Assembly: GCF_025717065.2 (NCBI RefSeq) | Contig: NZ_JAOVZO020000017.1 | Location: forward strand, 186,001-250,000 | From: Tahibacter soli | GTDB taxonomy: Bacteria; Pseudomonadota; Gammaproteobacteria; Xanthomonadales; Rhodanobacteraceae | Reading direction: 5' to 3' | DNA length: 64,000 nucleotides | In this document: positions 1 through 64,000 of the stretch, piece after piece | Layout: each line of letters opens with the position of its first letter | Numbering within the stretch: position 1 is the first letter of the stretch | Position numbers and translations under genes: made by a program | Notes under the pieces: generated by a model | Told to the model about the DNA's origin: nothing | Databases searched by the model: none | What the model saw: the letters and a program-made list of their open reading frames with translations, nothing else

Positions 1-458
1 CTGCCGGCCGTCGAGACGAGCGCGATGTCGGCTTCGCCGCGTTCGAGCAGTGCCAGCACTTCGGCGTCGCCGCTGGGCTTCAGGTGCACGCTGACCTGCG
101 GGTAGCGGCGCTTGAGCGCGGCGACGGTGCGCGGCAGTACGAAGCGGGCTTGGGTATGGGTCGTGGCGATGCGCAGTTCGCCCTGCGCTTCGTTGCGCAG
201 ATTCGCGGCGAGCGCGCGGATGTTGGCGGCCTCGGCGAGGATGACGCGCGCGCGGTCGATGACCTGCACGCCGGCGGGCGTTATGCGTTCGAGGCTTTTG
301 CCCTTGCGGGCGAAGATCTGGAAACCGAGTTCGTCTTCAAGCTGCTTCAACTGCTTGGAGATGCCCGGCTGCGTGGCGTGTACGCGCTCGGCGGCGAGCG
401 TGATGTTCAGGCCGGAATCGGCAATGGCAATCAGGTAGCGCAGTTGGGTCAGGGTCAT
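1..458 (-). CDS. cysB: LysR-type regulator CysB, N-terminal part (cut by window edge)
   Basis: The gene reads leftward from an ATG at 458 and runs off the window after about 152 residues. The start MTLTQLRYLIAIADSGLN and the helix-turn-helix stretch TQPGISKQLKQLEDELG match the CysB branch of LysR regulators, and IATTHTQARF at the start of the effector domain is the CysB/Cbl signature. CysB activates sulfate-assimilation genes when N-acetylserine or O-acetylserine signals cysteine shortage. It lies divergently from cysG and cysK, and cysJIH lie 53 kb away in the same window, so all are plausible targets (inference). The effector domain is mostly outside the window. Confidence 0.93.
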   Translation of the reverse strand, partial: MTLTQLRYLIAIADSGLNITLAAERVHATQPGISKQLKQLEDELGFQIFARKGKSLERITPAGVQVIDRARVILAEAANIRALAANLRNEAQGELRIATTHTQARFVLPRTVAALKRRYPQVSVHLKPSGDAEVLALLERGEADIALVSTAG

Positions 459-815
459 GACGGCCTTCTCTGAGGAGATCGCAAGAGTTCGGAGGCGACG
501 GCTACGTTGCGCCAATACGTAAACGAATAATTCGTACAGATTCGATTGAGGGTATTCATCGGTTTCATAGCGCTCTCCACTGCGGTGATGTTCGCCCCGG
601 ACCGGCTCTTTGAGGTCGGCCTCTGATGCGAACGGGGTTGATACGATCATAACCACGGATCATTTGGCCGTCTATACGGCTCTCCGTGGAGACATGCCGC
701 GAGGGCATATCGGCAAAGCGTTTGCTCACTTCCGTGCGTCGAGGTCGGCCCTCAGCATGATCGGCAGGCACGCGGTACCGGTTCGAGCCGTATCTCCGCG
801 TATTCCCGACGATTT
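459..815. other. Divergent intergenic region between cysB and cysG
   Basis: These 357 bases separate divergent cysB and cysG. There is an AT-richer patch at about 511-540 with the 13-base palindrome ACGAATAATTCGT at 523-535, about 65 bases upstream of the cysB start. That is where a LysR-type protein often binds to control its own gene, but I cannot match a CysB consensus with confidence. No convincing gene, terminator or RNA was seen in the rest. Confidence 0.35.
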
Positions 816-2264
816 ATGCAAAGTGCCGCCATGTCCTCGCCCCGACTGTATCCGATCTTTGCCGAACTTTCCGCCCGACCGGTACTGGTCGTGGGCGGCG
901 GCGCGGTCGCGCAGCGCAAGGTCGCGGCGCTGCTCGAAGCGGGTGCCGACGTGCGTATCGGTGCACCGGTACTGAATTGCGAACTGGCCCAGTGGGTTGA
1001 CGCCGGCCGCGTGCGCTGGATCGAAGGCCGCTTCGCGCCCGAATGGCTCGACGACGTCTGGCTCGCGATCGCCGCGACGTCCGACGCGGCCGCGAACGCG
1101 GCCGTCGCGGCGGCGGGACTTGCGCGGCGCGTGTTCGTCAATGTCGTCGACGACGCGGCGCTGTCGTCGTTCCAGGTGCCGGCCATCGTCGATCGCTCGC
1201 CGCTCGTCGTTGCCATTTCCAGTGGCGGCGCGGCGCCGATCCTCGCGCGGCGCGTGCGCGAGAAACTCGAAACGCTGCTCGATCCGTCGCTCGCTTCTTT
1301 GGCGCGGCTGGCCGAGCGTTGGCGCGGGCGCATCCGTGGGCGCCTCGCCGACCTCGGCCGGCGGCGACGTTTTCTCGAACGCGTGTTCGACGGTCCGATC
1401 GCCGATCTCGTGCGCTCGGGCCGCGACGACGCGGCCGACGCCGCGCTCGGCGCGGCGCTCGATCGCGCCGCCGCACAGGCTTTGCCCCGAGGCTCGGTCG
1501 TCCTGGTCGGTGCCGGCCCGGGCGATCCGGGCCTCCTTACCTTGAAAGGGTTGCGCGCGCTGAACGAAGCCGACGTGATCCTGCACGACCGCTTGGTGAG
1601 CCGCGACGTGCTCGCGCTCGCGCGCCGCGACGCAACGTTCGTCGAAGTCGCGAAGGAAGCCGGCAACCACCGCACGACGCAGGACGGCATCCACGCGCTG
1701 ATGCTCGAACACGCGCAGGCCGGACGCCGCGTGGTGCGGCTCAAGGGCGGCGATTCGTTCATCTTCGGCCGCGGCGGCGAGGAGCTGGAATTCCTGCGCA
1801 GCCACGGCATCGCCTACGAAGTGGTGCCCGGCATCACCGCGGCGCTGGCATGTGCCGCGTATGCCGGCATTCCGCTGACGCATCGCGATCACGCGCAGTC
1901 GGTGCGCCTCGTCACCGCGCACTGCAAGGATTCGCTCGACACGCTCGACTGGCGCGCGCTCGCGGCCGAGCGCCAGACGCTGGCCGTGTACATGGGCGTC
2001 GCCGGTCTCGAGGCGTTCGGCGCGCGCCTGATCGCCCACGGCCGAGCCGGGTCGACGCCGGCCGCGCTGGTCGAAAACGGCTCGCGCCGCGAGCAGCGCG
2101 TCGTGATCGGGCGGCTCGACGACATCGCGCGGCTGGCGTCCGAGCACGCCGTGCGCTCGCCGGCGCTGCTGCTGGTCGGCGAAGTCGCCGCGCTCGGCGC
2201 GCGCCTGCACTGGTACGGCGCGCCGCCGCTGCAAACCCCGACCTCTTATGCAAAAGCGGCATAA
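816..2264 (+). CDS. cysG: Siroheme synthase CysG (trifunctional)
   Basis: This 482-residue protein makes siroheme, the cofactor of sulfite reductase, from uroporphyrinogen III. The N-terminal third is the precorrin-2 dehydrogenase/ferrochelatase module with an NAD-binding [13 protein letters not shown] at residues 23-35. The C-terminal part is the SAM-dependent methyltransferase, with [15 protein letters not shown] at about 231-245 and [13 protein letters not shown] further on. Length and order match E. coli CysG (457 residues). An in-frame ATG at 831 is an alternative start; neither has a good Shine-Dalgarno. cysK follows 27 bases downstream and cysB is divergent upstream, which fits a sulfur-assimilation role rather than cobalamin synthesis. 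Confidence 0.95.
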
Positions 2265-2291
2265 GCGCCGCGCCACACGGAAGCCCTGGCC

Positions 2292-3266
2292 ATGATCTAC
2301 GACAGCATTCTCGACACGATCGGCAACACGCCTGTCGTCAAACTGCACCGCATCGCGCCGAAGCACGTCGACCTGTACGTCAAGGTCGAGGCGTTCAACC
2401 CGGCCGGTTCGGTGAAGGACCGTCTCGCGCTCGCGATCGTGCTCGACGCCGAGCGCCGCGGCGTGCTCAAGCCCGGCCAGACGATCGTCGAGGCGACGTC
2501 CGGCAATACCGGCATCGCGCTCGCGGCGGTCGCGGCGGCGCGCGGCTACCCGTTCGTCGCGGTCATGACCGAAACGTTCTCGATCGAGCGGCGCAAGCTG
2601 ATCCGCGCCTACGGCGGCAAGGTGATCCTGACGCCCGCGGCCGAGCGCGGCACCGGCATGGTGCGCAAGGCCGAAGAGCTCGCGGCGAAGCACGGCTGGT
2701 TCCTCGCGCGGCAGTTTCAGAATCCGGCGAATCCGGCGTGGCATCGCTCCACGACCGGGCCGGAAATCCTGCGCGACTTTGCCGGCAAGCGCCTCGACTA
2801 TTTCGTCAGCGGCTGGGGTACCGGCGGCACGATCACCGGCGCCGGCGAAGTGCTCAAGCTCGCGCGGCCCGACATCCGCATCGTCGCGAGCGAACCCGCC
2901 GGCGCGGCGCTGCTGTCGGGGCACGAATGGAAGCCGCACAAGATCCAGGGCTGGACGCCGGATTTCCTCCCCGACGTGCTCAGCCGCACGATCGCCGACG
3001 AGATACTGCCGGTCGACGACCTCGTCGCGCGCGACACGGCGCGTCGCCTCGCGGCCGAAGAGGGCGTGTTCGTGGGGCTATCGTCCGGCGCGACCGTGGC
3101 CGCGGCACTGCGCGTCGCCGAAACCGCGCCGTCGGGTTCGGTCATCCTCGCGGTGCTGCCCGACACCGGAGAGCGCTACTTGTCGACGATACTGTTCGAA
3201 GGCGTCGCCGAGGGCTCGGACGACGAATGGCTGGCCGGTCTCGACGCGAAGGCGCAGGCGGCGTAG
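2292..3266 (+). CDS. cysK: Cysteine synthase A (O-acetylserine sulfhydrylase)
   Basis: This 324-residue PLP enzyme joins sulfide and O-acetylserine to make cysteine, the last step of sulfate assimilation. The PLP lysine is K42 in NPAGSVKDR, and the substrate loop TSGNTGIALA follows at about 69-78. The C-terminal GLSSGATVAAAL is the phosphate-binding region typical of CysK. Length is normal. It sits 27 bases after cysG, probably in the same transcript. CysM-type activity cannot be excluded by reading alone, but the overall length and motifs fit CysK. Confidence 0.93.
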   Translation: MIYDSILDTIGNTPVVKLHRIAPKHVDLYVKVEAFNPAGSVKDRLALAIVLDAERRGVLKPGQTIVEATSGNTGIALAAVAAARGYPFVAVMTETFSIERRKLIRAYGGKVILTPAAERGTGMVRKAEELAAKHGWFLARQFQNPANPAWHRSTTGPEILRDFAGKRLDYFVSGWGTGGTITGAGEVLKLARPDIRIVASEPAGAALLSGHEWKPHKIQGWTPDFLPDVLSRTIADEILPVDDLVARDTARRLAAEEGVFVGLSSGATVAAALRVAETAPSGSVILAVLPDTGERYLSTILFEGVAEGSDDEWLAGLDAKAQAA

Positions 3267-3385
3267 CGCGACAGACCGCTCGCGGCGGTCCGCCGCGGGC
3301 GCGTTCGGATCGCCGATGCACCGGCGTTTCCCGGGGCGTGGCACGATCGTCGTGCCGCGAGACTCGGGCCGCACCGGAGCACCGC

Positions 3386-4240
3386 ATGACAACGCGTCGA
3401 TTCGCCACGCTGTGCACGATCGCGCTGCTCGGCGCATGCCGATCCGGTCCGCCGACGCCGGCCGACTACCGCGCGCTCGGCGAAATCGCGTCGGGCGACG
3501 CGCGATTCGAAGTGCGCGACGCGTACGTCTGGCGCCAGCCGGTCGGCGACGCGACGACCGTGCTCCTGGCCGACCGCACGTTGCCCGAGCTCCCGGCCGA
3601 CGACGCCTGGGCCGTGGTCGATCTCGCGCTGCTGCTCGCGTGGTCTCAGACGCCGCACGCCGAGCTCGCGCTCGACGGTCGCGGCGAGCTCACGCGCGTG
3701 TATTCGAGCAGCGGCGGGCGCGGGTCGAGCAACGCGGCGTGCGACGGCAATCCCGGCGCGTGCGACGCGTCGGTCCTGTACGTCGGCAGCGATGCGATCG
3801 ACGCGAGCTACGCGTTCGGCAAGGAATACGACGCGACCGTCGTCGCGCCGATCCATCGGCAGTCGCAGGTGCAGGTCGCGATGATGGACCGCTCGTCCGA
3901 CCGCATGCCGCGCGAGGCGAGCGTCAAGCGCGTCGACGATCACGACCGCATGGCCGAACGCTACTCGCGGGTGCGCGCCGCGCTCGACCAGAACTCGGCG
4001 ATGGCGTTTCTCGAAGCGAACGGCTATGACAAGCCGACGCGCGAGGCGCTGGCCGCGTTCGACGGCATCGCCGGCGGCGTGCAGTGGCTCAAGCAGCAGT
4101 GTCCGCAGGCGACGTCGTTCGAAGGTTTCGGCAACGACGGCGCGTTCGGTTCGCTGCTGGTCAGGAGCGGCGAGCGCGAGATGGCCGTCTACTTCATGCG
4201 CCGCGGCGACGAATGGCTGCTGCACAGCTGTGGCGAGTAG
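3386..4240 (+). CDS. Predicted lipoprotein of unknown function
   Basis: I do not recognise a family. The ATG at 3386 begins a short signal sequence, MTTRRFATLCTIALLGAC, whose last cysteine (C18) fits a lipobox, so the 284-residue product is probably a lipoprotein. The mature part is hydrophilic, with three further cysteines in the middle and near the C-terminus. A longer open frame extends upstream but only through antisense-like, arginine-rich sequence inside cysG and cysK, so it is not used. The gene follows cysK after 119 bases and may have its own promoter. Confidence 0.7.
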   Translation: MTTRRFATLCTIALLGACRSGPPTPADYRALGEIASGDARFEVRDAYVWRQPVGDATTVLLADRTLPELPADDAWAVVDLALLLAWSQTPHAELALDGRGELTRVYSSSGGRGSSNAACDGNPGACDASVLYVGSDAIDASYAFGKEYDATVVAPIHRQSQVQVAMMDRSSDRMPREASVKRVDDHDRMAERYSRVRAALDQNSAMAFLEANGYDKPTREALAAFDGIAGGVQWLKQQCPQATSFEGFGNDGAFGSLLVRSGEREMAVYFMRRGDEWLLHSCGE

Positions 4241-4242
4241 CG

Positions 4243-4998
4243 CTATTTTTTCTTCCTGCGCGCGTCGCGTTCCGCGCGCTCCGCCGCATGCTCCTCGCGA
4301 ATCTTCTTCTGCACGACATACGGCGCCCACAGCGCGAACGCCTCGCCGGCGAGCAGCACGCACCACATCAGTTCGGCGCGGTTGCGGCGCGAGGCGTCGG
4401 CGGCGACGAGAAACCCGAACCCCGCGACGATCAGCACGAACAGCCGCAGGCCGAGGCTCAGCGAGCCGAGAAAGACGAACGGCGGACCTTTGCGGCGATA
4501 CGCGGCGACGTCGCCGGCCGTCGCCGCGACGAGTCCCACGCCGGCCGCGAGCATCGGCCAGAGCATGCCCTGCACGCGCACGTAGTCGGCGATCGTATTC
4601 ACGGTGAGCATCAGCTGGCGGTCGAGGCCGATCTGCGCGCGGTCGGCGCGAAACCACGACCACGCGAGAAACACGATCGCGACGATCGCCCAGAAGCGCA
4701 CGCCGGAAACCACCTCCTTGCGGAACTGCGCGTCGCGTACGACCGTCGCGGCGAGCGCGAAGCCGATCAGCACGCCCGCGGCGATTTCGCCGGCCATCGG
4801 CAGGAGCAGCGCGCCGGCGGTCGCGCCGCGATGGTGGATCGCGTGCCAGGTGAATCCGAACACGAGCGCGAGCGTCGCCACGCGCAGCCCGATCGACAGC
4901 GGCTCGGGCTTGGGCCAGCGCTCGAGCATCGCGGCTTCGAACGCGGCGTCGCCGACGGGATCGTTGCTGACCGGCCTTGCGGATTTGCGGCGTGACAC
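4243..4998 (-). CDS. Hypothetical integral membrane protein
   Basis: This 251-residue protein has about six hydrophobic segments, for example LSIGLRVATLALVFGF, AGEIAAGVLIGFALAATVV, FWAIVAIVFLAWSWF and LFVLIVAGFGFLVAA. It ends in a lysine/arginine-rich cytoplasmic tail. I recognise no domain. It converges with the preceding lipoprotein gene with only two bases between their stop codons. Confidence 0.7.
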   Translation of the reverse strand: MSRRKSARPVSNDPVGDAAFEAAMLERWPKPEPLSIGLRVATLALVFGFTWHAIHHRGATAGALLLPMAGEIAAGVLIGFALAATVVRDAQFRKEVVSGVRFWAIVAIVFLAWSWFRADRAQIGLDRQLMLTVNTIADYVRVQGMLWPMLAAGVGLVAATAGDVAAYRRKGPPFVFLGSLSLGLRLFVLIVAGFGFLVAADASRRNRAELMWCVLLAGEAFALWAPYVVQKKIREEHAAERAERDARRKKK

Positions 4999-5076
4999 GG
5001 CAGCCCCCTTGATGCGCGACAGGCTACCGAACGTCGCGGTGCCGGTCGATCGAACACGCCCGTGCCGCGGCCGCGT

Positions 5077-5460
5077 TCACGCCGCGGCGATCGCCTCGAT
5101 CTCGAGCAGCCACGCCTCGTCGTAGATGCCGGCGATGACGACGGTCAATGCCGGCGTGCGCGCGCCGAGCACCTCGCGGCGAATCGCGCCGTTCGCTTCG
5201 CGATAGCGCCGGTCCGACAGATACGTCGTCACTTTCACGAGATGGTCGAGACCGAGGCCGGCCGCCGCGAGCTGCGCCTCGACGTTGCGCCACACGAGCC
5301 GGCACTGCGCGTCGAAACCGGCCGGCACGTCGCCGCCCTGCGCGACCGGAATCTGCCCGCTGACGAAGAGCAGGCGTTCGCAGCCGCGAACGTCGACGGC
5401 TTGCGCGTACGAGCCCGACGCGGCCGGCGCGCCGCTCGCGTTGATCGATCGGATGTCCAT
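5077..5460 (-). CDS. RidA/YjgF/UK114 family protein
   Basis: This 127-residue protein has the RidA fold signatures SYAQAVDV near the start, LLFVSGQIPV, the helix-region VWRNVEAQLAAAGLGLDHLVKVTTYLSD, and an arginine-containing RTPALTVV segment that corresponds to the active-site Arg105 region of RidA. Family members hydrolyse reactive enamines/imines formed by PLP enzymes such as threonine/serine dehydratase. A PLP deaminase is present in the leu-ilv cluster about 25 kb away, but there is no direct gene linkage here. Confidence 0.85.
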   Translation of the reverse strand: MDIRSINASGAPAASGSYAQAVDVRGCERLLFVSGQIPVAQGGDVPAGFDAQCRLVWRNVEAQLAAAGLGLDHLVKVTTYLSDRRYREANGAIRREVLGARTPALTVVIAGIYDEAWLLEIEAIAAA

Positions 5461-5574
5461 CGGCCGATGCTACGCGACCGTGCGCCCGCCGCGACGCGCG
5501 GCGCGACGAGCCGTGCGAACCCCGCGGCGGAACCCGTGCCGTTGCATGCCCCACACTCACGAAGGAGCACGCCG

Positions 5575-7353
5575 ATGCGCAGCAATCGTCTGACCCTGGC
5601 CGTCGCGACGGCCCTGACCCTCGTCGTCGCCGGCTGCGCCGAGCGTTCCGAGCCGAAGCGCGACGCCGTCGCGGTGCTGGTGCAGGGCAAGCAGCAGCCC
5701 GCGCCGCCGCCGGCCGACGCAAAGGCGAAAGACCAGGACGAGCAGAAGCTCGAATCGATCGTCGTGACGGGCAGCCGCATCCGCGCGGTCGACCTCGAAA
5801 CCGCGCAGCCGGTGGTCGAAGTCGACCGCCGCGCATCGCAGACGTTCGCGCCGGCCCCGATGGTGCAGGCGCCGGCGCGGGGCGGCATCGCCTTGCCGCA
5901 GAACACCGAGCGCTATCAGGACCACGCCGACAATCCCGTGCACCGCGCGGCCGAAGAGCCGGTCTCGACGTTTTCGATCGACGTCGACACCGGCAGCTAC
6001 GCGAACGTGCGCCGCATGCTCACGGACGGGCAGCTGCCGCCGGCCGACGCGGTGCGCGCCGAGGAATTCATGAACTATTTCGACTACGGCTACGCGCCGC
6101 CGGCGACGCGCGAGGTGCCGTTCCGCGTGACGACCGAAGTCGCGCCGGCGCCGTGGAACGCGCAGCGGCAGCTGATGCTCGTCGGTATCAAAGGCTACGA
6201 AGTGCCGAAGTCGCAAATTCCCGCGGCGAACGTCGTGTTCCTGATCGACACGTCGGGCTCGATGGACGAACCGAACAAGCTGCCGCTGCTGCGCGACGCG
6301 TTCAAGCGCATGGTGCCGAACCTGCGCGCGCAGGATCGCGTCGCGATCGTCGTCTACGCCGGCAGCGCGGGGCTCGTGCTCGAACCGACGCCGGGCGACC
6401 GGCACGAGCGCATCGTGGCGGCGCTCGACTCGCTCGCGGCCGGCGGTTCGACCAACGGCGGCGCCGGCATCGCGCTCGCGTATACGCTCGCGCAGCAAAG
6501 CTTCATCAAGGGCGGCGTCAACCGCGTGATCCTCGCGACCGACGGCGATTTCAACGTCGGCACGACCGACGATGAGGCGCTGAAGACGCTCGTCGCCGAG
6601 AAGCGCAAGTCCGGCATCGCGCTGACCACGCTCGGTTTCGGCGAAGGCAACTACAACGACCAGCTGGCCGAACAGCTCGCCGACGTCGGCAACGGCAATC
6701 ACGCGTACATCGACACGCTGGCCGAAGCGAACAAGGTGCTCGGCGACGAGCTGTCCTCGACGATGCTCACGATCGCCAAGGACGTGAAGATCCAGGTCGA
6801 GTTCAATCCCGCGCTCGTCGCCGAATACCGGCTGATCGGCTATGAAAACCGCGTGCTGCGCGGCGAGGATTTCAACAACGACAAGATCGACGCCGGCGAG
6901 ATCGGTGCGGGCCACGACGTCACGGCGCTGTATGAAATCACCCTCGTCGGCTCCGGCGGCGAGACGAGCGACGCGCTGCGCTACGGCGCGAAGCCGTCGG
7001 CGCCGGCTGCCGACGCCAACGAGCTTGCGTTCGTGAAGCTGCGCTACAAGCAGCCCGACGCGGACGTCAGCAAGCTCGTCGCGTTTCCCGTCAGGCGCGA
7101 CGCCGTCGCCCGCGAGGCCGGCGAAAACCTGCGCTTCGCCGCGGCGGTCGCGGCGTTCGCCGACCGCCTGCGCGGCGGCTCGCATCTGGGCGATTTCGAC
7201 TTCGCCGCGATCGGGCGGCTCGCGGGCGGTGCGCAAGGCCGCGACGCGTCGGGCTATCGCGGCGAGTTCGTCCGGCTGGTCGACCGCGCGGCGAGCCTGT
7301 CGGCGACGCCGGTGGCGGCCGTGCAGATCGCGGAACCTACGGCGCGACGGTAA
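5575..7353 (+). CDS. von Willebrand factor A domain lipoprotein (YfbK-like)
   Basis: The ATG at 5575 follows a good ribosome binding site (GAAGGAG) and starts a lipoprotein signal ending at C21 (LVVAGC). After a Pro/Ala/Lys-rich linker comes KLESIVVTGSRI (residues 58-69), which resembles the start of a TonB-dependent receptor plug. A VWA N-terminal region follows (FSIDVDTGSYANVRRML), then the VWA domain with the metal site D225-x-S227-x-S229 and the TDGDFNVG strand. The C-terminal part resembles the DUF3520 region of YfbK-type proteins. Length is 592 residues. It probably sits in the envelope and binds partners through the metal site; its exact role is unknown. Its 3' end overlaps the opposing YiiX gene by 17 bases. 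Confidence 0.85.
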   Translation: MRSNRLTLAVATALTLVVAGCAERSEPKRDAVAVLVQGKQQPAPPPADAKAKDQDEQKLESIVVTGSRIRAVDLETAQPVVEVDRRASQTFAPAPMVQAPARGGIALPQNTERYQDHADNPVHRAAEEPVSTFSIDVDTGSYANVRRMLTDGQLPPADAVRAEEFMNYFDYGYAPPATREVPFRVTTEVAPAPWNAQRQLMLVGIKGYEVPKSQIPAANVVFLIDTSGSMDEPNKLPLLRDAFKRMVPNLRAQDRVAIVVYAGSAGLVLEPTPGDRHERIVAALDSLAAGGSTNGGAGIALAYTLAQQSFIKGGVNRVILATDGDFNVGTTDDEALKTLVAEKRKSGIALTTLGFGEGNYNDQLAEQLADVGNGNHAYIDTLAEANKVLGDELSSTMLTIAKDVKIQVEFNPALVAEYRLIGYENRVLRGEDFNNDKIDAGEIGAGHDVTALYEITLVGSGGETSDALRYGAKPSAPAADANELAFVKLRYKQPDADVSKLVAFPVRRDAVAREAGENLRFAAAVAAFADRLRGGSHLGDFDFAAIGRLAGGAQGRDASGYRGEFVRLVDRAASLSATPVAAVQIAEPTARR

Positions 7354-7939
7354 CGAGCAGCGGACTGTCGAACATCGCCTGCGGCGAGATCACGGTCTCG
7401 CCGAGCGGAATCTTCGCGCCGTAGCGCTCGGCCAGCTTCGCCTTGACGATCGGATCGTCGAGGTCGAAGTCGGCCAGGCGCTGCGTCGCGCCGATCTCGA
7501 CGCCGAGCGCTTCGCGGTACGCCTTCCACACGAGTTCGGAACAATAGATGCGCGTGTCGGACCATTCGAACGCGAGATCGTACGGGCGTCCCTCGAAGCG
7601 CAGCGCGGCCTTGCGCAATCGCTGCATGGCTGCGGCGTCGAGCTTCATGTCCGCATCGCGCCAGCGTTTGACGACGTAGCGGCCGCCTTCGCCGCGCGCG
7701 ATCCAGCGGTCCAGCGGCGTGTAGCGCACCGGATTGACCGCCTCGTACACGAACGGCTTGCCGTCGCGGTACAGGATCATGCCCATGTGGCTGTAGCGCG
7801 AATGCGTCGCGCGCTGGATCGCCGCGCTCTGGTTCGACCGCGACGTGTGGAAGATGATGTCGCCGTCGCGCAGCGGTTGCGCGCGTGCGGTGCAACTCGA
7901 CACGACCACGGCTAAACCGACGATGACCCAGGGCCGCAT
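7337..7939 (-). CDS. YiiX/YebB-like permuted papain-fold cysteine hydrolase
   Basis: This 200-residue protein starts with a hydrophobic signal, WVIVGLAVVVSSC, which could be a lipobox (C16). DGDIIFHTSRS is the opening motif of YiiX-type NlpC/P60-like enzymes. The catalytic histidine is H51 in HSRYSHMGMI, and the catalytic cysteine lies in IYCSELVW. Family members act on envelope peptidoglycan or lipid substrates, but the substrate here is unknown. The reading frame overlaps the 3' end of the VWA gene on the other strand by 17 bases. Confidence 0.82.
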   Translation of the reverse strand: MRPWVIVGLAVVVSSCTARAQPLRDGDIIFHTSRSNQSAAIQRATHSRYSHMGMILYRDGKPFVYEAVNPVRYTPLDRWIARGEGGRYVVKRWRDADMKLDAAAMQRLRKAALRFEGRPYDLAFEWSDTRIYCSELVWKAYREALGVEIGATQRLADFDLDDPIVKAKLAERYGAKIPLGETVISPQAMFDSPLLVTVAP

Positions 7940-7980
7940 GCGAACTATCCGTTGCGAAAGACCGCGGGCATCATAGCCGC

Positions 7981-8787
7981 ATGCGCCGACTCGCGATCAT
8001 CGCCCTCGTTGCCGCGTGCTGCGCGTATGCGCTGTACGCCGGCCTGTTCTGGCGCCAGCAGCGCTACCTGTTGTTTCCGATCGCCTCGCCCGAGCGTCAT
8101 GCGCTGCGCGCGCCGCTGCCGCAGTACGGCCGGCTCGTCGAGCTGCCCGCTTCGTTCGGTACCGCGCGCGCGGTGTTCCTGCGCGGCCCGCAAGGCGTCG
8201 CGCCGGCCGTCGTGTACACGCACGGCAACGGCGAGATCGTCGACCAGCACGTGCGCGGCTTCGACGCGATTCGCGCGCTCGGCTTCCACGTGCTGCTCGT
8301 CGAATACCCGGGCTACGGCGGCGCCGACGGCGAGACGAGCCTTGAGAACATCGCACAGGCGTCGGTCGCCGCTTACGACTGGCTCGTACGTCAGCCCGAC
8401 GTCGATCGCGAGCGCGTCGTCGCGATGGGCAAGTCGCTCGGCGGCGCCGCGGCGGCCGAACTGACGCGGCATCGGCCGGTGCGCGCGCTGGTGCTGCAGT
8501 CGACGTTCACCGCGGTCGCCGACTTCGCGTCGCAGCTGTATCTGCCGGCGTGGCTCGTGCGCGATCCGTTCGACAGCGTCGCACGCCTGCGCGCGTTCGC
8601 GGGGCCGGTGCTCGTCACGCACGGGCGCCGCGACGAACTGATTCCGTTCGCGCACGGCGAGCGGCTCGCGGCCGCGGCGCGCGCCGCGACGTCGCGCTGG
8701 TACGACTGCGGGCACAACGACTGTCCGTACGAGGGGGCGGACTATCTTGCACTGCTGGGCAACTTTCTGCAGAAAGCGGTGAAGTAG
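7981..8787 (+). CDS. Alpha/beta hydrolase, BEM46/ABHD13-like
   Basis: This 268-residue protein begins with one hydrophobic anchor (LAIIALVAACCAYALYAGLFW). YTHGNGE forms the oxyanion region, GKSLGG holds the nucleophile S152, and the acid and histidine are expected at THGRRDELIPF and CGHNDCPY. The overall plan matches membrane-anchored BEM46-type hydrolases; the substrate is unknown. The start is 41 bases from the divergent YiiX gene. Its last 46 bases are antisense to the extended tail of the next SDR gene. Confidence 0.82.
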   Translation: MRRLAIIALVAACCAYALYAGLFWRQQRYLLFPIASPERHALRAPLPQYGRLVELPASFGTARAVFLRGPQGVAPAVVYTHGNGEIVDQHVRGFDAIRALGFHVLLVEYPGYGGADGETSLENIAQASVAAYDWLVRQPDVDRERVVAMGKSLGGAAAAELTRHRPVRALVLQSTFTAVADFASQLYLPAWLVRDPFDSVARLRAFAGPVLVTHGRRDELIPFAHGERLAAAARAATSRWYDCGHNDCPYEGADYLALLGNFLQKAVK

Positions 8788-9695
8788 ATTCTTGAACCCT
8801 CTCCCCCGAGCTTGCTTGGGGGAGAGGGCAGGGTGAGGGGGCGACGCTCGGCTCTGCCTCGCGCTCGACGAAGTGCGAAGCGTCGCCCCCTCACCCCGAC
8901 CCTCTCCCCCGACACGGTCGGGGGAGAGGGAGTTTCAAGCCAGATACCCCCGTCCACCGCAAACGACGCCCCGGTGATATACGCCGCGGCCGGCGTGCAC
9001 AGAAACGCGATCGTCGGCGCGATTTCGTCCGGCTGCGCGGCGCGGCCGAGCGGAATCGCGCGCAGCAGCGGTTTCAGGATATCGGGGTTCTGCGTCAGGG
9101 CGCTCGCGAACTTCGTGTCGGTCAGACCCGGCAGCACCGCGTTGACGCGCACGCCGTGCGGCGCGAGTTCGCGCGCCCAGCCCTCGGTCATCGACAGGAT
9201 CGCGGCCTTCGAGAACGAATAGACGCCCTGGCCCGGCGCCGCGCGGCGGCCGTTCACCGACGCGACGTTGACGATCGCGCCGCCGCGCTCGCGCATGCGC
9301 CGCGCGGCCTGTTGCGTCATGTAGAAGTAGCCGCGGATGTTGACGTCGACCGTCTTGTCGTACGCGGCGAGCGACATGTCGAGCATCGGCCCGAAATACG
9401 GGTTCGCCGCGGCGTTGTTGACGAGAATGTCGAGCGGCGTACCGCGCGCGTCGATCGCGGTATACAGTGCGTCGATCGCTTCGATTTCGCCAATGTGCGC
9501 GGCGAGCGCTTCGGCGCTGCCGCCGGCGGCGCGTATCTCGCCCACGACGGCTTCGCAGGCGTCGACACGGCGGCTCGAGACGATCACATGCGCACCGAAT
9601 GCGGCGAGGAGCCCTGCGGTCGCCGCGCCGATGCCGCGGCTGGCGCCGGTCACGAGGGCGGTCTTGCCGGTCAGGTCGAACAGGGTGTCTTTCAT
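8742..9695 (-). CDS. SDR-family oxidoreductase with repeat-derived C-terminal extension
   Basis: The start at 9695 is chosen because GAGGA lies four bases upstream; the protein then begins MKDTLFDLTGKTALVTGASRG. It carries the Rossmann motif TGASRGIGAA, NNAA, the serine of NVASVNG, and the catalytic YSFSK pair, so it is a classical short-chain dehydrogenase/reductase of the glucose/3-oxoacyl dehydrogenase type. The family normally ends soon after AVDGGIWL. Here the frame continues about 60 residues through the palindromic repeat at 8797-8930 and stops only inside the antisense of the hydrolase gene, giving 317 residues. The substrate is unknown. Confidence 0.85.
   Translation of the reverse strand: MKDTLFDLTGKTALVTGASRGIGAATAGLLAAFGAHVIVSSRRVDACEAVVGEIRAAGGSAEALAAHIGEIEAIDALYTAIDARGTPLDILVNNAAANPYFGPMLDMSLAAYDKTVDVNIRGYFYMTQQAARRMRERGGAIVNVASVNGRRAAPGQGVYSFSKAAILSMTEGWARELAPHGVRVNAVLPGLTDTKFASALTQNPDILKPLLRAIPLGRAAQPDEIAPTIAFLCTPAAAYITGASFAVDGGIWLETPSPPTVSGERVGVRGRRFALRRARGRAERRPLTLPSPPSKLGGEGSRIYFTAFCRKLPSSAR
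8797..8930. repeat. Composite palindromic repeat (REP-like)
   Basis: Three nested inverted repeats fill this stretch. The outer two, at 8797-8828 and 8900-8930, each have arms CCCTCTCCCCC and GGGGGAGAGGG around different loops. The middle one pairs GGGTGAGGGGGCGACGCT (8831-8848) with its complement at 8879-8896. A single copy of the outer unit recurs at 24950-24981. The element lies just downstream of the hydrolase gene and runs into the 3' end of the opposing SDR frame. Confidence 0.85.
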
Positions 9696-9756
9696 CGCGT
9701 CCTCGACATTCAAACGGGCGTATGGAGAATCGAAGCCTATCGCAGCAAGGGGAAGA

Positions 9757-10569
9757 ATGATGCAGCCAGGTCGCGTTCTGATCACGGGTGCGGGCAGCGG
9801 CCTCGGCCGCGCGCTCGCGTTGCGCTATGCGAGCGCAGGCTGGCGCGTCGGTGTCGCCGACATCGTCGGCGAACGCGCCGAACTGGTCGCCGGCGAAGCG
9901 CGCACGCTCGGCGCGACCGCCGAGGCGTTCGTCGTCGACGTCGGCGACGACGCGTCCGTCGACCGTCTGCGCGACGCGGCGCTCGCCAAACTCGGCGGCA
10001 TCGACCATCTGATCAACAACGCCGGCGTCAGCTCGGCCGGCAGTGTCATGGAAACGTCGCTCGACGACTGGCGCTGGATGCTCGACATCAACCTCATGAG
10101 CGTCGTGCGCGGCTGCCGGGCCTTTCTGCCGGCGATGGTCGCGCAGCAGCGCGGACACATCGTCAACACGGCCTCGTTCGCCGGCATCGCGTGCGCTTCG
10201 GGCATGGCGGCGTATTCGACCGCCAAGGCCGGCGTCATCGCGCTGTCCGAATCGCTGCGCGCCGACATGGCGGTCGCGCAGACCGGCGTGAACGTCTCGG
10301 TCGTCTGCCCGTCGTTCTTCCGCACGAATCTGCTCGAGAACTGGCGCGGCCCCGAACGCGCGCGGACGATGGCCTCGAAGCTGATGGACCGCGCCGGCGA
10401 AACGGCGGACGACATCGCCGGAGCCGTGTACGACGGCGTGATGGCCGGCCGCTTCATGATCGTGCCGACCTCGCCCGAGCGCACGCGCTGGCGGCTCAAG
10501 CGCTTTTTCCCGGAGTTCTATTTCCGCAAGCTGGTGCAGGCGCTGCGCGAGGCGGGCCGCACGCTATGA
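9757..10569 (+). CDS. SDR-family oxidoreductase
   Basis: This 270-residue protein has TGAGSGLGRALA, NNAGVSSAG, the serine in NTASFAG and catalytic YSTAK, so it is a short-chain dehydrogenase/reductase. AAGGGGAAG lies just upstream of a double ATG (9757 and 9760). The C-terminal RTRWRLKRFFPEFYFRK tail is basic and may lie at the membrane. The last codon overlaps the start of the next gene (ATGA), so the two are translationally coupled. It is divergent from the preceding SDR gene, with 61 bases between their starts. The substrate is unknown. Confidence 0.85.
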   Translation: MMQPGRVLITGAGSGLGRALALRYASAGWRVGVADIVGERAELVAGEARTLGATAEAFVVDVGDDASVDRLRDAALAKLGGIDHLINNAGVSSAGSVMETSLDDWRWMLDINLMSVVRGCRAFLPAMVAQQRGHIVNTASFAGIACASGMAAYSTAKAGVIALSESLRADMAVAQTGVNVSVVCPSFFRTNLLENWRGPERARTMASKLMDRAGETADDIAGAVYDGVMAGRFMIVPTSPERTRWRLKRFFPEFYFRKLVQALREAGRTL

Positions 10570-11615
10570 GCGAACTGCTGATCTACGGATCGAACGGCTA
10601 CACCGGCCAACTGATCGTCGCCGAAGCGCTGAGGCAGGGTCTGCGGCCGGTGCTGGCCGGCCGCAACCGCGACGCGGTCGACGCGCAGGCGCGCGAGTTC
10701 GGCCTCGACGCGCGCGCGTTCGCGCTCGACGACCCCGACGTCATCGTGCGCGGCATCGCCGGCGTGCATCTCGTGCTCAACTGCGCCGGCCCGTTTTCGC
10801 AGACCGCGGCGCCGATGCTCGAGGCGTGCCTGGCCAACCATGCGCACTACCTCGACATCACCGGCGAAATCGACGTGTTCGCGCTGTGCCATCGCGCGCA
10901 CGACCGCGCGAAGGAAGCCGGCATCGTCGTCGCGCCCGGCACCGGCTTCGACGTCGTACCGACCGACTGCACCGCGGCGATGCTCAAGCGCAAGCTGCCG
11001 GGCGCGACGCACCTCGTGCTCGCGTTCGAAGCCGGCGGCGGGCCGAGCCCCGGCACGGCGAAGACGAGCGTGGAGGGCCTCGCCAAGGGCGGCCGCGCGC
11101 GCATCGGCGGCGACGTCGTCGAAGTGCCGCTCGCGTGGAAGTCGCGCACGTTCGACCGCGACGGCGTGCCGCGCAGCGCGATGACGATTCCGTGGGGCGA
11201 CGTGTACACCGCCTACGTGTCGACCGGCATTCCGAATGTGGAAACGTATATGGCCGTGCCGCCGTCGACGATCGCGCATGTCAGACGCCTGCGCTGGTTC
11301 AAGCCGCTGCTGGGCCTCGGCTTCGTGCAGTCGTTCATGAAGAAGCGCATCGACGCGAACACGCCCGGGCCATCGGCGTCGCGGCGCGAGGAAACCGACT
11401 GTCGCGTCTGGGGCGAGGCGCGCAACGCCCGCGGCGAGGTTGCGGCGCTGTCGCTGTCGGCGCCCAACGGCTATGCGCTGACGGCCACGGCGTCGGTCGG
11501 CATGGTGCGCGCGGTGCTCGCCGGCACGCGGCCGGGCGGCTTCTACACGCCGTCGATGCTGATGGGCGCGGACTACGTGCTGAGCCTGCCTGGGGTGACG
11601 CTGCATTCCGCCTGA
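10566..11615 (+). CDS. Saccharopine dehydrogenase-like NADP-binding protein (trans-acting enoyl reductase type)
   Basis: The 349-residue protein opens with the NAD(P)-binding LLIYGSNGYTGQLIVAEAL. NCAGPFSQTAAPMLEACLANHAHYLDITGE follows, typical of saccharopine dehydrogenase-like proteins and of mycobacterial trans-acting enoyl reductases. It starts inside the stop codon of the SDR gene, so both probably act on the same substrate, possibly a lipid or polyketide chain (inference). The real substrate cannot be read from the sequence. Confidence 0.8.
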   Translation: MSELLIYGSNGYTGQLIVAEALRQGLRPVLAGRNRDAVDAQAREFGLDARAFALDDPDVIVRGIAGVHLVLNCAGPFSQTAAPMLEACLANHAHYLDITGEIDVFALCHRAHDRAKEAGIVVAPGTGFDVVPTDCTAAMLKRKLPGATHLVLAFEAGGGPSPGTAKTSVEGLAKGGRARIGGDVVEVPLAWKSRTFDRDGVPRSAMTIPWGDVYTAYVSTGIPNVETYMAVPPSTIAHVRRLRWFKPLLGLGFVQSFMKKRIDANTPGPSASRREETDCRVWGEARNARGEVAALSLSAPNGYALTATASVGMVRAVLAGTRPGGFYTPSMLMGADYVLSLPGVTLHSA

Positions 11616-11707
11616 AGGCGTAGCGTCGTCGGGGAACCTCATCCGCGGCGCGGATGTCATACGCCGCCTGTTAAACTTCCCGGTCCCCTCCGACCCGCCC
11701 TCAACCC

Positions 11708-12283
11708 ATGTCCGAACTCAGAAACCGGAACCTCGGGCCGCTGCCGGCCCTGATCTTCTCGTCGCGCTGGCTGCAGCTGCCGCTGTACCTCGGCCTCATC
11801 ATCGCCCAGGGCGTCTACGTCGTGCAGTTCTTGCGCGAGCTGTGGCATCTCCTGGAGACCACCATCCTGCACGGCGGCCTGTCCGAAGCCGCCGCCGCGG
11901 CCGGCCAGACGGCCGAAACCGCGATCATGCTCACCGTGCTGGGCCTGATCGACGTCGTGATGATCTCGAACCTGCTCGTCATGGTCATCGTCGGCGGCTA
12001 CGAAACGTTCGTGTCGCGCCTGCGCCTGGAAGGCCATCCGGATCAGCCGGAATGGCTCTCGCACGTCAACGCCGCGGTGCTCAAGGTGAAGCTTGCGACG
12101 GCGATCATCGGCATCTCGTCGATCCACCTCCTGGCCACGTTCATCAAGGCCGAAAAGCTCGACGAAAAAACGATGCTGTGGCAGACGCTGCTGCACCTGA
12201 CGTTCGTCGTGTCGGCCGTCGCGATCGCGTGGGTCGACCGCATCATGACGCCGCCGTCGAAAGTCGCGCGCGAGCATCACTGA
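11708..12283 (+). CDS. UPF0114 (YqhA-like) membrane protein
   Basis: The 191-residue protein shows the YqhA/UPF0114 pattern: [17 protein letters not shown] at the start, three to four membrane segments, and conserved [28 protein letters not shown]. Length fits the family. The function of UPF0114 is not established; it is often linked to stress genes. The gene stands alone 92 bases after the previous stop and ends one base before the opposing metallopeptidase-like gene. Confidence 0.88.
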
Positions 12284-13705
12284 TCAATCGCGAGGCGGTC
12301 GCATGATCGCCTCGCGTATCGCCGCATCCGGTGCGCCGTCGTCGTAGCGCAGCGCGCCGGCCTCCCTGACGATGCCGAGCGCCGCGTACAGCGGCGCGAG
12401 ATCCGGAAAACCCTTGCGCGCGTCGGCCTCGCGCCAGCGACGCGCGAATACGTCGGTGCCGGCGAGTTCGTCGAGTTTCGCCACGAACGCCTCGGGCTCC
12501 CACGCGCGCATGCGCGCAAGGCAGCATTGTTGAAAACGCGACAGGGCCACGTCGACGCCGAGCTTGCCGCGGCTCGCGCGGCGCAGTTCGACGTCGACGC
12601 CGAGCCAGTACGCTGCGCCCGCCCAGTACACGCGCATGTAGGCGCCGCGCGCATGCATGTCAGCGGTGATGTCGTGCAGCGTCATGTCGGCGCCGCGGGC
12701 TTTCATGCCGCGGCCGAAGCCGGCGTCGAGCAGGCGCCACGCCTGATCGGACGTCAGCTGGCCGGCGCGCGCGCGCAGCACGTTCTGCCAGTAGCTCGCG
12801 AGTCCTTCGGCGAGCCACGCGCCCGACTCGCCCAGGTACGGATGCGCGACATGCGACATCTCGTGGATCGCGGTCCAGTCGGCGACGAGTTCTTCGACGG
12901 GTCGCTTGGGGTCGACGTAGATCGTCAGCGCCTGGCCCTGGCCGCGCGTCGACTGCCCGAAGCCGACCGCGCCGCCGCGCGTCTTCGACGCGATCAGCTT
13001 CACCTGGATCTCATCGAGCGGCAGCCGGCCGTATGCGGCGAGGGCGCCGCGCACGACGGTGCGCATCCACTGCGCCATCTTGTCGGCCTCGTCGCCGCTC
13101 ATGCCGCCGAGCGCGGCGATGCGCAGCACGCCGCCGGGCACCGTCACGTCGCGTTCGGGAAAGCGGCCGACCGCGACCATGCCCGCCCAGTCGTCGGGCG
13201 TCGCGGGAATGCGATAGCGACGCAGGCCCTCGCGGTCGGGCAGGCGCGTCCACGGCGTGGAAAACGCGTAGCCGCCGGGCAGGCGCAGCGTGGCGTCGGC
13301 CGGTGCGCCGGCATCGGTCGCGACGAGCCACTGCATCGGCGAAACGACGAGATCGCCGCCCACGCGCGCGCCGACGTCGCGCGCCTGCCGGTCGGCGAGG
13401 GCGCCGAGCGACACCGTGTACGCGAGGCATTCGCCGGCCTTCCAGTCCGCCGCGTCGAAGCCGCGTCCGCGGCGCGCGAGCGTGCCGCCGCGTTCGCGTG
13501 CGAGATCGTCGAGATTGGCCGCCGCGCCGGGGTCGAGGCGAAAGCGGCGCAGCGGCGCGGCTTCGTCGACGCAGACGCGGACGCGCATGCGCTCGTCGGC
13601 GGCATAGTCGAGTTCGTAGCGCACGGCCGCGGCCGGTGCGGCGGAAAGCGCGAGCAAAACCATGAGTGATGTCGGCATGAATCGATAGACCGCGAAACCG
13701 CGCAT
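12284..13705 (-). CDS. Secreted metallopeptidase-like protein (gluzincin, peptidase-MA type)
   Basis: The 473-residue protein has an N-terminal signal sequence (MPTSLMVLLALSAAPAAA after a short basic start). H281-E-M-S-H285 forms a zinc site, followed by WLAEGLASYW with E300 as likely third ligand. That arrangement matches gluzincin domains of the peptidase-MA type, with a shorter gap than classical M1 enzymes. Before it lies a 250-residue beta-rich region without recognised family. An in-frame ATG at 13678 would drop nine residues and also leave a good signal. Probable role: periplasmic or secreted protein turnover; the substrate is unknown. Confidence 0.72.
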   Translation of the reverse strand: MRGFAVYRFMPTSLMVLLALSAAPAAAVRYELDYAADERMRVRVCVDEAAPLRRFRLDPGAAANLDDLARERGGTLARRGRGFDAADWKAGECLAYTVSLGALADRQARDVGARVGGDLVVSPMQWLVATDAGAPADATLRLPGGYAFSTPWTRLPDREGLRRYRIPATPDDWAGMVAVGRFPERDVTVPGGVLRIAALGGMSGDEADKMAQWMRTVVRGALAAYGRLPLDEIQVKLIASKTRGGAVGFGQSTRGQGQALTIYVDPKRPVEELVADWTAIHEMSHVAHPYLGESGAWLAEGLASYWQNVLRARAGQLTSDQAWRLLDAGFGRGMKARGADMTLHDITADMHARGAYMRVYWAGAAYWLGVDVELRRASRGKLGVDVALSRFQQCCLARMRAWEPEAFVAKLDELAGTDVFARRWREADARKGFPDLAPLYAALGIVREAGALRYDDGAPDAAIREAIMRPPRD

Positions 13706-13907
13706 TCGGCTTTCGCCCCGATGATGAACCGGCTGCGCGTTCGGTGGTACCGTGCGCGCCGGCGGCGCTTGTGGCGTTGCGAATCGTCGAATTTCCCAAT
13801 TGCGACAATGTCTTGGCGAGCCCGTGCCCGCCGGATGAGGGATTTTCCGGTCTTTCGCGTCCTTGGAGGAAGGCGCATGGACTTTCACGCACCAACACGG
13901 AGCAGAC

Positions 13908-14600
13908 ATGAATCACAAGCTGGTTTGCGCGGCGCTCGCCGCGGTTCTCGCAGGTACCGCGCACGCGGCCGACACGGGCTTCTACGTCGGCGGCGGCGTC
14001 GGCCAGTCGAAGTATTCCGACGATCTCGGCAATCAGGTGCGCCAGGCCTACGTCGGCCACACGGGTTTCGCCGTCACCGCGGTCGATCTGACCGACGACT
14101 CGGACACGGCCTACAAGATCTTCGGCGGCTATCGTTTCCTGCCGTGGCTCGGCGTCGAGCTTGCGTGGAACGATCTCGGCGAAGCGCGCAGCCACTACGT
14201 GCTGCACTCGCTCGTGCCGCTGACGAACGCCGACGCGATTCTCGACGGCCGCTACCAGGTCAAGGGTACGAGCCTGACCGTGTTCGGCGAACTCGCGTTC
14301 AACGACACGTTCTCGGGCATCGCGCGCGTCGGCGTGTTCGACGCGAACGTCGACTACGTGGAAACCGGCCTGCAGGCCTCCGGCGAACCGTGGTACTTCA
14401 AGGCGCCGGACGACAGCAGTACGAAGACGACCATCGGCCTCGGCGTGAACTGGCGCGTGACGCCGAACGTCGACCTGCGCCTCGACTACGACCGCTACCA
14501 CGACATCGGCCGCCGCTTCGCGCTCAACGAAACCGGCAACGGCCGCTTCGACTACATCGACGTCGCGTCGCTGAACCTCGCGTATCGCTTCGGACAGTAA
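13908..14600 (+). CDS. Outer-membrane beta-barrel protein (OmpA/OmpX-like)
   Basis: The 230-residue product has a clean signal peptide ending in AHA-ADTGFYVGGGVG and alternating hydrophobic strands. It ends in LNLAYRFGQ, close to the aromatic C-terminal strand of small outer-membrane barrels. GFYVGGGVGQSKY and the eight-strand-like spacing resemble the OmpA-like/opacity barrel group. It is followed after 31 bases by a strong intrinsic terminator, so it is probably a single-gene transcript. Confidence 0.8.
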   Translation: MNHKLVCAALAAVLAGTAHAADTGFYVGGGVGQSKYSDDLGNQVRQAYVGHTGFAVTAVDLTDDSDTAYKIFGGYRFLPWLGVELAWNDLGEARSHYVLHSLVPLTNADAILDGRYQVKGTSLTVFGELAFNDTFSGIARVGVFDANVDYVETGLQASGEPWYFKAPDDSSTKTTIGLGVNWRVTPNVDLRLDYDRYHDIGRRFALNETGNGRFDYIDVASLNLAYRFGQ

Positions 14601-14631
14601 GCCCGCGCCGCGTTCGCCGCGGGGCATCGAC

Positions 14632-14659
14632 GAAAACCCCGGCTTTCGCCGGGGTTTTC
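14632..14659. terminator. Bidirectional intrinsic terminator
   Basis: The stem pairs AAAACCCCGG with CCGGGGTTTT around a TTTCG-type loop, with A-run and T-run on either side. It sits between the stop codon of the outer-membrane barrel gene (plus strand) and that of the DUF1579 gene (minus strand) and can serve both. Confidence 0.88.
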
Positions 14660-14667
14660 GTTCGCGC

Positions 14668-15278
14668 TCACCGGCGCGTGTACGTGATTTCCATCGTCTT
14701 GGCTTCGTTGCCGTCGTGCGTGTCGTACCAGTCGAACACGTAGTGATCGTCGTCGACGACGCGGAACACCTGGCGTACCTTCGTGCTCGTGCCGGGCTTC
14801 ATCGGTCGGGCATCGAACCGTGGAACGTGTACGTCTTCTTCGCCGTGTCGTACGTGCCGTACGCGAGCCAGAATCCGGTCGACATCGAATCGATCCACGT
14901 CGAGAAGAACTGGTTCTTGAGGTTCTCGAAGCCGAGATAGCCCTGGCCTTCGAACTTCGCGCCGTTGAACTCGCCTTCCTGTCTGAACACGAGATAGCGG
15001 CCGTCGTACATCGGCGCGACGTTCATCGTGCCGGTGCTTTCCTGCGGCGGCGCCTTCGGGTCCATCCACATCTTCGTCGCGCTCGTCCAGTTGCCTTCGA
15101 AGAACTTGAGCTGCTTGTGCTCGGCGCGGATCTCGCTCATGCGCGCCCAGGCTTCCATCATCGCCTGCTGCTCGGCGCTCATGGCCGGTGCCGCCGCCGG
15201 CTTCTTGTCGTCCGCGCCGGCGCCCATCGACGCCAAAGCCAGGACCGCCGCGAGCGCGGCCGTCTTCGTCTTCGTCAT
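14668..15278 (-). pseudogene. DUF1579 family secreted protein, frameshifted
   Basis: Reading from 15278, the protein has a signal peptide (TAALAAVLALASMGAGA). Its body is typical of DUF1579 (FFEGNWTSATKMWMDPKAPP, GRYLVFRQEGEFNG, STWIDSMSTGFWLAYGTYD). The frame stops at 14799 just after YTFHGSMPDR. The next frame then continues directly with MKPGTSTKVRQVFRVVDDDHY and ends MEITYTRR at 14668, the expected C-terminus. One missing C in the GACCG run near 14808-14812 would restore MPDPMKPG. Either the gene is recently inactivated or the base is a sequencing error; the rest shows no decay. Confidence 0.82.
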
Positions 15279-15389
15279 GGTTGCTCTCCCGTTGCCCGTC
15301 AGGGGCGGGCCGATGCTACGCCTCGCGCATGACCGCGCAAAGTATCGACGTGGCGAAGTGGACGCGCCGTTGCGCGATCGCCCCGATGT

Positions 15390-16271
15390 TCAACCGGCCT
15401 CGGCCTTGAGCCGCTCGACGACGTCGAGCACGGCGCGGCGCCGCTGCAGCCGTCGCGGCAGCACGAGCCAGTACGCGTTCGGCACGGCGACGTAGCGTTC
15501 GCCGAACGGACACATGAGCCGCCCGGCCAGGATGTCGGCCGCTGCGAGCCGGCCGCGTGCGAGCGCGACGCCGAGTCCTTGCGCGGCGGCCTGCAGCACG
15601 AGATCGGACGAGGCGAAGCGCGCGCCTGTGCGCGTGTCGGCGCCGTTTCCGCCATATGCTGCGATCCATACCGGCCACGCGGCCTGCGGATCGCGATCGT
15701 GCAGCAGCGCGAGGCGCTTCAGGTCGCGCGGCGTGCGCGGCCGGCCGTGCCGTTCGTAGTACTCGGGGCTCATGACCGGAAACAGCGTCTCGTCCATCAG
15801 CGGCGTGCACTCGAGACCGGGCCACGGGCCGCGACCCATGCGAATGGCGATGTCGACGCCGGCCGCGGCGAGGTCGTCGAGGCCCTGATTCAACAGCACC
15901 GATACCTCGACGCCGCCGGCCTGCAGCGCGGCCAGACGCGGCAGCAGCCAACGCGCGCCGAACGACGGCGTCGTGGACAGCATGACGCCGCGGCCGTCGC
16001 GGTCCTCGCCGATCGCGTCGACGACGCTCGCGATGCCGGCTAGGCCGTCGAGCGTCGCCCGCGCGAGCGCGCGGCCCTGCGGCGTGACGTTCAACGCCGC
16101 GCGACCGCCGGCCGGTTCGATCAGGCGCACGCCGACGCGCTTTTCGAGTTCGGCGATGTGCCGGCTGATCGACGAATGCGCGATGCCCAGCTCGCGCGCG
16201 GCCGCGCGCACGCCGCCGTGTTCGACGGCGAGCGCGAATGCGCGCAGTGCGGCCAGCGGCAGGTCGTTCAT
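15390..16271 (-). CDS. LysR-family transcriptional regulator (GcvA-like)
   Basis: The 293-residue protein opens MNDLPLAALRAFALAVEHGG, with the helix-turn-helix AARELGIAHSSISRHIAELE. The effector domain includes PSFGARWLLPRLAAL and IAIRMGRGPW, the pattern of GcvA-like LysR proteins. It is divergent from a LysE-family exporter with 83 bases between start codons. Regulators in this position commonly control the exporter in response to its substrate (inference). Confidence 0.88.
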   Translation of the reverse strand: MNDLPLAALRAFALAVEHGGVRAAARELGIAHSSISRHIAELEKRVGVRLIEPAGGRAALNVTPQGRALARATLDGLAGIASVVDAIGEDRDGRGVMLSTTPSFGARWLLPRLAALQAGGVEVSVLLNQGLDDLAAAGVDIAIRMGRGPWPGLECTPLMDETLFPVMSPEYYERHGRPRTPRDLKRLALLHDRDPQAAWPVWIAAYGGNGADTRTGARFASSDLVLQAAAQGLGVALARGRLAAADILAGRLMCPFGERYVAVPNAYWLVLPRRLQRRRAVLDVVERLKAEAG

Positions 16272-16354
16272 GGTCGCAAAGATAGACCATTCTTCGCCTC
16301 AATTCGACCAGCACTTCGGGCGAGACTGGCGCTCCGGATCGCACAGGAGTCGCC

Positions 16355-16939
16355 ATGAACACGTACTACGCCGTCGCCGCGCTGATCGCGCTCGGCGCGC
16401 TCACGCCCGGTCCGAACAACCTCGTCGTGCTCGGTGCCGGCGCGCGCGGCGGACTCAAGGCGGCGCTGCCGCCGATCGCCGGCATCGTCGCCGGATCGCT
16501 CGCGATGCTCGCCGTCGTCGCGGCCGGCCTGGCCTTGCCGCTGTCGTCGCCGCCGGCGCGAGCGCTCGCCGCGCTTGCGGGCGCCGCCTACCTCGCCGCG
16601 CTCGGCGTGCGTCTGCTGCGTGCACGGGCCGCGACGGATGCATACGCCGCCGCGCTGCCGCGCAACGCCGCCGGCCTGTTCGCGTTCCAGTTCGCGAATC
16701 CGAAAGCGTGGCTGCTCGCCGCGAGCGTCGTGGCGCTCGCACCGTCGCGCGATGCCGTGCTGTTCACGCTGTACGCCGCGATACCGGCCGTTTCGCTCGC
16801 GCTATGGGCCGGCGCCGGCGCGATGCTGGCGCGCTGGTTCCAGGCGCATCGGCGCGGCGTGGACATCGCCAACGGCGTGCTGCTGCTCGCGTTCGCGGCG
16901 TTCCTCGCGGTTGAAAATATCATGAAGATTTCGCTGTGA
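16355..16939 (+). CDS. LysE/RhtB-family amino acid exporter
   Basis: The 194-residue protein has about six membrane segments and the family motif ALTPGPNNLVVLGAGARGG near the start, plus FQFANPKAWLLA in the middle. Family members export amino acids or homoserine lactones. AGGAG lies upstream of the ATG. The stop codon overlaps the GTG start of the next gene. The divergent LysR gene is the likely regulator. Confidence 0.87.
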   Translation: MNTYYAVAALIALGALTPGPNNLVVLGAGARGGLKAALPPIAGIVAGSLAMLAVVAAGLALPLSSPPARALAALAGAAYLAALGVRLLRARAATDAYAAALPRNAAGLFAFQFANPKAWLLAASVVALAPSRDAVLFTLYAAIPAVSLALWAGAGAMLARWFQAHRRGVDIANGVLLLAFAAFLAVENIMKISL

Positions 16940-17523
16940 AGAAGGCCCTTTCGATACTCGGCATCGCCGGCAGTCTGCGCCGCGATTCGCTCAACCGGCG
17001 CCTCGTCGATGCCGCCGCCGCGCTCGCGCCGGACGACGTGACGATCGCGCGCTACGACGCGCTCGGCGCCGTGCCGATGTTCGACGAAGACGTCGAGGCG
17101 GCCGGCGAACCGGCGGGCGTGCGCGCGCTGCGCGACGCGGTCGCCGGTCTGCTGATCGCGACGCCGGAGTACAACCAGTCGTTTCCGGCGGTGCTCAAGA
17201 ACGCGATCGACTGGCTGTCGCGCGGCGACGAGATGCTGGCGGGCAAGCCGGTGGCGCTCGTCGGCGCGACCGCGGGCCGCTGGGGCACGCGGCTTGCGCA
17301 GGCGGGGCTGCGTCAGGTGTTCGCGGCGACCGAATCGCTCGTTATGCCGTCGCCGATGCTGTTCCTCGCCGGCGGCGAAGCGCTGTTCGATGCGCAGGGC
17401 CGCCTGCGCGGCGACGAGCACGCGCGTCTTGCGCACTTCGTCGCCGCGTTCGCCGCGTGGACGCGGCGCTACCAGCCGATCGTGTTGCCGCTGCCGCCGA
17501 AATCCGTCGGCGCGTCGGCGTAG
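16936..17523 (+). CDS. NADPH-dependent FMN reductase family protein
   Basis: The 195-residue flavodoxin-like protein starts at a GTG that overlaps the exporter's stop codon. Motifs are GIAGSLRRDSLNRRL (phosphate of FMN), ATPEYNQSFPAVLKNAIDWLSR and GATAGRWGTRLAQ, all standard for NAD(P)H-dependent FMN reductases of the ArsH/ChrR-like group. It probably reduces quinones or flavins in the cytoplasm. Its last 55 bases are antisense to the end of the GFA gene. Confidence 0.86.
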   Translation: MKKALSILGIAGSLRRDSLNRRLVDAAAALAPDDVTIARYDALGAVPMFDEDVEAAGEPAGVRALRDAVAGLLIATPEYNQSFPAVLKNAIDWLSRGDEMLAGKPVALVGATAGRWGTRLAQAGLRQVFAATESLVMPSPMLFLAGGEALFDAQGRLRGDEHARLAHFVAAFAAWTRRYQPIVLPLPPKSVGASA

Positions 17524-17888
17524 TGCGGCAGGTCGTCGACGACCGGATTGACCGCGTAGCGGCATTGAATATGAAACGCCGGCTTCGACACGCCCGGCGG
17601 CAGCCGCGCGCCGTTCACGCCGATCTGGTCGAACGCCGTCACTTCGGCGAACACCTGTATGCCGCACCTCGCGCAGCGATGGCGCGGCAGCGCGCGCAGC
17701 TTCCAGGTCTCGAGCGTGCCCCGCAGCACCGTCACGGCCGACTTCGGAAACAGCGCGACCGATACGTACGCGCCGCCGCTGACGGCCTGGCAGTCGTCGC
17801 AGTGGCAATAGAACGCGATGTCCGGCGCGCCTTCGAGGCGAACGCGCACGTCGCCGCACGCGCAGGCGATGTCGGTCGAGGTGCTCAT
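17469..17888 (-). CDS. GFA/CENP-V family zinc-binding protein
   Basis: The 139-residue protein has cysteine pairs in CACGDVRV, FYCHCDDCQAVSGG and HRCARCGIQVF, the zinc-binding pattern of the glutathione-dependent formaldehyde-activating (GFA) family. Members act as carbon-sulfur lyases or have unknown function. It is the third gene of an arsR-SRPBCC-GFA operon; the start overlaps the previous stop by four bases. Its 3' end lies antisense to the FMN reductase gene. Confidence 0.85.
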   Translation of the reverse strand: MSTSTDIACACGDVRVRLEGAPDIAFYCHCDDCQAVSGGAYVSVALFPKSAVTVLRGTLETWKLRALPRHRCARCGIQVFAEVTAFDQIGVNGARLPPGVSKPAFHIQCRYAVNPVVDDLPHYADAPTDFGGSGNTIGW

Positions 17889-18370
17889 GCGGCCTCCTGG
17901 AGTTTGCGCACGTAGTCGCCGAGCTGATCGAAGCATTCGAGCCAGCCTTCGTTGTGATCGTCGCGCGCCTTGGGGGTCGAGAACACGCCCTGTCGCATCG
18001 TCACGCGCGTCTTGCCGTCGACCGGTTCGAACCGCACGACGATCGTCGTGACATGGCCCGGCTTGCCGTCGGCGTCGTCCCACGCCTGCGTGAAGACGAG
18101 CCGTTCGTTCTCGACGACTTCCTGGTACACCTCGGTCGCCCAGTATTCGGCGCCGTCGCGACCGCGCATGCCGCAGCGCGACGTGCCGCCGGGCCGTACG
18201 TCCATCTGGCAGAAGAACAGCTCCAGCCCGTCGGGCGCCGACCAGCGCTTCGCGTGTTCGGGCGTCGTCCACACGGTGTAGACGAGACCGGGCGGCGCGT
18301 CGAAGACGCGGACGATTTCGAGCACGCGTTCGGCCGGTTCGGCCGGCACGGGGTCATTCCTTGCGGACAT
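17885..18370 (-). CDS. SRPBCC/AHSA1-like ligand-binding protein
   Basis: The 161-residue protein shows the AHSA1 pattern: RVFDAPPGLVYTVWTTPEHAKRWSAP, MDVRPGGTSRCGMRGRDGAEYW, and DHNEGWLECFDQLGDYV at the C-terminus. Such proteins bind small hydrophobic ligands in a helix-grip fold. They are very often paired with ArsR-type regulators, as here. It overlaps the upstream arsR gene by 17 bases. Confidence 0.86.
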   Translation of the reverse strand: MSARNDPVPAEPAERVLEIVRVFDAPPGLVYTVWTTPEHAKRWSAPDGLELFFCQMDVRPGGTSRCGMRGRDGAEYWATEVYQEVVENERLVFTQAWDDADGKPGHVTTIVVRFEPVDGKTRVTMRQGVFSTPKARDDHNEGWLECFDQLGDYVRKLQEAA

Positions 18371-18704
18371 CGGATGTCTCCTTGGATTGCAGTTCGGCGA
18401 GATAGCCGTCGAGTCGGTCGAAGCGCGATTCCCAGAAGCGGCGGTACGTCGCGAGCCATGCGTTGACGTCGGCGAGCGGACCGGCCTGGAGCCTGCACGG
18501 ACGCCACTGCGCGTCGCGGCTGCGCGAGATGAGGCCCGCGCGTTCGAGCACCTTGAGGTGCTTGGAGATCGCCGGCAGGCTCATCGAGAACGGCTCGGCC
18601 AGCGCGGTGACCGAGGTCTCGCCGTCGGCGAGGCGCGCCAGCAGGGCGCGGCGCGTCGGGTCGGCGAGGGCGGCGAGCGTGAGGCTCAGCGGGTCGGGGG
18701 GCAT
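18354..18704 (-). CDS. ArsR-family transcriptional repressor
   Basis: The 116-residue protein has the winged-helix pattern ALADPTRRALLARLADGETSVTALAEPFSMSLPAISKHLKVLERAGLI. No metal-binding CxC motif is present, so it belongs to the group paired with SRPBCC proteins rather than to arsenic sensors. It heads the operon and has a near-consensus promoter and repeated TTAACCAATC sites just upstream of its start, suggesting self-repression. Confidence 0.88.
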   Translation of the reverse strand: MPPDPLSLTLAALADPTRRALLARLADGETSVTALAEPFSMSLPAISKHLKVLERAGLISRSRDAQWRPCRLQAGPLADVNAWLATYRRFWESRFDRLDGYLAELQSKETSDVRKE

Positions 18705-18712
18705 GAATTAAA

Positions 18713-18766
18713 CCGATTGGTTAATTTCGTGATTGGTTAAATACTCGGAGCGCCGGGTGTTGTCAA
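18713..18766 (-). promoter_or_regulatory. Promoter and probable operator of the arsR-SRPBCC-GFA operon
   Basis: Read on the minus strand, TTGACA (18766-18761) and TATTTA (18743-18738) are separated by exactly 17 bases, a near-consensus sigma-70 promoter. TTAACCAATC occurs at 18740-18731 and again at 18724-18715, a direct repeat with a 16-base period that overlaps the -10 box and the expected transcript start. The second copy is also half of a near-palindrome, TTAAACCGATTGGTTAA. This is the layout of a self-repressing ArsR operator. Confidence 0.75.
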
Positions 18767-18808
18767 CGGCCGCAATGTGCCGCGACCCGTGCGGGGCCTC
18801 CGATGCCC

Positions 18809-18885
18809 GTCATCCCAGCGCAAGCTGGGATCCAGTTTTTTGCGTTAAGAAGCAACGGCTGGATCCCAGCTTGCGCTGGGATGAC
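18809..18885. repeat. 27-base inverted repeat of the TCATCCC type
   Basis: The left arm (18809-18835) begins GTCATCCCAGCGCAAGC and the right arm (18859-18885) is its perfect complement, with 23 bases between. Each arm is itself nearly palindromic (ATCCCAGC...GCTGGGAT). Related single copies occur at 34392-34420 and 35115-35137. It lies between the ArsR operon and the leu-ilv leader and may act as a structural boundary or mRNA end; no T-run follows. Confidence 0.85.
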
Positions 18886-19027
18886 AAACCCCGGGGTCGC
18901 ATGCATTTGCACGTCCATACGTCCAGACGTCCAAACCCAGGCAACGACGCCAAAAACTACATAAGCACCGGAATTTGACGAATCAGTGCTCCATTGCGCC
19001 GATATCGGTCAAAAATACGCCCCGTAA

Positions 19028-19057
19028 TTGACAGCCCCACAGAATCGCAACTAGCTT
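19028..19057 (+). promoter_or_regulatory. Candidate promoter of the leu-ilv cluster
   Basis: A perfect TTGACA at 19028-19033 is followed after 18 bases by TAGCTT at 19052-19057. The -10 box is weak (three of six matches). If used, transcription would begin at about 19064-19065, the leader peptide's ATG itself. A second candidate -35, TTGACG at 18975-18980, has no clear -10. The exact start is uncertain. Confidence 0.4.
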
Positions 19058-19064
19058 CGGGTCC

Positions 19065-19202
19065 ATGACGCAGCGCAACAGCCACGACCAGAACCGCACC
19101 GCCGAGCTCTCGCTCGGTCTTGCGATCCTGCGTGCGCAGAGCGTCCGAATTTCGCTCGTACTCGTCCTCGTACTTCTTATTACCTCCGGAGGTGCGGGTT
19201 AA
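19065..19202 (+). CDS. Branched-chain leader peptide of the leu-ilv attenuator
   Basis: This 45-codon open frame ends with the run SLVLVLVLLIT just before SGGAG and a TAA. Nine of ten consecutive codons specify Leu, Val or Ile, and several are rare for this GC-rich genome (GTA, CTT, CTT, ATT). That is the hallmark of an ilv/leu attenuation peptide; E. coli ilvL has a similar ending. Low charged tRNA would stall the ribosome here and favour the antiterminator over the terminator at 19241-19275. The ATG has no clear Shine-Dalgarno, so it may be translated as a leaderless message or the start may differ. Confidence 0.85.
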   Translation: MTQRNSHDQNRTAELSLGLAILRAQSVRISLVLVLVLLITSGGAG

Positions 19203-19275
19203 GGGCGCGCGAGTCTGAAACACCAGACGAACGAAACCAGAACCCCGCCTCCGGCAACGGAAGCGGGGTTTTTTT
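19187..19275 (+). terminator. Transcription attenuator in front of leuA
   Basis: The terminator hairpin at 19241-19268 pairs CCCCGC and TCCG with CGGA and GCGGGG around GCAA, and seven T follow (19269-19275). An alternative pairing exists: CGGAGGTGCGGGTT (19187-19200, the end of the leader peptide) can pair with AACCCCGCCTCCG (19241-19253), which destroys the terminator. A small extra hairpin (TCTG...CAGA) lies between. Leader, antiterminator and terminator together form a complete ribosome-mediated attenuator. Confidence 0.87.
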
Positions 19276-19299
19276 ATGCCCGGCCCGCGAACAGCGGCC

Positions 19300-20892
19300 A
19301 TGCAGATGACAAACCCCGACAACACGCAAGCCCCCGACGACACGCGAGTACGCGTGTTCGACACGACGTTGCGCGACGGCGAGCAGGCGCCGGGTTTTTC
19401 GATGACGCGGGCGCAGAAGCTGCGCCTCGCGCACGCGCTCGCCGAACTCGGCGTCGACGTGATCGAGGCGGGCTTTCCGCAGGCGTCCGACGGCGACTTC
19501 GCGTCGGTGCAGGCGATCGCCCGCGATGTGCGCGGCAGCCGCATCTGCGCGCTCGCGCGCTGCCAGACCGGCGACATCGAAACCGCGGCGCGCGCACTCG
19601 AACCCGCGACCGCCGCGCGCATCCACGTGTTCATCGCCACGAGTCCGCTGCACCGCGAGCACAAGCTCGGCATGTCGAAGGCGCAGGTGATCGACGCCGC
19701 CGTCGCCGCCGTGCGCCGCGCGCGTGAACTGTGCACCGATGTGGAATTTTCCGCCGAAGACGCGATGCGCAGCGAACCGGACTACCTCGCCGAGGTGTTC
19801 GCCGCCGTCATCGAGGCCGGCGCCACGACGCTGAACGTGCCCGATACCGTCGGCTACACCACGCCGGCGGAAATGGGCGAGCGCATCCGGTATCTCAAAG
19901 CGCACGTACGCGGCATCGAGCGCGCCGTGCTGTCGGTGCACTGCCACGACGATCTCGGCATGGCGGTCGCCAACAGTCTTGCCGCCGTCGCGGCCGGCGC
20001 GCGCCAGGTCGAATGCACGCTGACCGGCATCGGCGAGCGCGCCGGCAACGCCGCGCTCGAAGAAGTGGCGATGGCGCTGGCGACGCGCGCGGAACTGTTC
20101 GGCGCGGCGACGAACTTGAAAACGCCGAAGCTGTATCCGACCGCGCGCCTCCTCGCGCAGATCACCGGCCAGCCGATTCCGCGCAACAAGGCGATCGTCG
20201 GCGAGAACGCGTTCGCGCACGAGTCGGGCATCCACCAGCACGGCATGTTGAAGCATCGCGGCACGTACGAAATCATGCGGCCCGAAGACGTCGGCTTCGC
20301 GCGCTCGCAGCTCGTGCTCGGCAAGCACAGCGGGCGTCACGCGCTGCGCGAACGGCTTGCCGCGCTCGGCCACCAGCCGGCCGACGCCGAACTCGACCAG
20401 ATCTTCACGCGCTTCAAGACGCTCGCCGACAAGAAGCGCGAAGTGTTCGACAGCGACCTCGAAGCGCTCGCGCTCGGTCGCGACGGCGAAGCGCTCGGCC
20501 CGTGGCGCATCGTGCAGTTGAACGCGACCTCGCACCTGGGCGGCAGCGGCTCGGCGTCGGTGCGCCTCGCGCACGAGGACGGCCGCGGCGCGAGCGAAGC
20601 GGCGATCGGCGACGGTCCGGTCGACGCCGCGCTGCGCGCGATCGGCCGCGCGGTCGGCCAGACGTTCGAACTCGTCGACTTCAACATCCGCGCGCTGTCC
20701 GAAGGCGGCGACGCGCAAGGCCAGGCGACGCTCGGCGTGCGCCACAACGGCAAGGAACTGCGCGGCCGCGGCGTGTCGACCGACATCGTCGAGGCCGCCG
20801 CGCTCGCGGCGCTCGAAATCGCCAACCGTATCGAGCGCGCCACACCCGCATCCACCGCAACGACCCCGCTAGCCGCGGTCAACGACCGCTGA
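19300..20892 (+). CDS. leuA: 2-isopropylmalate synthase
   Basis: LeuA joins acetyl-CoA and 2-oxoisovalerate, the first committed step of leucine synthesis. [16 protein letters not shown] near the start is the catalytic and metal motif, [16 protein letters not shown] carries metal ligands, and [17 protein letters not shown] is the family signature. The C-terminal LeuA dimer domain (leucine feedback) is present. The ATG at 19300 gives 530 residues, normal for the family; an ATG at 19276 directly touches the attenuator's T-run and cannot have a ribosome site, and 19306 is also possible. It is the first structural gene of the cluster. Confidence 0.95.
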
Positions 20893-20901
20893 GGAACGAC
20901 G

Positions 20902-21849
20902 ATGAAAGCGCCCCAACTCATCTGGCACAACGGACGCATCAAGCCGTGGCACGAGGCCACGGTCAACGTCGGCGCGCACGCGCTGCACTACGGGTCGTCG
21001 GTATTCGAAGGCGAGCGCGTCTACGCGACGAACCACGGCCCCGCGTTCTTCCGCCTGCGCGACCACACCGAGCGCCTGTTCCACTCCGCGCGCGTCTACG
21101 ATCTCGACATCGCGTACAGCGCCGACGACATCGACGCCGCGTGCGCGCAAGTGGTGCTCGCCAACAAGCTCGGCAGCGCGTACCTGCGGCCGATCGTGTA
21201 CCGCTCGGGTTTCACCTTCAGCCTCGCGCCGCCGCGCGACACCGCCGTCGACGTCGCGATCATCGCGATCGAATGGGGCAGCATGCACGGCGCCGCCGCG
21301 CTGGAGCAGGGCGTCGACGTCTGCGTCAGCTCGTGGAACCGCGCGGCGCCGAACACCTATCCGAGCGGCGCGAAAGCCGGCGGCAATTACTTGAACAGTC
21401 AGCTGATCGCGCAGGAAGCCGTGCGCGGCGGCTTCGTCGAAGGCATCGCGCTCGCGCCGGGCGGACTCTTGTCCGAAGGCGCCGGCGAGAACCTGTTCAT
21501 CGTTCGCAACGGCAAGATTTATACGCCGACGGCCGGTGCGAGCATCCTGTGCGGCATCACGCGAGACACGGTGATGACGCTCGCGCAGGAACTCGGCTAT
21601 CAGGTGATCGAACAGGCGCTGCCGCGCGAAATGCTGTACTTCGCCGACGAAGTGTTCATGACCGGCACCGCCGCGGAAATCACGCCGGTGCGCTCGGTCG
21701 ACCGCAAGCCGGTCGGCGAGGGCAAGCCCGGTCCGGTGACCCGCGCGCTGCAGCGCGCGTTCTTCGGCCTGTTCGACGGCTCCACCGAAGACCACTGGGG
21801 CTGGCTCACGCCGGTGACCGCGACGGCGTACGCGAAGGAGGCCGCGTGA
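20902..21849 (+). CDS. ilvE: Branched-chain amino acid aminotransferase
   Basis: The 315-residue fold-type IV PLP enzyme does the last step of leucine, valine and isoleucine synthesis. [13 protein letters not shown] is the substrate motif, K158 in [11 protein letters not shown] is the PLP lysine, and [12 protein letters not shown] and [11 protein letters not shown] are family signatures. GAGGAA lies before the ATG, nine bases after leuA. Its TGA overlaps the leuC ATG. Position inside the leu genes, rather than beside ilvD, is unusual compared with enteric bacteria. Confidence 0.95.
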
Positions 21850-23276
21850 TGGCCGCGCGCACGCTCTTCGACAAACTGTGGGACGCGCATGTCGTGCGTC
21901 CCGAAACCGACGCGACGCCGGCGATCCTGTACGTCGACCTGCACCTGATCCACGAAGTGACTTCGCCGCAGGCGTTCGCCGAACTGCGTGCGCGCGGCCT
22001 GACGGTGCGCCGCCCGGAACGCACGCTCGCGACGCTCGACCATTCCACGCCGACGACGCCGCACGACGATCTCGGCCAGCCGGTGTACGCGTCGGAAGAA
22101 GCGGCGGCGCAGGTCGCCGAACTCGAACGCAACTGCGCCGAATTCGGCATCCGCCTCAACGGCTGGGACAGCGAGCACCGCGGCATCGTGCACGTGATCG
22201 GGCCCGAACTCGGCGCGACGCAGCCGGGCATGACGATCGTCTGCGGCGACAGCCACACCTCGACCCACGGCGCGTTCGGCGCGCTCGCGTTCGGCATCGG
22301 CACGACCGAGGTCGGCCACGTGTTCGCGACGCAGTGCCTGTTGCAGCAGAAGCCGAAGTCGCTCGCGATCCACGTCGACGGCGCGCTGCCGGCCGGCGTC
22401 GGCGCGAAGGACCTGATCCTGCACGTGATCGGCAAGATCGGCGTCAACGGCGGCACCGGCCACGTCATCGAGTATCGCGGCGAGGCGATCCGCGCGCTGT
22501 CGATGGACGAGCGCATGACCGTCTGCAACATGTCGATCGAGGCCGGCGCGCGCGCGGGCCTGATCGCGCCCGACGAAACGACGTTCGCGTACCTGAAGGG
22601 CCGTCCGCTCGCGCCGCAGGGCGCCGCGTGGGACCGCGCGGTGGACGCGTGGAAAACGCTGCGCAGCGACGACGGCGCGACGTACGACCGCGAAGTGCGC
22701 ATCGACGCGCGCGCGGTGCGCCCGACCGTCACCTACGGCACGCACCCGGGCATGGCCATCGCGCTCGACGCGCCGGTGCCGGCCGCGGCGAGCCTGCAGG
22801 AGCGCCGCGCGCTCGACTACATGCGCGTCGAGGCGGGCCGACCGGTCGCCGGCATGCCGGTCGACGTCGTGTTCGTCGGCAGCTGCACGAACTCGCGCAT
22901 CGGCGACCTGCGCGACGCGGCCGACGTGCTGCGCGGACGCCGGCTCGACCCGCGCGTGCGCATGCTCGTCGTGCCCGGCTCGGTCGCGATCAAGCGCGAA
23001 GCCGAACGCGAAGGGCTCGACCAGGTGTTTCGCGCCGCCGGCGCCGAGTGGCGCGAACCGGGCTGCTCGATGTGCATCGCGATGAACGGCGATCTCGCGC
23101 AGCCGGGCCAACTGGTCGTCTCCACGTCGAACCGCAATTTCGAAGGACGCCAGGGACCGGGCGCGCGCACGGTGCTGGCGAGTCCCGCGGTCGCCGCCGC
23201 GTCGGCCGTCGCGGGCGTCGTCGCCTCGCCGCAATCGCTTTCTCAGCAACCGCTCTCCCAGGAACAGGCCGCATGA
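21849..23276 (+). CDS. leuC: 3-isopropylmalate dehydratase large subunit
   Basis: LeuC (475 residues) with LeuD isomerises 2- to 3-isopropylmalate through an iron-sulfur cluster. It starts [12 protein letters not shown], shows [26 protein letters not shown], and has the cluster cysteines in [10 protein letters not shown] and [10 protein letters not shown]. The ATG overlaps the ilvE stop, and the stop overlaps the leuD ATG. A Ser/Gln-rich tail ([14 protein letters not shown]) is slightly longer than usual. Confidence 0.96.
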
Positions 23277-23854
23277 CCGCCGTGACCCATGTGCGTTCGC
23301 GCACCGCCGTGCTCGCGCACGAGAACATCGACACCGACCGCATCATCCCGGCGCGGTTTCTGACGACGACCGAGCGCGCGGGCCTCGGCCGCTACGCGTT
23401 CAACGACTGGCGCTGGCGCGCCGACGGCACGCCGAACCCCGAGTTCGTGCTGAACCAGCCGATGGCACGCGGCTGCGAAATCCTCGTCGCCGGCCGCAAC
23501 TTCGGCTGCGGCTCGTCGCGCGAACACGCGCCGTGGGCGCTCGTCGACTACGGGTTTCGCGCCGTGCTGTCGAGCGAGATCGCCGACATCTTCCGCAACA
23601 ACGCACTCAAGAACGGCCTGCTCGCCGTGGTGCTGTCCGAGGCCGAGCATCGCTACCTGCTCGACCATCCGGGCATCGAGCTTGCGATCGACGTCGCCGC
23701 GCAGACGATCGAACTGCCCGACGGCGGACGCTTCACGTTCGCGCTCGATCCGTTCGCGAAGCACTGCCTGATCGCCGGCGTGGACCAGCTGGGCTTTCTC
23801 GTCGGCCACGAGCGCGACATCGCGCGCTTCGAACAAGCACGGGAGGCCGCATGA
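23273..23854 (+). CDS. leuD: 3-isopropylmalate dehydratase small subunit
   Basis: LeuD (193 residues) is the swivel domain partner of LeuC. Signatures are [13 protein letters not shown] near the start, [15 protein letters not shown] and [12 protein letters not shown]. It starts within the leuC stop and ends within the leuB start, so leuC-leuD-leuB are translated as a coupled set in 1:1 ratio. Confidence 0.96.
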
Positions 23855-24924
23855 AAGCGCGCATCGCCGTGTTGCCGGGCGACGGCATCGGCCCCGAGGT
23901 CACGGCCGCGGCGGTCAGCGTGCTGCGCGACGCCGCCGCGCGCGGCGGCCACGAATTCGAATTCAGCGAACACGCGATCGGCGGCTGCGCGATCGACGCG
24001 CACGGCGATCCGCTGCCGGCCGAAACGCTGATCGTGTGCAAGCAGGCCGACGCGGTGCTGCTCGGCGCCGTCGGCGGTCCGCGCTGGTCCGATCCGAAGG
24101 CGAAGGTGCGGCCCGAGCAGGGCCTCTTGCGCCTGCGCGCGGAACTGGGCGTCTACGCGAACCTGCGGCCGGTGCGCGTGCATCCGAAGCTCGCCGCGCT
24201 GTCGCCGCTCAAGAACGAGCGGCTGACCGGGGTCGACCTGCTGTTCGTGCGCGAACTCACCGGCGGCGCGTACTTCGGCGCGAAGACGCGCACGGCCGAC
24301 GTCGCCACCGACGAGACGAAGTACACGACGCAAGAAGTGGAACGCGTCGCGCGCCGCGCCTTTGCGCTCGCGCGCGGCCGCGGTCGCCGCGTCACGTCGG
24401 TCGACAAGGCGAACGTGCTCGAAACCTCGCGCCTGTGGCGCGAAACGGTGCAGCGCGTCGCACACGAGTTTCCCGACGTCGCGCTGGAGCACCAACTCGT
24501 CGATTCGATGGCGATGCTGCTGCTCACGCGCCCGGCCGCGTACGACGTGATCGTCACCGAAAACCTGTTCGGCGACATTTTGACCGACGAAGCCGCGGCG
24601 CTCGCCGGTTCGCTCGGCCTCTTGCCGTCGGCGTCGCTCGGCGACGGCAAGGTGGGCCTGTACGAGCCGATCCACGGCTCGGCGCCGGACATCGCCGGAC
24701 GCGGCGTCGCCAATCCTCTCGGCGCGATCCTCTCGGCCGCGATGCTGCTGCGCCACTCGCTGGGCCTCGCCGACGAAGCGGCGGCGATCGAAGCGGCGGT
24801 CGACCGCGTGCTCGACGCGGGTGTGTCGACGCGCGACCTCGGCGGCGACGCCGGCACGCGCGAAGCGACGGCAGCGGTGCTCGCGGCGCTCAACGAGCGC
24901 GCGGCTTCGAAGGAGGCCGCGTGA
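23851..24924 (+). CDS. leuB: 3-isopropylmalate dehydrogenase
   Basis: LeuB (357 residues) oxidises and decarboxylates 3-isopropylmalate. GDGIGPEV opens the protein, with [43 protein letters not shown] and [13 protein letters not shown], all standard for the beta-decarboxylating dehydrogenases. It overlaps leuD by four bases. The stop is followed immediately by a further ATG at 24924 and then a palindromic repeat before ilvD. Confidence 0.96.
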
Positions 24925-24949
24925 TGCGCATGCACGCAGCAATCTTTAG

Positions 24950-24981
24950 CCCTCTCCCCCAAGCGAGCTTGGGGGAGAGGG
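24950..24981. repeat. Palindromic repeat unit between leuB and ilvD
   Basis: Arms CCCTCTCCCCC (24950-24960) and GGGGGAGAGGG (24971-24981) surround a ten-base loop. It is the same unit as the outer parts of the element at 8797-8930. It lies within the leu-ilv operon in the 77-base gap between leuB and ilvD, where it could stabilise the upstream message end or lower ilvD expression. The frame stays open through it. Confidence 0.85.
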
Positions 24982-25001
24982 AGAAAACCCGGAGCAACGC
25001 C

Positions 25002-26651
25002 ATGCGCAGTGACGCGATCAAGACCGGCCCCGACCGCGCGCCCGCTCGCGCCATGCTGCGCGCGACCGGCCTCGACGACGCGGCCATCGCCAGGCCGCTC
25101 GTGGCGGTCGTGCACACGTGGTCGAACGTCAGCCCGTGCAATCTCAACCTGCGCGATCTCGCGCAGGCCGCGAGCGACGGCATCCGCGCGGCCGGCGGCA
25201 CGCCGATCGAGTTCAACACGATCGCCGTGACCGACGGCATCGCGATGGGCACGTCGGGCATGCGCGCCTCGCTCGTCAGCCGCGAAATCATCGCCGACTC
25301 GATCGAACTCGCCGTCGACGGCCACTGCCTCGACGCGATGGTCGTGCTGTGCGGCTGCGACAAGACGATTCCCGCCGCCGCCATGGCGCTCGCGCGGCTC
25401 GACATTCCCGGCGTCGCGCTGTACGGCGGCTCGATCGCGCACGGCCGGCTCGATGCGAAGTCGATCACCGTGCAGGACGTGTTCGAAGCGGTCGGCGCGC
25501 ACGGCGCCGGCAAGCTGTCGACGCAAAAACTGTGCGATGTGGAAAAGCATGCATGTCCCGGCGCCGGCGCGTGCGGCGGCCAGTTCACCGCGAACACGAT
25601 GGCGATGGTGCTGACCGCGCTCGGCCTGTCGCCGCTCGGCGACAACGACATACCGGCGACCGATCCGGCCAAGCGCGACGCGGCGTTCCGCTGCGGCGAA
25701 CTCGCGATGGAATGCCTCAAGCAAGGCCGCACGCCGCGCTCGGTGCTGACGCCGACGGCGTTCCGCAACGCCGCGCGGCTCGTCGCCGCGACCGCGGGCT
25801 CGACGAATGCCGTGCTGCACCTGCTCGCCATCGCGCGCGAAGCCGGCGTGCCGCTGACGCTCGAGGATTTCGAGAGCGCGTCTCGCGACACGCCGGTAAT
25901 CGCCGATCTCAAGCCGGGCGGTCGCTATACGGCGGTCGAACTCTCGGCCGCTGGCGGCACCGCGCTCGTCGCGGGCGAAATGCGCAAGGGCGGCATGATC
26001 GACGACGCGCCGACCGTCACCGGCCGCACGCTGTACGCCGAACTCGACGCGGCGCCCGCGCCGGCGCCGGGCCAGGACGTCGTGCGCGCGACCAACGCGC
26101 CGCTCAAGCCGCGCGGCGGCTATTCGATTCTCTACGGCAACGTCGCGCCGCAGGGCTGCGTGCTCAAGCTCGCCGGTCACGGCCGCGCGCGGCACGAAGG
26201 CCCGGCGCGCGTGTACGACAGCGAAGAGCTCGCGTTCGCGGCGGTGCAAGCGGGCGCGATCAACGCCGGCGACGTCGTCGTGATCCGCAACGAAGGTCCG
26301 GCCGGCGGCCCCGGCATGCGCGAAATGCTCGCGGTGACCGCGGCGCTCGTCGGGCGCGGCCTCGGCAACGACGTGGCGCTGATCACCGACGGCCGCTTCA
26401 GCGGCGCCACGCACGGCTTCATGGTCGGCCACATCGCACCGGAAGCCGCGCGCGGCGGTCCGATCGCGCTCCTGCGCGAAGGCGATCGCATCGTCATCGA
26501 CATGCACGATCGCACGCTGTCTACCGACGCGCCGCTCGAATCGCGCCGCGCCGACTGGCGCGCGCCCGAGCCGAAAGTCACGCGCGGCGTGCTCGCCAAG
26601 TACGCGCAACTCGTCGGCTCGGCCGCCGAAGGCGCGGTAACGCACACATGA
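25002..26651 (+). CDS. ilvD: Dihydroxy-acid dehydratase
   Basis: IlvD (549 residues) converts dihydroxy acids to 2-oxo acids in valine and isoleucine synthesis. The start [24 protein letters not shown] fits the short IlvD class and has GGAG eight bases upstream. Iron-sulfur ligands are expected at C46 (SPCNLNL), CGCDKTIP and [30 protein letters not shown] is the C-terminal signature. An in-frame ATG at 24924 with a strong AAGGAGG, coupled to the leuB stop, would add 26 residues that include the translated repeat; it is less likely because the family starts at MRSD. Confidence 0.94.
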
Positions 26652-26734
26652 ACCCTTTCCTCTTGCGCACCGGGCGGTCCCCCGGGCGTTGAAACCGTAG
26701 AAGACCTTTCAATCATCGAACCCGGAGATACGCC

Positions 26735-27772
26735 ATGACCGCACAAACCCCGACCACCGCCGCCCTGCAATCCGCCAAAGTCGCCGTACTCGGCTACGGC
26801 AGCCAGGGCCGCGCGCATGCGCTGAACCTCAAGGATTCCGGCCTCGACGTCGTCGTCGGCGTGCGCCGCAACGGCCCGTCGTGGGACAAGGCGCGCGCCG
26901 ACGGCCTGAAAGTCGCCGAGCCCGCCGACGCCGTGAAGGACGCCGATCTCATCGCCGTGCTGACGCCCGACATGGTGCAGCCGGCGCTGTACACCGACGC
27001 GATCGCGCCGAACGCGAAGCCCGGCGCGGCGCTGTTGTTCGCGCACGGTTTCAACGTGCACTTCAAGCAGATCGCGCCCCGCGCCGACATCGACGTCGTG
27101 CTCGTCGCGCCGAAGGGCCCGGGCGCGCTCGTGCGCCGCGAATACGAGAAGGGCCACGGCGTGCCGTGCCTGTACGCGATCCACCAGGACGCGAGCGGCA
27201 AGGCGCGCGACAAGGTGCTCGCCTACGCGGCCGGCATCGGCGGCGCCCGCGCGATGCTGATCGAAACGAACTTCGGCGAGGAAACCGAGACCGACCTCTT
27301 CGGCGAACAGGCCGTGCTGTGCGGCGGCGCGACGAAACTCGTGCTCGCCGGCTACGAAACGCTGGTCGAAGCCGGCTACCAGCCGGAAATCGCGTACTAC
27401 GAAGTGCTGCACGAACTCAAGCTCATCGTCGACCTGCTGCACGAAGGCGGCCTCGCGAAGATGCACCAGTTCATCTCCGAGACCGCGCAATACGGCGACC
27501 TCACGCGCGGCCCGCGCGTCGTCGACGGCGACACGAAGGCGCGCATGCGCAAGATCCTCGATGAAATCCAGGACGGCCGCTTCGCGCAGGAATGGGTCGC
27601 CGAGTACCAGGCCGGCAACGGCAACTACCGCGCGTTGAAAAATGCCGATCTCGCTCATCCGATCGAGGCGGTCGGCGCGGGCCTGCGCGCGCGCATGCCG
27701 TGGCTGAACCCGACGCCGGCGCTCGCCGCCGTCCCGACGTCATCCGACGCTCCCCTGAAACGGACGGCCTGA
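26735..27772 (+). CDS. ilvC: Ketol-acid reductoisomerase, class I
   Basis: IlvC (345 residues) isomerises and reduces acetohydroxy acids. The NADPH motif [15 protein letters not shown] is near the start, FAHGFNVHF and [14 protein letters not shown] follow, and the metal-binding [16 protein letters not shown] and [15 protein letters not shown] lie in the knotted domain. Length matches class I (single knotted domain). CGGAG lies upstream of the ATG. The 83-base gap after ilvD shows no terminator. Confidence 0.96.
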
Positions 27773-27774
27773 CC

Positions 27775-29493
27775 ATGGATGGGGGCGGGGACAAACAAGC
27801 CACCGGCAGCGGCGCCGCCGCTGCCGAACCCGCGGCCAGCCTGCCGCGTACCGGCGCGCAGCATCTGCTCGATGCGCTCCAAGCCGAGGGCGTCGACACG
27901 ATCTTCGGCTATCCCGGCGGCGCGATCATGCCGGTGTACGACGCGCTGGTCGATTCGACACTCAAGCACATCCTCGTGCGCCACGAGCAGGGCGCGGCGC
28001 TCGCGGCCGACGGCTATGCGCGCGCGAGCGGCCGCGTCGGCGTGTGCATGGCGACGTCCGGTCCCGGTGCGACGAACCTCCTCACCGGCCTTGCGAACGC
28101 GTATCTCGATTCGGTGCCGATGATCGCGATCACCGGGCAGGTGCCGACGTCGCTGATGGGCACGGATGCGTTTCAAGAGGTCGACGTGTTCGGCATGAGC
28201 CTGCCGGTGGTCAAGCACAGCTACATCGTGCGGCGCGCCGAAGACGTCTACGCCGTCGTGCGCGAAGCGTTCGCGATCGCGCGCGAAGGCCGGCCCGGTC
28301 CGGTGCTGATCGATCTGCCGAAGGACGTCGCGAACGCGCGCGCGGTCGCTCGCGCGGTGCGCCGCGTCACGCGCGCGGCGCCGTCGCCGCACGAACTGCG
28401 TTTCGCCGAAGCGCGCGCGCTGTTGTCGCATGCGAAGAAGCCGCTGCTGTACGTCGGCGGCGGCGTCGGCATCGGCAACGCCGAGCGCGAGCTGCGCGAA
28501 TTCGCGCGGCTGACCGGCATACCGGCCGTCTCGACGCTGAAGGGCCTCGGCGCGTGCGATCCGGACGAGGCGCACTACCTCGGCATGCTCGGCATGCACG
28601 GCAACCCGGCCGCGAACTACGCGGTGCAGGAGTGCGATCTGCTGATCGTCGCCGGCGCGCGTTTCGACGATCGCGCGACGGGCCGCCTCGCGTCGTTCGC
28701 GCCCGAGGCGCGCGTGATCCATCTCGATGCCGATCCGGCCGAGATCGGCAAGCTGCGCGCGTGCGACGTCGGCCTCGTCGGCGACCTGCGCGACCTGTTG
28801 CCGCGCCTCGTGCATCCGGTGGCGATCCGCGCGTGGCAGCGCCGCTGCCGCGTGCTGAAACAGCAGCACGCGTGGCGCTACGACGCGCCGGGCGAAGGCA
28901 TCTACGCGCCGGCGCTGCTCAAGCAGCTGTCGGAGGCGGGCGGCAATCGCCTGATCGTCGCGAGCGACGTCGGCCAGCACCAGATGTGGGTCGCGCAGCA
29001 CTGGCGCGTGCCGTACACCGCGGCGCACCTGTCGTCGGGCGGGCTCGGCACGATGGGCTACGGACTGCCGGCAGCGATCGGCGCGCAGCTCGCGCGGCCG
29101 GGTTCCACGGTCGTGTGCGTGTCGGGCGACGGCTCGATCATGATGAACGTGCAGGAGCTCGCCACGCTCCGGCGCTACGGCATCCCGGTGAAGATCGTGC
29201 TGCTCGACAATTCCAGCCTCGGCATGGTGCGGCAGTGGCAGGAGCTGTTCTTCGAGAAGCGCTACAGCGAAGTGGATTTGTCCGACAATCCCGATTTCGC
29301 CGAAGTGGCGCGCGCGTTCGGCATCCCGGCGTTCGCGATCGAGCGGCGCGACGAAGTCGAAGGCGCCGTGCAGCGCCTCTTGCGCGAGCCGGGTCCGCTG
29401 TTCTGCCACGTCAAGATCGACGCGCGCGAGAACGTCTGGCCGCTCGTGCCGCCGGGCAAGTCGAACGGCGAAATGATGGGGTGCGCGGCATGA
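27775..29493 (+). CDS. ilvG: Acetolactate synthase large subunit
   Basis: The 572-residue TPP enzyme makes 2-acetolactate or 2-aceto-2-hydroxybutyrate. The catalytic glutamate lies in VRHEQGAALAADGYARA, PGATNLLTGLANAYLDSVP follows, and the TPP motif is GDGSIMMNVQELATL. It begins two bases after the ilvC stop and overlaps the small subunit gene (ATGA). A Gly/Ala-rich N-terminal extension of about 20 residues precedes the conserved TGAQHLLDALQAEGV. Confidence 0.94.
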   Translation: MDGGGDKQATGSGAAAAEPAASLPRTGAQHLLDALQAEGVDTIFGYPGGAIMPVYDALVDSTLKHILVRHEQGAALAADGYARASGRVGVCMATSGPGATNLLTGLANAYLDSVPMIAITGQVPTSLMGTDAFQEVDVFGMSLPVVKHSYIVRRAEDVYAVVREAFAIAREGRPGPVLIDLPKDVANARAVARAVRRVTRAAPSPHELRFAEARALLSHAKKPLLYVGGGVGIGNAERELREFARLTGIPAVSTLKGLGACDPDEAHYLGMLGMHGNPAANYAVQECDLLIVAGARFDDRATGRLASFAPEARVIHLDADPAEIGKLRACDVGLVGDLRDLLPRLVHPVAIRAWQRRCRVLKQQHAWRYDAPGEGIYAPALLKQLSEAGGNRLIVASDVGQHQMWVAQHWRVPYTAAHLSSGGLGTMGYGLPAAIGAQLARPGSTVVCVSGDGSIMMNVQELATLRRYGIPVKIVLLDNSSLGMVRQWQELFFEKRYSEVDLSDNPDFAEVARAFGIPAFAIERRDEVEGAVQRLLREPGPLFCHVKIDARENVWPLVPPGKSNGEMMGCAA

Positions 29494-29738
29494 CCTGCAG
29501 CCTGGAGCTCGCGCTGGATCGGGCCGAAGGCGCGCTGCTGCGCGTGCTGGGAACGATAGAACGCCGCGGCTGGAACGTCGTCGCGGTCAATGCCGCAACG
29601 CACGCCGATGCGTACGCCGTGCGAGTGACGCTCGACGGCGCGCGCGATGCGCAGATCCTGTGCCGCCAGCTCGAACGGCTCGTCGACGTGCGCCAGGTGC
29701 GCCTCGTCGGCGCCGACGAGGCGGCACGCTGCGCCTGA
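29490..29738 (+). CDS. ilvM: Acetolactate synthase small subunit, IlvM-like ACT protein
   Basis: This 82-residue protein is a single ACT domain (LELALDRAEGALLRVLGTIERRGWNVVAVNA), the size of IlvM rather than the longer IlvN/IlvH. It starts in the ilvG stop codon, so the two subunits are translated together. IlvM binds the large subunit and raises its activity; IlvM-type enzymes are poorly inhibited by valine in E. coli, which may also hold here (inference). Confidence 0.87.
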   Translation: MTCSLELALDRAEGALLRVLGTIERRGWNVVAVNAATHADAYAVRVTLDGARDAQILCRQLERLVDVRQVRLVGADEAARCA

Positions 29739-29749
29739 CGAAGCATGAG

Positions 29750-29771
29750 CCGGCGCGCATCCGCGCGCCGG
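29750..29771 (+). promoter_or_regulatory. Strong hairpin between ilvM and the mini-ORF
   Basis: A nine-base GC stem (CCGGCGCGC with GCGCGCCGG) and ATCC loop lie 12 bases after ilvM. No T-run follows, so it is not a standard terminator. It may protect the upstream message or reduce expression of the downstream deaminase. Confidence 0.5.
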
Positions 29772-29795
29772 CAACGAAACTCACGAGGAATTGCC

Positions 29796-29927
29796 ATGAA
29801 CACGAACCCCATCCAGATCCAGAGCATTCGAATTATTCGCGCGTCGTCGATCCGTAAGGCCCCCTCCCTCGCCTGCGAACGCCGCCATGACCGCGCACAC
29901 CGAACTCGCCGACTCGTATCACGATGA
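29796..29927 (+). CDS. Isoleucine-rich mini-ORF overlapping the deaminase start
   Basis: A 43-codon frame with a good ribosome site (GAGGAA, six bases before the ATG) begins MNTNPIQIQSIRIIR. Six of its first 19 codons are isoleucine, including ATT-ATT in tandem. It ends 41 bases inside the downstream deaminase gene in another frame. The deaminase itself has no clear ribosome site, so its translation may be coupled to this frame. This suggests an isoleucine-sensing leader, but no family supports it and it could be chance. Confidence 0.5.
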   Translation: MNTNPIQIQSIRIIRASSIRKAPSLACERRHDRAHRTRRLVSR

Positions 29928-30876
29928 AACGTCCGTCTTCGATTCAACGCCGGTCGCGCCAGCGATGCCGGCGCCGCTGCATATCGTGACGCCGCTGATC
30001 CGTGCGCGCGTTCACCATCTGTCGGTCGGCTTCAAGCTCGACAACCTCCAGCCGGCGCGCTCGTTCAAGCTGCGCGGCATCGGCCGCCTGTGCCAGCACT
30101 ACGCCGCGCGCGGCGTGCAACGCTTCGTGTGTTCCTCGGCCGGCAACGCCGGCTACGCGGTCGCGTGGGCGGGGCGCGCGCTCGGCATTCCCGTCACCGT
30201 GGTGATTCCCGAAACGACCTTGCCGTTCATGCGCACGCGCATTGCCGCGCTTGGCGCCGAGGTGCGCTGCGAAGGCCGCGTATGGGACGACGCGAACGCC
30301 GCGGCGCTCGAGCTCGCGCAAGCGCCGGATACGGCCTACATCCCGCCGTTCGATCACCCGCTGCTGTGGGAAGGCCACGCGTCGCTCGTCGTAGAACTCG
30401 CGCGGCAATGCGACGAAGCGCCGGACGCGATCCTCGTCGCGGTCGGCGGCGGCGGTCTGTTGCTCGGCGTGCTCGAAGGGCTGCGCCGCGTCGGCTGGCG
30501 GCATACGCGCGTGATCGCGGCCGAGCCGGAAGGTTCGGCGTCGCTCGCGCCGAGTCTCGCGCAGGGAAAAGTCGTGGAGCTGGCGTCGCCGAAAAGCGTC
30601 GCGACGAGCCTGTGCGTGCGGCGCATCGCGCCGGCGCTGATCGACGCGTGCCGCGGCGGCACGGTCGTGCCGGTGACGGTGAGCGACGCGGAGGCGGAAA
30701 ACGCGTGCGTGCGCTTCGCCGAGGAACACGGGCAGATGATCGAACCGGCGTGCGGCACGGCGCTGGCGCCGTTGTATGCGAATCACCCGAGTCTGGCGGG
30801 AATGCGACGCGTGGTCGCGGTGGTTTGCGGGGGGCAGGTCGTGACGCTCAGGCAGCTCGCCGACTGGGGCTGCTGA
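29887..30876 (+). CDS. PLP-dependent serine/threonine deaminase, SDH type
   Basis: The 329-residue fold-type II PLP enzyme has its lysine at K61 in ARSFKLRGIG. CSSAGNAGYAVAWAGRALG, IPPFDHPLLWEGHASLVVELA and VGGGGLLLGVLEGL resemble animal-type L-serine dehydratases more than E. coli IlvA. It lacks the C-terminal regulatory ACT-like domain of biosynthetic threonine deaminase. As the last gene of the leu-ilv cluster it most likely makes 2-oxobutyrate from threonine for isoleucine. A catabolic serine deaminase is the alternative. Confidence 0.83.
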   Translation: MTAHTELADSYHDETSVFDSTPVAPAMPAPLHIVTPLIRARVHHLSVGFKLDNLQPARSFKLRGIGRLCQHYAARGVQRFVCSSAGNAGYAVAWAGRALGIPVTVVIPETTLPFMRTRIAALGAEVRCEGRVWDDANAAALELAQAPDTAYIPPFDHPLLWEGHASLVVELARQCDEAPDAILVAVGGGGLLLGVLEGLRRVGWRHTRVIAAEPEGSASLAPSLAQGKVVELASPKSVATSLCVRRIAPALIDACRGGTVVPVTVSDAEAENACVRFAEEHGQMIEPACGTALAPLYANHPSLAGMRRVVAVVCGGQVVTLRQLADWGC

Positions 30877-30978
30877 CGTCGAGCCCGCGCTGCTAGGCCG
30901 CCCAACTGACGACATACGCGCGACCGGCGGTCGCGCAGTTTGGTTAGACTCCGGCGGACAAACCGGGGAATCGAACCG

Positions 30979-32439
30979 ATGATAGTGAGCTTGGGTGCGG
31001 CGCTGATATCGCTGGCATCAGGAGTAACCGCGAACGACCGCCTGCAGATCGGCACGCTCTCGTTCGCGCCCTGCGAGCTGTCGCAACCGAAATCGGCGAC
31101 GACGACCGCGGCGTGGTGCGTGCCGTTCGAAGTGCCCGAGAACCGCGCCGATCCGAACGGTCGCAAGATCGCGCTCAAGCTCGCGGTGATCGGCAGCGAC
31201 ATCGCCGCGACGCAGGACGACCCGATCGTGTTCCTCGCCGGTGGCCCGGGGCAGGCCGCGACCGAAACGTGGCCGTCGATCGCGCCGGCGCTGCAGTCGG
31301 CGCGGCGCTACCGCCACGTCGTGCTGCTCGACCAGCGCGGCACCGGCGGTTCGAACGCGCTGCGCTGCAAGGCATCGGACGCCGCAGCCGACGCGGATTT
31401 CGATCCGGCGGTCGCGGGCGCGCAAGCGCGGCGCTGCCTCGACGAAATCAAGGCGAAGGCCGACCCGCGCTACTACACGACGACCGACGCGGTGGAAGAC
31501 CTCGAAGCCGTGCGCGTCGCGCTCGGCGGCGTCAAGTTCAACCTCGTCGGCGTTTCGTACGGCACGCGCGTCGCGCAGCAGTACATGGCGCGTCATCCCG
31601 ACGGCGTGCGCAGCGCGGTGCTCGACGGCGTCGCGCCGAACGAGCTGATTTTCGGCGGCGAATTCGCGCGCAATCTCGACGAGGCGCTCAAGGGCCGCTT
31701 CGCGCTGTGCGCGAACGACAAGGCGTGCGCCGCGCGCTTCGGCGACGTGTACAAAGCGCTGTACGAAACGCGCGAAAAGTATCGCGCCGCGCCGGTTCCG
31801 GTGACGATCCGCGATCCGCAGAACTTCGAAACGAAGCAGCGACGCTTCGACCACAACCTGCTCGACGGTCTCGTGCGCCTGTTCGCGTACGCGCCGGAAA
31901 GCGCGGCGCTGCTGCCGCTGGTGATCCGCGAAGCGGCGGCCGGCAACACCGCGCCGATCGTCGCGCAGGCCGAATACGTCGTGAAGGACCTGTCCGACGG
32001 CATGACGGCCGGCATGGGCCTGTCGGTGGTCTGCGCCGAGGACGCAGATCTCATCGTGGACGCGCCGCAGGACAAATCGCTGATCCTCGGCGAAACGATG
32101 GTCGCGGCGATTCGCGCGCAGTGCGAGGCGTGGCCCAAGGGCAAGCGGCCGGACGACTTCCACCGGCCGATCAAGTCCGACCTGCCGGTGCTGATCCTGT
32201 CGGGCCAGTTCGATCCGGTGACGCCGCCGCGCTACGGCGACGCGGTGCTCAAGGGACTGTCGAAGGGGCGCCATCTCGTCGCGCCGGGGCAGGGCCACAA
32301 CGTGATCGGGCGAGGCTGCATGCCGCGGCTGGTCAAGCGGTTCATCGAAAAACTCGAGACCGACCAGCTCGACGCCGGCTGCATCGCCGAACTCGGCCCC
32401 ACGCCGTTCTTCCTCGACTTCAACGGAGCGGCGCCATGA
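30979..32439 (+). CDS. Exported alpha/beta hydrolase with TAP-like C-terminus
   Basis: The 486-residue protein has an N-terminal signal-like segment, FLAGGPGQAATETW as oxyanion region, the nucleophile in GVSYGTRVAQQY and a TAP-like C-terminal part (LPVLILSGQFDPVTPPRYGD, with histidine in GQGHNVIG). That pattern is the proline-iminopeptidase-like S33 group of exported tripeptidyl aminopeptidases. GGGGAA precedes the ATG at 30979. It overlaps the ABC ATPase start, so hydrolase and exporter form one operon; the hydrolase may process or detoxify a peptide handled by the exporter (inference). Confidence 0.82.
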   Translation: MIVSLGAALISLASGVTANDRLQIGTLSFAPCELSQPKSATTTAAWCVPFEVPENRADPNGRKIALKLAVIGSDIAATQDDPIVFLAGGPGQAATETWPSIAPALQSARRYRHVVLLDQRGTGGSNALRCKASDAAADADFDPAVAGAQARRCLDEIKAKADPRYYTTTDAVEDLEAVRVALGGVKFNLVGVSYGTRVAQQYMARHPDGVRSAVLDGVAPNELIFGGEFARNLDEALKGRFALCANDKACAARFGDVYKALYETREKYRAAPVPVTIRDPQNFETKQRRFDHNLLDGLVRLFAYAPESAALLPLVIREAAAGNTAPIVAQAEYVVKDLSDGMTAGMGLSVVCAEDADLIVDAPQDKSLILGETMVAAIRAQCEAWPKGKRPDDFHRPIKSDLPVLILSGQFDPVTPPRYGDAVLKGLSKGRHLVAPGQGHNVIGRGCMPRLVKRFIEKLETDQLDAGCIAELGPTPFFLDFNGAAP

Positions 32440-33170
32440 TCGAAGTGACCGACCTGCACAAGGCGTTCGGCAGCGTCAAAGCCGTCGACGGCGTGACGTT
32501 CGCCGCGCGCGACGGCGAAATCACGGGCCTGCTCGGCCCCAACGGCGCAGGCAAGACGACGACGCTGCGCATGCTCTACACGCTCATGACGCCGGATCGC
32601 GGCGCGGTGCGCGTCGACGGCATCGATGCGGCGACCCATGCGCACGAAGTGCGCCGCCGGCTCGGCGTGCTGCCCGATTCGCGCGGCCTGTACAAGCGAC
32701 TGACCGCGCGCGAAAACGTGGAATATTTCGCACGCCTGCACGGCATCGACGAAGGCACGATCAAGGCGCGCTGCGACGCGCTGATCGACGCGCTCGACAT
32801 GGGCGACATCGCGCAGCGCGCGACCGAGGGCTTTTCGCAGGGCCAGCGCGTGAAGACCGCGATCGCGCGCGCGCTCGTGCACGATCCGCGCAACGTGATC
32901 CTCGACGAACCGACCAACGGCCTCGACGTGATGGCCACGCGCGCGATGCGCAAATTCCTGCTGCGGCTGCGCGGCGAAGGCCGCTGCGTGCTGTTTTCGA
33001 GCCACATCATGCAGGAGGTCGCAGCGCTGTGCGACCGCATCGTGGTGATCGCCAAGGGGCGCGTCGTCGCCGAGGGCACGGCCGACGAACTGCGCGCGCA
33101 GACCGGCGAAAGCAATCTCGAGGACGCGTTCGTCCGCATCATCGGCAGCGAAGAAGGATTGGCCGCATGA
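32436..33170 (+). CDS. ABC transporter ATP-binding protein, NatA-like
   Basis: The 244-residue ATPase has Walker A GPNGAGKTT, the atypical signature FSQGQRVKTAIARAL, Walker B NVILDEPTNGLD and switch histidine in FSSHIMQEV. FSQGQ and the total length match NatA of the sodium-extruding NatAB type. Its start overlaps the hydrolase stop, and its stop overlaps the permease start. Confidence 0.87.
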   Translation: MIEVTDLHKAFGSVKAVDGVTFAARDGEITGLLGPNGAGKTTTLRMLYTLMTPDRGAVRVDGIDAATHAHEVRRRLGVLPDSRGLYKRLTARENVEYFARLHGIDEGTIKARCDALIDALDMGDIAQRATEGFSQGQRVKTAIARALVHDPRNVILDEPTNGLDVMATRAMRKFLLRLRGEGRCVLFSSHIMQEVAALCDRIVVIAKGRVVAEGTADELRAQTGESNLEDAFVRIIGSEEGLAA

Positions 33171-34342
33171 AAGCCGCGTGGGTCGTATTTCTGAAAGAAG
33201 TGATGGAAAACCTGCGCGACCGCCGCACCGTGACCAACGCGCTCCTGATGGCGCCGCTGCTCGGGCCGCTGCTCTTCGTCGGCCTGACGTCGATCGTGAT
33301 TTCCAAAGAACTGGAAAAGAGCGAGCAGGCGCTCAGCGTGCCGGTGATCGGCGCCGAGCACGCGCCGAATCTCGTCGCGTTTCTCGGCCAGAACGGCGTG
33401 CGCGTGAAGCCCGCGATCGACAACCCGGAAGCGGCGATCATCGCGCAGGACGTCGACATGGTGCTGCGCATTCCGGCCGGCTACGGCGAGGCGTGGAGCG
33501 CCGGGCGCACCGCGCAGGTCGAGCTGCTGTTCGACTCCTCGCAGCGCGAATCGGGCACGCCGGTCGCGCGGCTGCGCGGCGTGCTGTCGCGCTACGCGAG
33601 CCAGAATTCGACGATGCGCCTGCTCGCGCGGGGCCTCGCGCCGTCGGTGGCGATGCCGCTCGCGGTAGCCGAACGCGACCAGTCGACGCCGCAGAGCCGC
33701 AGCGGGCTGTTGTTCGCGATGCTGCCGTATTTCCTGATCCTGTCGAGCTTCATGGGCGGCATGTACCTGGCGATCGACACGACTGCGGGCGAGCGCGAGC
33801 GGCAATCGCTGGAGCCGCTCTTCGCCAATCCGGTGACGCGTTCGGCGATCCTGACGGGCAAGCTCGCCGCGACGTGCACGTTCGCGATGGCGAGCCTTGC
33901 GTTGTCGGTCATCGCGTTCGGGCTTGCCGGACCGCTGATTCCGAGCGGCAAGATCGGCATGGTGCTCGACTTCGGTCCGACGTTCGCGGTGACGGTGCTG
34001 GTCATGATGCTGCCGCTGGTGCTGCTCGCGTCGTGTCTGCAGACGCTGATCGCGGCGTTCGCGAAAAGCTATCGCGAGGCGCAGACGTACCTGTCGGTGC
34101 TGCTGCTGATCCCCGCGCTGCCGTCGATGATGCTCGTGGTGTCGCCGATCAAGGCGAAGTTGTGGATGTACGCGGTGCCGCTCCTGAGTCAGCATCTGGC
34201 GATTACGCGGCTCGTGCGCGCCGAGGGGATCGAGCCTGCGCAGCTCGGGCTTTGTCTTGCGAGCGGGTTCGTCGTCGCGCTCGTCGCCTGGGCGGTGACC
34301 GCTCGGGTTTATCGGTCGGAGAGGTTGGCGATTTCGGGGTAG
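33167..34342 (+). CDS. ABC transporter permease, NatB-like
   Basis: The 391-residue protein has one N-terminal membrane segment (ALLMAPLLGPLLFVGLTSIVI), a long extracytoplasmic domain of about 150 residues and five or six C-terminal segments, the ABC-2 layout. The motif ERERQSLEPLFANPVTRSAILTGK is typical of NatB. With the ATPase it forms a complete exporter for sodium or a peptide/drug. Confidence 0.87.
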   Translation: MKAAWVVFLKEVMENLRDRRTVTNALLMAPLLGPLLFVGLTSIVISKELEKSEQALSVPVIGAEHAPNLVAFLGQNGVRVKPAIDNPEAAIIAQDVDMVLRIPAGYGEAWSAGRTAQVELLFDSSQRESGTPVARLRGVLSRYASQNSTMRLLARGLAPSVAMPLAVAERDQSTPQSRSGLLFAMLPYFLILSSFMGGMYLAIDTTAGERERQSLEPLFANPVTRSAILTGKLAATCTFAMASLALSVIAFGLAGPLIPSGKIGMVLDFGPTFAVTVLVMMLPLVLLASCLQTLIAAFAKSYREAQTYLSVLLLIPALPSMMLVVSPIKAKLWMYAVPLLSQHLAITRLVRAEGIEPAQLGLCLASGFVVALVAWAVTARVYRSERLAISG

Positions 34343-35188
34343 GTCTCGCGCTCGCCGCTTTTTTCCCTTTTTTTGTTTATTCATCTTTGCTCGTCATCCC
34401 GGCGAAGGCCGGGATCCAGCTCTCGGCGTTGGTTTTTCGCCGCTACTCCAACCCGCGTCGCTCTCGTCGTTGACGGTCGCTTCGTCGTTGTTGCTTGGCT
34501 TTAGACAGAGCGTTCCGCCCGCCTGCCGGCGGCCGTCTTACTTTCTTTGTGTGGACAAAGAAAGTAAGCAAAGAAAACCACCCCAGCTGCCACGCCCTCC
34601 GGGCATCCTGCCCTGCGGGGACCGCAAGCGCCCGGCGGGGTCCGTCGATGGTCCATCCATGGCCCACGACGGACGACGCACATCCGTGTGCGTCCCCTGC
34701 GGGCCTGATCACCGGTCGCTTGCTCGCGGCAGGAAGCCGCCCGCTTCACCCGGGGCCCCGTCGGTCGCGGCGAGATTGCGCAGGATCAGCCCGCGCAGCG
34801 GGTGCGCGCAGGGATGCGCGCAGTTCGTTGACGGGCCATGGATGGCCCATCAACGAACCCCGGAGCGATCTCGCGAAGTCGGAGGGCAGGATGCCCGGAG
34901 ACCGCGGCCGTCGGGGTGGTTTCTCCTGGTTACTTCTCTTTGGCAGCAAAGAGAAGTGACCCGGCCGCCGGCAGGCGGGCGGAACCGCTCTGTCGAAGGC
35001 CGGGCGAAAACTACAAAGCGACAATCAAAGGCTGGATGATTCGCCGCATCCGCGGCTCACCCCTCCGGGGCCATTCGCTGCGCGAATGTTCGCTTCGGCA
35101 TCCATGCCTGCGCAGTCCAGCTTGCGCTGGGATGACGAGCCGAGCGCGACATGCTGTGAGCAACGCGCCAAAAAAGAGAGCGGCGCCG
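34343..35188. other. Non-coding repeat island between the Nat operon and the DUF885 gene
   Basis: These 846 bases hold no credible gene. Just after the permease, a weak GGCGA...TCGCC stem is followed by two T-runs (34360-34379), a possible terminator. Then comes a TCATCCC-type element (34392-34420), a long inverted repeat (34503-34996), and an inverted second TCATCCC element (35115-35137). Several frames stay open across it, but they encode Pro/Arg/Gly-rich sequence with mirrored motifs such as RPPAGGRN, as expected from translated palindromes. Confidence 0.8.
34503..34996. repeat. Long imperfect inverted repeat (about 490 bases)
   Basis: The left end (CAGAGCGTTCCGCCCGCC at about 34506) is matched by its complement at the right end (GGCGGGCGGAACCGCTCTG, to about 34993), with one base difference. 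Further mirrored blocks follow inward: CTGCCGGCGGCCG, TTACTTTCTTTG with CAAAGAGAAGTGA, a GGGCATCCTGCCCT block, and CCATCCATGGCCCA with GGGCCATGGATGG. The centre (about 34735-34800) is unpaired. It looks like a non-coding mobile or structural element of a dispersed family. Confidence 0.8.
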
Positions 35189-37015
35189 TTACGGCGCCGC
35201 CGCCCCCTTCGTGTCACGAATCCACGTCTCCACATTCTCGCGCAGCGCCTTGAGCGGCAATACCCCGTTCCCGAGCACCTGCTCGTGAAAAGCGCGCAGA
35301 TCGAAACGACTGCCAAGCTCCCGCTCCGCCTGCTCGCGCAACGCGAAAATTTCCAGCCCGCCCGAGTCGTACGACGTGAGCTGCCCCGGCATCACCGCGA
35401 TGCGATCGACCAGCGCTTCGGCGGTTTTCGGATCGAAGCGGCCCGTCGCGACGAAGTAGTCGATCGCCTGCTTGCGCGTCCAGCCGAACATGTGGATGCC
35501 CGGGTCGGCCACCATGCCGCGCGCCGGCCAGATGCGCCGGCTGATCTTCGCGTAGTCGGTGTTGTAGATGCCGGCTTCCTCGGCCAGCCGCTCCGAATAG
35601 CGGCCCCAGCCTTCGATGTACGCCGAGTTGAACGACAGCTTCGTCATCACGTGCCGTGCCGGCAGGCCGTTCGCGATTGCGATCTGCAGGTGATGGCCCG
35701 GCCAGGTTTCGTGCACGAGCGTGATTTCGGCGCTGCCGCGCGTATCTTTTTTCCAGTTTTCCAGCGGGATGCGGTATTCGCCGGGCTTGTTCGGATCGCC
35801 GCTCGGAATGTAGTGCGCCGACATGCCGCTGCCGCGCTGGTAGTCCGGCAGCGGCTGGATGATCGCCGGCTGCGACGGCAGTTCGCGGAACAGCGGCGCC
35901 GACAGCTCCCGCGCACGCGCGAGCATGCCGCGCGAGAAGTCGAGCAGTTCCTTTTCCGAGGTGAAATGGTTGTCTTTCGCCTTTTCCACTTTGGCGATGA
36001 TCGTCTTGATGTCGCGCGTGCCGAACACGCGCTGGCCGATGTCGGCGACGTTCGCTTCGTTCGCGGCGACCGTCTTCTGGCCCAGCTCGTACACTTCCTT
36101 CGGCGTGCGCGTCAGCGTCGTGAAGTTGCGCAGCTGCGCGGCATAGCAGGCCGCGCCGTCCGGCAAGTCCGACAGGCCGATGCTAACGCGCGCCTTCGGC
36201 GCATATTCGTTGGCGAGAAAATCGCGGTAGCGCTGCACGGCCGGCTTGATCTGCTGCACGATGACATCGCGCATGCGCGCCTTGAACGCGTCGTCGTTCG
36301 AGCGTTCGGCCGGCGACCAGAACGGCCATTCTTCGGGCTTTGCGCCAAGCGCGCCGTCGAGCTGCTGCAACACGCGCGTCAGGATCGCCTTCGGTACGGC
36401 GTAGCCGGTGGCGAGACCTTCGCGCAGATTGGCCGTGTCGTTTTCGATGAAGCCGGGCAGGCTCGACCAGCGCTTGATCGCCTGTTCGCGCGCTTCGGGC
36501 GTATCGACCGGCTGCGACGCGGCGGCTTCGGCGAGATACACCTGCCAGCCGCCCATGTGGCTCAGGCTCCAGCGTTCCTGGTGACACACGCGCAAGCCGC
36601 GGCTGGCGTCGAAGCCTTCGCGCAGCACCGCGTACGTCACGGCCGCGGGCGTGCCGCGCAGCGCGGCGGCGTCGATGCGGTCGAGGTCGGCGATCATCGC
36701 GTCTTCGACCGCCACGTACTGCGCGATCTCGCTCGCCGAATTGCGCGGCAGGCGATCGTGCGACGGAACCGGCACGCCGGTGGCGTAGGTGACGGTCGGA
36801 TCGAAGTCGATCACGGCGGCGACGAAGCGGTCGGCGATGGCGTTGACCGCGGCGACGGGATCGGGTTTCGGCGCGGCGACCGGCGTCGCGACGGCGGCGG
36901 GCGTCGAGGGCGCCGCTTCGCGCTTGGCGCCGCCGGCGCAGGCGGCGGCGAACAGGGCGGCGGTCAGCGCGGCGATCGCGGCACGAACCGGATACGACGT
37001 ACGGGTGCGAGGCAT
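35189..37015 (-). CDS. DUF885 family lipoprotein (metallopeptidase-like)
   Basis: The 608-residue protein starts at 37015 after GAAGGAA. Its signal ends in a lipobox (ALFAAAC, C26). The body shows the DUF885 signatures: YAVLREGFDASRGL, GMSAHYIPSGD, the zinc-type HETWPGHHLQIAIANG, YIEGWGRYSERLAEE, and SYDSGGLEIFALREQAE at the C-terminus. Related proteins are putative M3/M32-like dipeptidases in the envelope. Length is normal. It stands alone next to the repeat island. Confidence 0.88.
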   Translation of the reverse strand: MPRTRTSYPVRAAIAALTAALFAAACAGGAKREAAPSTPAAVATPVAAPKPDPVAAVNAIADRFVAAVIDFDPTVTYATGVPVPSHDRLPRNSASEIAQYVAVEDAMIADLDRIDAAALRGTPAAVTYAVLREGFDASRGLRVCHQERWSLSHMGGWQVYLAEAAASQPVDTPEAREQAIKRWSSLPGFIENDTANLREGLATGYAVPKAILTRVLQQLDGALGAKPEEWPFWSPAERSNDDAFKARMRDVIVQQIKPAVQRYRDFLANEYAPKARVSIGLSDLPDGAACYAAQLRNFTTLTRTPKEVYELGQKTVAANEANVADIGQRVFGTRDIKTIIAKVEKAKDNHFTSEKELLDFSRGMLARARELSAPLFRELPSQPAIIQPLPDYQRGSGMSAHYIPSGDPNKPGEYRIPLENWKKDTRGSAEITLVHETWPGHHLQIAIANGLPARHVMTKLSFNSAYIEGWGRYSERLAEEAGIYNTDYAKISRRIWPARGMVADPGIHMFGWTRKQAIDYFVATGRFDPKTAEALVDRIAVMPGQLTSYDSGGLEIFALREQAERELGSRFDLRAFHEQVLGNGVLPLKALRENVETWIRDTKGAAAP

Positions 37016-37340
37016 TGCGGCATTCCTTCGAGGGGCTGCGTTGAGGGCCCTGTCCCTATCGCAATGGTCGTGCCAACCGTCGATTGCCGGCAAGCGCGAG
37101 CAGCGACAAGGGTTTGCGCGCGCCGATGCCGCGCGGACGGTGTCCGCCGGACGGACGCCGGACAGCGCGGCCGACTTGCTTCGCGAAGCGCCAGCGGGCA
37201 TCGTCGCGATCGCAACTGATTTTTGTGACCCTGTTTTCCGCCGAACTGCGGTTATGACATTCGTGGGTGCGCAGCGTGCGGTGGACAGACCGACCCAGAC
37301 CCGGCCGCCGCACGCTGCCCCCGCGCTTTACGGAGCGACC
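37016..37340. other. Divergent intergenic region without recognised elements
   Basis: These 325 bases lie between the divergent DUF885 and small TerB-like genes. There is a T-rich patch at about 37219-37240, but I found no pair of promoter boxes with proper spacing, no terminator and no gene with coding support. Confidence 0.5.
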
Positions 37341-37589
37341 ATGACGAAGCCGAAGAGCCACATCGAGATCGCGTACGAATCGATTCCCGTATTCGCCGAC
37401 GACGGACAGATCGACGTCGGCGAGATCAACTTCCTGCTCGGCCTCGCGCTGCGCGACAACACCATCGACGACGACGAGCGCCGCGTGCTCGCGAAGGTTT
37501 TCGCGCAGGCGCAGAAGACCACGCTGCCGTCGGCGGTGCAGGCGCGCATCGACGAAGTGCGCGCGCTGCACAACATTCCTGCCGCGTAA
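37341..37589 (+). CDS. Small acidic hypothetical protein (TerB-like helix repeat)
   Basis: The 82-residue protein reads as an all-helical, acidic domain: DGQIDVGEINFLLGLALRDNTIDDDERRVLAKVFAQA. The pattern of a helix, an acidic turn and DDDERRVL is reminiscent of TerB/DjlA N-terminal domains, but the match is weak. CGGAG lies before the ATG. Its stop is three bases from the opposing hemF stop. Confidence 0.65.
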   Translation: MTKPKSHIEIAYESIPVFADDGQIDVGEINFLLGLALRDNTIDDDERRVLAKVFAQAQKTTLPSAVQARIDEVRALHNIPAA

Positions 37590-37592
37590 GCG

Positions 37593-38588
<996 letters not shown>

Positions 38589-38637
38589 AGGGTTGTGGGA
38601 TGCGACCTGTTGTATGCAGCACCCCGAGCTGAGCGCT

Positions 38638-39039
38638 TCACTCGGTGAGGAGGTTCAAATTCGCACTGATATCGGTAACGAGGTTGTTGATCCAGCCGAG
38701 GTAGTTCTTGTGGATCAGCCGCTTGCCGTTCTCGACCTCGTACTTGAGGTTTTCCGAGTCGACGTAGGCGATCTTGATCGCGCGCTTGTCCCAGGTGATG
38801 TCGATGCGCACCTTGTGATCGCGCAGCATCAGCGTCGACTTGATCTCGCCGGGCTTCTCGTCGGTGACGGTCCACTTGCGGTTGATCAGCGCGCCGCGGA
38901 TCGACTTGGCGACCTGCGCGTCGGTGATCTTCGCCGGAATGGCGATCGGATCGGGATCGACCAGCGGCGCCTGGCGCGCGGCCATCAGCATCAGGAGGAT
39001 CGGCAGCAGCAGGATGACGAGGAGGCGGGAACGCAGCAT
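38638..39039 (-). CDS. Hypothetical exported or membrane-anchored protein
   Basis: The 133-residue protein begins with a strong hydrophobic segment (LLVILLLPILLMLMAA), followed by a globular part with alternating charged strands (KSTLMLRDHKVRIDITWDKRAIKIAYVDSENLKYE). I recognise no family. It is probably periplasmic and anchored or secreted. Confidence 0.65.
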   Translation of the reverse strand: MLRSRLLVILLLPILLMLMAARQAPLVDPDPIAIPAKITDAQVAKSIRGALINRKWTVTDEKPGEIKSTLMLRDHKVRIDITWDKRAIKIAYVDSENLKYEVENGKRLIHKNYLGWINNLVTDISANLNLLTE

Positions 39040-39137
39040 GTTTCACTCCATTGAGGGTTGGGTGCGGCCCGGCGATGGTAGGGCCCGCCTCGGGTCGAGG
39101 CAACGGACCGCCGCGAGCGACGCGGCGCAATGACGAT

Positions 39138-39833
39138 CTATGTCAGGCGATCGAGCATGCGCCGGTTGCCGATCAGCCGCGCCCAGCGCGTGCCGGTATC
39201 GAGCCACAGGCAGTAGCCGGATTCGAGCACGAGCCGCAGCAAGAGGCGCGGCCGCCACGAGAAGCGCGCGTCGGCGGCGACCGGCTCGGCGTCGAAGCCG
39301 AGCGAACGCGCGAGCAGCACGCAGCGGGCGAGGTGGTAGCGGCTGGTGACGAGCGCGACCGGCTCGCACGCGGCGTCGCCGAGGAGCGTCCGCGCATTGC
39401 GCAGATTTTCCAAAGTATCGGTTGACGCATCCTCGCAGACGGGCGCGACGCCGGGCGGCAGGCCGATCTCGGACAAGCGCGCGAGCGCCGCCGCCGCTTC
39501 GGTCGTGCCGCCGTCAGCCGCGCCGCCGAGCAGCAGCACGCGCCGTGACGGATCGGCGACGACGAGCGCGTGCAGCCGCGCGATGCGCGCGTCGTAGTCG
39601 GCGTCGGGCCGGCCGTGCGCGAGGCGCTTGCCGAACAGCAGCAGCGCGCGCGCGCGCGGCGCCGCAACGCCGCTCGTCGCGGCGAGCCGCAGCGCGTAGG
39701 CGAACCAGAACGCCCACAGCAGGCCTGCCGTCGCGACGCAGGCGAGCGCGGCGACGACGAGCGAATGCCACACGTCGCGGTCGCGCAGATGGCGCCACGG
39801 ACCGCGGCGGAACGGAGCGATGAGGTCGGTCAT
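39138..39833 (-). CDS. YdcF/ElyC-type DUF218 membrane protein
   Basis: The 231-residue protein has one N-terminal membrane helix (VVAALACVATAGLLWAFWFAYAL). The DUF218 pattern follows: ALLLFGKRLAHGRPDADYDARIARL, LLLGGAADGGTTEAA, EDASTDTLENLRNARTLL and VALVTSRYHLARCVLLARSLGFDAEPV. Members such as ElyC affect envelope or peptidoglycan homeostasis. The C-terminal tail (YCLWLDTGTRWARLIGNRR) is typical of the group. Confidence 0.85.
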   Translation of the reverse strand: MTDLIAPFRRGPWRHLRDRDVWHSLVVAALACVATAGLLWAFWFAYALRLAATSGVAAPRARALLLFGKRLAHGRPDADYDARIARLHALVVADPSRRVLLLGGAADGGTTEAAAALARLSEIGLPPGVAPVCEDASTDTLENLRNARTLLGDAACEPVALVTSRYHLARCVLLARSLGFDAEPVAADARFSWRPRLLLRLVLESGYCLWLDTGTRWARLIGNRRMLDRLT

Positions 39834-39976
39834 GCGGCGGGCGCGACGGTATTTCGTTCGAGGTTGCGTATTGAAACAGATCGATCCGTTTGCCGACGAG
39901 GGCGCGTCGCAGTTCGTGCGAGTCGCTCTATACTCAAGCGCACATCCAGCAAGCGCATTCAGGGACCGACCGCCGC

Positions 39977-41176
39977 GTGCCGCAACGCCAATCTCCGCTC
40001 GCCATCAGTGCCTACACCGTCACCTGCGCCGCCGGCCGCGGCGTGGACGCGCTGGCCGCCGCGCTCGCGGCGAGGCGCTCGGGTCTGGCGCCGAACGATT
40101 TCTCCAGCGTGCCGCTCGCGTGCCACGTCGGTCGCGTGGCCGGCGTCGAAGACACGCCGGTGCCGGCCGCGCAGGCGGCGTGGGACTGCCGCAACAACCG
40201 GCTCGCGTGGCTCGGCCTCTCGCAGGACGGTTTTCTCGACGCCGCGCTCGCGCTCGTCGCGCGCTACGGCGCGTCGCGCGTCGCGGTCGTGCTCGGCACG
40301 TCGACCGCGAGCATCGGCGCGACCGAAGAGGCCTATCGCACGCTCGAGGACGGCCGTTTCGCCGCGCGCTTCCACGAACCGCTGCTGCACACGCCGCATT
40401 CGCTCGCCGCGTTCGTGCAGGCCGTGCTCGGCACGCGCGGACCCGTCGCGACCGTGGCCACCGCGTGTTCGTCGAGCGCGAAAGTCTTCGCGCAGGCCGA
40501 GCGGCTGATCCGCCTGGGCTGGGCCGACGCGGCCGTCGTCGGCGGCGTCGACACGCTGTGCGACAGCGTGCTGTTCGGCTTCAACGCGCTGCAGCTCGTC
40601 TCGCCGGATCCGTGCCGGCCGTTCGACGCCGCGCGCCGCGGCATCTCGATCGGCGAGGCCGCGGGCTTCGCGCTGCTCGAACGCGGCGACGCCGCGCCCG
40701 GCGCGCCTCGGCTCGCCGGCTGGGGCGAGTCGAGCGACGCGCACCATATGTCGAGCCCGCATCCCGAGGGCCTCGGCGCGCGCCTGGCGATCGCCGACGC
40801 GCTCGCGCGTGCGGGCCTGACGGCCGACGCGGTCGACTACATCAACCTGCACGGCACCGCGACGCCGGCGAACGACGCGGTCGAGGCGGCCACGATCGCC
40901 GCGCTGTTTCCCGCGACGACGCGCGCGAGTTCGACGAAGGGCTGGACCGGCCACACGCTCGGCGCGGCCGGCATCGTCGAGGCGGTGATCTGCCTGATCG
41001 CGCTCGAGCGCGGCTTCGTGCCCGGTACGCTCAACTGCGTCGATCCCGATCCGGTCTGCGGGCCGCAGCTCGCCGTCGCGAACGAGGCACGTGCGCCGCG
41101 CATCGCGCTGTCGAACTCGTTCGGCTTCGGCGGCAGCAATGCCGCACTGCTGTTCGCGCACGCGGGGGCCGCATGA
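39977..41176 (+). CDS. Beta-ketoacyl-ACP synthase (FabF-like, aryl-polyene type)
   Basis: The 399-residue condensing enzyme has the full catalytic set: C164 in VATACSSSAKVF, histidine in INLHGTATPANDA, and lysine plus histidine in STKGWTGHTLGAAG; SNSFGFGGSNAALLF ends the domain. A GTG start at 39977 is chosen because a -10-like TATACT lies at 39929-39934 and sequence from the upstream ATG (39890) has no domain match. It overlaps the next ketosynthase by four bases. With the CLF-like partner it probably extends a polyene or similar chain on an acyl carrier protein encoded elsewhere. Confidence 0.85.
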   Translation: MPQRQSPLAISAYTVTCAAGRGVDALAAALAARRSGLAPNDFSSVPLACHVGRVAGVEDTPVPAAQAAWDCRNNRLAWLGLSQDGFLDAALALVARYGASRVAVVLGTSTASIGATEEAYRTLEDGRFAARFHEPLLHTPHSLAAFVQAVLGTRGPVATVATACSSSAKVFAQAERLIRLGWADAAVVGGVDTLCDSVLFGFNALQLVSPDPCRPFDAARRGISIGEAAGFALLERGDAAPGAPRLAGWGESSDAHHMSSPHPEGLGARLAIADALARAGLTADAVDYINLHGTATPANDAVEAATIAALFPATTRASSTKGWTGHTLGAAGIVEAVICLIALERGFVPGTLNCVDPDPVCGPQLAVANEARAPRIALSNSFGFGGSNAALLFAHAGAA

Positions 41177-41970
41177 GCGCGCTCGCGGTACGCGTCGCCG
41201 GCATCGGCCTGTGGGGGCCGGCGCTGGCCGGTTGGCCCGCGAGCGTCGCCGTGCTGCGCGGCGAAGCGCCTGCCGATTTGTCCACAACGCAAAAACCGTC
41301 GCCGCCGCTGCTGCCGCCGGCCGAGCGACGGCGCGCGCCGGAAACCGTGCTGTTCGCCGCGCAGGCCGCGGTCGAGGCGTGCGCGGCGGCCGGCCTGTCG
41401 CCCGGCGAGCTGCCGGCCGTGTTCGGTTCGGCGCAGGGCGACATCGCGATCACCGACTACATGTGCGCGACGCTCGCGACGGCGCCGTTCGAGCTGTCGC
41501 CGACGAAATTCCACAACTCCGTGCACAACGCCGCCGTCGGCTACTGGACCATCGCGACCGGCTGCCGCGCGGCGTCGACGGCGCTGTCGGCGTGGACCGA
41601 CACGGTCGGTGCGAGCCTGCTGGAAGCGGCGATCCAGGCGCACGACACGCAGGCGCCGGTGCTGGTCGCCGTGTACGACAGCGCCGCGGTAGGCCCGATG
41701 GCCGATCCGATCCACCACGACTGCGGTTTCGCGTTCGCGCTCGTCGTCGACGTCGACGATCCCGCAGCGCCGGGGCCGCGCCTCGTGCTCGAGCCGCTCG
41801 ACGGCGCCGGCGCGACCGAACCCGATGCCGCTTGGGCGCGCGAACTGCGCGAACGCAACTCGAGCGCGATCGCGCTGCCGCTGCTCGCAGCGCTCGCCGG
41901 TACGACCGAGCGCCGCGTGCGCGTCGCCGCGGGCCCGGGCTTCGTACTCGACGTGACGGTGCGCCCATGA
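41173..41970 (+). CDS. Ketosynthase chain-length-factor-like protein
   Basis: The 265-residue protein lacks the second half of a normal ketosynthase. It has the short-ketosynthase pattern VAGIGLWGPALAGWP and FHNSVHNAAVGYWTIATGCRAASTALSAW seen in the partner subunit of aryl-polyene ketosynthases. The histidines of the active site are absent, so it is expected to modify chain length in a heterodimer rather than condense by itself. It overlaps its neighbours on both sides (ATGA). Confidence 0.83.
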   Translation: MSALAVRVAGIGLWGPALAGWPASVAVLRGEAPADLSTTQKPSPPLLPPAERRRAPETVLFAAQAAVEACAAAGLSPGELPAVFGSAQGDIAITDYMCATLATAPFELSPTKFHNSVHNAAVGYWTIATGCRAASTALSAWTDTVGASLLEAAIQAHDTQAPVLVAVYDSAAVGPMADPIHHDCGFAFALVVDVDDPAAPGPRLVLEPLDGAGATEPDAAWARELRERNSSAIALPLLAALAGTTERRVRVAAGPGFVLDVTVRP

Positions 41971-42719
41971 CCGCGCCGCGTGCGGCCGTGGTGATACCCG
42001 CGCTGAACGAAGAGCGCGCGATCCGGGACGTCGTCGCCGGCGCGCTTGCGCATTGCGTCGACGTCATCGTCGTCGACGACGGCTCGACCGACGGCACGGT
42101 CGCGGCGCTCGACGGCTTGCCGATCCGCCTGATCCGCCACGCGAAACCCGGCGGCAAGGGCAATGCGCTGCGCGCGGGATTTCGCGCGGCGCTCGAGCTC
42201 GGCGTCGACGGCGTCGTGACGATGGACGGCGACGGCCAGCATTCGCCGGACGATATTCCGCGGCTCGTGCGCGTCGCCGCGCAGCGGCCGGGACAGATCG
42301 TCGTCGGCGCGCGCCTGATCGGTCGCGAGCGCCAGCCACGCATCCGCCGCGTCGCGAACGACATCGCCGACTGGGGCATCGCGTGGGCGGTCGGGCAGCG
42401 GCTGATCGACAGCCAGAGCGGCCAGCGATGGTATCCGCGCGCGGTGGTCGAACTCGCGGTCGACGTCGTGCCGCAGGGTTTCGTGTTCGAGGCCGACATC
42501 CTGATCGAGGCGGCGCGGCGCCTGGGCACGCGCGTCGTCGCGGTGCCGATCCGGTCGCGCTACGCGGGCGAGTTTCGCGCCAGCCACTTCAAGCCGCTGC
42601 GCGACTTCTATCGCATCACGAGGCATGTCGTCGGCCGGGTGGTCGAGGCCGGTTCGGTCGTCGCGAGCTACCGCCGCGCGCGCGTCACGCCGATCGAACT
42701 CGTCGATCCCGACGCGTGA
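41967..42719 (+). CDS. Family 2 glycosyltransferase
   Basis: The 250-residue cytoplasmic protein has the GT2 nucleotide-sugar fold: VVIPALNEERAIRDVV, VIVVDDGSTDGTVAAL, GGKGNALRAGF and the metal-binding MDGDGQHSPDDI. SQSGQRWYPRAVVE and FVFEADILIEAARR resemble dolichyl-phosphate mannosyltransferase-like enzymes. No membrane segment is seen. It starts in the stop of the CLF-like gene, so it likely modifies the pigment end or its lipid carrier (inference). Confidence 0.85.
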   Translation: MTAPRAAVVIPALNEERAIRDVVAGALAHCVDVIVVDDGSTDGTVAALDGLPIRLIRHAKPGGKGNALRAGFRAALELGVDGVVTMDGDGQHSPDDIPRLVRVAAQRPGQIVVGARLIGRERQPRIRRVANDIADWGIAWAVGQRLIDSQSGQRWYPRAVVELAVDVVPQGFVFEADILIEAARRLGTRVVAVPIRSRYAGEFRASHFKPLRDFYRITRHVVGRVVEAGSVVASYRRARVTPIELVDPDA

Positions 42720-42806
42720 CGTCGCGGCGCGTGGTTTTCGTCAACGGTGCGCCTGTGCAAACCGTGTAAAGTCGATCAACGGAGATTGACGGTCGGGGAG
42801 GGCCGG

Positions 42807-44063
42807 ATGTCGCATAGTCCACTTCTGCTGCAACTGCTCGTCATCATCGGCACCGCGCGCCTGCTGGCGCTCGGGCTCGCTCGCATCGGCCAGCCGCCGG
42901 TCATCGGCGAGATGATCGGCGGCCTCGTGCTCGGCCCGATCGTGTTCGGCGCGCTCGCGCCGCAGTGGCATGCGCAGCTGTTCGCGCCGGGCAGCCTCGG
43001 CGCCCTCAACGGTCTGGCGCAGATCGGACTTGCGGTCTTCATGTTCATCGTCGGTGCGGAGCTGCGCCTGCCCGGCGGCGCGCGCGAACGCATCGTGGCC
43101 GCCGGCCGCGTCGGCGTGCTCAGCGTCGTGCTGCCGATGGCGCTCGGTTTCGCGATCGCGCCGATCCTGCATCCGCGCTTCGCGCCGGCCGGCGTCGCGT
43201 TCGCGCCGTTCGCGCTGTTCGTCGCCGCGTCGATGGCGATCACGGCGTTTCCGGTCATGGCGCGCATTCTCAAGGAGCGCGCGATGACGCAGACCGCGAT
43301 CGGCCGGCTCGCGCTGACGTCGGCCGCGTTCGCCGACGTGCTCGCGTGGATCGCGCTCGCGCTCGTCGTCGCGCTGATCGCGTCGGGCAGCGGCTGGCCG
43401 CGCTTCGGTGCGACGCTGGCCGGCCTCGTCGCGCTCGTCGCCGTCTCGTTCCTCGTCGTGCGGCCCGCGCTCGCGCGGCTGCTCGCGCGCCGCGCGCCGG
43501 ACGGCAAGCCGTCGGGCATGATGCTCGCGCTGCTGATGATTCTGCTGTTCGCCTACGCCGCGCTCACGCAGCAGATCGACCTGCACGCGGTGTTCGGCGC
43601 GTTCCTGTTCGGCGCGTGCCTGCCGCGCGACGACCGCCTGCTCGGGAGCCTCGTCGAACGGCTCGAGCACGTGGCGATCGTCGTGCTGATGCCGGTGTTC
43701 TTCGCGCTCGCGGGGCTCAACACGACGGCCGACGCGTTCAACGGCGGCGGCGGGCTCGCGCTCGTGCTGATACTGATCGCCGCGATCGTCGGCAAGGTCG
43801 TCGGCGGCGCGGCCGGCGCGCGCTGGTCCGGCATGGACTGGCGCACGAGCGTCGCGGTCGGCGGGCTGATGAACGCGCGCGGACTGATGGAGCTCATCGT
43901 CATGAAGATCGGACTCGACATCGGCGTGATCGGCAAGGAAATGTTCACGATGCTGCTCGTCATGGCGATCGTCACCACGCTGATGACGACGCCGATGCTC
44001 GCGTACTTCGGCCGCACGCGGCGCGAGCGCGAACCCGACCTCGACGCGAAGGAGATCGTATGA
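42807..44063 (+). CDS. CPA2-family cation/proton antiporter (Kef-like membrane domain)
   Basis: The 418-residue protein has about twelve membrane segments. The conserved openings are QPPVIGEMIGGLVLGP and LNGLAQIGLAVFMFIVGAEL, AASMAITAFPVMARIL, and GGLMNARGLMELIVMKIG. It lacks the C-terminal TrkA-N regulatory domain of KefB/KefC. GGGGAGG precedes the ATG. It overlaps the halogenase gene by four bases. Its role in a pigment-type operon is unclear; it may supply halide or pH balance (speculation). Confidence 0.85.
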   Translation: MSHSPLLLQLLVIIGTARLLALGLARIGQPPVIGEMIGGLVLGPIVFGALAPQWHAQLFAPGSLGALNGLAQIGLAVFMFIVGAELRLPGGARERIVAAGRVGVLSVVLPMALGFAIAPILHPRFAPAGVAFAPFALFVAASMAITAFPVMARILKERAMTQTAIGRLALTSAAFADVLAWIALALVVALIASGSGWPRFGATLAGLVALVAVSFLVVRPALARLLARRAPDGKPSGMMLALLMILLFAYAALTQQIDLHAVFGAFLFGACLPRDDRLLGSLVERLEHVAIVVLMPVFFALAGLNTTADAFNGGGGLALVLILIAAIVGKVVGGAAGARWSGMDWRTSVAVGGLMNARGLMELIVMKIGLDIGVIGKEMFTMLLVMAIVTTLMTTPMLAYFGRTRREREPDLDAKEIV

Positions 44064-45652
44064 CGACGCCTGCGCGCCGCGATGTCGTCATCGCTGGCGG
44101 TGGCCTTGCCGGCCTGTGCCTTGCGCTGCAGCTCAAGCGGCGTTTCGGCGACATCGACGTGCTGGTGCTCGAGCGGCGGCGGCACCCGCTGCCGCTCGCG
44201 GCGCACAAGGTCGGCGAATCGACGGTCGAAATCGGCGCGCACTATTTCGGCGAAACGCTGGGCCTGCGCGAACATCTCGACGCGCAGCACATCCGCAAGT
44301 TCGGCTTTCGCTTTTTCTTCTCGGAAGGACGTGAAGATCTTCCGGCGGTAACCGAACTGGGCGTCCGCGAAGTGCTGCCGACGCCGACGTTCCAGATCGA
44401 CCGCGGCATCTTCGAAAACCACCTCGGCGACGCCGCGCGCGCGGCCGGCGTCGATTTTCGCGACGGCGCGGTCGTGCGCGGGATCGATCTTTCGACCGAC
44501 GGCGCCGATCACGCGGTGCGCTTCGAGCACGACGGCGCGGCGCACGAAATCCGCGCGCGCTGGGTCGTCGACGCGAGCGGTCGCGCGGGCCTGCTCAAGC
44601 GCAAGCTCGGTCTTGCCGAGCCGAACGGCCACGACGCCAACTCGGTGTGGTTTCGCATCGACGACAAGCTCGAGATCGACGACTGGTGCGGCGACGAACG
44701 CTGGCGCGGCGAATGCACGCCGCCCGAGCGCTGGCGTTCGACGAATCACCTGTGCGGGCCGGGCTACTGGGTCTGGCTGATTCCGCTCGGTTCCGGCGCG
44801 CATTCGGTCGGCATCGTCTGCGATGCGGCGATGCATCCGCTCGAGACGATGAACACGTTCGAGCGCGCGATGGAATGGTTGAAGAAATTTCAACCGATCG
44901 TCTGGCGCGAATGCGACAGGCGGCGCGACAAGCTGATGGATTTCCTGTTCCTGCGCGGCTTTTCGTACGGCTGCAGGCGCGTGTTCTCGGGCGACCGCTG
45001 GGCGCTGACCGGCGAGGCCGGGCTGTTTCTCGATCCGTTCTATTCGCCGGGCAGCGACTTCATCGCGATGTCGAACACGTACGTCTGCGAGCTGATCGCG
45101 CACGATCGCGCCGGCACGCCGGTGGCGCCGTACGCGTCGCTGTACGAACAACTGTACTTTTCGTTCTACCGCAACACGCTCTCGCTGTACGAGGGCCAGT
45201 ATCCGCTGTTCGGCGACGCGCAGGTGATGCCGGTCAAGGTGATCTGGGACTACGCGTACTACTGGGGCGTGCTGTGCCAGATCGTGTTCCAGAATCGCCT
45301 GGCCGATCTGCGGCTGTTCGCCGACCTGCGCGCGTCGTTCGAGCGCGCGTCCGATCTCAACCGCCGCGTGCAGGCGTTCTTCCGGCGCTGGAGCGCCGCC
45401 GCGCCGGCGCGCAATCCGGCGGTCATGCTCGACCAGGGGCGGCTCGACTGGTTCCACGCGCTCAACCGCGAACTGCACGACGTGCTCGACGACGCCGGGC
45501 TGCGCGCGCGCCTCGTCGCGAACGTGACGATGCTCGAACGGCTCGCGGCCGGCATCGTCGAGCAGGCGCGGCGCGACGCGCCGGACATCGACGCCGACGG
45601 CCTCGCCGATGCGGACGCGACGCGGGCGCCGGCCTTGTTCGACACGGCGTGA
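44060..45652 (+). CDS. Flavin-dependent halogenase (tryptophan-halogenase-like)
   Basis: The 530-residue protein has the FAD-binding VVIAGGGLAGLCLALQL, the catalytic lysine candidate K50 in AHKVGEST, and the halogenase signature W-x-W-x-I-P at residues 237-242 (YWVWLIPLG). GEAGLFLDPFYSPGSDF follows as FAD contact. It lacks an obvious tryptophan pocket, so an aromatic group on a carrier or polyene is a more likely substrate. Xanthomonadins are brominated aryl polyenes made by loci with a similar halogenase, which fits its place after the ketosynthases. AAGGAG lies before the ATG. Confidence 0.84.
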   Translation: MTTPARRDVVIAGGGLAGLCLALQLKRRFGDIDVLVLERRRHPLPLAAHKVGESTVEIGAHYFGETLGLREHLDAQHIRKFGFRFFFSEGREDLPAVTELGVREVLPTPTFQIDRGIFENHLGDAARAAGVDFRDGAVVRGIDLSTDGADHAVRFEHDGAAHEIRARWVVDASGRAGLLKRKLGLAEPNGHDANSVWFRIDDKLEIDDWCGDERWRGECTPPERWRSTNHLCGPGYWVWLIPLGSGAHSVGIVCDAAMHPLETMNTFERAMEWLKKFQPIVWRECDRRRDKLMDFLFLRGFSYGCRRVFSGDRWALTGEAGLFLDPFYSPGSDFIAMSNTYVCELIAHDRAGTPVAPYASLYEQLYFSFYRNTLSLYEGQYPLFGDAQVMPVKVIWDYAYYWGVLCQIVFQNRLADLRLFADLRASFERASDLNRRVQAFFRRWSAAAPARNPAVMLDQGRLDWFHALNRELHDVLDDAGLRARLVANVTMLERLAAGIVEQARRDAPDIDADGLADADATRAPALFDTA

Positions 45653-45697
45653 CGCAGTCGGCTTGACCGGCGCCTTGCGACGCTGCTCAATGCGCGC

Positions 45698-46237
45698 ATG
45701 AACAAATTCGCCCTGTGCCTCGTCTGCTTCGCGCTCGCCGCCTGTGCGCCGACCGACCCGCCGGCCGCGTCCTACACCGCCGCGACGGCCGCCGCGCGCG
45801 ATCCCGCGCGCGGCGGCGCGCGCCCCGGCGTCTGGCACCGTGCCGAGGCCGAGCGCAACGGCGCGCCGATCGCGTGGGAGTTCCGCGCGGACGTCGACGC
45901 CGCGCGCCGCGCGACATTGCCGCAGCTCGTCGTCGTCTCGGTCGTGAACTACGTCGACGTCGGCGAGGACAAGCGTCTCAAGGCGTCGACGATCGACGCC
46001 TACGACCGCATCGAGCGCGATCTCGCCAAGTTGATGGCGGGCAAGGGCGAACTCGTCGCCGTGCTCGATCACTACCGGCAGTACGACTGGTACTTCTACG
46101 CAACCGGCGTCGCCGACGTCGACGCGATCAAGGCGCTGTTCGCGCAGTCGGGATACAACGGCGTTACCGTGAACGTCGAGAACGACGCGCAGGGCGAGTT
46201 CTACGCGACGCTGCGCGAGCGCGTCGACGCGCGCTGA
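45698..46237 (+). CDS. Lipoprotein with DUF695-like region
   Basis: The 179-residue protein has a lipobox (CFALAAC, C16). The mature part (LPQLVVVSVVNYVDV, IERDLAKLMAGKGELVAVLDHYRQYDWYFYATG) resembles DUF695 domain proteins. Function is unknown. It follows the halogenase after 45 bases on the same strand and converges with the next gene with three bases between stops. Confidence 0.7.
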   Translation: MNKFALCLVCFALAACAPTDPPAASYTAATAAARDPARGGARPGVWHRAEAERNGAPIAWEFRADVDAARRATLPQLVVVSVVNYVDVGEDKRLKASTIDAYDRIERDLAKLMAGKGELVAVLDHYRQYDWYFYATGVADVDAIKALFAQSGYNGVTVNVENDAQGEFYATLRERVDAR

Positions 46238-46240
46238 CGG

Positions 46241-47467
46241 TTATTCGAATCCGCTCCGGAACACCGGATCTGCCGTCGCGGTTTCCGAATACGTATACAG
46301 TTTCACCGTCGTCGCGTTCGCCGAGCCCGAGACCCAGGCGACGCCGCCCGACGGCGTCGCGCGCAGCGAATCGTCGCGTGCGTTCCACGACACGCCGAGC
46401 GTCTGCACTTCTTCGGCGGCGACGCCGAACGCGCCGTCGCCGTCGACCACGCCGAGCAGGTAGCGCGTCGGCGAACTCGCTCGCCAGCCGACGAGAAAGC
46501 GTTCCGGCAGGCCGTTGCCGATGCGCGCGATGACCGGATCGCGCTCGGTGCTGCCGTCGGTGTTCGTCAGCCATCGGGTCGTCGCGTTGGCGCCGCCGCT
46601 GCCGAACGTGATGAGGCCGATGCCCTTGGCGTCGCAGCAGTCGCGGTGCTGTGCCGCGAACGCGAGCTTCCACGTCGACGCGCCCGGCGCGAGCTGGCCG
46701 AACTGCGCATACACCGTGCCGTTGCAGCCCGCGTCGGCGGTGAACAGGCTGCGGCTGTTGTTCACGAGGATGCCCTTGTTCGAATAGCAGTCGGACACGC
46801 ACATCGACGTCATCGCGTTCAGGCCCGGATGAAAACCGACGAGACCCGCCATCTGGTGCGAGCAGCCCCATTCCCAGCCGCCGGCGGCGATATTGCCGTT
46901 CTGGTCGAGATACGCGAGCTGGTCGCCTTCGTGGCCGTCGAAGCCGCCGGCCGTGCCGTGCACCGCGAAGTATGCGGCGTAACGGTTGTTGCCGAACGCG
47001 AGGCGGCCGTCGCCGGTGTTCATCTGCGCGATCGCGGTGGAATTGGGAATGACCGTCGAGAACGTCTGCGCGTTCGCGTCGGTGCGCCGCGTCAGGCGTA
47101 TCGCGCCGCTGGCGCTCGTGCGCAGCAGCACCGCGAATCCGCCGTCGTCGTGCGCGACGAGGCCGCGCACTTCTTCGCCGGCATAGTCGTACGTCGCGGC
47201 GATGCCGGCCGTGCCGACGAGGCTGACGTGCGCGGCGCCGTTGCGATCGGTCCAGCCGAGCCAGTGACGCCCGTCGGTACGCGGCGCGAGATACAGGCGC
47301 GGGCCGAGCGTGCAGTTGCCGCCGATGCAGTAGCTCGACTGCGACGCCTGCAGCGCGACCGGCAATGTGAGGGTGGTGGTCTGTATGCGATCGCCGATCG
47401 GACCTGCGGCGGCGCTCGATGCCGCGGTCGCGGCGCACGCGAACGCCGCGAGGCGTAGAAGATTCAT
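46241..47467 (-). CDS. Secreted protein of unknown function with C-terminal GFE motif
   Basis: The 408-residue protein has a signal peptide (LLRLAAFACAATAASSAAAG). The mature part contains six to eight cysteines and repeated strand-like blocks such as IARIGNGLPERFLVGWR, suggesting a beta-propeller-like plan, but I recognise no family. It ends TADPVFRSGFE. The protease gene at 50476 ends with the same type of tail (DSIFANGFE plus four residues), so both may share a sorting or anchoring signal. Confidence 0.7.
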   Translation of the reverse strand: MNLLRLAAFACAATAASSAAAGPIGDRIQTTTLTLPVALQASQSSYCIGGNCTLGPRLYLAPRTDGRHWLGWTDRNGAAHVSLVGTAGIAATYDYAGEEVRGLVAHDDGGFAVLLRTSASGAIRLTRRTDANAQTFSTVIPNSTAIAQMNTGDGRLAFGNNRYAAYFAVHGTAGGFDGHEGDQLAYLDQNGNIAAGGWEWGCSHQMAGLVGFHPGLNAMTSMCVSDCYSNKGILVNNSRSLFTADAGCNGTVYAQFGQLAPGASTWKLAFAAQHRDCCDAKGIGLITFGSGGANATTRWLTNTDGSTERDPVIARIGNGLPERFLVGWRASSPTRYLLGVVDGDGAFGVAAEEVQTLGVSWNARDDSLRATPSGGVAWVSGSANATTVKLYTYSETATADPVFRSGFE

Positions 47468-47527
47468 CAGTGGTTTCTGCGAGCCGTTGCGGGCCGCGAC
47501 GCTAACACCGGTTTCGTTCGGCTTGCG

Positions 47528-50392
47528 TTAACCGGAAGTAAGAAAGCGCAGATCGAGCGACTGCGCGACCGCGAGCACCGCTGCCGTGGCGGCGTCGAGC
47601 GCCGCGTCGCGTGCCGCGATGCGAGGTCGCGCGTCGAGCGTGCACGCGAGCGCGCGTTCGAGCAGCGCCGCGTACGCGGCGGCGAGATCGTCGGCCTGCT
47701 GCGGCGAGAGCAGGCCCGCATCGCGCGCCACGGGAATCAGCCGCGCGGTGCTGCTTTCGCGCAGCAGCGCCGGCGTCTCGTGCGCGTGCGCGAGCACGAG
47801 CGCCTGCAGCGTGAACTCGATATCGAGCAGCGCGCCGGCGCCCTGCTTGAGATCGAGTTCGGCCGCGCTCGACCGATCGCGTTCGGCGCGCCAGCGCGTG
47901 CGCATCTGCGCGACGTGGCGCATCACTTCGGCGCGGTCGCGTGCGGCGCCGAGCACGCCGGCGCGCGCGTCGGCGAAGCGCCGGCCGAGCGATGCGTCGC
48001 CGGCGAGAAAGCGCGAACGCACGAGCGCCTGGTGCTCCCACGTCCACGCGCGGTCGCGCTGGTAGTCGGCGAAGCCCTGCACGCTCGTGACGAGCAGGCC
48101 CTTGCCGCCGTCGGGCCGCAGGCGCACGTCGACTTCGTACAATCGCCCGGCGCGCGTCAGCGTGGTCAGAAGATGCACGACCCGCTGCGCGATGCGCGCG
48201 TAGTAGCGCTGGCCGTCGAGCGGTTTGTGGCCGTCGCTTTCGACCTGTCCGAGCCTCTCGTCGTACAGAAAGACGAGATCGAGATCCGACGCGAAGCCGA
48301 GTTCCGACGCGCCGAGGCTGCCGTAGCCGAGGATGCCGAGGCCGCTGCCGGTGCCGGCGTAGCCGGCGGGACGGCCGTGCTGACGCAGCGCGTCGCGTTC
48401 GGCGTACGCGAGCACCGTGGCGATGATCGCCTCGGCGAGCACGGCGAGGCGCCGCGCGGTCGCGACGGCGTCGGCGCGGCGACCCAGGAACGCGAGACCC
48501 AGTCGAAATCCGAGGCTGTGTTTCAACTCCTGCAGGACTTCGATTTCGGCCTCGGCGTCGGCGTCGTCGAGCGTCGCGGTGCGCCGCGCGATTTCGCGGC
48601 CGATCTCGGCGCGGTCGACCGGCACCTGCTCGAGCCGCGGATCGAACAGGTCGTCGATCAGCAGCGGATGGGCGATCACGCGTTCGGCGAGCCAGGCGCT
48701 GTCGGCGAACAGCGCGATCAGGCGCCGGCGCGCGCCCGGTTGTTCGTCGAGCAGCACGAGATACGCCGCGCGCCGCACGATGGCGTGCAGGAGGCGCACG
48801 AGGCGTTCGAGACAGGCCGACGGCGAGCGCGTCGCCGCGGCCGCCTGCAAGAGCTGCGGCATCAGGCGGTCGAAGCGTTCGCGCGAGCCGGCGGCCATGC
48901 TGCGCACGGCCGGCGAGCGCACGAGGCCGAGCAGCGCCTCGCGCACCGGTTCTGCCGGCACGAAGCCCATGGCGGCGAGCGCGCGCGCGTCGGCGCCGTC
49001 GTCGTCGAGACCGCGCCACAGTTCGGTCCACGCGGTCGGCGCGCTCGTGTCGATGCCTTGTACCGGCGCGAGCAGCGCCGCGTATTCCTCGGCCACGACG
49101 CGGCGCTCTTCGGCGAGCGCGGCGAGAAACGCGTCGACGTTCGCGAAGTCGAGCGCCGCGGCGATGCGGGCACGCAGATCGGCGTCGGCGGGCAGCGCGT
49201 GCGTCTGTTCGTCGCGCAGCATCTGCAGCCGGTTTTCGACACGGCGCAGAAACACGTACGCCTTGCGCAGCCGCGCCGCGCGCGCGCGTTCGAGCACGCC
49301 GATCTGTTCGCACGCGGCGAGCGCGGGCAACAGGCCGCGCACGCGCAGCGAGGGCTCGCGCCCGCCGCGGATCATTTGCAACAACTGTGCGATGAACTCG
49401 ATTTCGCGGATGCCGCCGGGCCCGAGCTTGAGGTTGTCGGAAAGATCCTTGCGCGCGACTTCGGCGTCGATCAGCGCCTTCATTTCACGCAGGCCGGCGA
49501 ACGCGGTGTAGTCGAGGTAGCGCCGATACACGAACGGCCGCAGCGTCTCGGTCAGCCGTTTGCCGGCAGGCAGGTCGCCGGCGACCGGCCGCGCCTTGAT
49601 CCACGCGTAGCGTTCCCAGTTGCGGCCTTCGCGCTGGTAGTACTGCTCCATCGCGGCGAAGCTCAGCGCGACGCGGCCGGCGTTGCCGAACGGGCGCAGG
49701 CGCAGATCGACGCGGTAGACGTAGCCGTCCGGCGTCACCTCGGCGAGCAGGCGCACCATCTGCTGGCCGAGGCGCGCGTAATACGTTTCGTTGTCGACGA
49801 CGCGGGCGCCGTCGGTCTGTCCGTTTTCGGCGTAGGCGAGTATCAGATCGACGTCGGACGAGAAATTGAGCTCGCCGCCGCCGAGCTTGCCGAGGCCGAG
49901 CACGACGAGCCGCTGCGGGCGGCCGGCCGCGTCGCGCGGTACGCCGTGCCGCGCGGCGAGCGGACTCTCCGCGTAGCGCAGCGCCGCTTCGAGGCACGTT
50001 TCGGCGAGCGCTGTGGAGCCGGCGAGCGTGTCGGCGACTTCGTCGAGCCCGTTGACGTCGCGCCAGATCAGGCGCAGCGCCTCGCGTTTGCGGAATTTGC
50101 GCAACAGCGCGAGCTGGCGCGCCTCGTCGCGTTCGCCGGCGTCGAGCTGGTGCGCGCGCGCGTCGGCCTGGCGCGGGTCGCTCATGAGCATCAGCGCGTC
50201 GGGTGCGAGCAGCGCGGGTGCGCGCGAGAAACAATCGAACGCGAAATCGCTCGCGAGCAGCACGCGCTGCAGCTGCTCGGCGACGCCGGCGTCGTCGTAG
50301 AACGGCACGCCGGCTTCGCGGCAGCGCGCGAGCAGGCGCGCGTAGCGCGATTCGAGGAAGTCGGCGTGCGGCGACGCGGTCGGATTCGGCAT
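47528..50392 (-). CDS. glnE: Bifunctional glutamine synthetase adenylyltransferase/adenylyl-removing enzyme
   Basis: GlnE (954 residues; E. coli 946) adds and removes AMP on glutamine synthetase according to nitrogen status and PII. It has two nucleotidyltransferase domains. The N-terminal one (adenylyl removal) carries VLGLGKLGGGELNFSSDVDLIL; the C-terminal one (adenylylation) carries GILGYGSLGASELGFASDLDLVFLYD. The start MPNPTASPHADFLESRYARLL at 50392 is the first with family-like sequence; the open frame continues upstream without support. The adjacent genes have no obvious nitrogen role. Confidence 0.95.
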   Translation of the reverse strand: MPNPTASPHADFLESRYARLLARCREAGVPFYDDAGVAEQLQRVLLASDFAFDCFSRAPALLAPDALMLMSDPRQADARAHQLDAGERDEARQLALLRKFRKREALRLIWRDVNGLDEVADTLAGSTALAETCLEAALRYAESPLAARHGVPRDAAGRPQRLVVLGLGKLGGGELNFSSDVDLILAYAENGQTDGARVVDNETYYARLGQQMVRLLAEVTPDGYVYRVDLRLRPFGNAGRVALSFAAMEQYYQREGRNWERYAWIKARPVAGDLPAGKRLTETLRPFVYRRYLDYTAFAGLREMKALIDAEVARKDLSDNLKLGPGGIREIEFIAQLLQMIRGGREPSLRVRGLLPALAACEQIGVLERARAARLRKAYVFLRRVENRLQMLRDEQTHALPADADLRARIAAALDFANVDAFLAALAEERRVVAEEYAALLAPVQGIDTSAPTAWTELWRGLDDDGADARALAAMGFVPAEPVREALLGLVRSPAVRSMAAGSRERFDRLMPQLLQAAAATRSPSACLERLVRLLHAIVRRAAYLVLLDEQPGARRRLIALFADSAWLAERVIAHPLLIDDLFDPRLEQVPVDRAEIGREIARRTATLDDADAEAEIEVLQELKHSLGFRLGLAFLGRRADAVATARRLAVLAEAIIATVLAYAERDALRQHGRPAGYAGTGSGLGILGYGSLGASELGFASDLDLVFLYDERLGQVESDGHKPLDGQRYYARIAQRVVHLLTTLTRAGRLYEVDVRLRPDGGKGLLVTSVQGFADYQRDRAWTWEHQALVRSRFLAGDASLGRRFADARAGVLGAARDRAEVMRHVAQMRTRWRAERDRSSAAELDLKQGAGALLDIEFTLQALVLAHAHETPALLRESSTARLIPVARDAGLLSPQQADDLAAAYAALLERALACTLDARPRIAARDAALDAATAAVLAVAQSLDLRFLTSG

Positions 50393-50421
50393 GGGCTGCC
50401 GATTGTAGCGGCGTTGCCGGG

Positions 50422-50452
50422 AAAGAACCCCCTCCGCGGACGGAGGGGGTTC
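50422..50452 (-). terminator. Intrinsic terminator after the secreted protease gene
   Basis: A perfect 12-base stem (GAACCCCCTCCG with CGGAGGGGGTTC) and four-base loop is followed on the minus strand by TTTC. It sits between the protease stop (50476) and the glnE start (50392), so it ends the protease message before glnE. Confidence 0.8.
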
Positions 50453-50475
50453 GAAACGCGAATACCGCTCGCGGT

Positions 50476-53160
50476 TTAGCGAACGACGAGTTCGAAGCCG
50501 TTCGCGAAGATCGAATCCGGCAGGTTGCACGCGCTGCCGTAGAACACGCGCACGTCGTCGACCCAGAAGCCCGGGTCGGCGGCGGTCAGGCTCACGTCGC
50601 TCTTGAAGCGGAAGCGGAACGTGACGTTGCGGCCGAGGAAATCGGTCATGTCGACCGCGACGCGCCGCCAGCCGCTCGACGAGCCGTGCCACGCCGTGCG
50701 CGCGCCGAACGAACCGTTCGCGTTCATCGCACCGTTATACCCGCCCGCGGTGAAGCGGTTCGCGTTCGCCGGCACGGGCGCCTGCGCGCCGAGGATGTCG
50801 GTCCACGTCGTGCCGCCGTCGAGCGAGTATTCGAGCAGCGCGCCGTCGTAGTTCTGCTCGGTGTTGTAGCGGATGTACGCCTCGAAGATCGTCGACGGAT
50901 TGTTCAGCACCGCGACCGGCGAAGCGGTCGTCAGGAAGTGCTCGCTCGGCGTATCCGGCGCCGGCGTGAACCAGGAATGCGTCGGCGAGTTCGACTGCGT
51001 GGTGACGATCGAGAAATTCGCGCCGGCGCCGCTGCCGGCCACGGTCCACGCGGACGTGCCGCCTTCGGCGTCGTCGGCGAACGCGTTCGTGTTCGGGCCG
51101 GCCGGCGTCGCGCTCCTCACCGCGGTGTTCGTGTCCGAAAGACCCGCGGCGCAGATGCCGCTGCCGGTGCCGGACGAATCCTCGGCGCGCACGATGTAGT
51201 GGTACTGCGTTGCCGGCTGCACGTTCGGATCGTTGAACGTCGTGCCGGTGACGCAGGTCGCGACCGCATTGCCGGCCGACGGCACGAACGGCGTCGTCGT
51301 CGAGCGGAACACGTTGAAGCGCATCTGTCCGCCGCCGCCGCAGTTCGGCGAAGCGGTCGCCCAGTTCACGTTGATCGCGCAGCCCGCCGTTCCGGCGCTC
51401 GCCGCGGACGTCGCACCCGCGAACGTCGGCGAGAGCGTGCACGCGCCGGTCGCGGTCGCGCTCGAGCACGTGCTCTGCGTCGATTCGCACGGCTCGTTGC
51501 TGACCGACGTCACCTTGTAGCTGTAGGTCGACGCGCCGGAGACGGTCGTGTCGGCGTAACTCGTGACATTATCCACTTCGGCAATCTGCGCATAGTTGCC
51601 GCCGGGGCAGGCGCCGTCCGAGCGCAGAATGCGGTATTTCGTGACGCCGGCCGTCGCGGTCCACGTGACGGTGATCTGGTTCGGCGCGGTCGCGGTCGCC
51701 GAGATGTTCGTCGGCGCGTCCGGCCGCGTGCACGCGTTGATGCCGTCGATGAACTGCGCGGTGCCGCCGCCGACCGGGTCGAGCCAGGTCTTGGCGGCGG
51801 TGGCAGTCGTGCCGCCGCCTTCCCACGCCATCGCGAGTCGGCCGTAGTAGTCGGACAGATCCGCGCCGGTCGAGCCGCAGGCCGACGGGCCGCCGCTCAG
51901 CACGCCGACGAGGCGATGGTCGGCGTTGTACAGCGGCGAACCGGACGAGCCGCCGAGCGTCGCGCCGGCGACGACCGACGACGGCGGCGGCTGGATGCCC
52001 GGCAGGATCGGCGGGGTCGGATCCCAGAACGGATGCAGGTGCGTCGTGCCCGACGGCGTGCCGTAGCCCGAGATCGCCATGGTCGACTCGACGAACGTGA
52101 TGCGCTTTTCGTCGACGCCGGGATGGTGGATCGTCGCGCACAGGCCGCTGGTCGACGTCGGATCGCCCGGCGCGGCGCACGTATGCGCCTGGTCGCGGCG
52201 GTCCCAGCCGCCCCAGTAGTGGTTGTACGCCGGATTGAGCGGCTGCACGAATTCGATCAGCGAGAAGTCGGCCGTGCTGGTCGAGCCCGTGCGCATGCGG
52301 AACGCCGCGCCGTTGTAGGTGGTGTTCGGCTTGGGAATCACCGCGCCGTTGTTCGCCGTGCCGGGCGTGCGGCATGTCGGCGATTCGTAGTTCCAGTACG
52401 CGACGACGGTGGCCGCGACGGTATCGTTGCTGACCGCGCAATGTCCGGCCGTCGCGAACAGCAGCTTGCGGTCGTTCGCGGTGTTGTTCACGAGCGAGCC
52501 GGAGCACTGGTCGGTCGCGCCGAGCGAGTAGCCCGCGACCGCGCGGCGCTGGTTGTTCCACGGATCGGAAGGACCCAGGCAGGCCACGTCCATCATGCAG
52601 TCGCCGGCCTTGCAGTGCTTGGCGCGCGCGCCGAAGCCGCGATAGCCGTGGCCGACCTTCACGAGCTTGAGCTGCAGCTCGTCGCGCACGGCCGGCGGCA
52701 CGGTCAGTTCGAGCACCGCGTCGGGGGAAAGCAGCACTTCGGTCCACCACTGGCCGGTGGACAGGTTGTTCGCATCGGTCAGCGTCTTGAGCGACGTCTT
52801 GCCGTCGAGCGAGCGGATCGAGAGCGTCGCGCCCGGCGGCAGATGAAACGGATTGAAGCCGAAGTTGAGGTGCGCCGCGTCGCCCGTGACGACCTCGAAT
52901 TTCCAGACGAGATTGCCGTCGGCCTTGGTCGACCACGTGCCGTAGCCGGCCGGCGTGACCGCAAGGTCGCGGCCGATGGCGAAGCGGTAGGGCCCGTTGC
53001 CCTTGTAATCGTTGAGTCCGTCTTCTCCGGCGATCTTCACCATGTCGAGATCGTCGAACGTCACCCTCGATTTGTCCGCATTGAAACCGGCCGCTCCCGC
53101 GACCCCCGAAATTCCCACGAAAAGCGCCAGGATGAACCCGGCGAACATCTTCTTGCTCAC
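50476..53160 (-). CDS. Secreted trypsin-like serine protease with fibronectin III region and GFE tail
   Basis: A GTG at 53160 with GAGGG upstream starts an 894-residue protein with a signal peptide (FAGFILALFVGISGVAGA). After a pro-region, a trypsin-like domain of the lysyl-endopeptidase type carries the histidine in FATAGHCAVS, aspartate in STADFSLIEF and serine in GATLGGSSGSPLYN. Then come fibronectin-III-like repeats (PTNISATATAPNQITVTW) and a jelly-roll-like region that has FWVDDVRVFYGSAC. It ends DSIFANGFELVVR. The order fits a secreted degradative enzyme of predatory or saprophytic xanthomonads. The terminator at 53362-53396 lies in its upstream region. Confidence 0.87.
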   Translation of the reverse strand: MSKKMFAGFILALFVGISGVAGAAGFNADKSRVTFDDLDMVKIAGEDGLNDYKGNGPYRFAIGRDLAVTPAGYGTWSTKADGNLVWKFEVVTGDAAHLNFGFNPFHLPPGATLSIRSLDGKTSLKTLTDANNLSTGQWWTEVLLSPDAVLELTVPPAVRDELQLKLVKVGHGYRGFGARAKHCKAGDCMMDVACLGPSDPWNNQRRAVAGYSLGATDQCSGSLVNNTANDRKLLFATAGHCAVSNDTVAATVVAYWNYESPTCRTPGTANNGAVIPKPNTTYNGAAFRMRTGSTSTADFSLIEFVQPLNPAYNHYWGGWDRRDQAHTCAAPGDPTSTSGLCATIHHPGVDEKRITFVESTMAISGYGTPSGTTHLHPFWDPTPPILPGIQPPPSSVVAGATLGGSSGSPLYNADHRLVGVLSGGPSACGSTGADLSDYYGRLAMAWEGGGTTATAAKTWLDPVGGGTAQFIDGINACTRPDAPTNISATATAPNQITVTWTATAGVTKYRILRSDGACPGGNYAQIAEVDNVTSYADTTVSGASTYSYKVTSVSNEPCESTQSTCSSATATGACTLSPTFAGATSAASAGTAGCAINVNWATASPNCGGGGQMRFNVFRSTTTPFVPSAGNAVATCVTGTTFNDPNVQPATQYHYIVRAEDSSGTGSGICAAGLSDTNTAVRSATPAGPNTNAFADDAEGGTSAWTVAGSGAGANFSIVTTQSNSPTHSWFTPAPDTPSEHFLTTASPVAVLNNPSTIFEAYIRYNTEQNYDGALLEYSLDGGTTWTDILGAQAPVPANANRFTAGGYNGAMNANGSFGARTAWHGSSSGWRRVAVDMTDFLGRNVTFRFRFKSDVSLTAADPGFWVDDVRVFYGSACNLPDSIFANGFELVVR

Positions 53161-53732
53161 GGTATGACCCTCGGTTGCGTCGACCCTTGCCGCCACGCGA
53201 GCGCCTTCAAGGCGCATGCGTTCGCGGCCCCGAGCACCGGTTCCGATACGTGATTTCGCCCCTGTTTGCCGTCCGAAAACCCCGCACTAGGACCCGATAC
53301 CGAGCATCCCTGCGACTGCGGACTGACGCCACCCCCGGCCGTCCGCGGTTTTCATGCGCGCAAAAAAACCCGCCGCAGTGCGATCTGCGACGGGTTCCCT
53401 CCCGGCAAGCTTCTGATGAGCTTGCGCGTTGGGGATTTTCGCGATCTTCACGCGCCAGTCACGCGGCGGTGCAGCATGAAGGCTATCCATACGCCTGAAT
53501 ACAAAACTCGCCGCAAGGCGCCGTTCCGGCTCAGGTTTGTTGCGATTTGTACGGCCGGATTCTGCCGTTCCGCGCGAGATCGGGCGCCTGTGCCGCGCGA
53601 GCGGCAGCGCCCGGGCCGAACATGCCGGGCTGTAATAACCGCATAACCCCCCATCCTTTCCGCGCTGTCGGGCCGAGCCATAGCATCGTGTTACTGCGGG
53701 CGTTTAGACGTCCAAATCTTTCGGTGACGCTC
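53161..53732. other. Divergent intergenic region between the protease gene and cysJ
   Basis: These 572 bases separate two divergent genes. Apart from the minus-strand terminator at 53362-53396 and a small adjoining hairpin (GCAAGCT with AGCTTGC, 53405-53425), no credible gene is present. Short frames here have no homology that I recognise and cross the terminator. The cysJ side (53600-53732) is the expected place for CysB binding, but I could not identify a site. Confidence 0.5.
53362..53500 (-). ncRNA. Candidate small RNA or protease leader with intrinsic terminator
   Basis: On the minus strand an intrinsic terminator pairs AACCCGTCGCAG with CTGCGGCGGGTT around ATCGCA and is followed by seven T (53368-53362). 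Just before it is a hairpin pairing GCAAGCT with AGCTTGC. No gene ends here, and the protease starts 200 bases further on in the same direction. It could be the end of a small RNA that begins near 53500, or a conditional terminator in the protease leader. The 5' end is a guess: I see no strong promoter. Confidence 0.4.
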
Positions 53733-55538
53733 ATGTCCGCCAACGCCGCTCTGCCCCTGATCCCGCTGCCCGAAGAGAAGGCCGCCCAGCTCGCGCGCGT
53801 CGTCGACGGGCTCGATACCGCCGCGTTGTGGTGGCTGTCCGGCTACGCCGCGGGTCTCGCCTCGCAACCGGCCGCGCTGCCGCGCGCCGTGGGCGCGGCG
53901 CTTGCGAAGGAGCCGTCCGCGCAGCAGCGCCTGACGATCGTGTTCGGCAGTCAGACCGGCAATTCCCGGCGCGTGGCCGAACAGCTCGCGAGCAAGGCCG
54001 AAGCGGCGGGCCTCGCCGTGCGCCTCGTGCGCGCCGATGCCTACCCGACGCGCGAAATCAAAAACGAGCGCCTGCTGTACGTCGTCATCAGCACGCTGGG
54101 CGACGGCGATCCGCCGGACGACGCGCGCGGCTTCGTCGAATTCCTCGCCGGCAAGCGCGCGCCGGAACTGCCGGAACTCAAGTTCGGCGTGTTCGCGCTC
54201 GGCGATTCGAGCTACCCGCAGTTCTGCGCGATCGGCCGTCGCATCGACGAACGCCTGGCCGAACTCGGCGCCGTGCGTCTCGTCGATCGCGCCGACGCCG
54301 ATCTCGACGTCGAACGCGCGGCCAAGCCGTGGCTCGACGCGGCGCTCGCCGCCGCGCGCGACGCGCTCAAGGCGCACGCGCCGCTCGCGACCGTTACGCC
54401 GCTGCGCCCGGTCGCGGCGCCCGCGTGGACCCGCGAGAGACCTTTCGCGGCCGAGGTGCTGGTGAACCAGCGGCTGACCGCGCGCGGCAGCGAAAAGGAC
54501 ATTCGCCACTTCGAGATTTCTCTCGAAGGTTCCGGTTTGAACTATGAGCCGGGCGATTCGCTCGGGGTGTGGCCGCGCAATCCGCCGGCGCTGGTCGACG
54601 CGGTGCTGCAGACGTTGAAGCTCGACGGCAACGCATCCGTGGGCCACGAGGAAACGACGCAGCCGCTGCGTCTGTGGCTGACCGAACACCGCGAGCTGAC
54701 CAAGCTCGCGCGACCGTTCGTCGCGCACCACGCGGCGATCGCCGGCAGCGCGGAACTGAACCGCCTGCTGTCGCCCGATCACGCGCCGGCGCTCGTCAAG
54801 CTCCTGGCCGAGTACCAGGTGATCGACCTCCTGCGCGCGTTTCCGGCCGCGTGGTCGGCCGAGGAACTCGTCGCGGCGCTGCGTCCGCTGACGCCGCGGC
54901 TGTATTCGATCGCCTCGAGCCAGAAGGCGGTCGGCGACGAGGCGCATCTGACCGTCGCGCACGTCGCGTACGACGCGTTCGGCAGCGCGCACTGGGGCGC
55001 CGCGTCGAACTACCTCGCGCGCAGCGACGAAGCCGGCCGCGTGCCGGTGTTCGTCGAGCACAACGACCGCTTCCGCGTGCCGCGCGACGGCGCGCGCGAC
55101 GTCGTCATGATCGGCCCCGGCACCGGCGTCGCGCCGTTCCGCGGCTTCGTGCAGGAACGCGCCGCGACCGGCGCCGCGGGCCGCAACTGGCTCTTCTTCG
55201 GCAACCCGCATTTCCGTTCCGATTTTCTGTATCAGACCGAGTGGCAGGACGCGCTGAAGAAAGGCGCGCTGACGCGGCTCGATCTCGCGTTCTCGCGCGA
55301 CGCCGCGCACAAGGTCTACGTGCAGCACCGCATCAGCGAGCACGGCCGCGAGCTGTGGCAGTGGCTCGACGGCGGCGCGCACCTTTACGTCTGCGGCGAC
55401 GCCGCGCGCATGGCCAAAGATGTGCACGAGGCGCTGATCGCGGTCGCGGTCGCGCACGGCGGCAAGAGCCGCGAGGACGCCGAAGCCTACGTCAACCAGT
55501 TGCAGCAACAGGGCAGGTACGCCCGAGACGTGTACTGA
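53733..55538 (+). CDS. cysJ: Sulfite reductase flavoprotein alpha subunit
   Basis: CysJ (601 residues) passes electrons from NADPH through FAD and FMN to CysI. The flavodoxin domain has [16 protein letters not shown] and [15 protein letters not shown] (about residues 70-200). The FAD part has RLYSIASSQ, and the NADPH part has [15 protein letters not shown] and [17 protein letters not shown]. It ends in YARDVY like other CysJ proteins. It is divergent from the protease and one base before cysI, heading the cysJIH operon. Confidence 0.95.
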
Positions 55539-55539
55539 A

Positions 55540-57228
55540 ATGAGCGCGATACTTTCACCCGTCGAAAAAATCAAAGCTGAAAGCCGTTTTCTGCGCGGCA
55601 CGCTGAAGGAAAGTCTCGCCGACGCCGTCACCGGCGCGCTGCGCGAATCCGATACGCAGCTCATCAAGTACCACGGCAGCTACCAGCAGGACGATCGCGA
55701 CCTGCGCGAAGAGCGCCGCATCGCCAAGCTCGAACCCGACTACAGCTTCATGATCCGCACGCGCACGCCGGGCGGCGTGGTGACGCCGGAGCAGTGGCTC
55801 AAGCTCGACGCGATCGCGACCGCGTACGCGAACGGCACGCTGCGCGTCACGACGCGCCAGGCGTTCCAGTTTCACGGCGTGATCAAGCGCGAACTGAAGC
55901 CCACGCTCGCGGCGATCAATGCCGCGCTGATCGACACGATCGCCGCGTGCGGCGACGTCAACCGCAACGTGCTCGTGGCGGCGAATCCGCATGTGTCGGC
56001 GGTGCACGCGACCGTGTACGACGACGCGCGCCGCCTGTCCGAATATTTCCTGCCGCGCACGCACGCCTACTACGAAATCTGGCTCGACCAGGAACAGGTC
56101 GGCGGCACGCCCGAGCACGAACCGATCTACGGACCGACGTACCTGCCGCGCAAGTTCAAGACCGCGTTCGCGGTGCCGCCGACGAACGACGTCGACACGT
56201 TCGCGAACGACCTCGGCTTCATCGCGATCGTCGAGAACGGCGACGTCGCCGGCTACAACGTGACGATCGGCGGCGGCTTCGGCGCCACGCACGGCGACGC
56301 CGCGACGTATCCGCGCCTGGCCGACGTGATCGGCTACGTCACGCGCGATCAGGTGCTCGCCGTCGCCGAGGGCGTGATCACGACGCAGCGCGACTGGGGC
56401 AATCGCAGCGACCGCAAGCGCTCGCGCCTGAAATACACGATCGACGACCGCGGCCTCGAGGCGTTCAAGAACGAAGTCGAACGGCGCGCCGGATTCACTC
56501 TCCTGCCGGCGCGTCCGTTCGCCTTCGACCACAACGGCGACCGTTTCGGCTGGACGCAGGGGCAGGACGGCCGCTGGCACCTGACCTTGCGCATCGAGGC
56601 CGGCCGCGTCGCCGATCGCGGCGGGCGCCGGCATCTGTCCGGCCTGCGCGCGATCGCCAAGGTGCACCACGGCGAGTTCCGCCTGACGCCGAACCAGAAT
56701 CTCGTGATCGCGAACGTCGCGCCGGAAGATCGCGTCGGCATCGATCTCATCGTCGACGAATACGGTCTCGACGGATTTCGCCATGCCTCGCCGCTGCGCC
56801 TGAACGCGCTCGCGTGCGTCGCGCTGCCGACGTGCTCGCTCGCGATGGCAGAGGCCGAACGCTACCTGCCCGACTTTCTCGGCCGCGTCGAAACGCGCCT
56901 CGCCGCGCACGGCCTGCTCGACGCGCCGATCGGCCTGCGCATCTCCGGCTGTCCGAACGGCTGCTCGCGGCCGTATCTGGGCGAGATCGCGCTCGTCGGC
57001 AAGGCGCCCGGGCGCTACAACCTGATGCTCGGCGCCGACCATCGCGGCCAGCGCCTGAATCGTCTGTACAAAGAAAACATCGCCGAAACGGAAATATTGG
57101 ACACGCTCGATCCGCTGTTCGCGGACTACGCGGCGCGACGCACGGAGGCCGAAGGCTTCGGCGATTTTCTCGTGCGCAGCGGCGTCGTTGCGGCGAAGCC
57201 GGCGATCGCGCTGGAGTTGCGCTCATGA
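55540..57228 (+). CDS. cysI: Sulfite reductase hemoprotein beta subunit
   Basis: CysI (562 residues) reduces sulfite to sulfide with siroheme and an iron-sulfur cluster. [13 protein letters not shown] and [13 protein letters not shown] line the substrate site, and cluster cysteines lie in [17 protein letters not shown] (with CVALPTC) and [12 protein letters not shown]. Length is standard. It needs siroheme from CysG, encoded early in the same window. The stop overlaps the cysH start. Confidence 0.96.
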
Positions 57229-57947
57229 GCATCCCCGATCTCGTCGCCGCGGCCGAAGACGCGCGCGCGCTGGCCGAACTCAACCGCTGGCTCGAAGGGC
57301 AGGACGCCGCCGACCGCGTCGCCTGGGCGATCGCGTCGCTGCCGCAGAGCCGCGCGCTGTCGACCTCGTTCGGCGCGCAGTCGGCCGCGGCGCTGCATCT
57401 GGTCACCAGCCAGACGCCCGACATCCCCGTGATCCTGATCGACACCGGTTATCTGTTCCCGGAAACGTATCGGTTCGCCGACGAGATGACGCAGCGCCTG
57501 AACCTCAATCTCAAGGTGTATCGCGCGACGCTCAGCCGCGCGTGGATGGAGGCGCGCTACGGCCGGCTGTGGGAAAACGGTGTCGAAGGCATCGACGAAT
57601 ACAACCGCGTGCGCAAGGTCGAACCGATGCGGCGCGCGCTCGACGATCTCGGCGTGCGCACGTGGTTCGCCGGCCTGCGCCGCGCGCAGGCGCGCACGCG
57701 CGCCGACGCCGACGTGCTCGAATTGAAGGGCGGACGCTGGAAATTCCAGCCGCTCGTCGACTGGAGCGACCGCGACGTCTGGCAATACCTCAAGGCCCAC
57801 GACCTGCCTTATCACCCGCTGTGGGAAGAAGGCTACGTGTCGATCGGCGACGTGCACACGACGTCGCGCTGGGAGCCCGGCATGCGCGAGGAAGACACGC
57901 GCTTCTTCGGCCTCAAGCGGGAGTGCGGTATCCATGTGGATCTTTGA
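57225..57947 (+). CDS. cysH: Phosphoadenylylsulfate (PAPS) reductase
   Basis: CysH (240 residues) reduces PAPS to sulfite using thioredoxin or glutaredoxin. [17 protein letters not shown] and [12 protein letters not shown] form the nucleotide site, and the catalytic C234 lies in [10 protein letters not shown]. The paired cysteines that hold the iron-sulfur cluster of APS-type enzymes are absent, so it is a PAPS reductase, which needs the APS kinase encoded next. It overlaps the cysI stop. Confidence 0.94.
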
Positions 57948-58057
57948 GCATCACGGCCGCGCCCGCGCGTTCCGATGTTGAACGCGCCGCCGCGCCCGTC
58001 TCCCACCTTCGGCATTTCCGGCGCTCGCACCCGAGCGCGCATCGAGATTTCGACGCC

Positions 58058-59806
58058 ATGACCACGAACACCGCTCTTGCTCCGACCTTGCACGACACCT
58101 TAAATCCGCCGCACGGCGGCGTGCTCAAAGACCTCTACCTGCCGGCGCCCCAGGCCGCGGCGCTCAAACAGCACAGCGCGACGCTCGTCGGCTGGGATTT
58201 GTCCGCGCGGCAGCTGTGCGATCTCGAACTGCTGCTCAACGGCGCGTTTTCGCCGCTCGAAGGATTTCTCGCGCGCCGCGACTACGACCGCGTCGTCGAC
58301 GAGCTGCGCCTGGCCGACGGCACGCTGTGGCCGATGCCGATCACGCTCGACGTGTCCGAGGCGTTCGCCGCGACCGTGCAGCCGGGTCAGCACGTCGCGC
58401 TGCGCGACAGCCAGGGCGTACCGCTCGCCGTGCTGACGGTCGAAGACATCTATTTTCCGGACAAGCTGCGCGAGGCGCGCGAGGTGTTCGGCACGACCGA
58501 CACGACGCATCCGGGCGTGGCCGATCTCATCGAGCGCAGCCATCCGGTGTATCTCGGCGGCAAGGTGCGCGGCATCGCGCCGCCGCAGCACTATGATTTT
58601 CCCGAGCTGCGCGATACGCCGCGCGGTCTGCGCGAGTGGTTCGCCAGGAACGGCTGGGAAACGATCGTCGCGTTCCAGACGCGCAATCCGATGCACCGCG
58701 CGCACCGCGAGCTGACCTTGCGCGCGGCCGAGCAGGTGGGCGGCAAGCTCCTGATCCAGCCGGTGGTCGGCCGCACCAAGCCCGGCGACGTCGACCACTA
58801 CACGCGCGTTCGCTGCTATCGCGCGCTGCTGCCGCACTATCCGAAGAACGACGCGACCCTATCGCTGCTGCCGCTCGCGATGCGCATGGGCGGCCCGCGC
58901 GAGGCGGTGTGGCACGCGATCATCCGCAAGAACTACGGCGCGTCGCACTTCATCGTCGGCCGCGACCATGCCGGTCCGGGCAACGACAGGAGCGGCAAGC
59001 CGTTCTACGATCCGTTCGCGGCGCAGGAGCTGCTCGCGCGTCATCAGCAGGAGCTCGGCATCCGCATCGTGCCGTTTCCGGCGATGGTCTACGTCGAAAA
59101 TCGCGACACGTACGTGCCGTCGAACGAGGTGAAGGCCGACGACGTCGTCAAGGACATCTCCGGCACCGAACTGCGCCGGCGCCTCGCGACCGGCGAGCAC
59201 ATTCCGGAATGGTTTACTTTTCCCGAAGTGGTCGAGATCCTGCGCGAGCGCCATCCGGCCGGCGGCGGCAAGGGTGCCGCGCTGTTCTTCACGGGGCTGT
59301 CGGGTTCGGGCAAGTCGACCCTGGCCGAAGCGGTGATCGCCAAGCTGCTGGAAACGTCGAGCCGTTCGATCACGCTGCTCGACGGCGACGAAGTGCGCAA
59401 GAACCTGTCGAAGGGCCTGGGCTTTTCGCGCGAGGACCGCGCGGCGAACGTCACGCGCATCGGCTGGGTCGCGAGCGAAATCGTGCGGCACGGCGGCATC
59501 GCGATCTGCGCGCCGATCGCGCCGTACGCCGACACGCGCGCGCAAGTGCGCAGGCTCGTGCAGCAGCACGGCGAATTCGTCGAAATCTACGTCTCCACGC
59601 CGATCGCGGTGTGCGAAGGCCGCGACCGCAAAGGGCTGTACGCGCAGGCGCGTGCCGGCAAGATCCCGCAGTTCACCGGCGTTTCCGATCCCTATGAGGT
59701 GCCGGCGAATCCGGAACTCGCGTTCGACACGAGCGACGCCGATCCGGCGCTGATCGCCAATCAGGTGCTGGCGTTTCTGCGCAATCGCGGGGTGCTGGCG
59801 AGCTGA
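58058..59806 (+). CDS. Fused ATP sulfurylase and APS kinase
   Basis: The 582-residue protein activates sulfate in two steps. Residues 1-400 are a homomeric (MET3/Sat-type) ATP sulfurylase with QTRNPMHRAH (H213, H216) and the GRDHAGPG loop. Residues about 405-582 are APS kinase with P-loop GLSGSGKST (about 413-421), DGDEVRKNLSKGLGFS and YEVPANPELAFDTS. Many related bacteria use the unrelated CysD-CysN(C) enzyme instead. It follows cysH by 110 bases, with no terminator between, and so completes the sulfate-to-sulfide pathway with cysJIH. Confidence 0.94.
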   Translation: MTTNTALAPTLHDTLNPPHGGVLKDLYLPAPQAAALKQHSATLVGWDLSARQLCDLELLLNGAFSPLEGFLARRDYDRVVDELRLADGTLWPMPITLDVSEAFAATVQPGQHVALRDSQGVPLAVLTVEDIYFPDKLREAREVFGTTDTTHPGVADLIERSHPVYLGGKVRGIAPPQHYDFPELRDTPRGLREWFARNGWETIVAFQTRNPMHRAHRELTLRAAEQVGGKLLIQPVVGRTKPGDVDHYTRVRCYRALLPHYPKNDATLSLLPLAMRMGGPREAVWHAIIRKNYGASHFIVGRDHAGPGNDRSGKPFYDPFAAQELLARHQQELGIRIVPFPAMVYVENRDTYVPSNEVKADDVVKDISGTELRRRLATGEHIPEWFTFPEVVEILRERHPAGGGKGAALFFTGLSGSGKSTLAEAVIAKLLETSSRSITLLDGDEVRKNLSKGLGFSREDRAANVTRIGWVASEIVRHGGIAICAPIAPYADTRAQVRRLVQQHGEFVEIYVSTPIAVCEGRDRKGLYAQARAGKIPQFTGVSDPYEVPANPELAFDTSDADPALIANQVLAFLRNRGVLAS

Positions 59807-59829
59807 GCGCTTGCGGTTGCGGTGAATAG

Positions 59830-59868
59830 GGCCGATATTCTCCGCAATGAATGCGGAGAATATCGGCC
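59830..59868. promoter_or_regulatory. Perfect 17-base palindrome whose loop is the Fic start codon
   Basis: GGCCGATATTCTCCGCA (59830-59846) and its exact complement (59852-59868) flank the five bases ATGAA, and that ATG (59847) is the Fic start. No Shine-Dalgarno precedes it. A -10-like TATTCT (59836-59841) lies inside the left arm, five bases before the ATG, so the transcript may be leaderless. The palindrome could be an operator over the promoter or an RNA hairpin that hides the start. Confidence 0.8.
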
Positions 59869-60971
59869 GGTATATCCACGAACGCGGCGACTGGCCGTTT
59901 TTTGTGTGGAACGAGGCGGCGCTCGCCGACACGCTTGCGGCCGTTCGCTACCGGCAGGGCCGGCTGTTCGGCCGCATGGCGGCGCTCGGTTTCGAACTGC
60001 GTGCCGAGGCCGTGTTGCACGCGTTGACGCAGGACGTGGTCAAGTCGAGCGAAATCGAAGGCGACGTGCTCGACGATGTACAGGTGCGCTCGTCGATCGC
60101 GCGGCGCCTGGGCATAGACATTGGCGCACTCGCGCCGGTCGACCGTCACGTCGACGGTGTCGTCGAGATGATGCTCGACGCGACGCAGAACTATGCCGCG
60201 CCCCTGACCGCGCAGCGGCTGTTCGGCTGGCACGCGGCGCTGTTTCCGACCGGCTACAGCGGTATGGCGAAGATTGCCGTGGGCACGTGGCGCGACGATG
60301 CCACCGGGCCGATGCAGGTCGTTTCCGGGCCGATCGGCCGGCAGAAAGTTCACTTCGAGGCACCGGCCGCGGCGCGCCTGCCGGCCGAAATGACCGCCTT
60401 CGTCGACTGGTTCAACGCTGCGGCGACGCTCGATCCGGTACTCAAATCCGCGCTCGCGCACCTGTGGTTCGTGACGATCCATCCGTTCGACGACGGCAAC
60501 GGCCGCATCGCGCGCGCGATCGCCGACATGGCGCTGGCGCGCGCCGAGGACAGCCCGCAACGCTTCTACAGCATGTCGGCGCAGATCCGGATCGAGCGCG
60601 ACGACTACTACGCGATGCTCGAAACGACGCAGAAGGGCGATCTCGACGTCACGCGCTGGCTGCATTGGTTTCTTGGCTGTCTCGATCGTGCGTTCGACGG
60701 TGCCGAAGCCACGCTCGCCGGCGTGCTGCGCAAGGCGAAGCTGTGGGATTCGCTCGCCGGCGTCGCGCTGAACGAGCGGCAGCGCAAGGTGATCAACCGA
60801 CTGCTCGACGGGTTCGAGGGAAAGTTGACGTCGACGAAATGGGCCGCGTTGACGAAGACGTCGGCCGACACGGCGCTGCGCGACATCGGCGAACTCGTGA
60901 CGCTGGGCGTGCTCGTCAAGGACGAGGGCGGCGGACGCAATACCCGCTATTCGCTCGCGCCCGGTCGCTGA
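59847..60971 (+). CDS. Class II Fic family protein (AMPylator)
   Basis: The 374-residue protein has an N-terminal DUF4172-like part (DWPFFVWNEAALADTLAAVRYRQGRLFG). The inhibitory helix motif is S67-x-x-x-E71-G72 in SSEIEGDV, and the Fic active site is H212-PFDDGNGRIAR, all residues present. Family members transfer AMP from ATP to a target protein and are held off by the inhibitory glutamate. The C-terminal 80 residues look like a winged helix (NERQRKVINRLLDGFEGKL), which could bind DNA, perhaps the palindrome over its own start. The target is unknown. Confidence 0.9.
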   Translation: MNAENIGRYIHERGDWPFFVWNEAALADTLAAVRYRQGRLFGRMAALGFELRAEAVLHALTQDVVKSSEIEGDVLDDVQVRSSIARRLGIDIGALAPVDRHVDGVVEMMLDATQNYAAPLTAQRLFGWHAALFPTGYSGMAKIAVGTWRDDATGPMQVVSGPIGRQKVHFEAPAAARLPAEMTAFVDWFNAAATLDPVLKSALAHLWFVTIHPFDDGNGRIARAIADMALARAEDSPQRFYSMSAQIRIERDDYYAMLETTQKGDLDVTRWLHWFLGCLDRAFDGAEATLAGVLRKAKLWDSLAGVALNERQRKVINRLLDGFEGKLTSTKWAALTKTSADTALRDIGELVTLGVLVKDEGGGRNTRYSLAPGR

Positions 60972-60980
60972 CCCGCCAAC

Positions 60981-61010
60981 GAAAACGGCGCCGCAAGGGC
61001 GCCGTTTTCT
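60981..61010. terminator. Bidirectional intrinsic terminator
   Basis: The stem pairs AAAACGGCGCC with GGCGCCGTTTT around GCAAG, with A and T runs on the two sides. It lies between the converging fic and kinase genes and can end both transcripts. Confidence 0.85.
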
Positions 61011-61032
61011 GTCGCTTCGTATGGCCGTTCGC

Positions 61033-63132
61033 TCAGCCGCGCCCGCGCCGCGCGCGGAATTCGTCGAGCGCCTGCGCCATGTCGTCGGCCATCGGCTCGA
61101 TCGTCTCGCGCGCCTTTTCGGTCGCGTTCAACGTGGTGAAATTGACCTGTTCGGTCCAGCCCGCGCCGAGCGCGCGGCGACCCCGCATCGCGAACGCGCG
61201 CATCGAGATCTGCGCCGTGTACAAGGTCGACGCCTGGCCGTAGTACGTGAGCACCTGCGAGCCGACCGGGCGCACGAACACGACGACCGCCGCGTTCGCG
61301 CGACCGCCGAGGCGGCCGAAGTCGGCATCGCCGTCGTCGTGCGCGCGACCGCCGTCGATCACGTTGAAGCCCTGGCGCTGCAGCGCGCGCGTGACTTCCT
61401 GTCGTGCCGGCCCCGCGATCGCGCTGTCGCCGCCGACGATCACCGCGATGGTCGGGATCTTCGGCTCGGCCGGCGCGCTCGGCGTTTCCGGCGGCGCGGC
61501 CTTGGCGATGCGCGGACCGGGCGCTTCGGCGCCCGCCCGCGCGGCGGCGAGATCGCGCACCGCGTCGATGTCGTTCGACGCGCGCGGTGCCGGCGCGTTC
61601 GACGGCGAGGCCGTCGCGAGCGTCTGCGCGGCCGGATCGGTGCTCGCCGCGACGTTCGCCGGCACCGCGATCGCGTTCGGATCGGGCGTCTGCGCGGTCG
61701 CGACGTTCGCGGACGGCGGTGTGGTCGCGGCATTCGGGTCGGCGACGGCGTTCGGCGGCGGCACGCTGGACGCCGTCGTGTTCGTCGCGGTCGCGTTCGG
61801 ATCGGTTGCCGCGGCCGTCGTCGTCGCCGGCAGCGTGCTCGGCGCGGTGTTCTGCGCGGTCGTCGCGGCCGGTTGCGTGGTCGTGGCCGGCGGCTGCGGC
61901 GTTGCCGGCGGCGGCGCGACGCTCGTCGTGGCGGCCGGCGTCGTCGTGGTCGTCGTGGCAGTGGTCGTCGTTGCGTCGCCGCCGTTCAGGAACGGAATCT
62001 GGCTGCGGAACGCCCACGCGCCGCCGCCGAGGGCGACGAGCAGCGTCGCGGCGATCGCCCACGGCAGCGCCGACGATTTGCGCTGCGGCTGCGCGGCGCC
62101 CGGGGACGTCGCGCGGTCGAGCACCGACGCGCGCGGCGCCGGCGGCGGCGTCGGCATCGAGGCGGCCTGCGTCGGCGCCGCATACGCGCCGGGACGCGGC
62201 GTCGGCTGCGTCTGCGGCAGCGGGCGCTGGCCCGACACCGGCGTCTTCATGCCGAGCACGGTCGCCGCCGCGGTGGAAATCTGCGGCTTGAGATTGATCG
62301 TCTGCGTGCCGCCCGCGAGCAGCGGATGGCGCGCGAGATCGTTCGCGAGTTCCTGGCAGCTCTGATAGCGGTCGTTCGGGTCCTTCGCGATCATGCGGCC
62401 GAGGATGCGCGACAGCTCCGGGTCGACGTCGGCGTTCAGCAGGCGCACGTCCGGGATGTCGGCGCGCACCACTTCGAGCATCAGGCCGAGCGGCGATTCG
62501 TCGGTGAACGGCATGCGGCCGGTCAGCATCTCGAACAGCACGATGCCGAGCGAGAAGATGTCCGAGCGCTGGTCGACCGGCTTGCCGAGGCACACTTCCG
62601 GCGACAGATAGCCCGGCGTGCCGACGAATTCGCCGGTCGACGTGAGCTTCTTGGAAAAATCCTGCGTGACCAGCGCGATGCCGAAGTCGGCGATCTTGAT
62701 CGCGCCGCGGCTCGTGACCATGAGGTTGCCGGGCTTGATGTCGCGATGGATCACGCCCTTGTCGTGCGCGGTGGTGAGGCCCTGCGCGGTCTGGTAGATC
62801 ACGCGCGCGGCCTGGTCCGGCCGCAGTCGACCGTCGCGCTTGAGCATGGAGCCGAGCGATTCGCCCTCGACGAACTCCATCACGAAGAACGTCTGTCCTT
62901 CGTGCTCGCCGATGAAATAGATCTGGATGATGTGCGGGTCGTTCAGCGACGCCATGCTGCGCGCTTCGCGCAGGAAGCGCTCTTTCACGCTCTCGTCGTG
63001 CGCGAGCGATTCCGCCAGCACCTTGATGGCGACGTAGCGGTTGAGCGACGACTCGTAGCCCTTGTAGACCACGCCCATGCCGCCGCGGCCGAGTTCGGCG
63101 ACGATGTCATAGTGGCCCAGCTGCGTTTTCAT
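61033..63132 (-). CDS. Transmembrane eukaryotic-type Ser/Thr protein kinase
   Basis: A start at 63132 (GGAG upstream) gives 699 residues. The kinase domain has GRGGMGVVYKG, catalytic K37 in VAIKVLAE, HRDIKPGNLMV, DFG in IADFGIAL and GTPGYLSPEV, all intact. A membrane helix follows at about residues 353-372. Then comes a long Thr/Ala/Pro-rich stretch of about 150 residues and a globular C-terminal region (IAVIVGGDSAIAGPARQEVTRALQRQGFNVID, VVVFVRPVGSQVLTYYG) of unknown fold, probably a periplasmic sensor. PASTA repeats are absent. It likely signals envelope state to the cytoplasm. Confidence 0.9.
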   Translation of the reverse strand: MKTQLGHYDIVAELGRGGMGVVYKGYESSLNRYVAIKVLAESLAHDESVKERFLREARSMASLNDPHIIQIYFIGEHEGQTFFVMEFVEGESLGSMLKRDGRLRPDQAARVIYQTAQGLTTAHDKGVIHRDIKPGNLMVTSRGAIKIADFGIALVTQDFSKKLTSTGEFVGTPGYLSPEVCLGKPVDQRSDIFSLGIVLFEMLTGRMPFTDESPLGLMLEVVRADIPDVRLLNADVDPELSRILGRMIAKDPNDRYQSCQELANDLARHPLLAGGTQTINLKPQISTAAATVLGMKTPVSGQRPLPQTQPTPRPGAYAAPTQAASMPTPPPAPRASVLDRATSPGAAQPQRKSSALPWAIAATLLVALGGGAWAFRSQIPFLNGGDATTTTATTTTTTPAATTSVAPPPATPQPPATTTQPAATTAQNTAPSTLPATTTAAATDPNATATNTTASSVPPPNAVADPNAATTPPSANVATAQTPDPNAIAVPANVAASTDPAAQTLATASPSNAPAPRASNDIDAVRDLAAARAGAEAPGPRIAKAAPPETPSAPAEPKIPTIAVIVGGDSAIAGPARQEVTRALQRQGFNVIDGGRAHDDGDADFGRLGGRANAAVVVFVRPVGSQVLTYYGQASTLYTAQISMRAFAMRGRRALGAGWTEQVNFTTLNATEKARETIEPMADDMAQALDEFRARRGRG

Positions 63133-63347
63133 GGCGACTCCGGTTTGAGGCAAAACTGCCTGTTGACTCTGGCGGAAAGCTTAGCACCGTGGAATTTCGA
63201 TGCCGTGCCGCGCTTGGCGAGCAACACATAACGCGCTTCTCGCGCCGATTGTGAGCCAATGCGCACTCCAGAACGTAAAAACGCCGCGAAAACGCACATC
63301 GGTTGCGCCGCAACATTTCCGGCGCCGGCGCGGCTAGACTCCGCCGC

Positions 63348-64000
63348 GTGCCGAATCCGACTCTTTCGACCCCGACCCGCGCCGCGCCGCGCCGAACCCT
63401 GTGGCTCGCCTTCGCGCTGCTGGCGCTCGCGCTCGTGCGCGGCGTGCTGATGCTCGCCGCGCAGCCGCTCGTGGCCCTGGCGAACAACTACGACCAGGTG
63501 CGCTACACCGGCTGCTTCGACCTGTATCCGGTGCGGCCCGGCGTCGACCCGACATCGAACAACTATCAGGCGCCGCTGGAGACCTATGCGTTCCAGCCCG
63601 TGCCCAGCCCCATCTGCTACTGGACGTCGGACCTGGCGTTTCAGGGCTTGGCCGCCGCCGCGTTCGCGGCGCACGAAGCGGTCGGCGGCGACGCGAACCA
63701 TTCGGTGCGCCAGCTCGGCATGCTCCGCCTCGCGGCATGGCTCGCGGCGGTCGCGCTCGTGTCGCTCGCGTTCGTGAGGGAAGGCTATGCGCACGTGGCA
63801 ATCGCCAATCTCGCGTGGTTCGCGCTGCTCGGTCTCGATCCGGTCAATTCGTTGTATCTCAATACGTTCTACAGCGAAGCCGGTGCGCTGTTCTTCGCGT
63901 ACCTCACGATCGCGCTGACGGCGCTCGCGGCGGTGCGCGCCACGCCGCTGCGGCTGGTCCTCGTCGCGCTGGCGGCGTTCGCGCTCGGCTTTTCGAAGAT
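63348..64000 (+). CDS. Multi-pass membrane protein, N-terminal part (cut by window edge)
   Basis: A GTG at 63348 opens a frame that runs off the window end (about 217 residues seen). It starts with a membrane helix (LWLAFALLALALVRGVLML), has an extracytoplasmic loop with paired cysteines (YTGCFDLYPV, SPICYW), then further hydrophobic segments (LAAWLAAVALVSLAFV, LTIALTALAAV). The DPVNSLYLNTFYSEAGALFFAYL stretch recalls polytopic glycosyltransferase-like proteins, but I do not recognise a family. No Shine-Dalgarno is visible; TAGACT lies at 63334-63339. Confidence 0.6.
   Translation, partial: MPNPTLSTPTRAAPRRTLWLAFALLALALVRGVLMLAAQPLVALANNYDQVRYTGCFDLYPVRPGVDPTSNNYQAPLETYAFQPVPSPICYWTSDLAFQGLAAAAFAAHEAVGGDANHSVRQLGMLRLAAWLAAVALVSLAFVREGYAHVAIANLAWFALLGLDPVNSLYLNTFYSEAGALFFAYLTIALTALAAVRATPLRLVLVALAAFALGFSK

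Follow-up and report, generated by a model that had tools for sequence, protein, structure and literature searches.

A putative ribosome-mediated attenuator with a probably leaderless leader peptide upstream of the leu-ilv gene cluster of Tahibacter soli

In Escherichia coli, the ilvL leader is an example of one attenuator sensing several branched-chain amino acids (BCAAs). The available text of PMC11857589 describes, for the ilvBNC operon of Corynebacterium glutamicum, a leaderless attenuator whose IlvL peptide contains Leu, Val, and Ile codons. The joint sensing of Leu, Val, and Ile, which a first-pass annotation of the locus studied here had put forward as worth documenting, is thus already known from both of these leaders. 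In Sinorhizobium meliloti, the 5' end of the trpL attenuator RNA coincides with the ATG of the leader frame, as reported in the available part of PMC7298713, and polycysteine-encoding leaderless short frames of mycobacteria are amino acid-responsive attenuators (Canestrari 2020, as cited in the accessible text of PMC9031893).

The present locus belongs to a 64-kb stretch of DNA of Tahibacter soli (family Rhodanobacteraceae, order Xanthomonadales), referred to below as the window. The same annotation had proposed a complete ribosome-mediated attenuator in front of leuA, and this proposal has held up, since the codon run, the pairing segments 2 and 3, and the terminator are all present and widely conserved. 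We consider it highly likely that the region encodes a ribosome-mediated transcription attenuator with a leaderless leader peptide, serving the cluster leuA-ilvE-leuCDB-ilvD-ilvC-ilvG-ilvM-ilvA, and that a shortage of Leu, Val, or Ile very probably switches the cluster on through the leader. The leaderless start is the point that goes beyond the earlier finding, and it is more unusual than the joint sensing.

Leader frame, promoter, and start of transcription

The leader peptide frame is located on the plus strand at positions 19065 to 19202, with its ATG at 19065, 45 codons, and a TAA stop codon at 19200 to 19202. Its translation is MTQRNSHDQNRTAELSLGLAILRAQSVRISLVLVLVLLITSGGAG, the C-terminal end of which reads SLVLVLVLLITSGGAG, and the putative control codons L-V-L-V-L-V-L-L-I, as read from the frame and the codon tables, occupy positions 19155 to 19181. 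The 45-codon Leu-Val-Ile frame noticed ahead of leuA is real: when the window was scanned on both strands for ATG frames with at least 8 Leu/Val/Ile codons among 11 inside the last 22 codons, this frame was the only one of its type, and 60 dinucleotide-preserving shuffles of the window yielded none. The peptide had no NCBIfam or Pfam match up to an E value of 10, and neither the Rfam leader families nor the T-box matched at gathering score anywhere in the window; with E values up to 1, the lone Rfam match within 18900 to 19350 was an unrelated sRNA scoring 12.4 bits. On the minus strand, long open frames at 18957 to 19736 overlap the attenuator and leuA, and these are taken as chance frames of GC-rich DNA.

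A DNA search with positions 19020 to 19310 found matches in 124 of 147 genomes of the family, the genome of origin included. All 124 matching loci were read, and 121 of them contain a leader, defined here as a frame in which 7 or more of 11 codons are Leu/Val/Ile; L146 and L168, which have no such frame, and L192, which gave no BLAST hit, were left out of the 121. Downstream, leuA comes first among the pathway genes in 119 cases and ilvD in the other 2. The ends of the leader are conserved, with LVLVLLIT.GGAG at the C-terminus and M-S/T/P-QRNSH at the N-terminus, and its middle is variable; despite the differing middle parts, the Leu-Val-Ile run and the position of the stop codon are kept in the 121 leaders. 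A survey of leader position covering 71 of the 80 named loci from the LeuA listing placed the leader before leuA in 20 of them (L031 to L048, L094, and L100), assigned to Tahibacter, Dyella, Rhodanobacter, Luteibacter, and related Lysobacterales records, whereas it did not stand directly before leuA in four Lysobacter loci (L072, L074, L076, and L098) and one Dokdonella locus (L086). Among the matches listed, the closest named LeuA is that of Tahibacter caeni, which is 87% identical to the protein of the window.

Upstream of the frame, a -35 box TTGACA is present at 19028 to 19033, recognized in the sequence and in the 121 family leaders, and is followed on the plus strand after an 18-nt spacer by a -10 box TAGCTT at 19052 to 19057, for which the family consensus is TANGGT. 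When TTGACA was searched from -44 to -30 relative to the ATG of the family leaders, the best match was complete (6 of 6 bases) in 112 and one base short in 9, its first T lying 35 to 38 nt before the ATG, as against 0.6% with 6 of 6 and 8.1% with 5 of 6 bases among 2376 other ATGs of the same loci used as a control. The -10-like hexamer, taken as the best one between -20 and -9, starts 12 to 14 nt before the ATG in 116 of 121 leaders, leaving a gap of 6 to 8 nt between its end and the ATG, and TTGACA sits 17 to 18 nt above it in 118. The base preceding the leader ATG is C in 114 of 121. The usual distance from a -10 box to +1 would put the start of transcription on the A of the leader ATG or directly beside it. 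Given the fixed distance of both boxes from the ATG, we deem the leader mRNA to be probably leaderless, with transcription starting at or next to this A; in the window, the distance of the -10 box and the C at -1 point to a start at 19065 on the plus strand, at or within one or two bases of the A.

The same attenuator could instead be carried by an ordinary mRNA whose promoter lies further upstream and which has a 5' untranslated stretch. In the window, the -10 box is indeed weak, sharing 3 of 6 bases with TATAAT, for which reason the leader promoter was not listed by a simple consensus scan of the plus strand, and Shine-Dalgarno-like 4-mers occur within -20 to -5 in 22 of the 121 leaders, in a stretch that overlaps the -10 box. 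The recurrent promoter geometry described above argues against such an arrangement, as does the short gap between the -10 box and the ATG, which leaves almost no space for a Shine-Dalgarno box; none was seen by eye upstream of the leader ATG in the window. On this evidence we regard an untranslated 5' stretch as improbable and retain the leaderless start.

A 25-base repeat, GTCATCCCAGCGCAAGCTGGGATCC, occurs as an inverted pair at 18809 to 18833 and 18861 to 18885, upstream of the leader promoter. It has 76 matches in the genome with up to two mismatches (35 forward and 41 reverse), the reversed pattern giving 0 in a control search, and we take the pair to be a REP-like palindrome.

The start of the frame, ATG-NCG-CAR-CGC-ANC-ANC-CAY (19065 to 19085, plus strand), is conserved across the 121 leaders: NCG is found at codon 2 in 113, ANC at codon 5 in 112, and ANC at codon 6 in 107. 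Where codon 2 encodes Ser it is TCG in 58 of 60 cases, and where codon 6 does so it is AGC in 69 of 70; in nine genes of the window, TCG and AGC make up 52% and 27% of the Ser codons. Codons 5 and 6 keep their outer bases and vary in the middle one, giving N, T, or S, and the NCG of codon 2 gives S, T, or P. Since the outer bases stay fixed while the encoded amino acids change, the constraint would act at the nucleotide level, and the conserved start is probably a nucleotide-level element. Conservation of the first seven or eight codons but not of the middle would also be explained if the leader peptide acted in trans, as reported for peTrpL of Sinorhizobium; the change of amino acids at codons 2, 5, and 6 under a preserved nucleotide pattern speaks against this, and we hold such a function to be very unlikely.

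Leaderless initiation may itself be part of the sensor, although we regard this extension of the attenuator as doubtful. The fixed distance between promoter and ATG together with NCG-CAR-CGC-ANC-ANC would then make up a ribosome-capture element, which puts the first ribosome onto the emerging RNA and keeps it in step with RNA polymerase, standing in for the ribosome-binding site and the pause hairpin. If so, the attenuator would answer, besides tRNA charging, to conditions that promote or hinder leaderless initiation (free 70S ribosomes, IF3, and the 5' phosphate), and the fixed distance would date far back in the history of BCAA attenuators, a view prompted by its recurrence ahead of Leu-rich frames of other Gammaproteobacteria and, if one -35 mismatch is allowed, of three Planctomycetes.

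Alternative RNA structures and control codons

Downstream of the frame, folding and covariation identify an intrinsic terminator, composed of segments 3 and 4 and followed by seven T, at 19239 to 19275 on the plus strand. Segment 3, its 5' half (19241 to 19254), can alternatively pair with segment 2, which is the end of the leader frame (19186 to 19200); the pairing of 19187 to 19200 with 19241 to 19253 noted earlier was therefore correct to within one base. Segment 1, within the control codons (19167 to 19177), can in turn form 11 bp with 19188 to 19198. Single-sequence folds also place an apical hairpin of the long antiterminator stem at 19213 to 19228; in relatives, the antiterminator is likewise folded as one long stem with an apical hairpin, and inspection by eye found alternative pairings at the same place. 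RNAalifold predicted four of the pairs around segment 2 and no more.

The folding energies bear out both main structures. The terminator fold of 19238 to 19275 has -24.6 kcal/mol (z -6.4) and the antiterminator fold of 19179 to 19255 has -38.8 kcal/mol (z -5.1), neither energy being reached by any of 200 shuffles, whereas the segment 1:2 hairpin, at -13.5 kcal/mol (z -2.1), was equalled by 5 of 200. Over the 121 leaders, the mean is -25.4 kcal/mol for the terminators and -28.4 kcal/mol for the antiterminators, the latter taking in some loci, such as L111, where the stretch was cut too short. A perfect complement of at least 8 bases between the last 20 nt of the frame and the region after the stop codon is found in 107 of 121 leaders, compared with 1.4% when the ends are shuffled. 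Because of an inner mismatch in its stem, the terminator at 19239 to 19275 was not listed by the simple consensus scan of the plus strand.

Covariation was assessed in alignment A1, which consists of 54 of the 121 leaders, thinned at 88% similarity, with the row of L161 lacking its first codons. In the terminator, 5 of 11 pairs show two-sided changes, a number as high being reached by 0 of 500 shuffles. The 8 pairs of the antiterminator core are formed in 97.4% of cells, as against 35 to 63% when the core is slid; a single pair shows two-sided change, which 189 of 500 shuffles also reach, since most of its pairs hardly vary. For the segment 1:2 helix, 91.9% of cells are paired and covariation is weak, and the helix scores higher when slid by -2 (0.072 versus 0.046).

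That the frame is not translated, the region being a constitutive terminator or a riboregulator bound by a protein or metabolite, would fit the strong terminator but not the frame, Leu-Val-Ile run, and stop position kept in 121 leaders with differing middles, the adjoining pathway genes, or the lack of an Rfam family match, and we give this account hardly any credence.

We infer transcript start, ribosome stalling, and termination from the sequence, and the attenuator would operate as follows. RNA polymerase would start on the A of the leader ATG or beside it, and a ribosome would load once the 5' end emerges. When Leu-tRNA, Val-tRNA, and, to a lesser extent, Ile-tRNA are charged, the ribosome would reach the stop codon at 19200 and cover segment 2, the terminator would form, and leuA and the genes after it would not be transcribed. 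When these tRNAs are short of charge, the ribosome would stall on the control codons and cover segment 1, leaving segment 2 free to pair with segment 3, by which the terminator would be blocked and the genes transcribed. The front edge of a stalled ribosome lies about 12 nt ahead of the A site. A stall on the Leu and Val codons at 19155 to 19178 would accordingly leave all or nearly all of segment 2 free, while one on the Ile codon at 19179 would cover about six of its bases, so that Ile should act weakly. This Ile codon is also the only one in the run of nine, which would make the signal mainly one of Leu and Val. Inside segment 2, at 19188 to 19193, is the Shine-Dalgarno word GGAGGT, with no suitably spaced start codon in the window; its two codons are kept as GGA in 111 and as GGT in 110 of the 121 leaders.

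The first-pass annotation had also stressed the rarity of the GTA, CTT, and ATT codons. This applies to part of the run, which holds two GTA, two CTT, and one ATT, and not to the other four codons, three CTC and one GTC, which are common. Over the last 19 codons of the 121 leaders, Leu is encoded by CTT in 50%, CTC in 47%, and CTG in 2%, Val by GTA in 79%, and Ile by ATT in 92%; the respective values are 1.3%, 49%, 43%, 2.8%, and 6.6% in the background, which consists of nine genes of the window only, the leaders being drawn from many genomes. Seven codons ahead of the stop, 118 of 121 leaders have ATT, and at position -12, outside the helix, 77 of 82 Val codons are GTA. The bias of the leaders toward CTT, GTA, and ATT is real. 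We rejected the segment 1:2 pairing as its full cause, since synonymous codons drawn at gene frequencies fold better: in 54 leaders, the native segment 1:2 region has -12.2 kcal/mol versus -15.9 with such codons, and drawing them at leader frequencies gives folds of nearly the native strength (-11.9 kcal/mol, P = 0.07). CTT and CTC are read by one shared tRNA. Theory, according to the available text of PMC1183508, holds that control codons are chosen by the sensitivity of their tRNA and not by rarity as such, and a choice of this kind may account for the Leu codons.

Gene cluster and range of the element

After the leader come ten genes on the plus strand. NCBIfam models above their cut-offs identify leuA (19276 to 20892; 2-isopropylmalate synthase, starting at ATG 19276, 19300, or 19306), ilvE (20902 to 21849), leuC (21849 to 23276), leuD (23276 to 23854), leuB (23854 to 24924), ilvD (25002 to 26651; the match spans 24966 to 26648, and the start, placed at ATG 25002, is uncertain), ilvC (26735 to 27772), and ilvG, encoding the acetolactate synthase large subunit (27772 to 29493; start uncertain). 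The last two are an ilvM-like small-subunit gene (29490 to 29738), with 43.5 bits against a cut-off of 68, and an ilvA/tdcB-like threonine dehydratase gene (29887 to 30876), whose best NCBIfam score is 166 bits against a cut-off of 331. All ten may be cotranscribed from the leader, although their control by a single signal, as put forward in the first-pass annotation, is a weaker claim than the attenuator itself. There is room for further control, in view of gaps of 83 nt before ilvC and 148 nt before ilvA, a weak promoter-like site at 26689 to 26716 before ilvC (1 found by the consensus scan, with 0.4 expected by chance), and an inverted repeat at 24950 to 24981 between leuB and ilvD, with 15-base arms ccctctcccccaagc and gcttgggggagaggg around a 2-base centre ga, possibly a hairpin for mRNA stability or processing or another REP-like element.

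A covariance model, R1, was built from 37 leaders (alignment A2, a subset of the 54 in A1) and, at E values up to 0.01, found matches in 212 of 299 genomes of the order, in many of them two or more. Conservation of the Leu/Val/Ile run and the hairpins in related genomes, on which the earlier proposal depended, is thus seen both in the 121 of 124 family loci and across the order. In 37 matching loci fetched from outside the family (L240 to L276), which were chosen among the better-scoring matches and cover seven families, the next gene is in every case a same-strand pathway gene, namely, ilvD in 20, ilvC in 10, leuA in 5, and ilvG in 2, and the expected position is occupied by the end of a frame in which Leu/Val/Ile codons make up 6 to 11 of 11. 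If one mismatch is allowed, TTGACA precedes an in-frame ATG by 35 to 38 nt in 35 of these 37 loci as read by eye, L275 and L276 being without this geometry; the automated count was 29 of 37, six rows having picked a TTG adjoining the ATG. The presence of leaders before ilvD, ilvC, leuA, or ilvG indicates that the element is not special to the merged leu-ilv cluster, and a single type of attenuator may have been duplicated or retained ahead of several BCAA operons of the order. A second copy in the genome of origin was considered and rejected: the next R1 match (L277, E value of 0.002) has neither a BCAA gene nor a frame and is taken as chance, and the same lack of a BCAA gene and a leader-like frame was noted at two more weak R1 places (L278 and L279).

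Across the class, a survey of 274 genomes gave 10 genomes with an R1 match at E values up to 1e-5, 3 in the order and 7 outside it. Two of these seven were read, L282 and L285, and in both a short Val/Ile-rich frame precedes a T run; with AGGAG ahead of its ATG, L285 resembles either a leadered relative or an attenuator that arose by convergence. We further examined 60 more loci from the LeuA listing (L049 to L110 without L094 and L100). In 22 of them, a T run follows a short frame that has 7 or more Leu/Val/Ile codons among 11 and stands 40 to 300 nt before ilvC or leuA. Of these 22, 12 have TTGACA, with no more than one mismatch, 35 to 38 nt before the ATG; the other 10 are without this promoter distance, which shows that the trait is not general. 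When the T run is not required, frame and promoter distance occur together in 33 of the 80 listed loci and in 0 of 80 on the reverse strand.

One of the 12, L077, has a leader identical to that of L163 from the family of the window. The other 11 are, by their record titles, outside the order or unplaced, and comprise eight proteobacterial metagenome-assembled genomes (MAGs) and three Planctomycetes; in these 11 loci, a hairpin of -17.9 to -27.6 kcal/mol precedes a T run that ends 55 to 79 nt after the stop codon. The eight MAG loci (L058, L059, L063, L065, L066, L070, L075, and L080; Woeseiaceae, Chromatiales, Nevskiales, and others) have Leu-rich frames with 5 or 6 of 6 bases of TTGACA and a terminator, before ilvC-leuA or leuA. 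In the Planctomycetes (Stieleria, Rubripirellula, and Roseiconus), Leu-rich frames precede leuA at 2212 to 2305 of L089, 2233 to 2296 of L090, and 2245 to 2326 of L091, with TTGACC (5 of 6 bases) 36 to 37 nt before the ATG; each frame is followed by a strong hairpin and a T run. By their sequence features, these may be leaderless attenuators for leucine in another phylum.

Should the leaderless start hold true, most of the sampled genomes of the order, judged by the 212 of 299 with a match, would control BCAA synthesis without a ribosome-binding site at the leader, and the loci would offer a large natural set, spread over several operons, for testing the coupling of leaderless ribosomes with RNA polymerase. 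Among the literature matches listed, which were judged by titles and the beginnings of abstracts and mostly fell outside subscription journals, there was no earlier report of this leader in Xanthomonadales, and this is weak evidence. If attenuators of the order have been described before, Vitreschak 2004 (FEMS Microbiol Lett 234:357) is the most likely source. The element is not named in the available portions of PMC2965389, PMC8632094, PMC1262725, and PMC1183508, the sole mention of Xanthomonas in that of PMC2965389 being an rpsL leader. Regulation of ilvCGM-leuA in Xanthomonas campestris has been studied with a fusion carrying roughly 500 bp from upstream of ilvC (PMC12575087), and in the part of the main text available to us the strings "attenuat" and "leader" have 0 occurrences each; by analogy with the loci described here, leader attenuation suggests itself as a candidate mechanism for the regulation reported there.

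Comparison with described attenuators

The mechanism proposed is classical attenuation, which is known, and the leaderless form would be the variant. Compared by description with the leuL, ilvL (ilvGMEDA), and ilvB leaders of E. coli and Salmonella, the locus shares the peptide rich in end-product residues and, as predicted, the alternative 1:2, 2:3, and 3:4 pairing; those leaders differ in having an untranslated 5' stretch with a ribosome-binding site, and their leu and ilv genes form separate operons. The mycobacterial short frames respond to cysteine and are described, in the accessible text of PMC9031893, as controlling the translation of downstream genes. The Caulobacter ilvBN/ilvIH leader resembles the present one as an Ile-Val leader with a terminator in Proteobacteria, but it belongs to Alphaproteobacteria and to another operon (available text of PMC4117421). 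With trpL of S. meliloti the locus would share the 5' end of the leader RNA at the leader ATG, deduced here from promoter distance; trpL differs in its amino acid, Trp, its peptide of 14 residues, its alphaproteobacterial host, and the trans functions reported for it (PMC7298713, in the part available). The ilvBNC attenuator of C. glutamicum, leaderless and with codons for all three BCAAs, differs in that it is found in Actinobacteria, with a peptide of 15 residues, other genes, and other hairpins, as far as the available text of PMC11857589 describes it.
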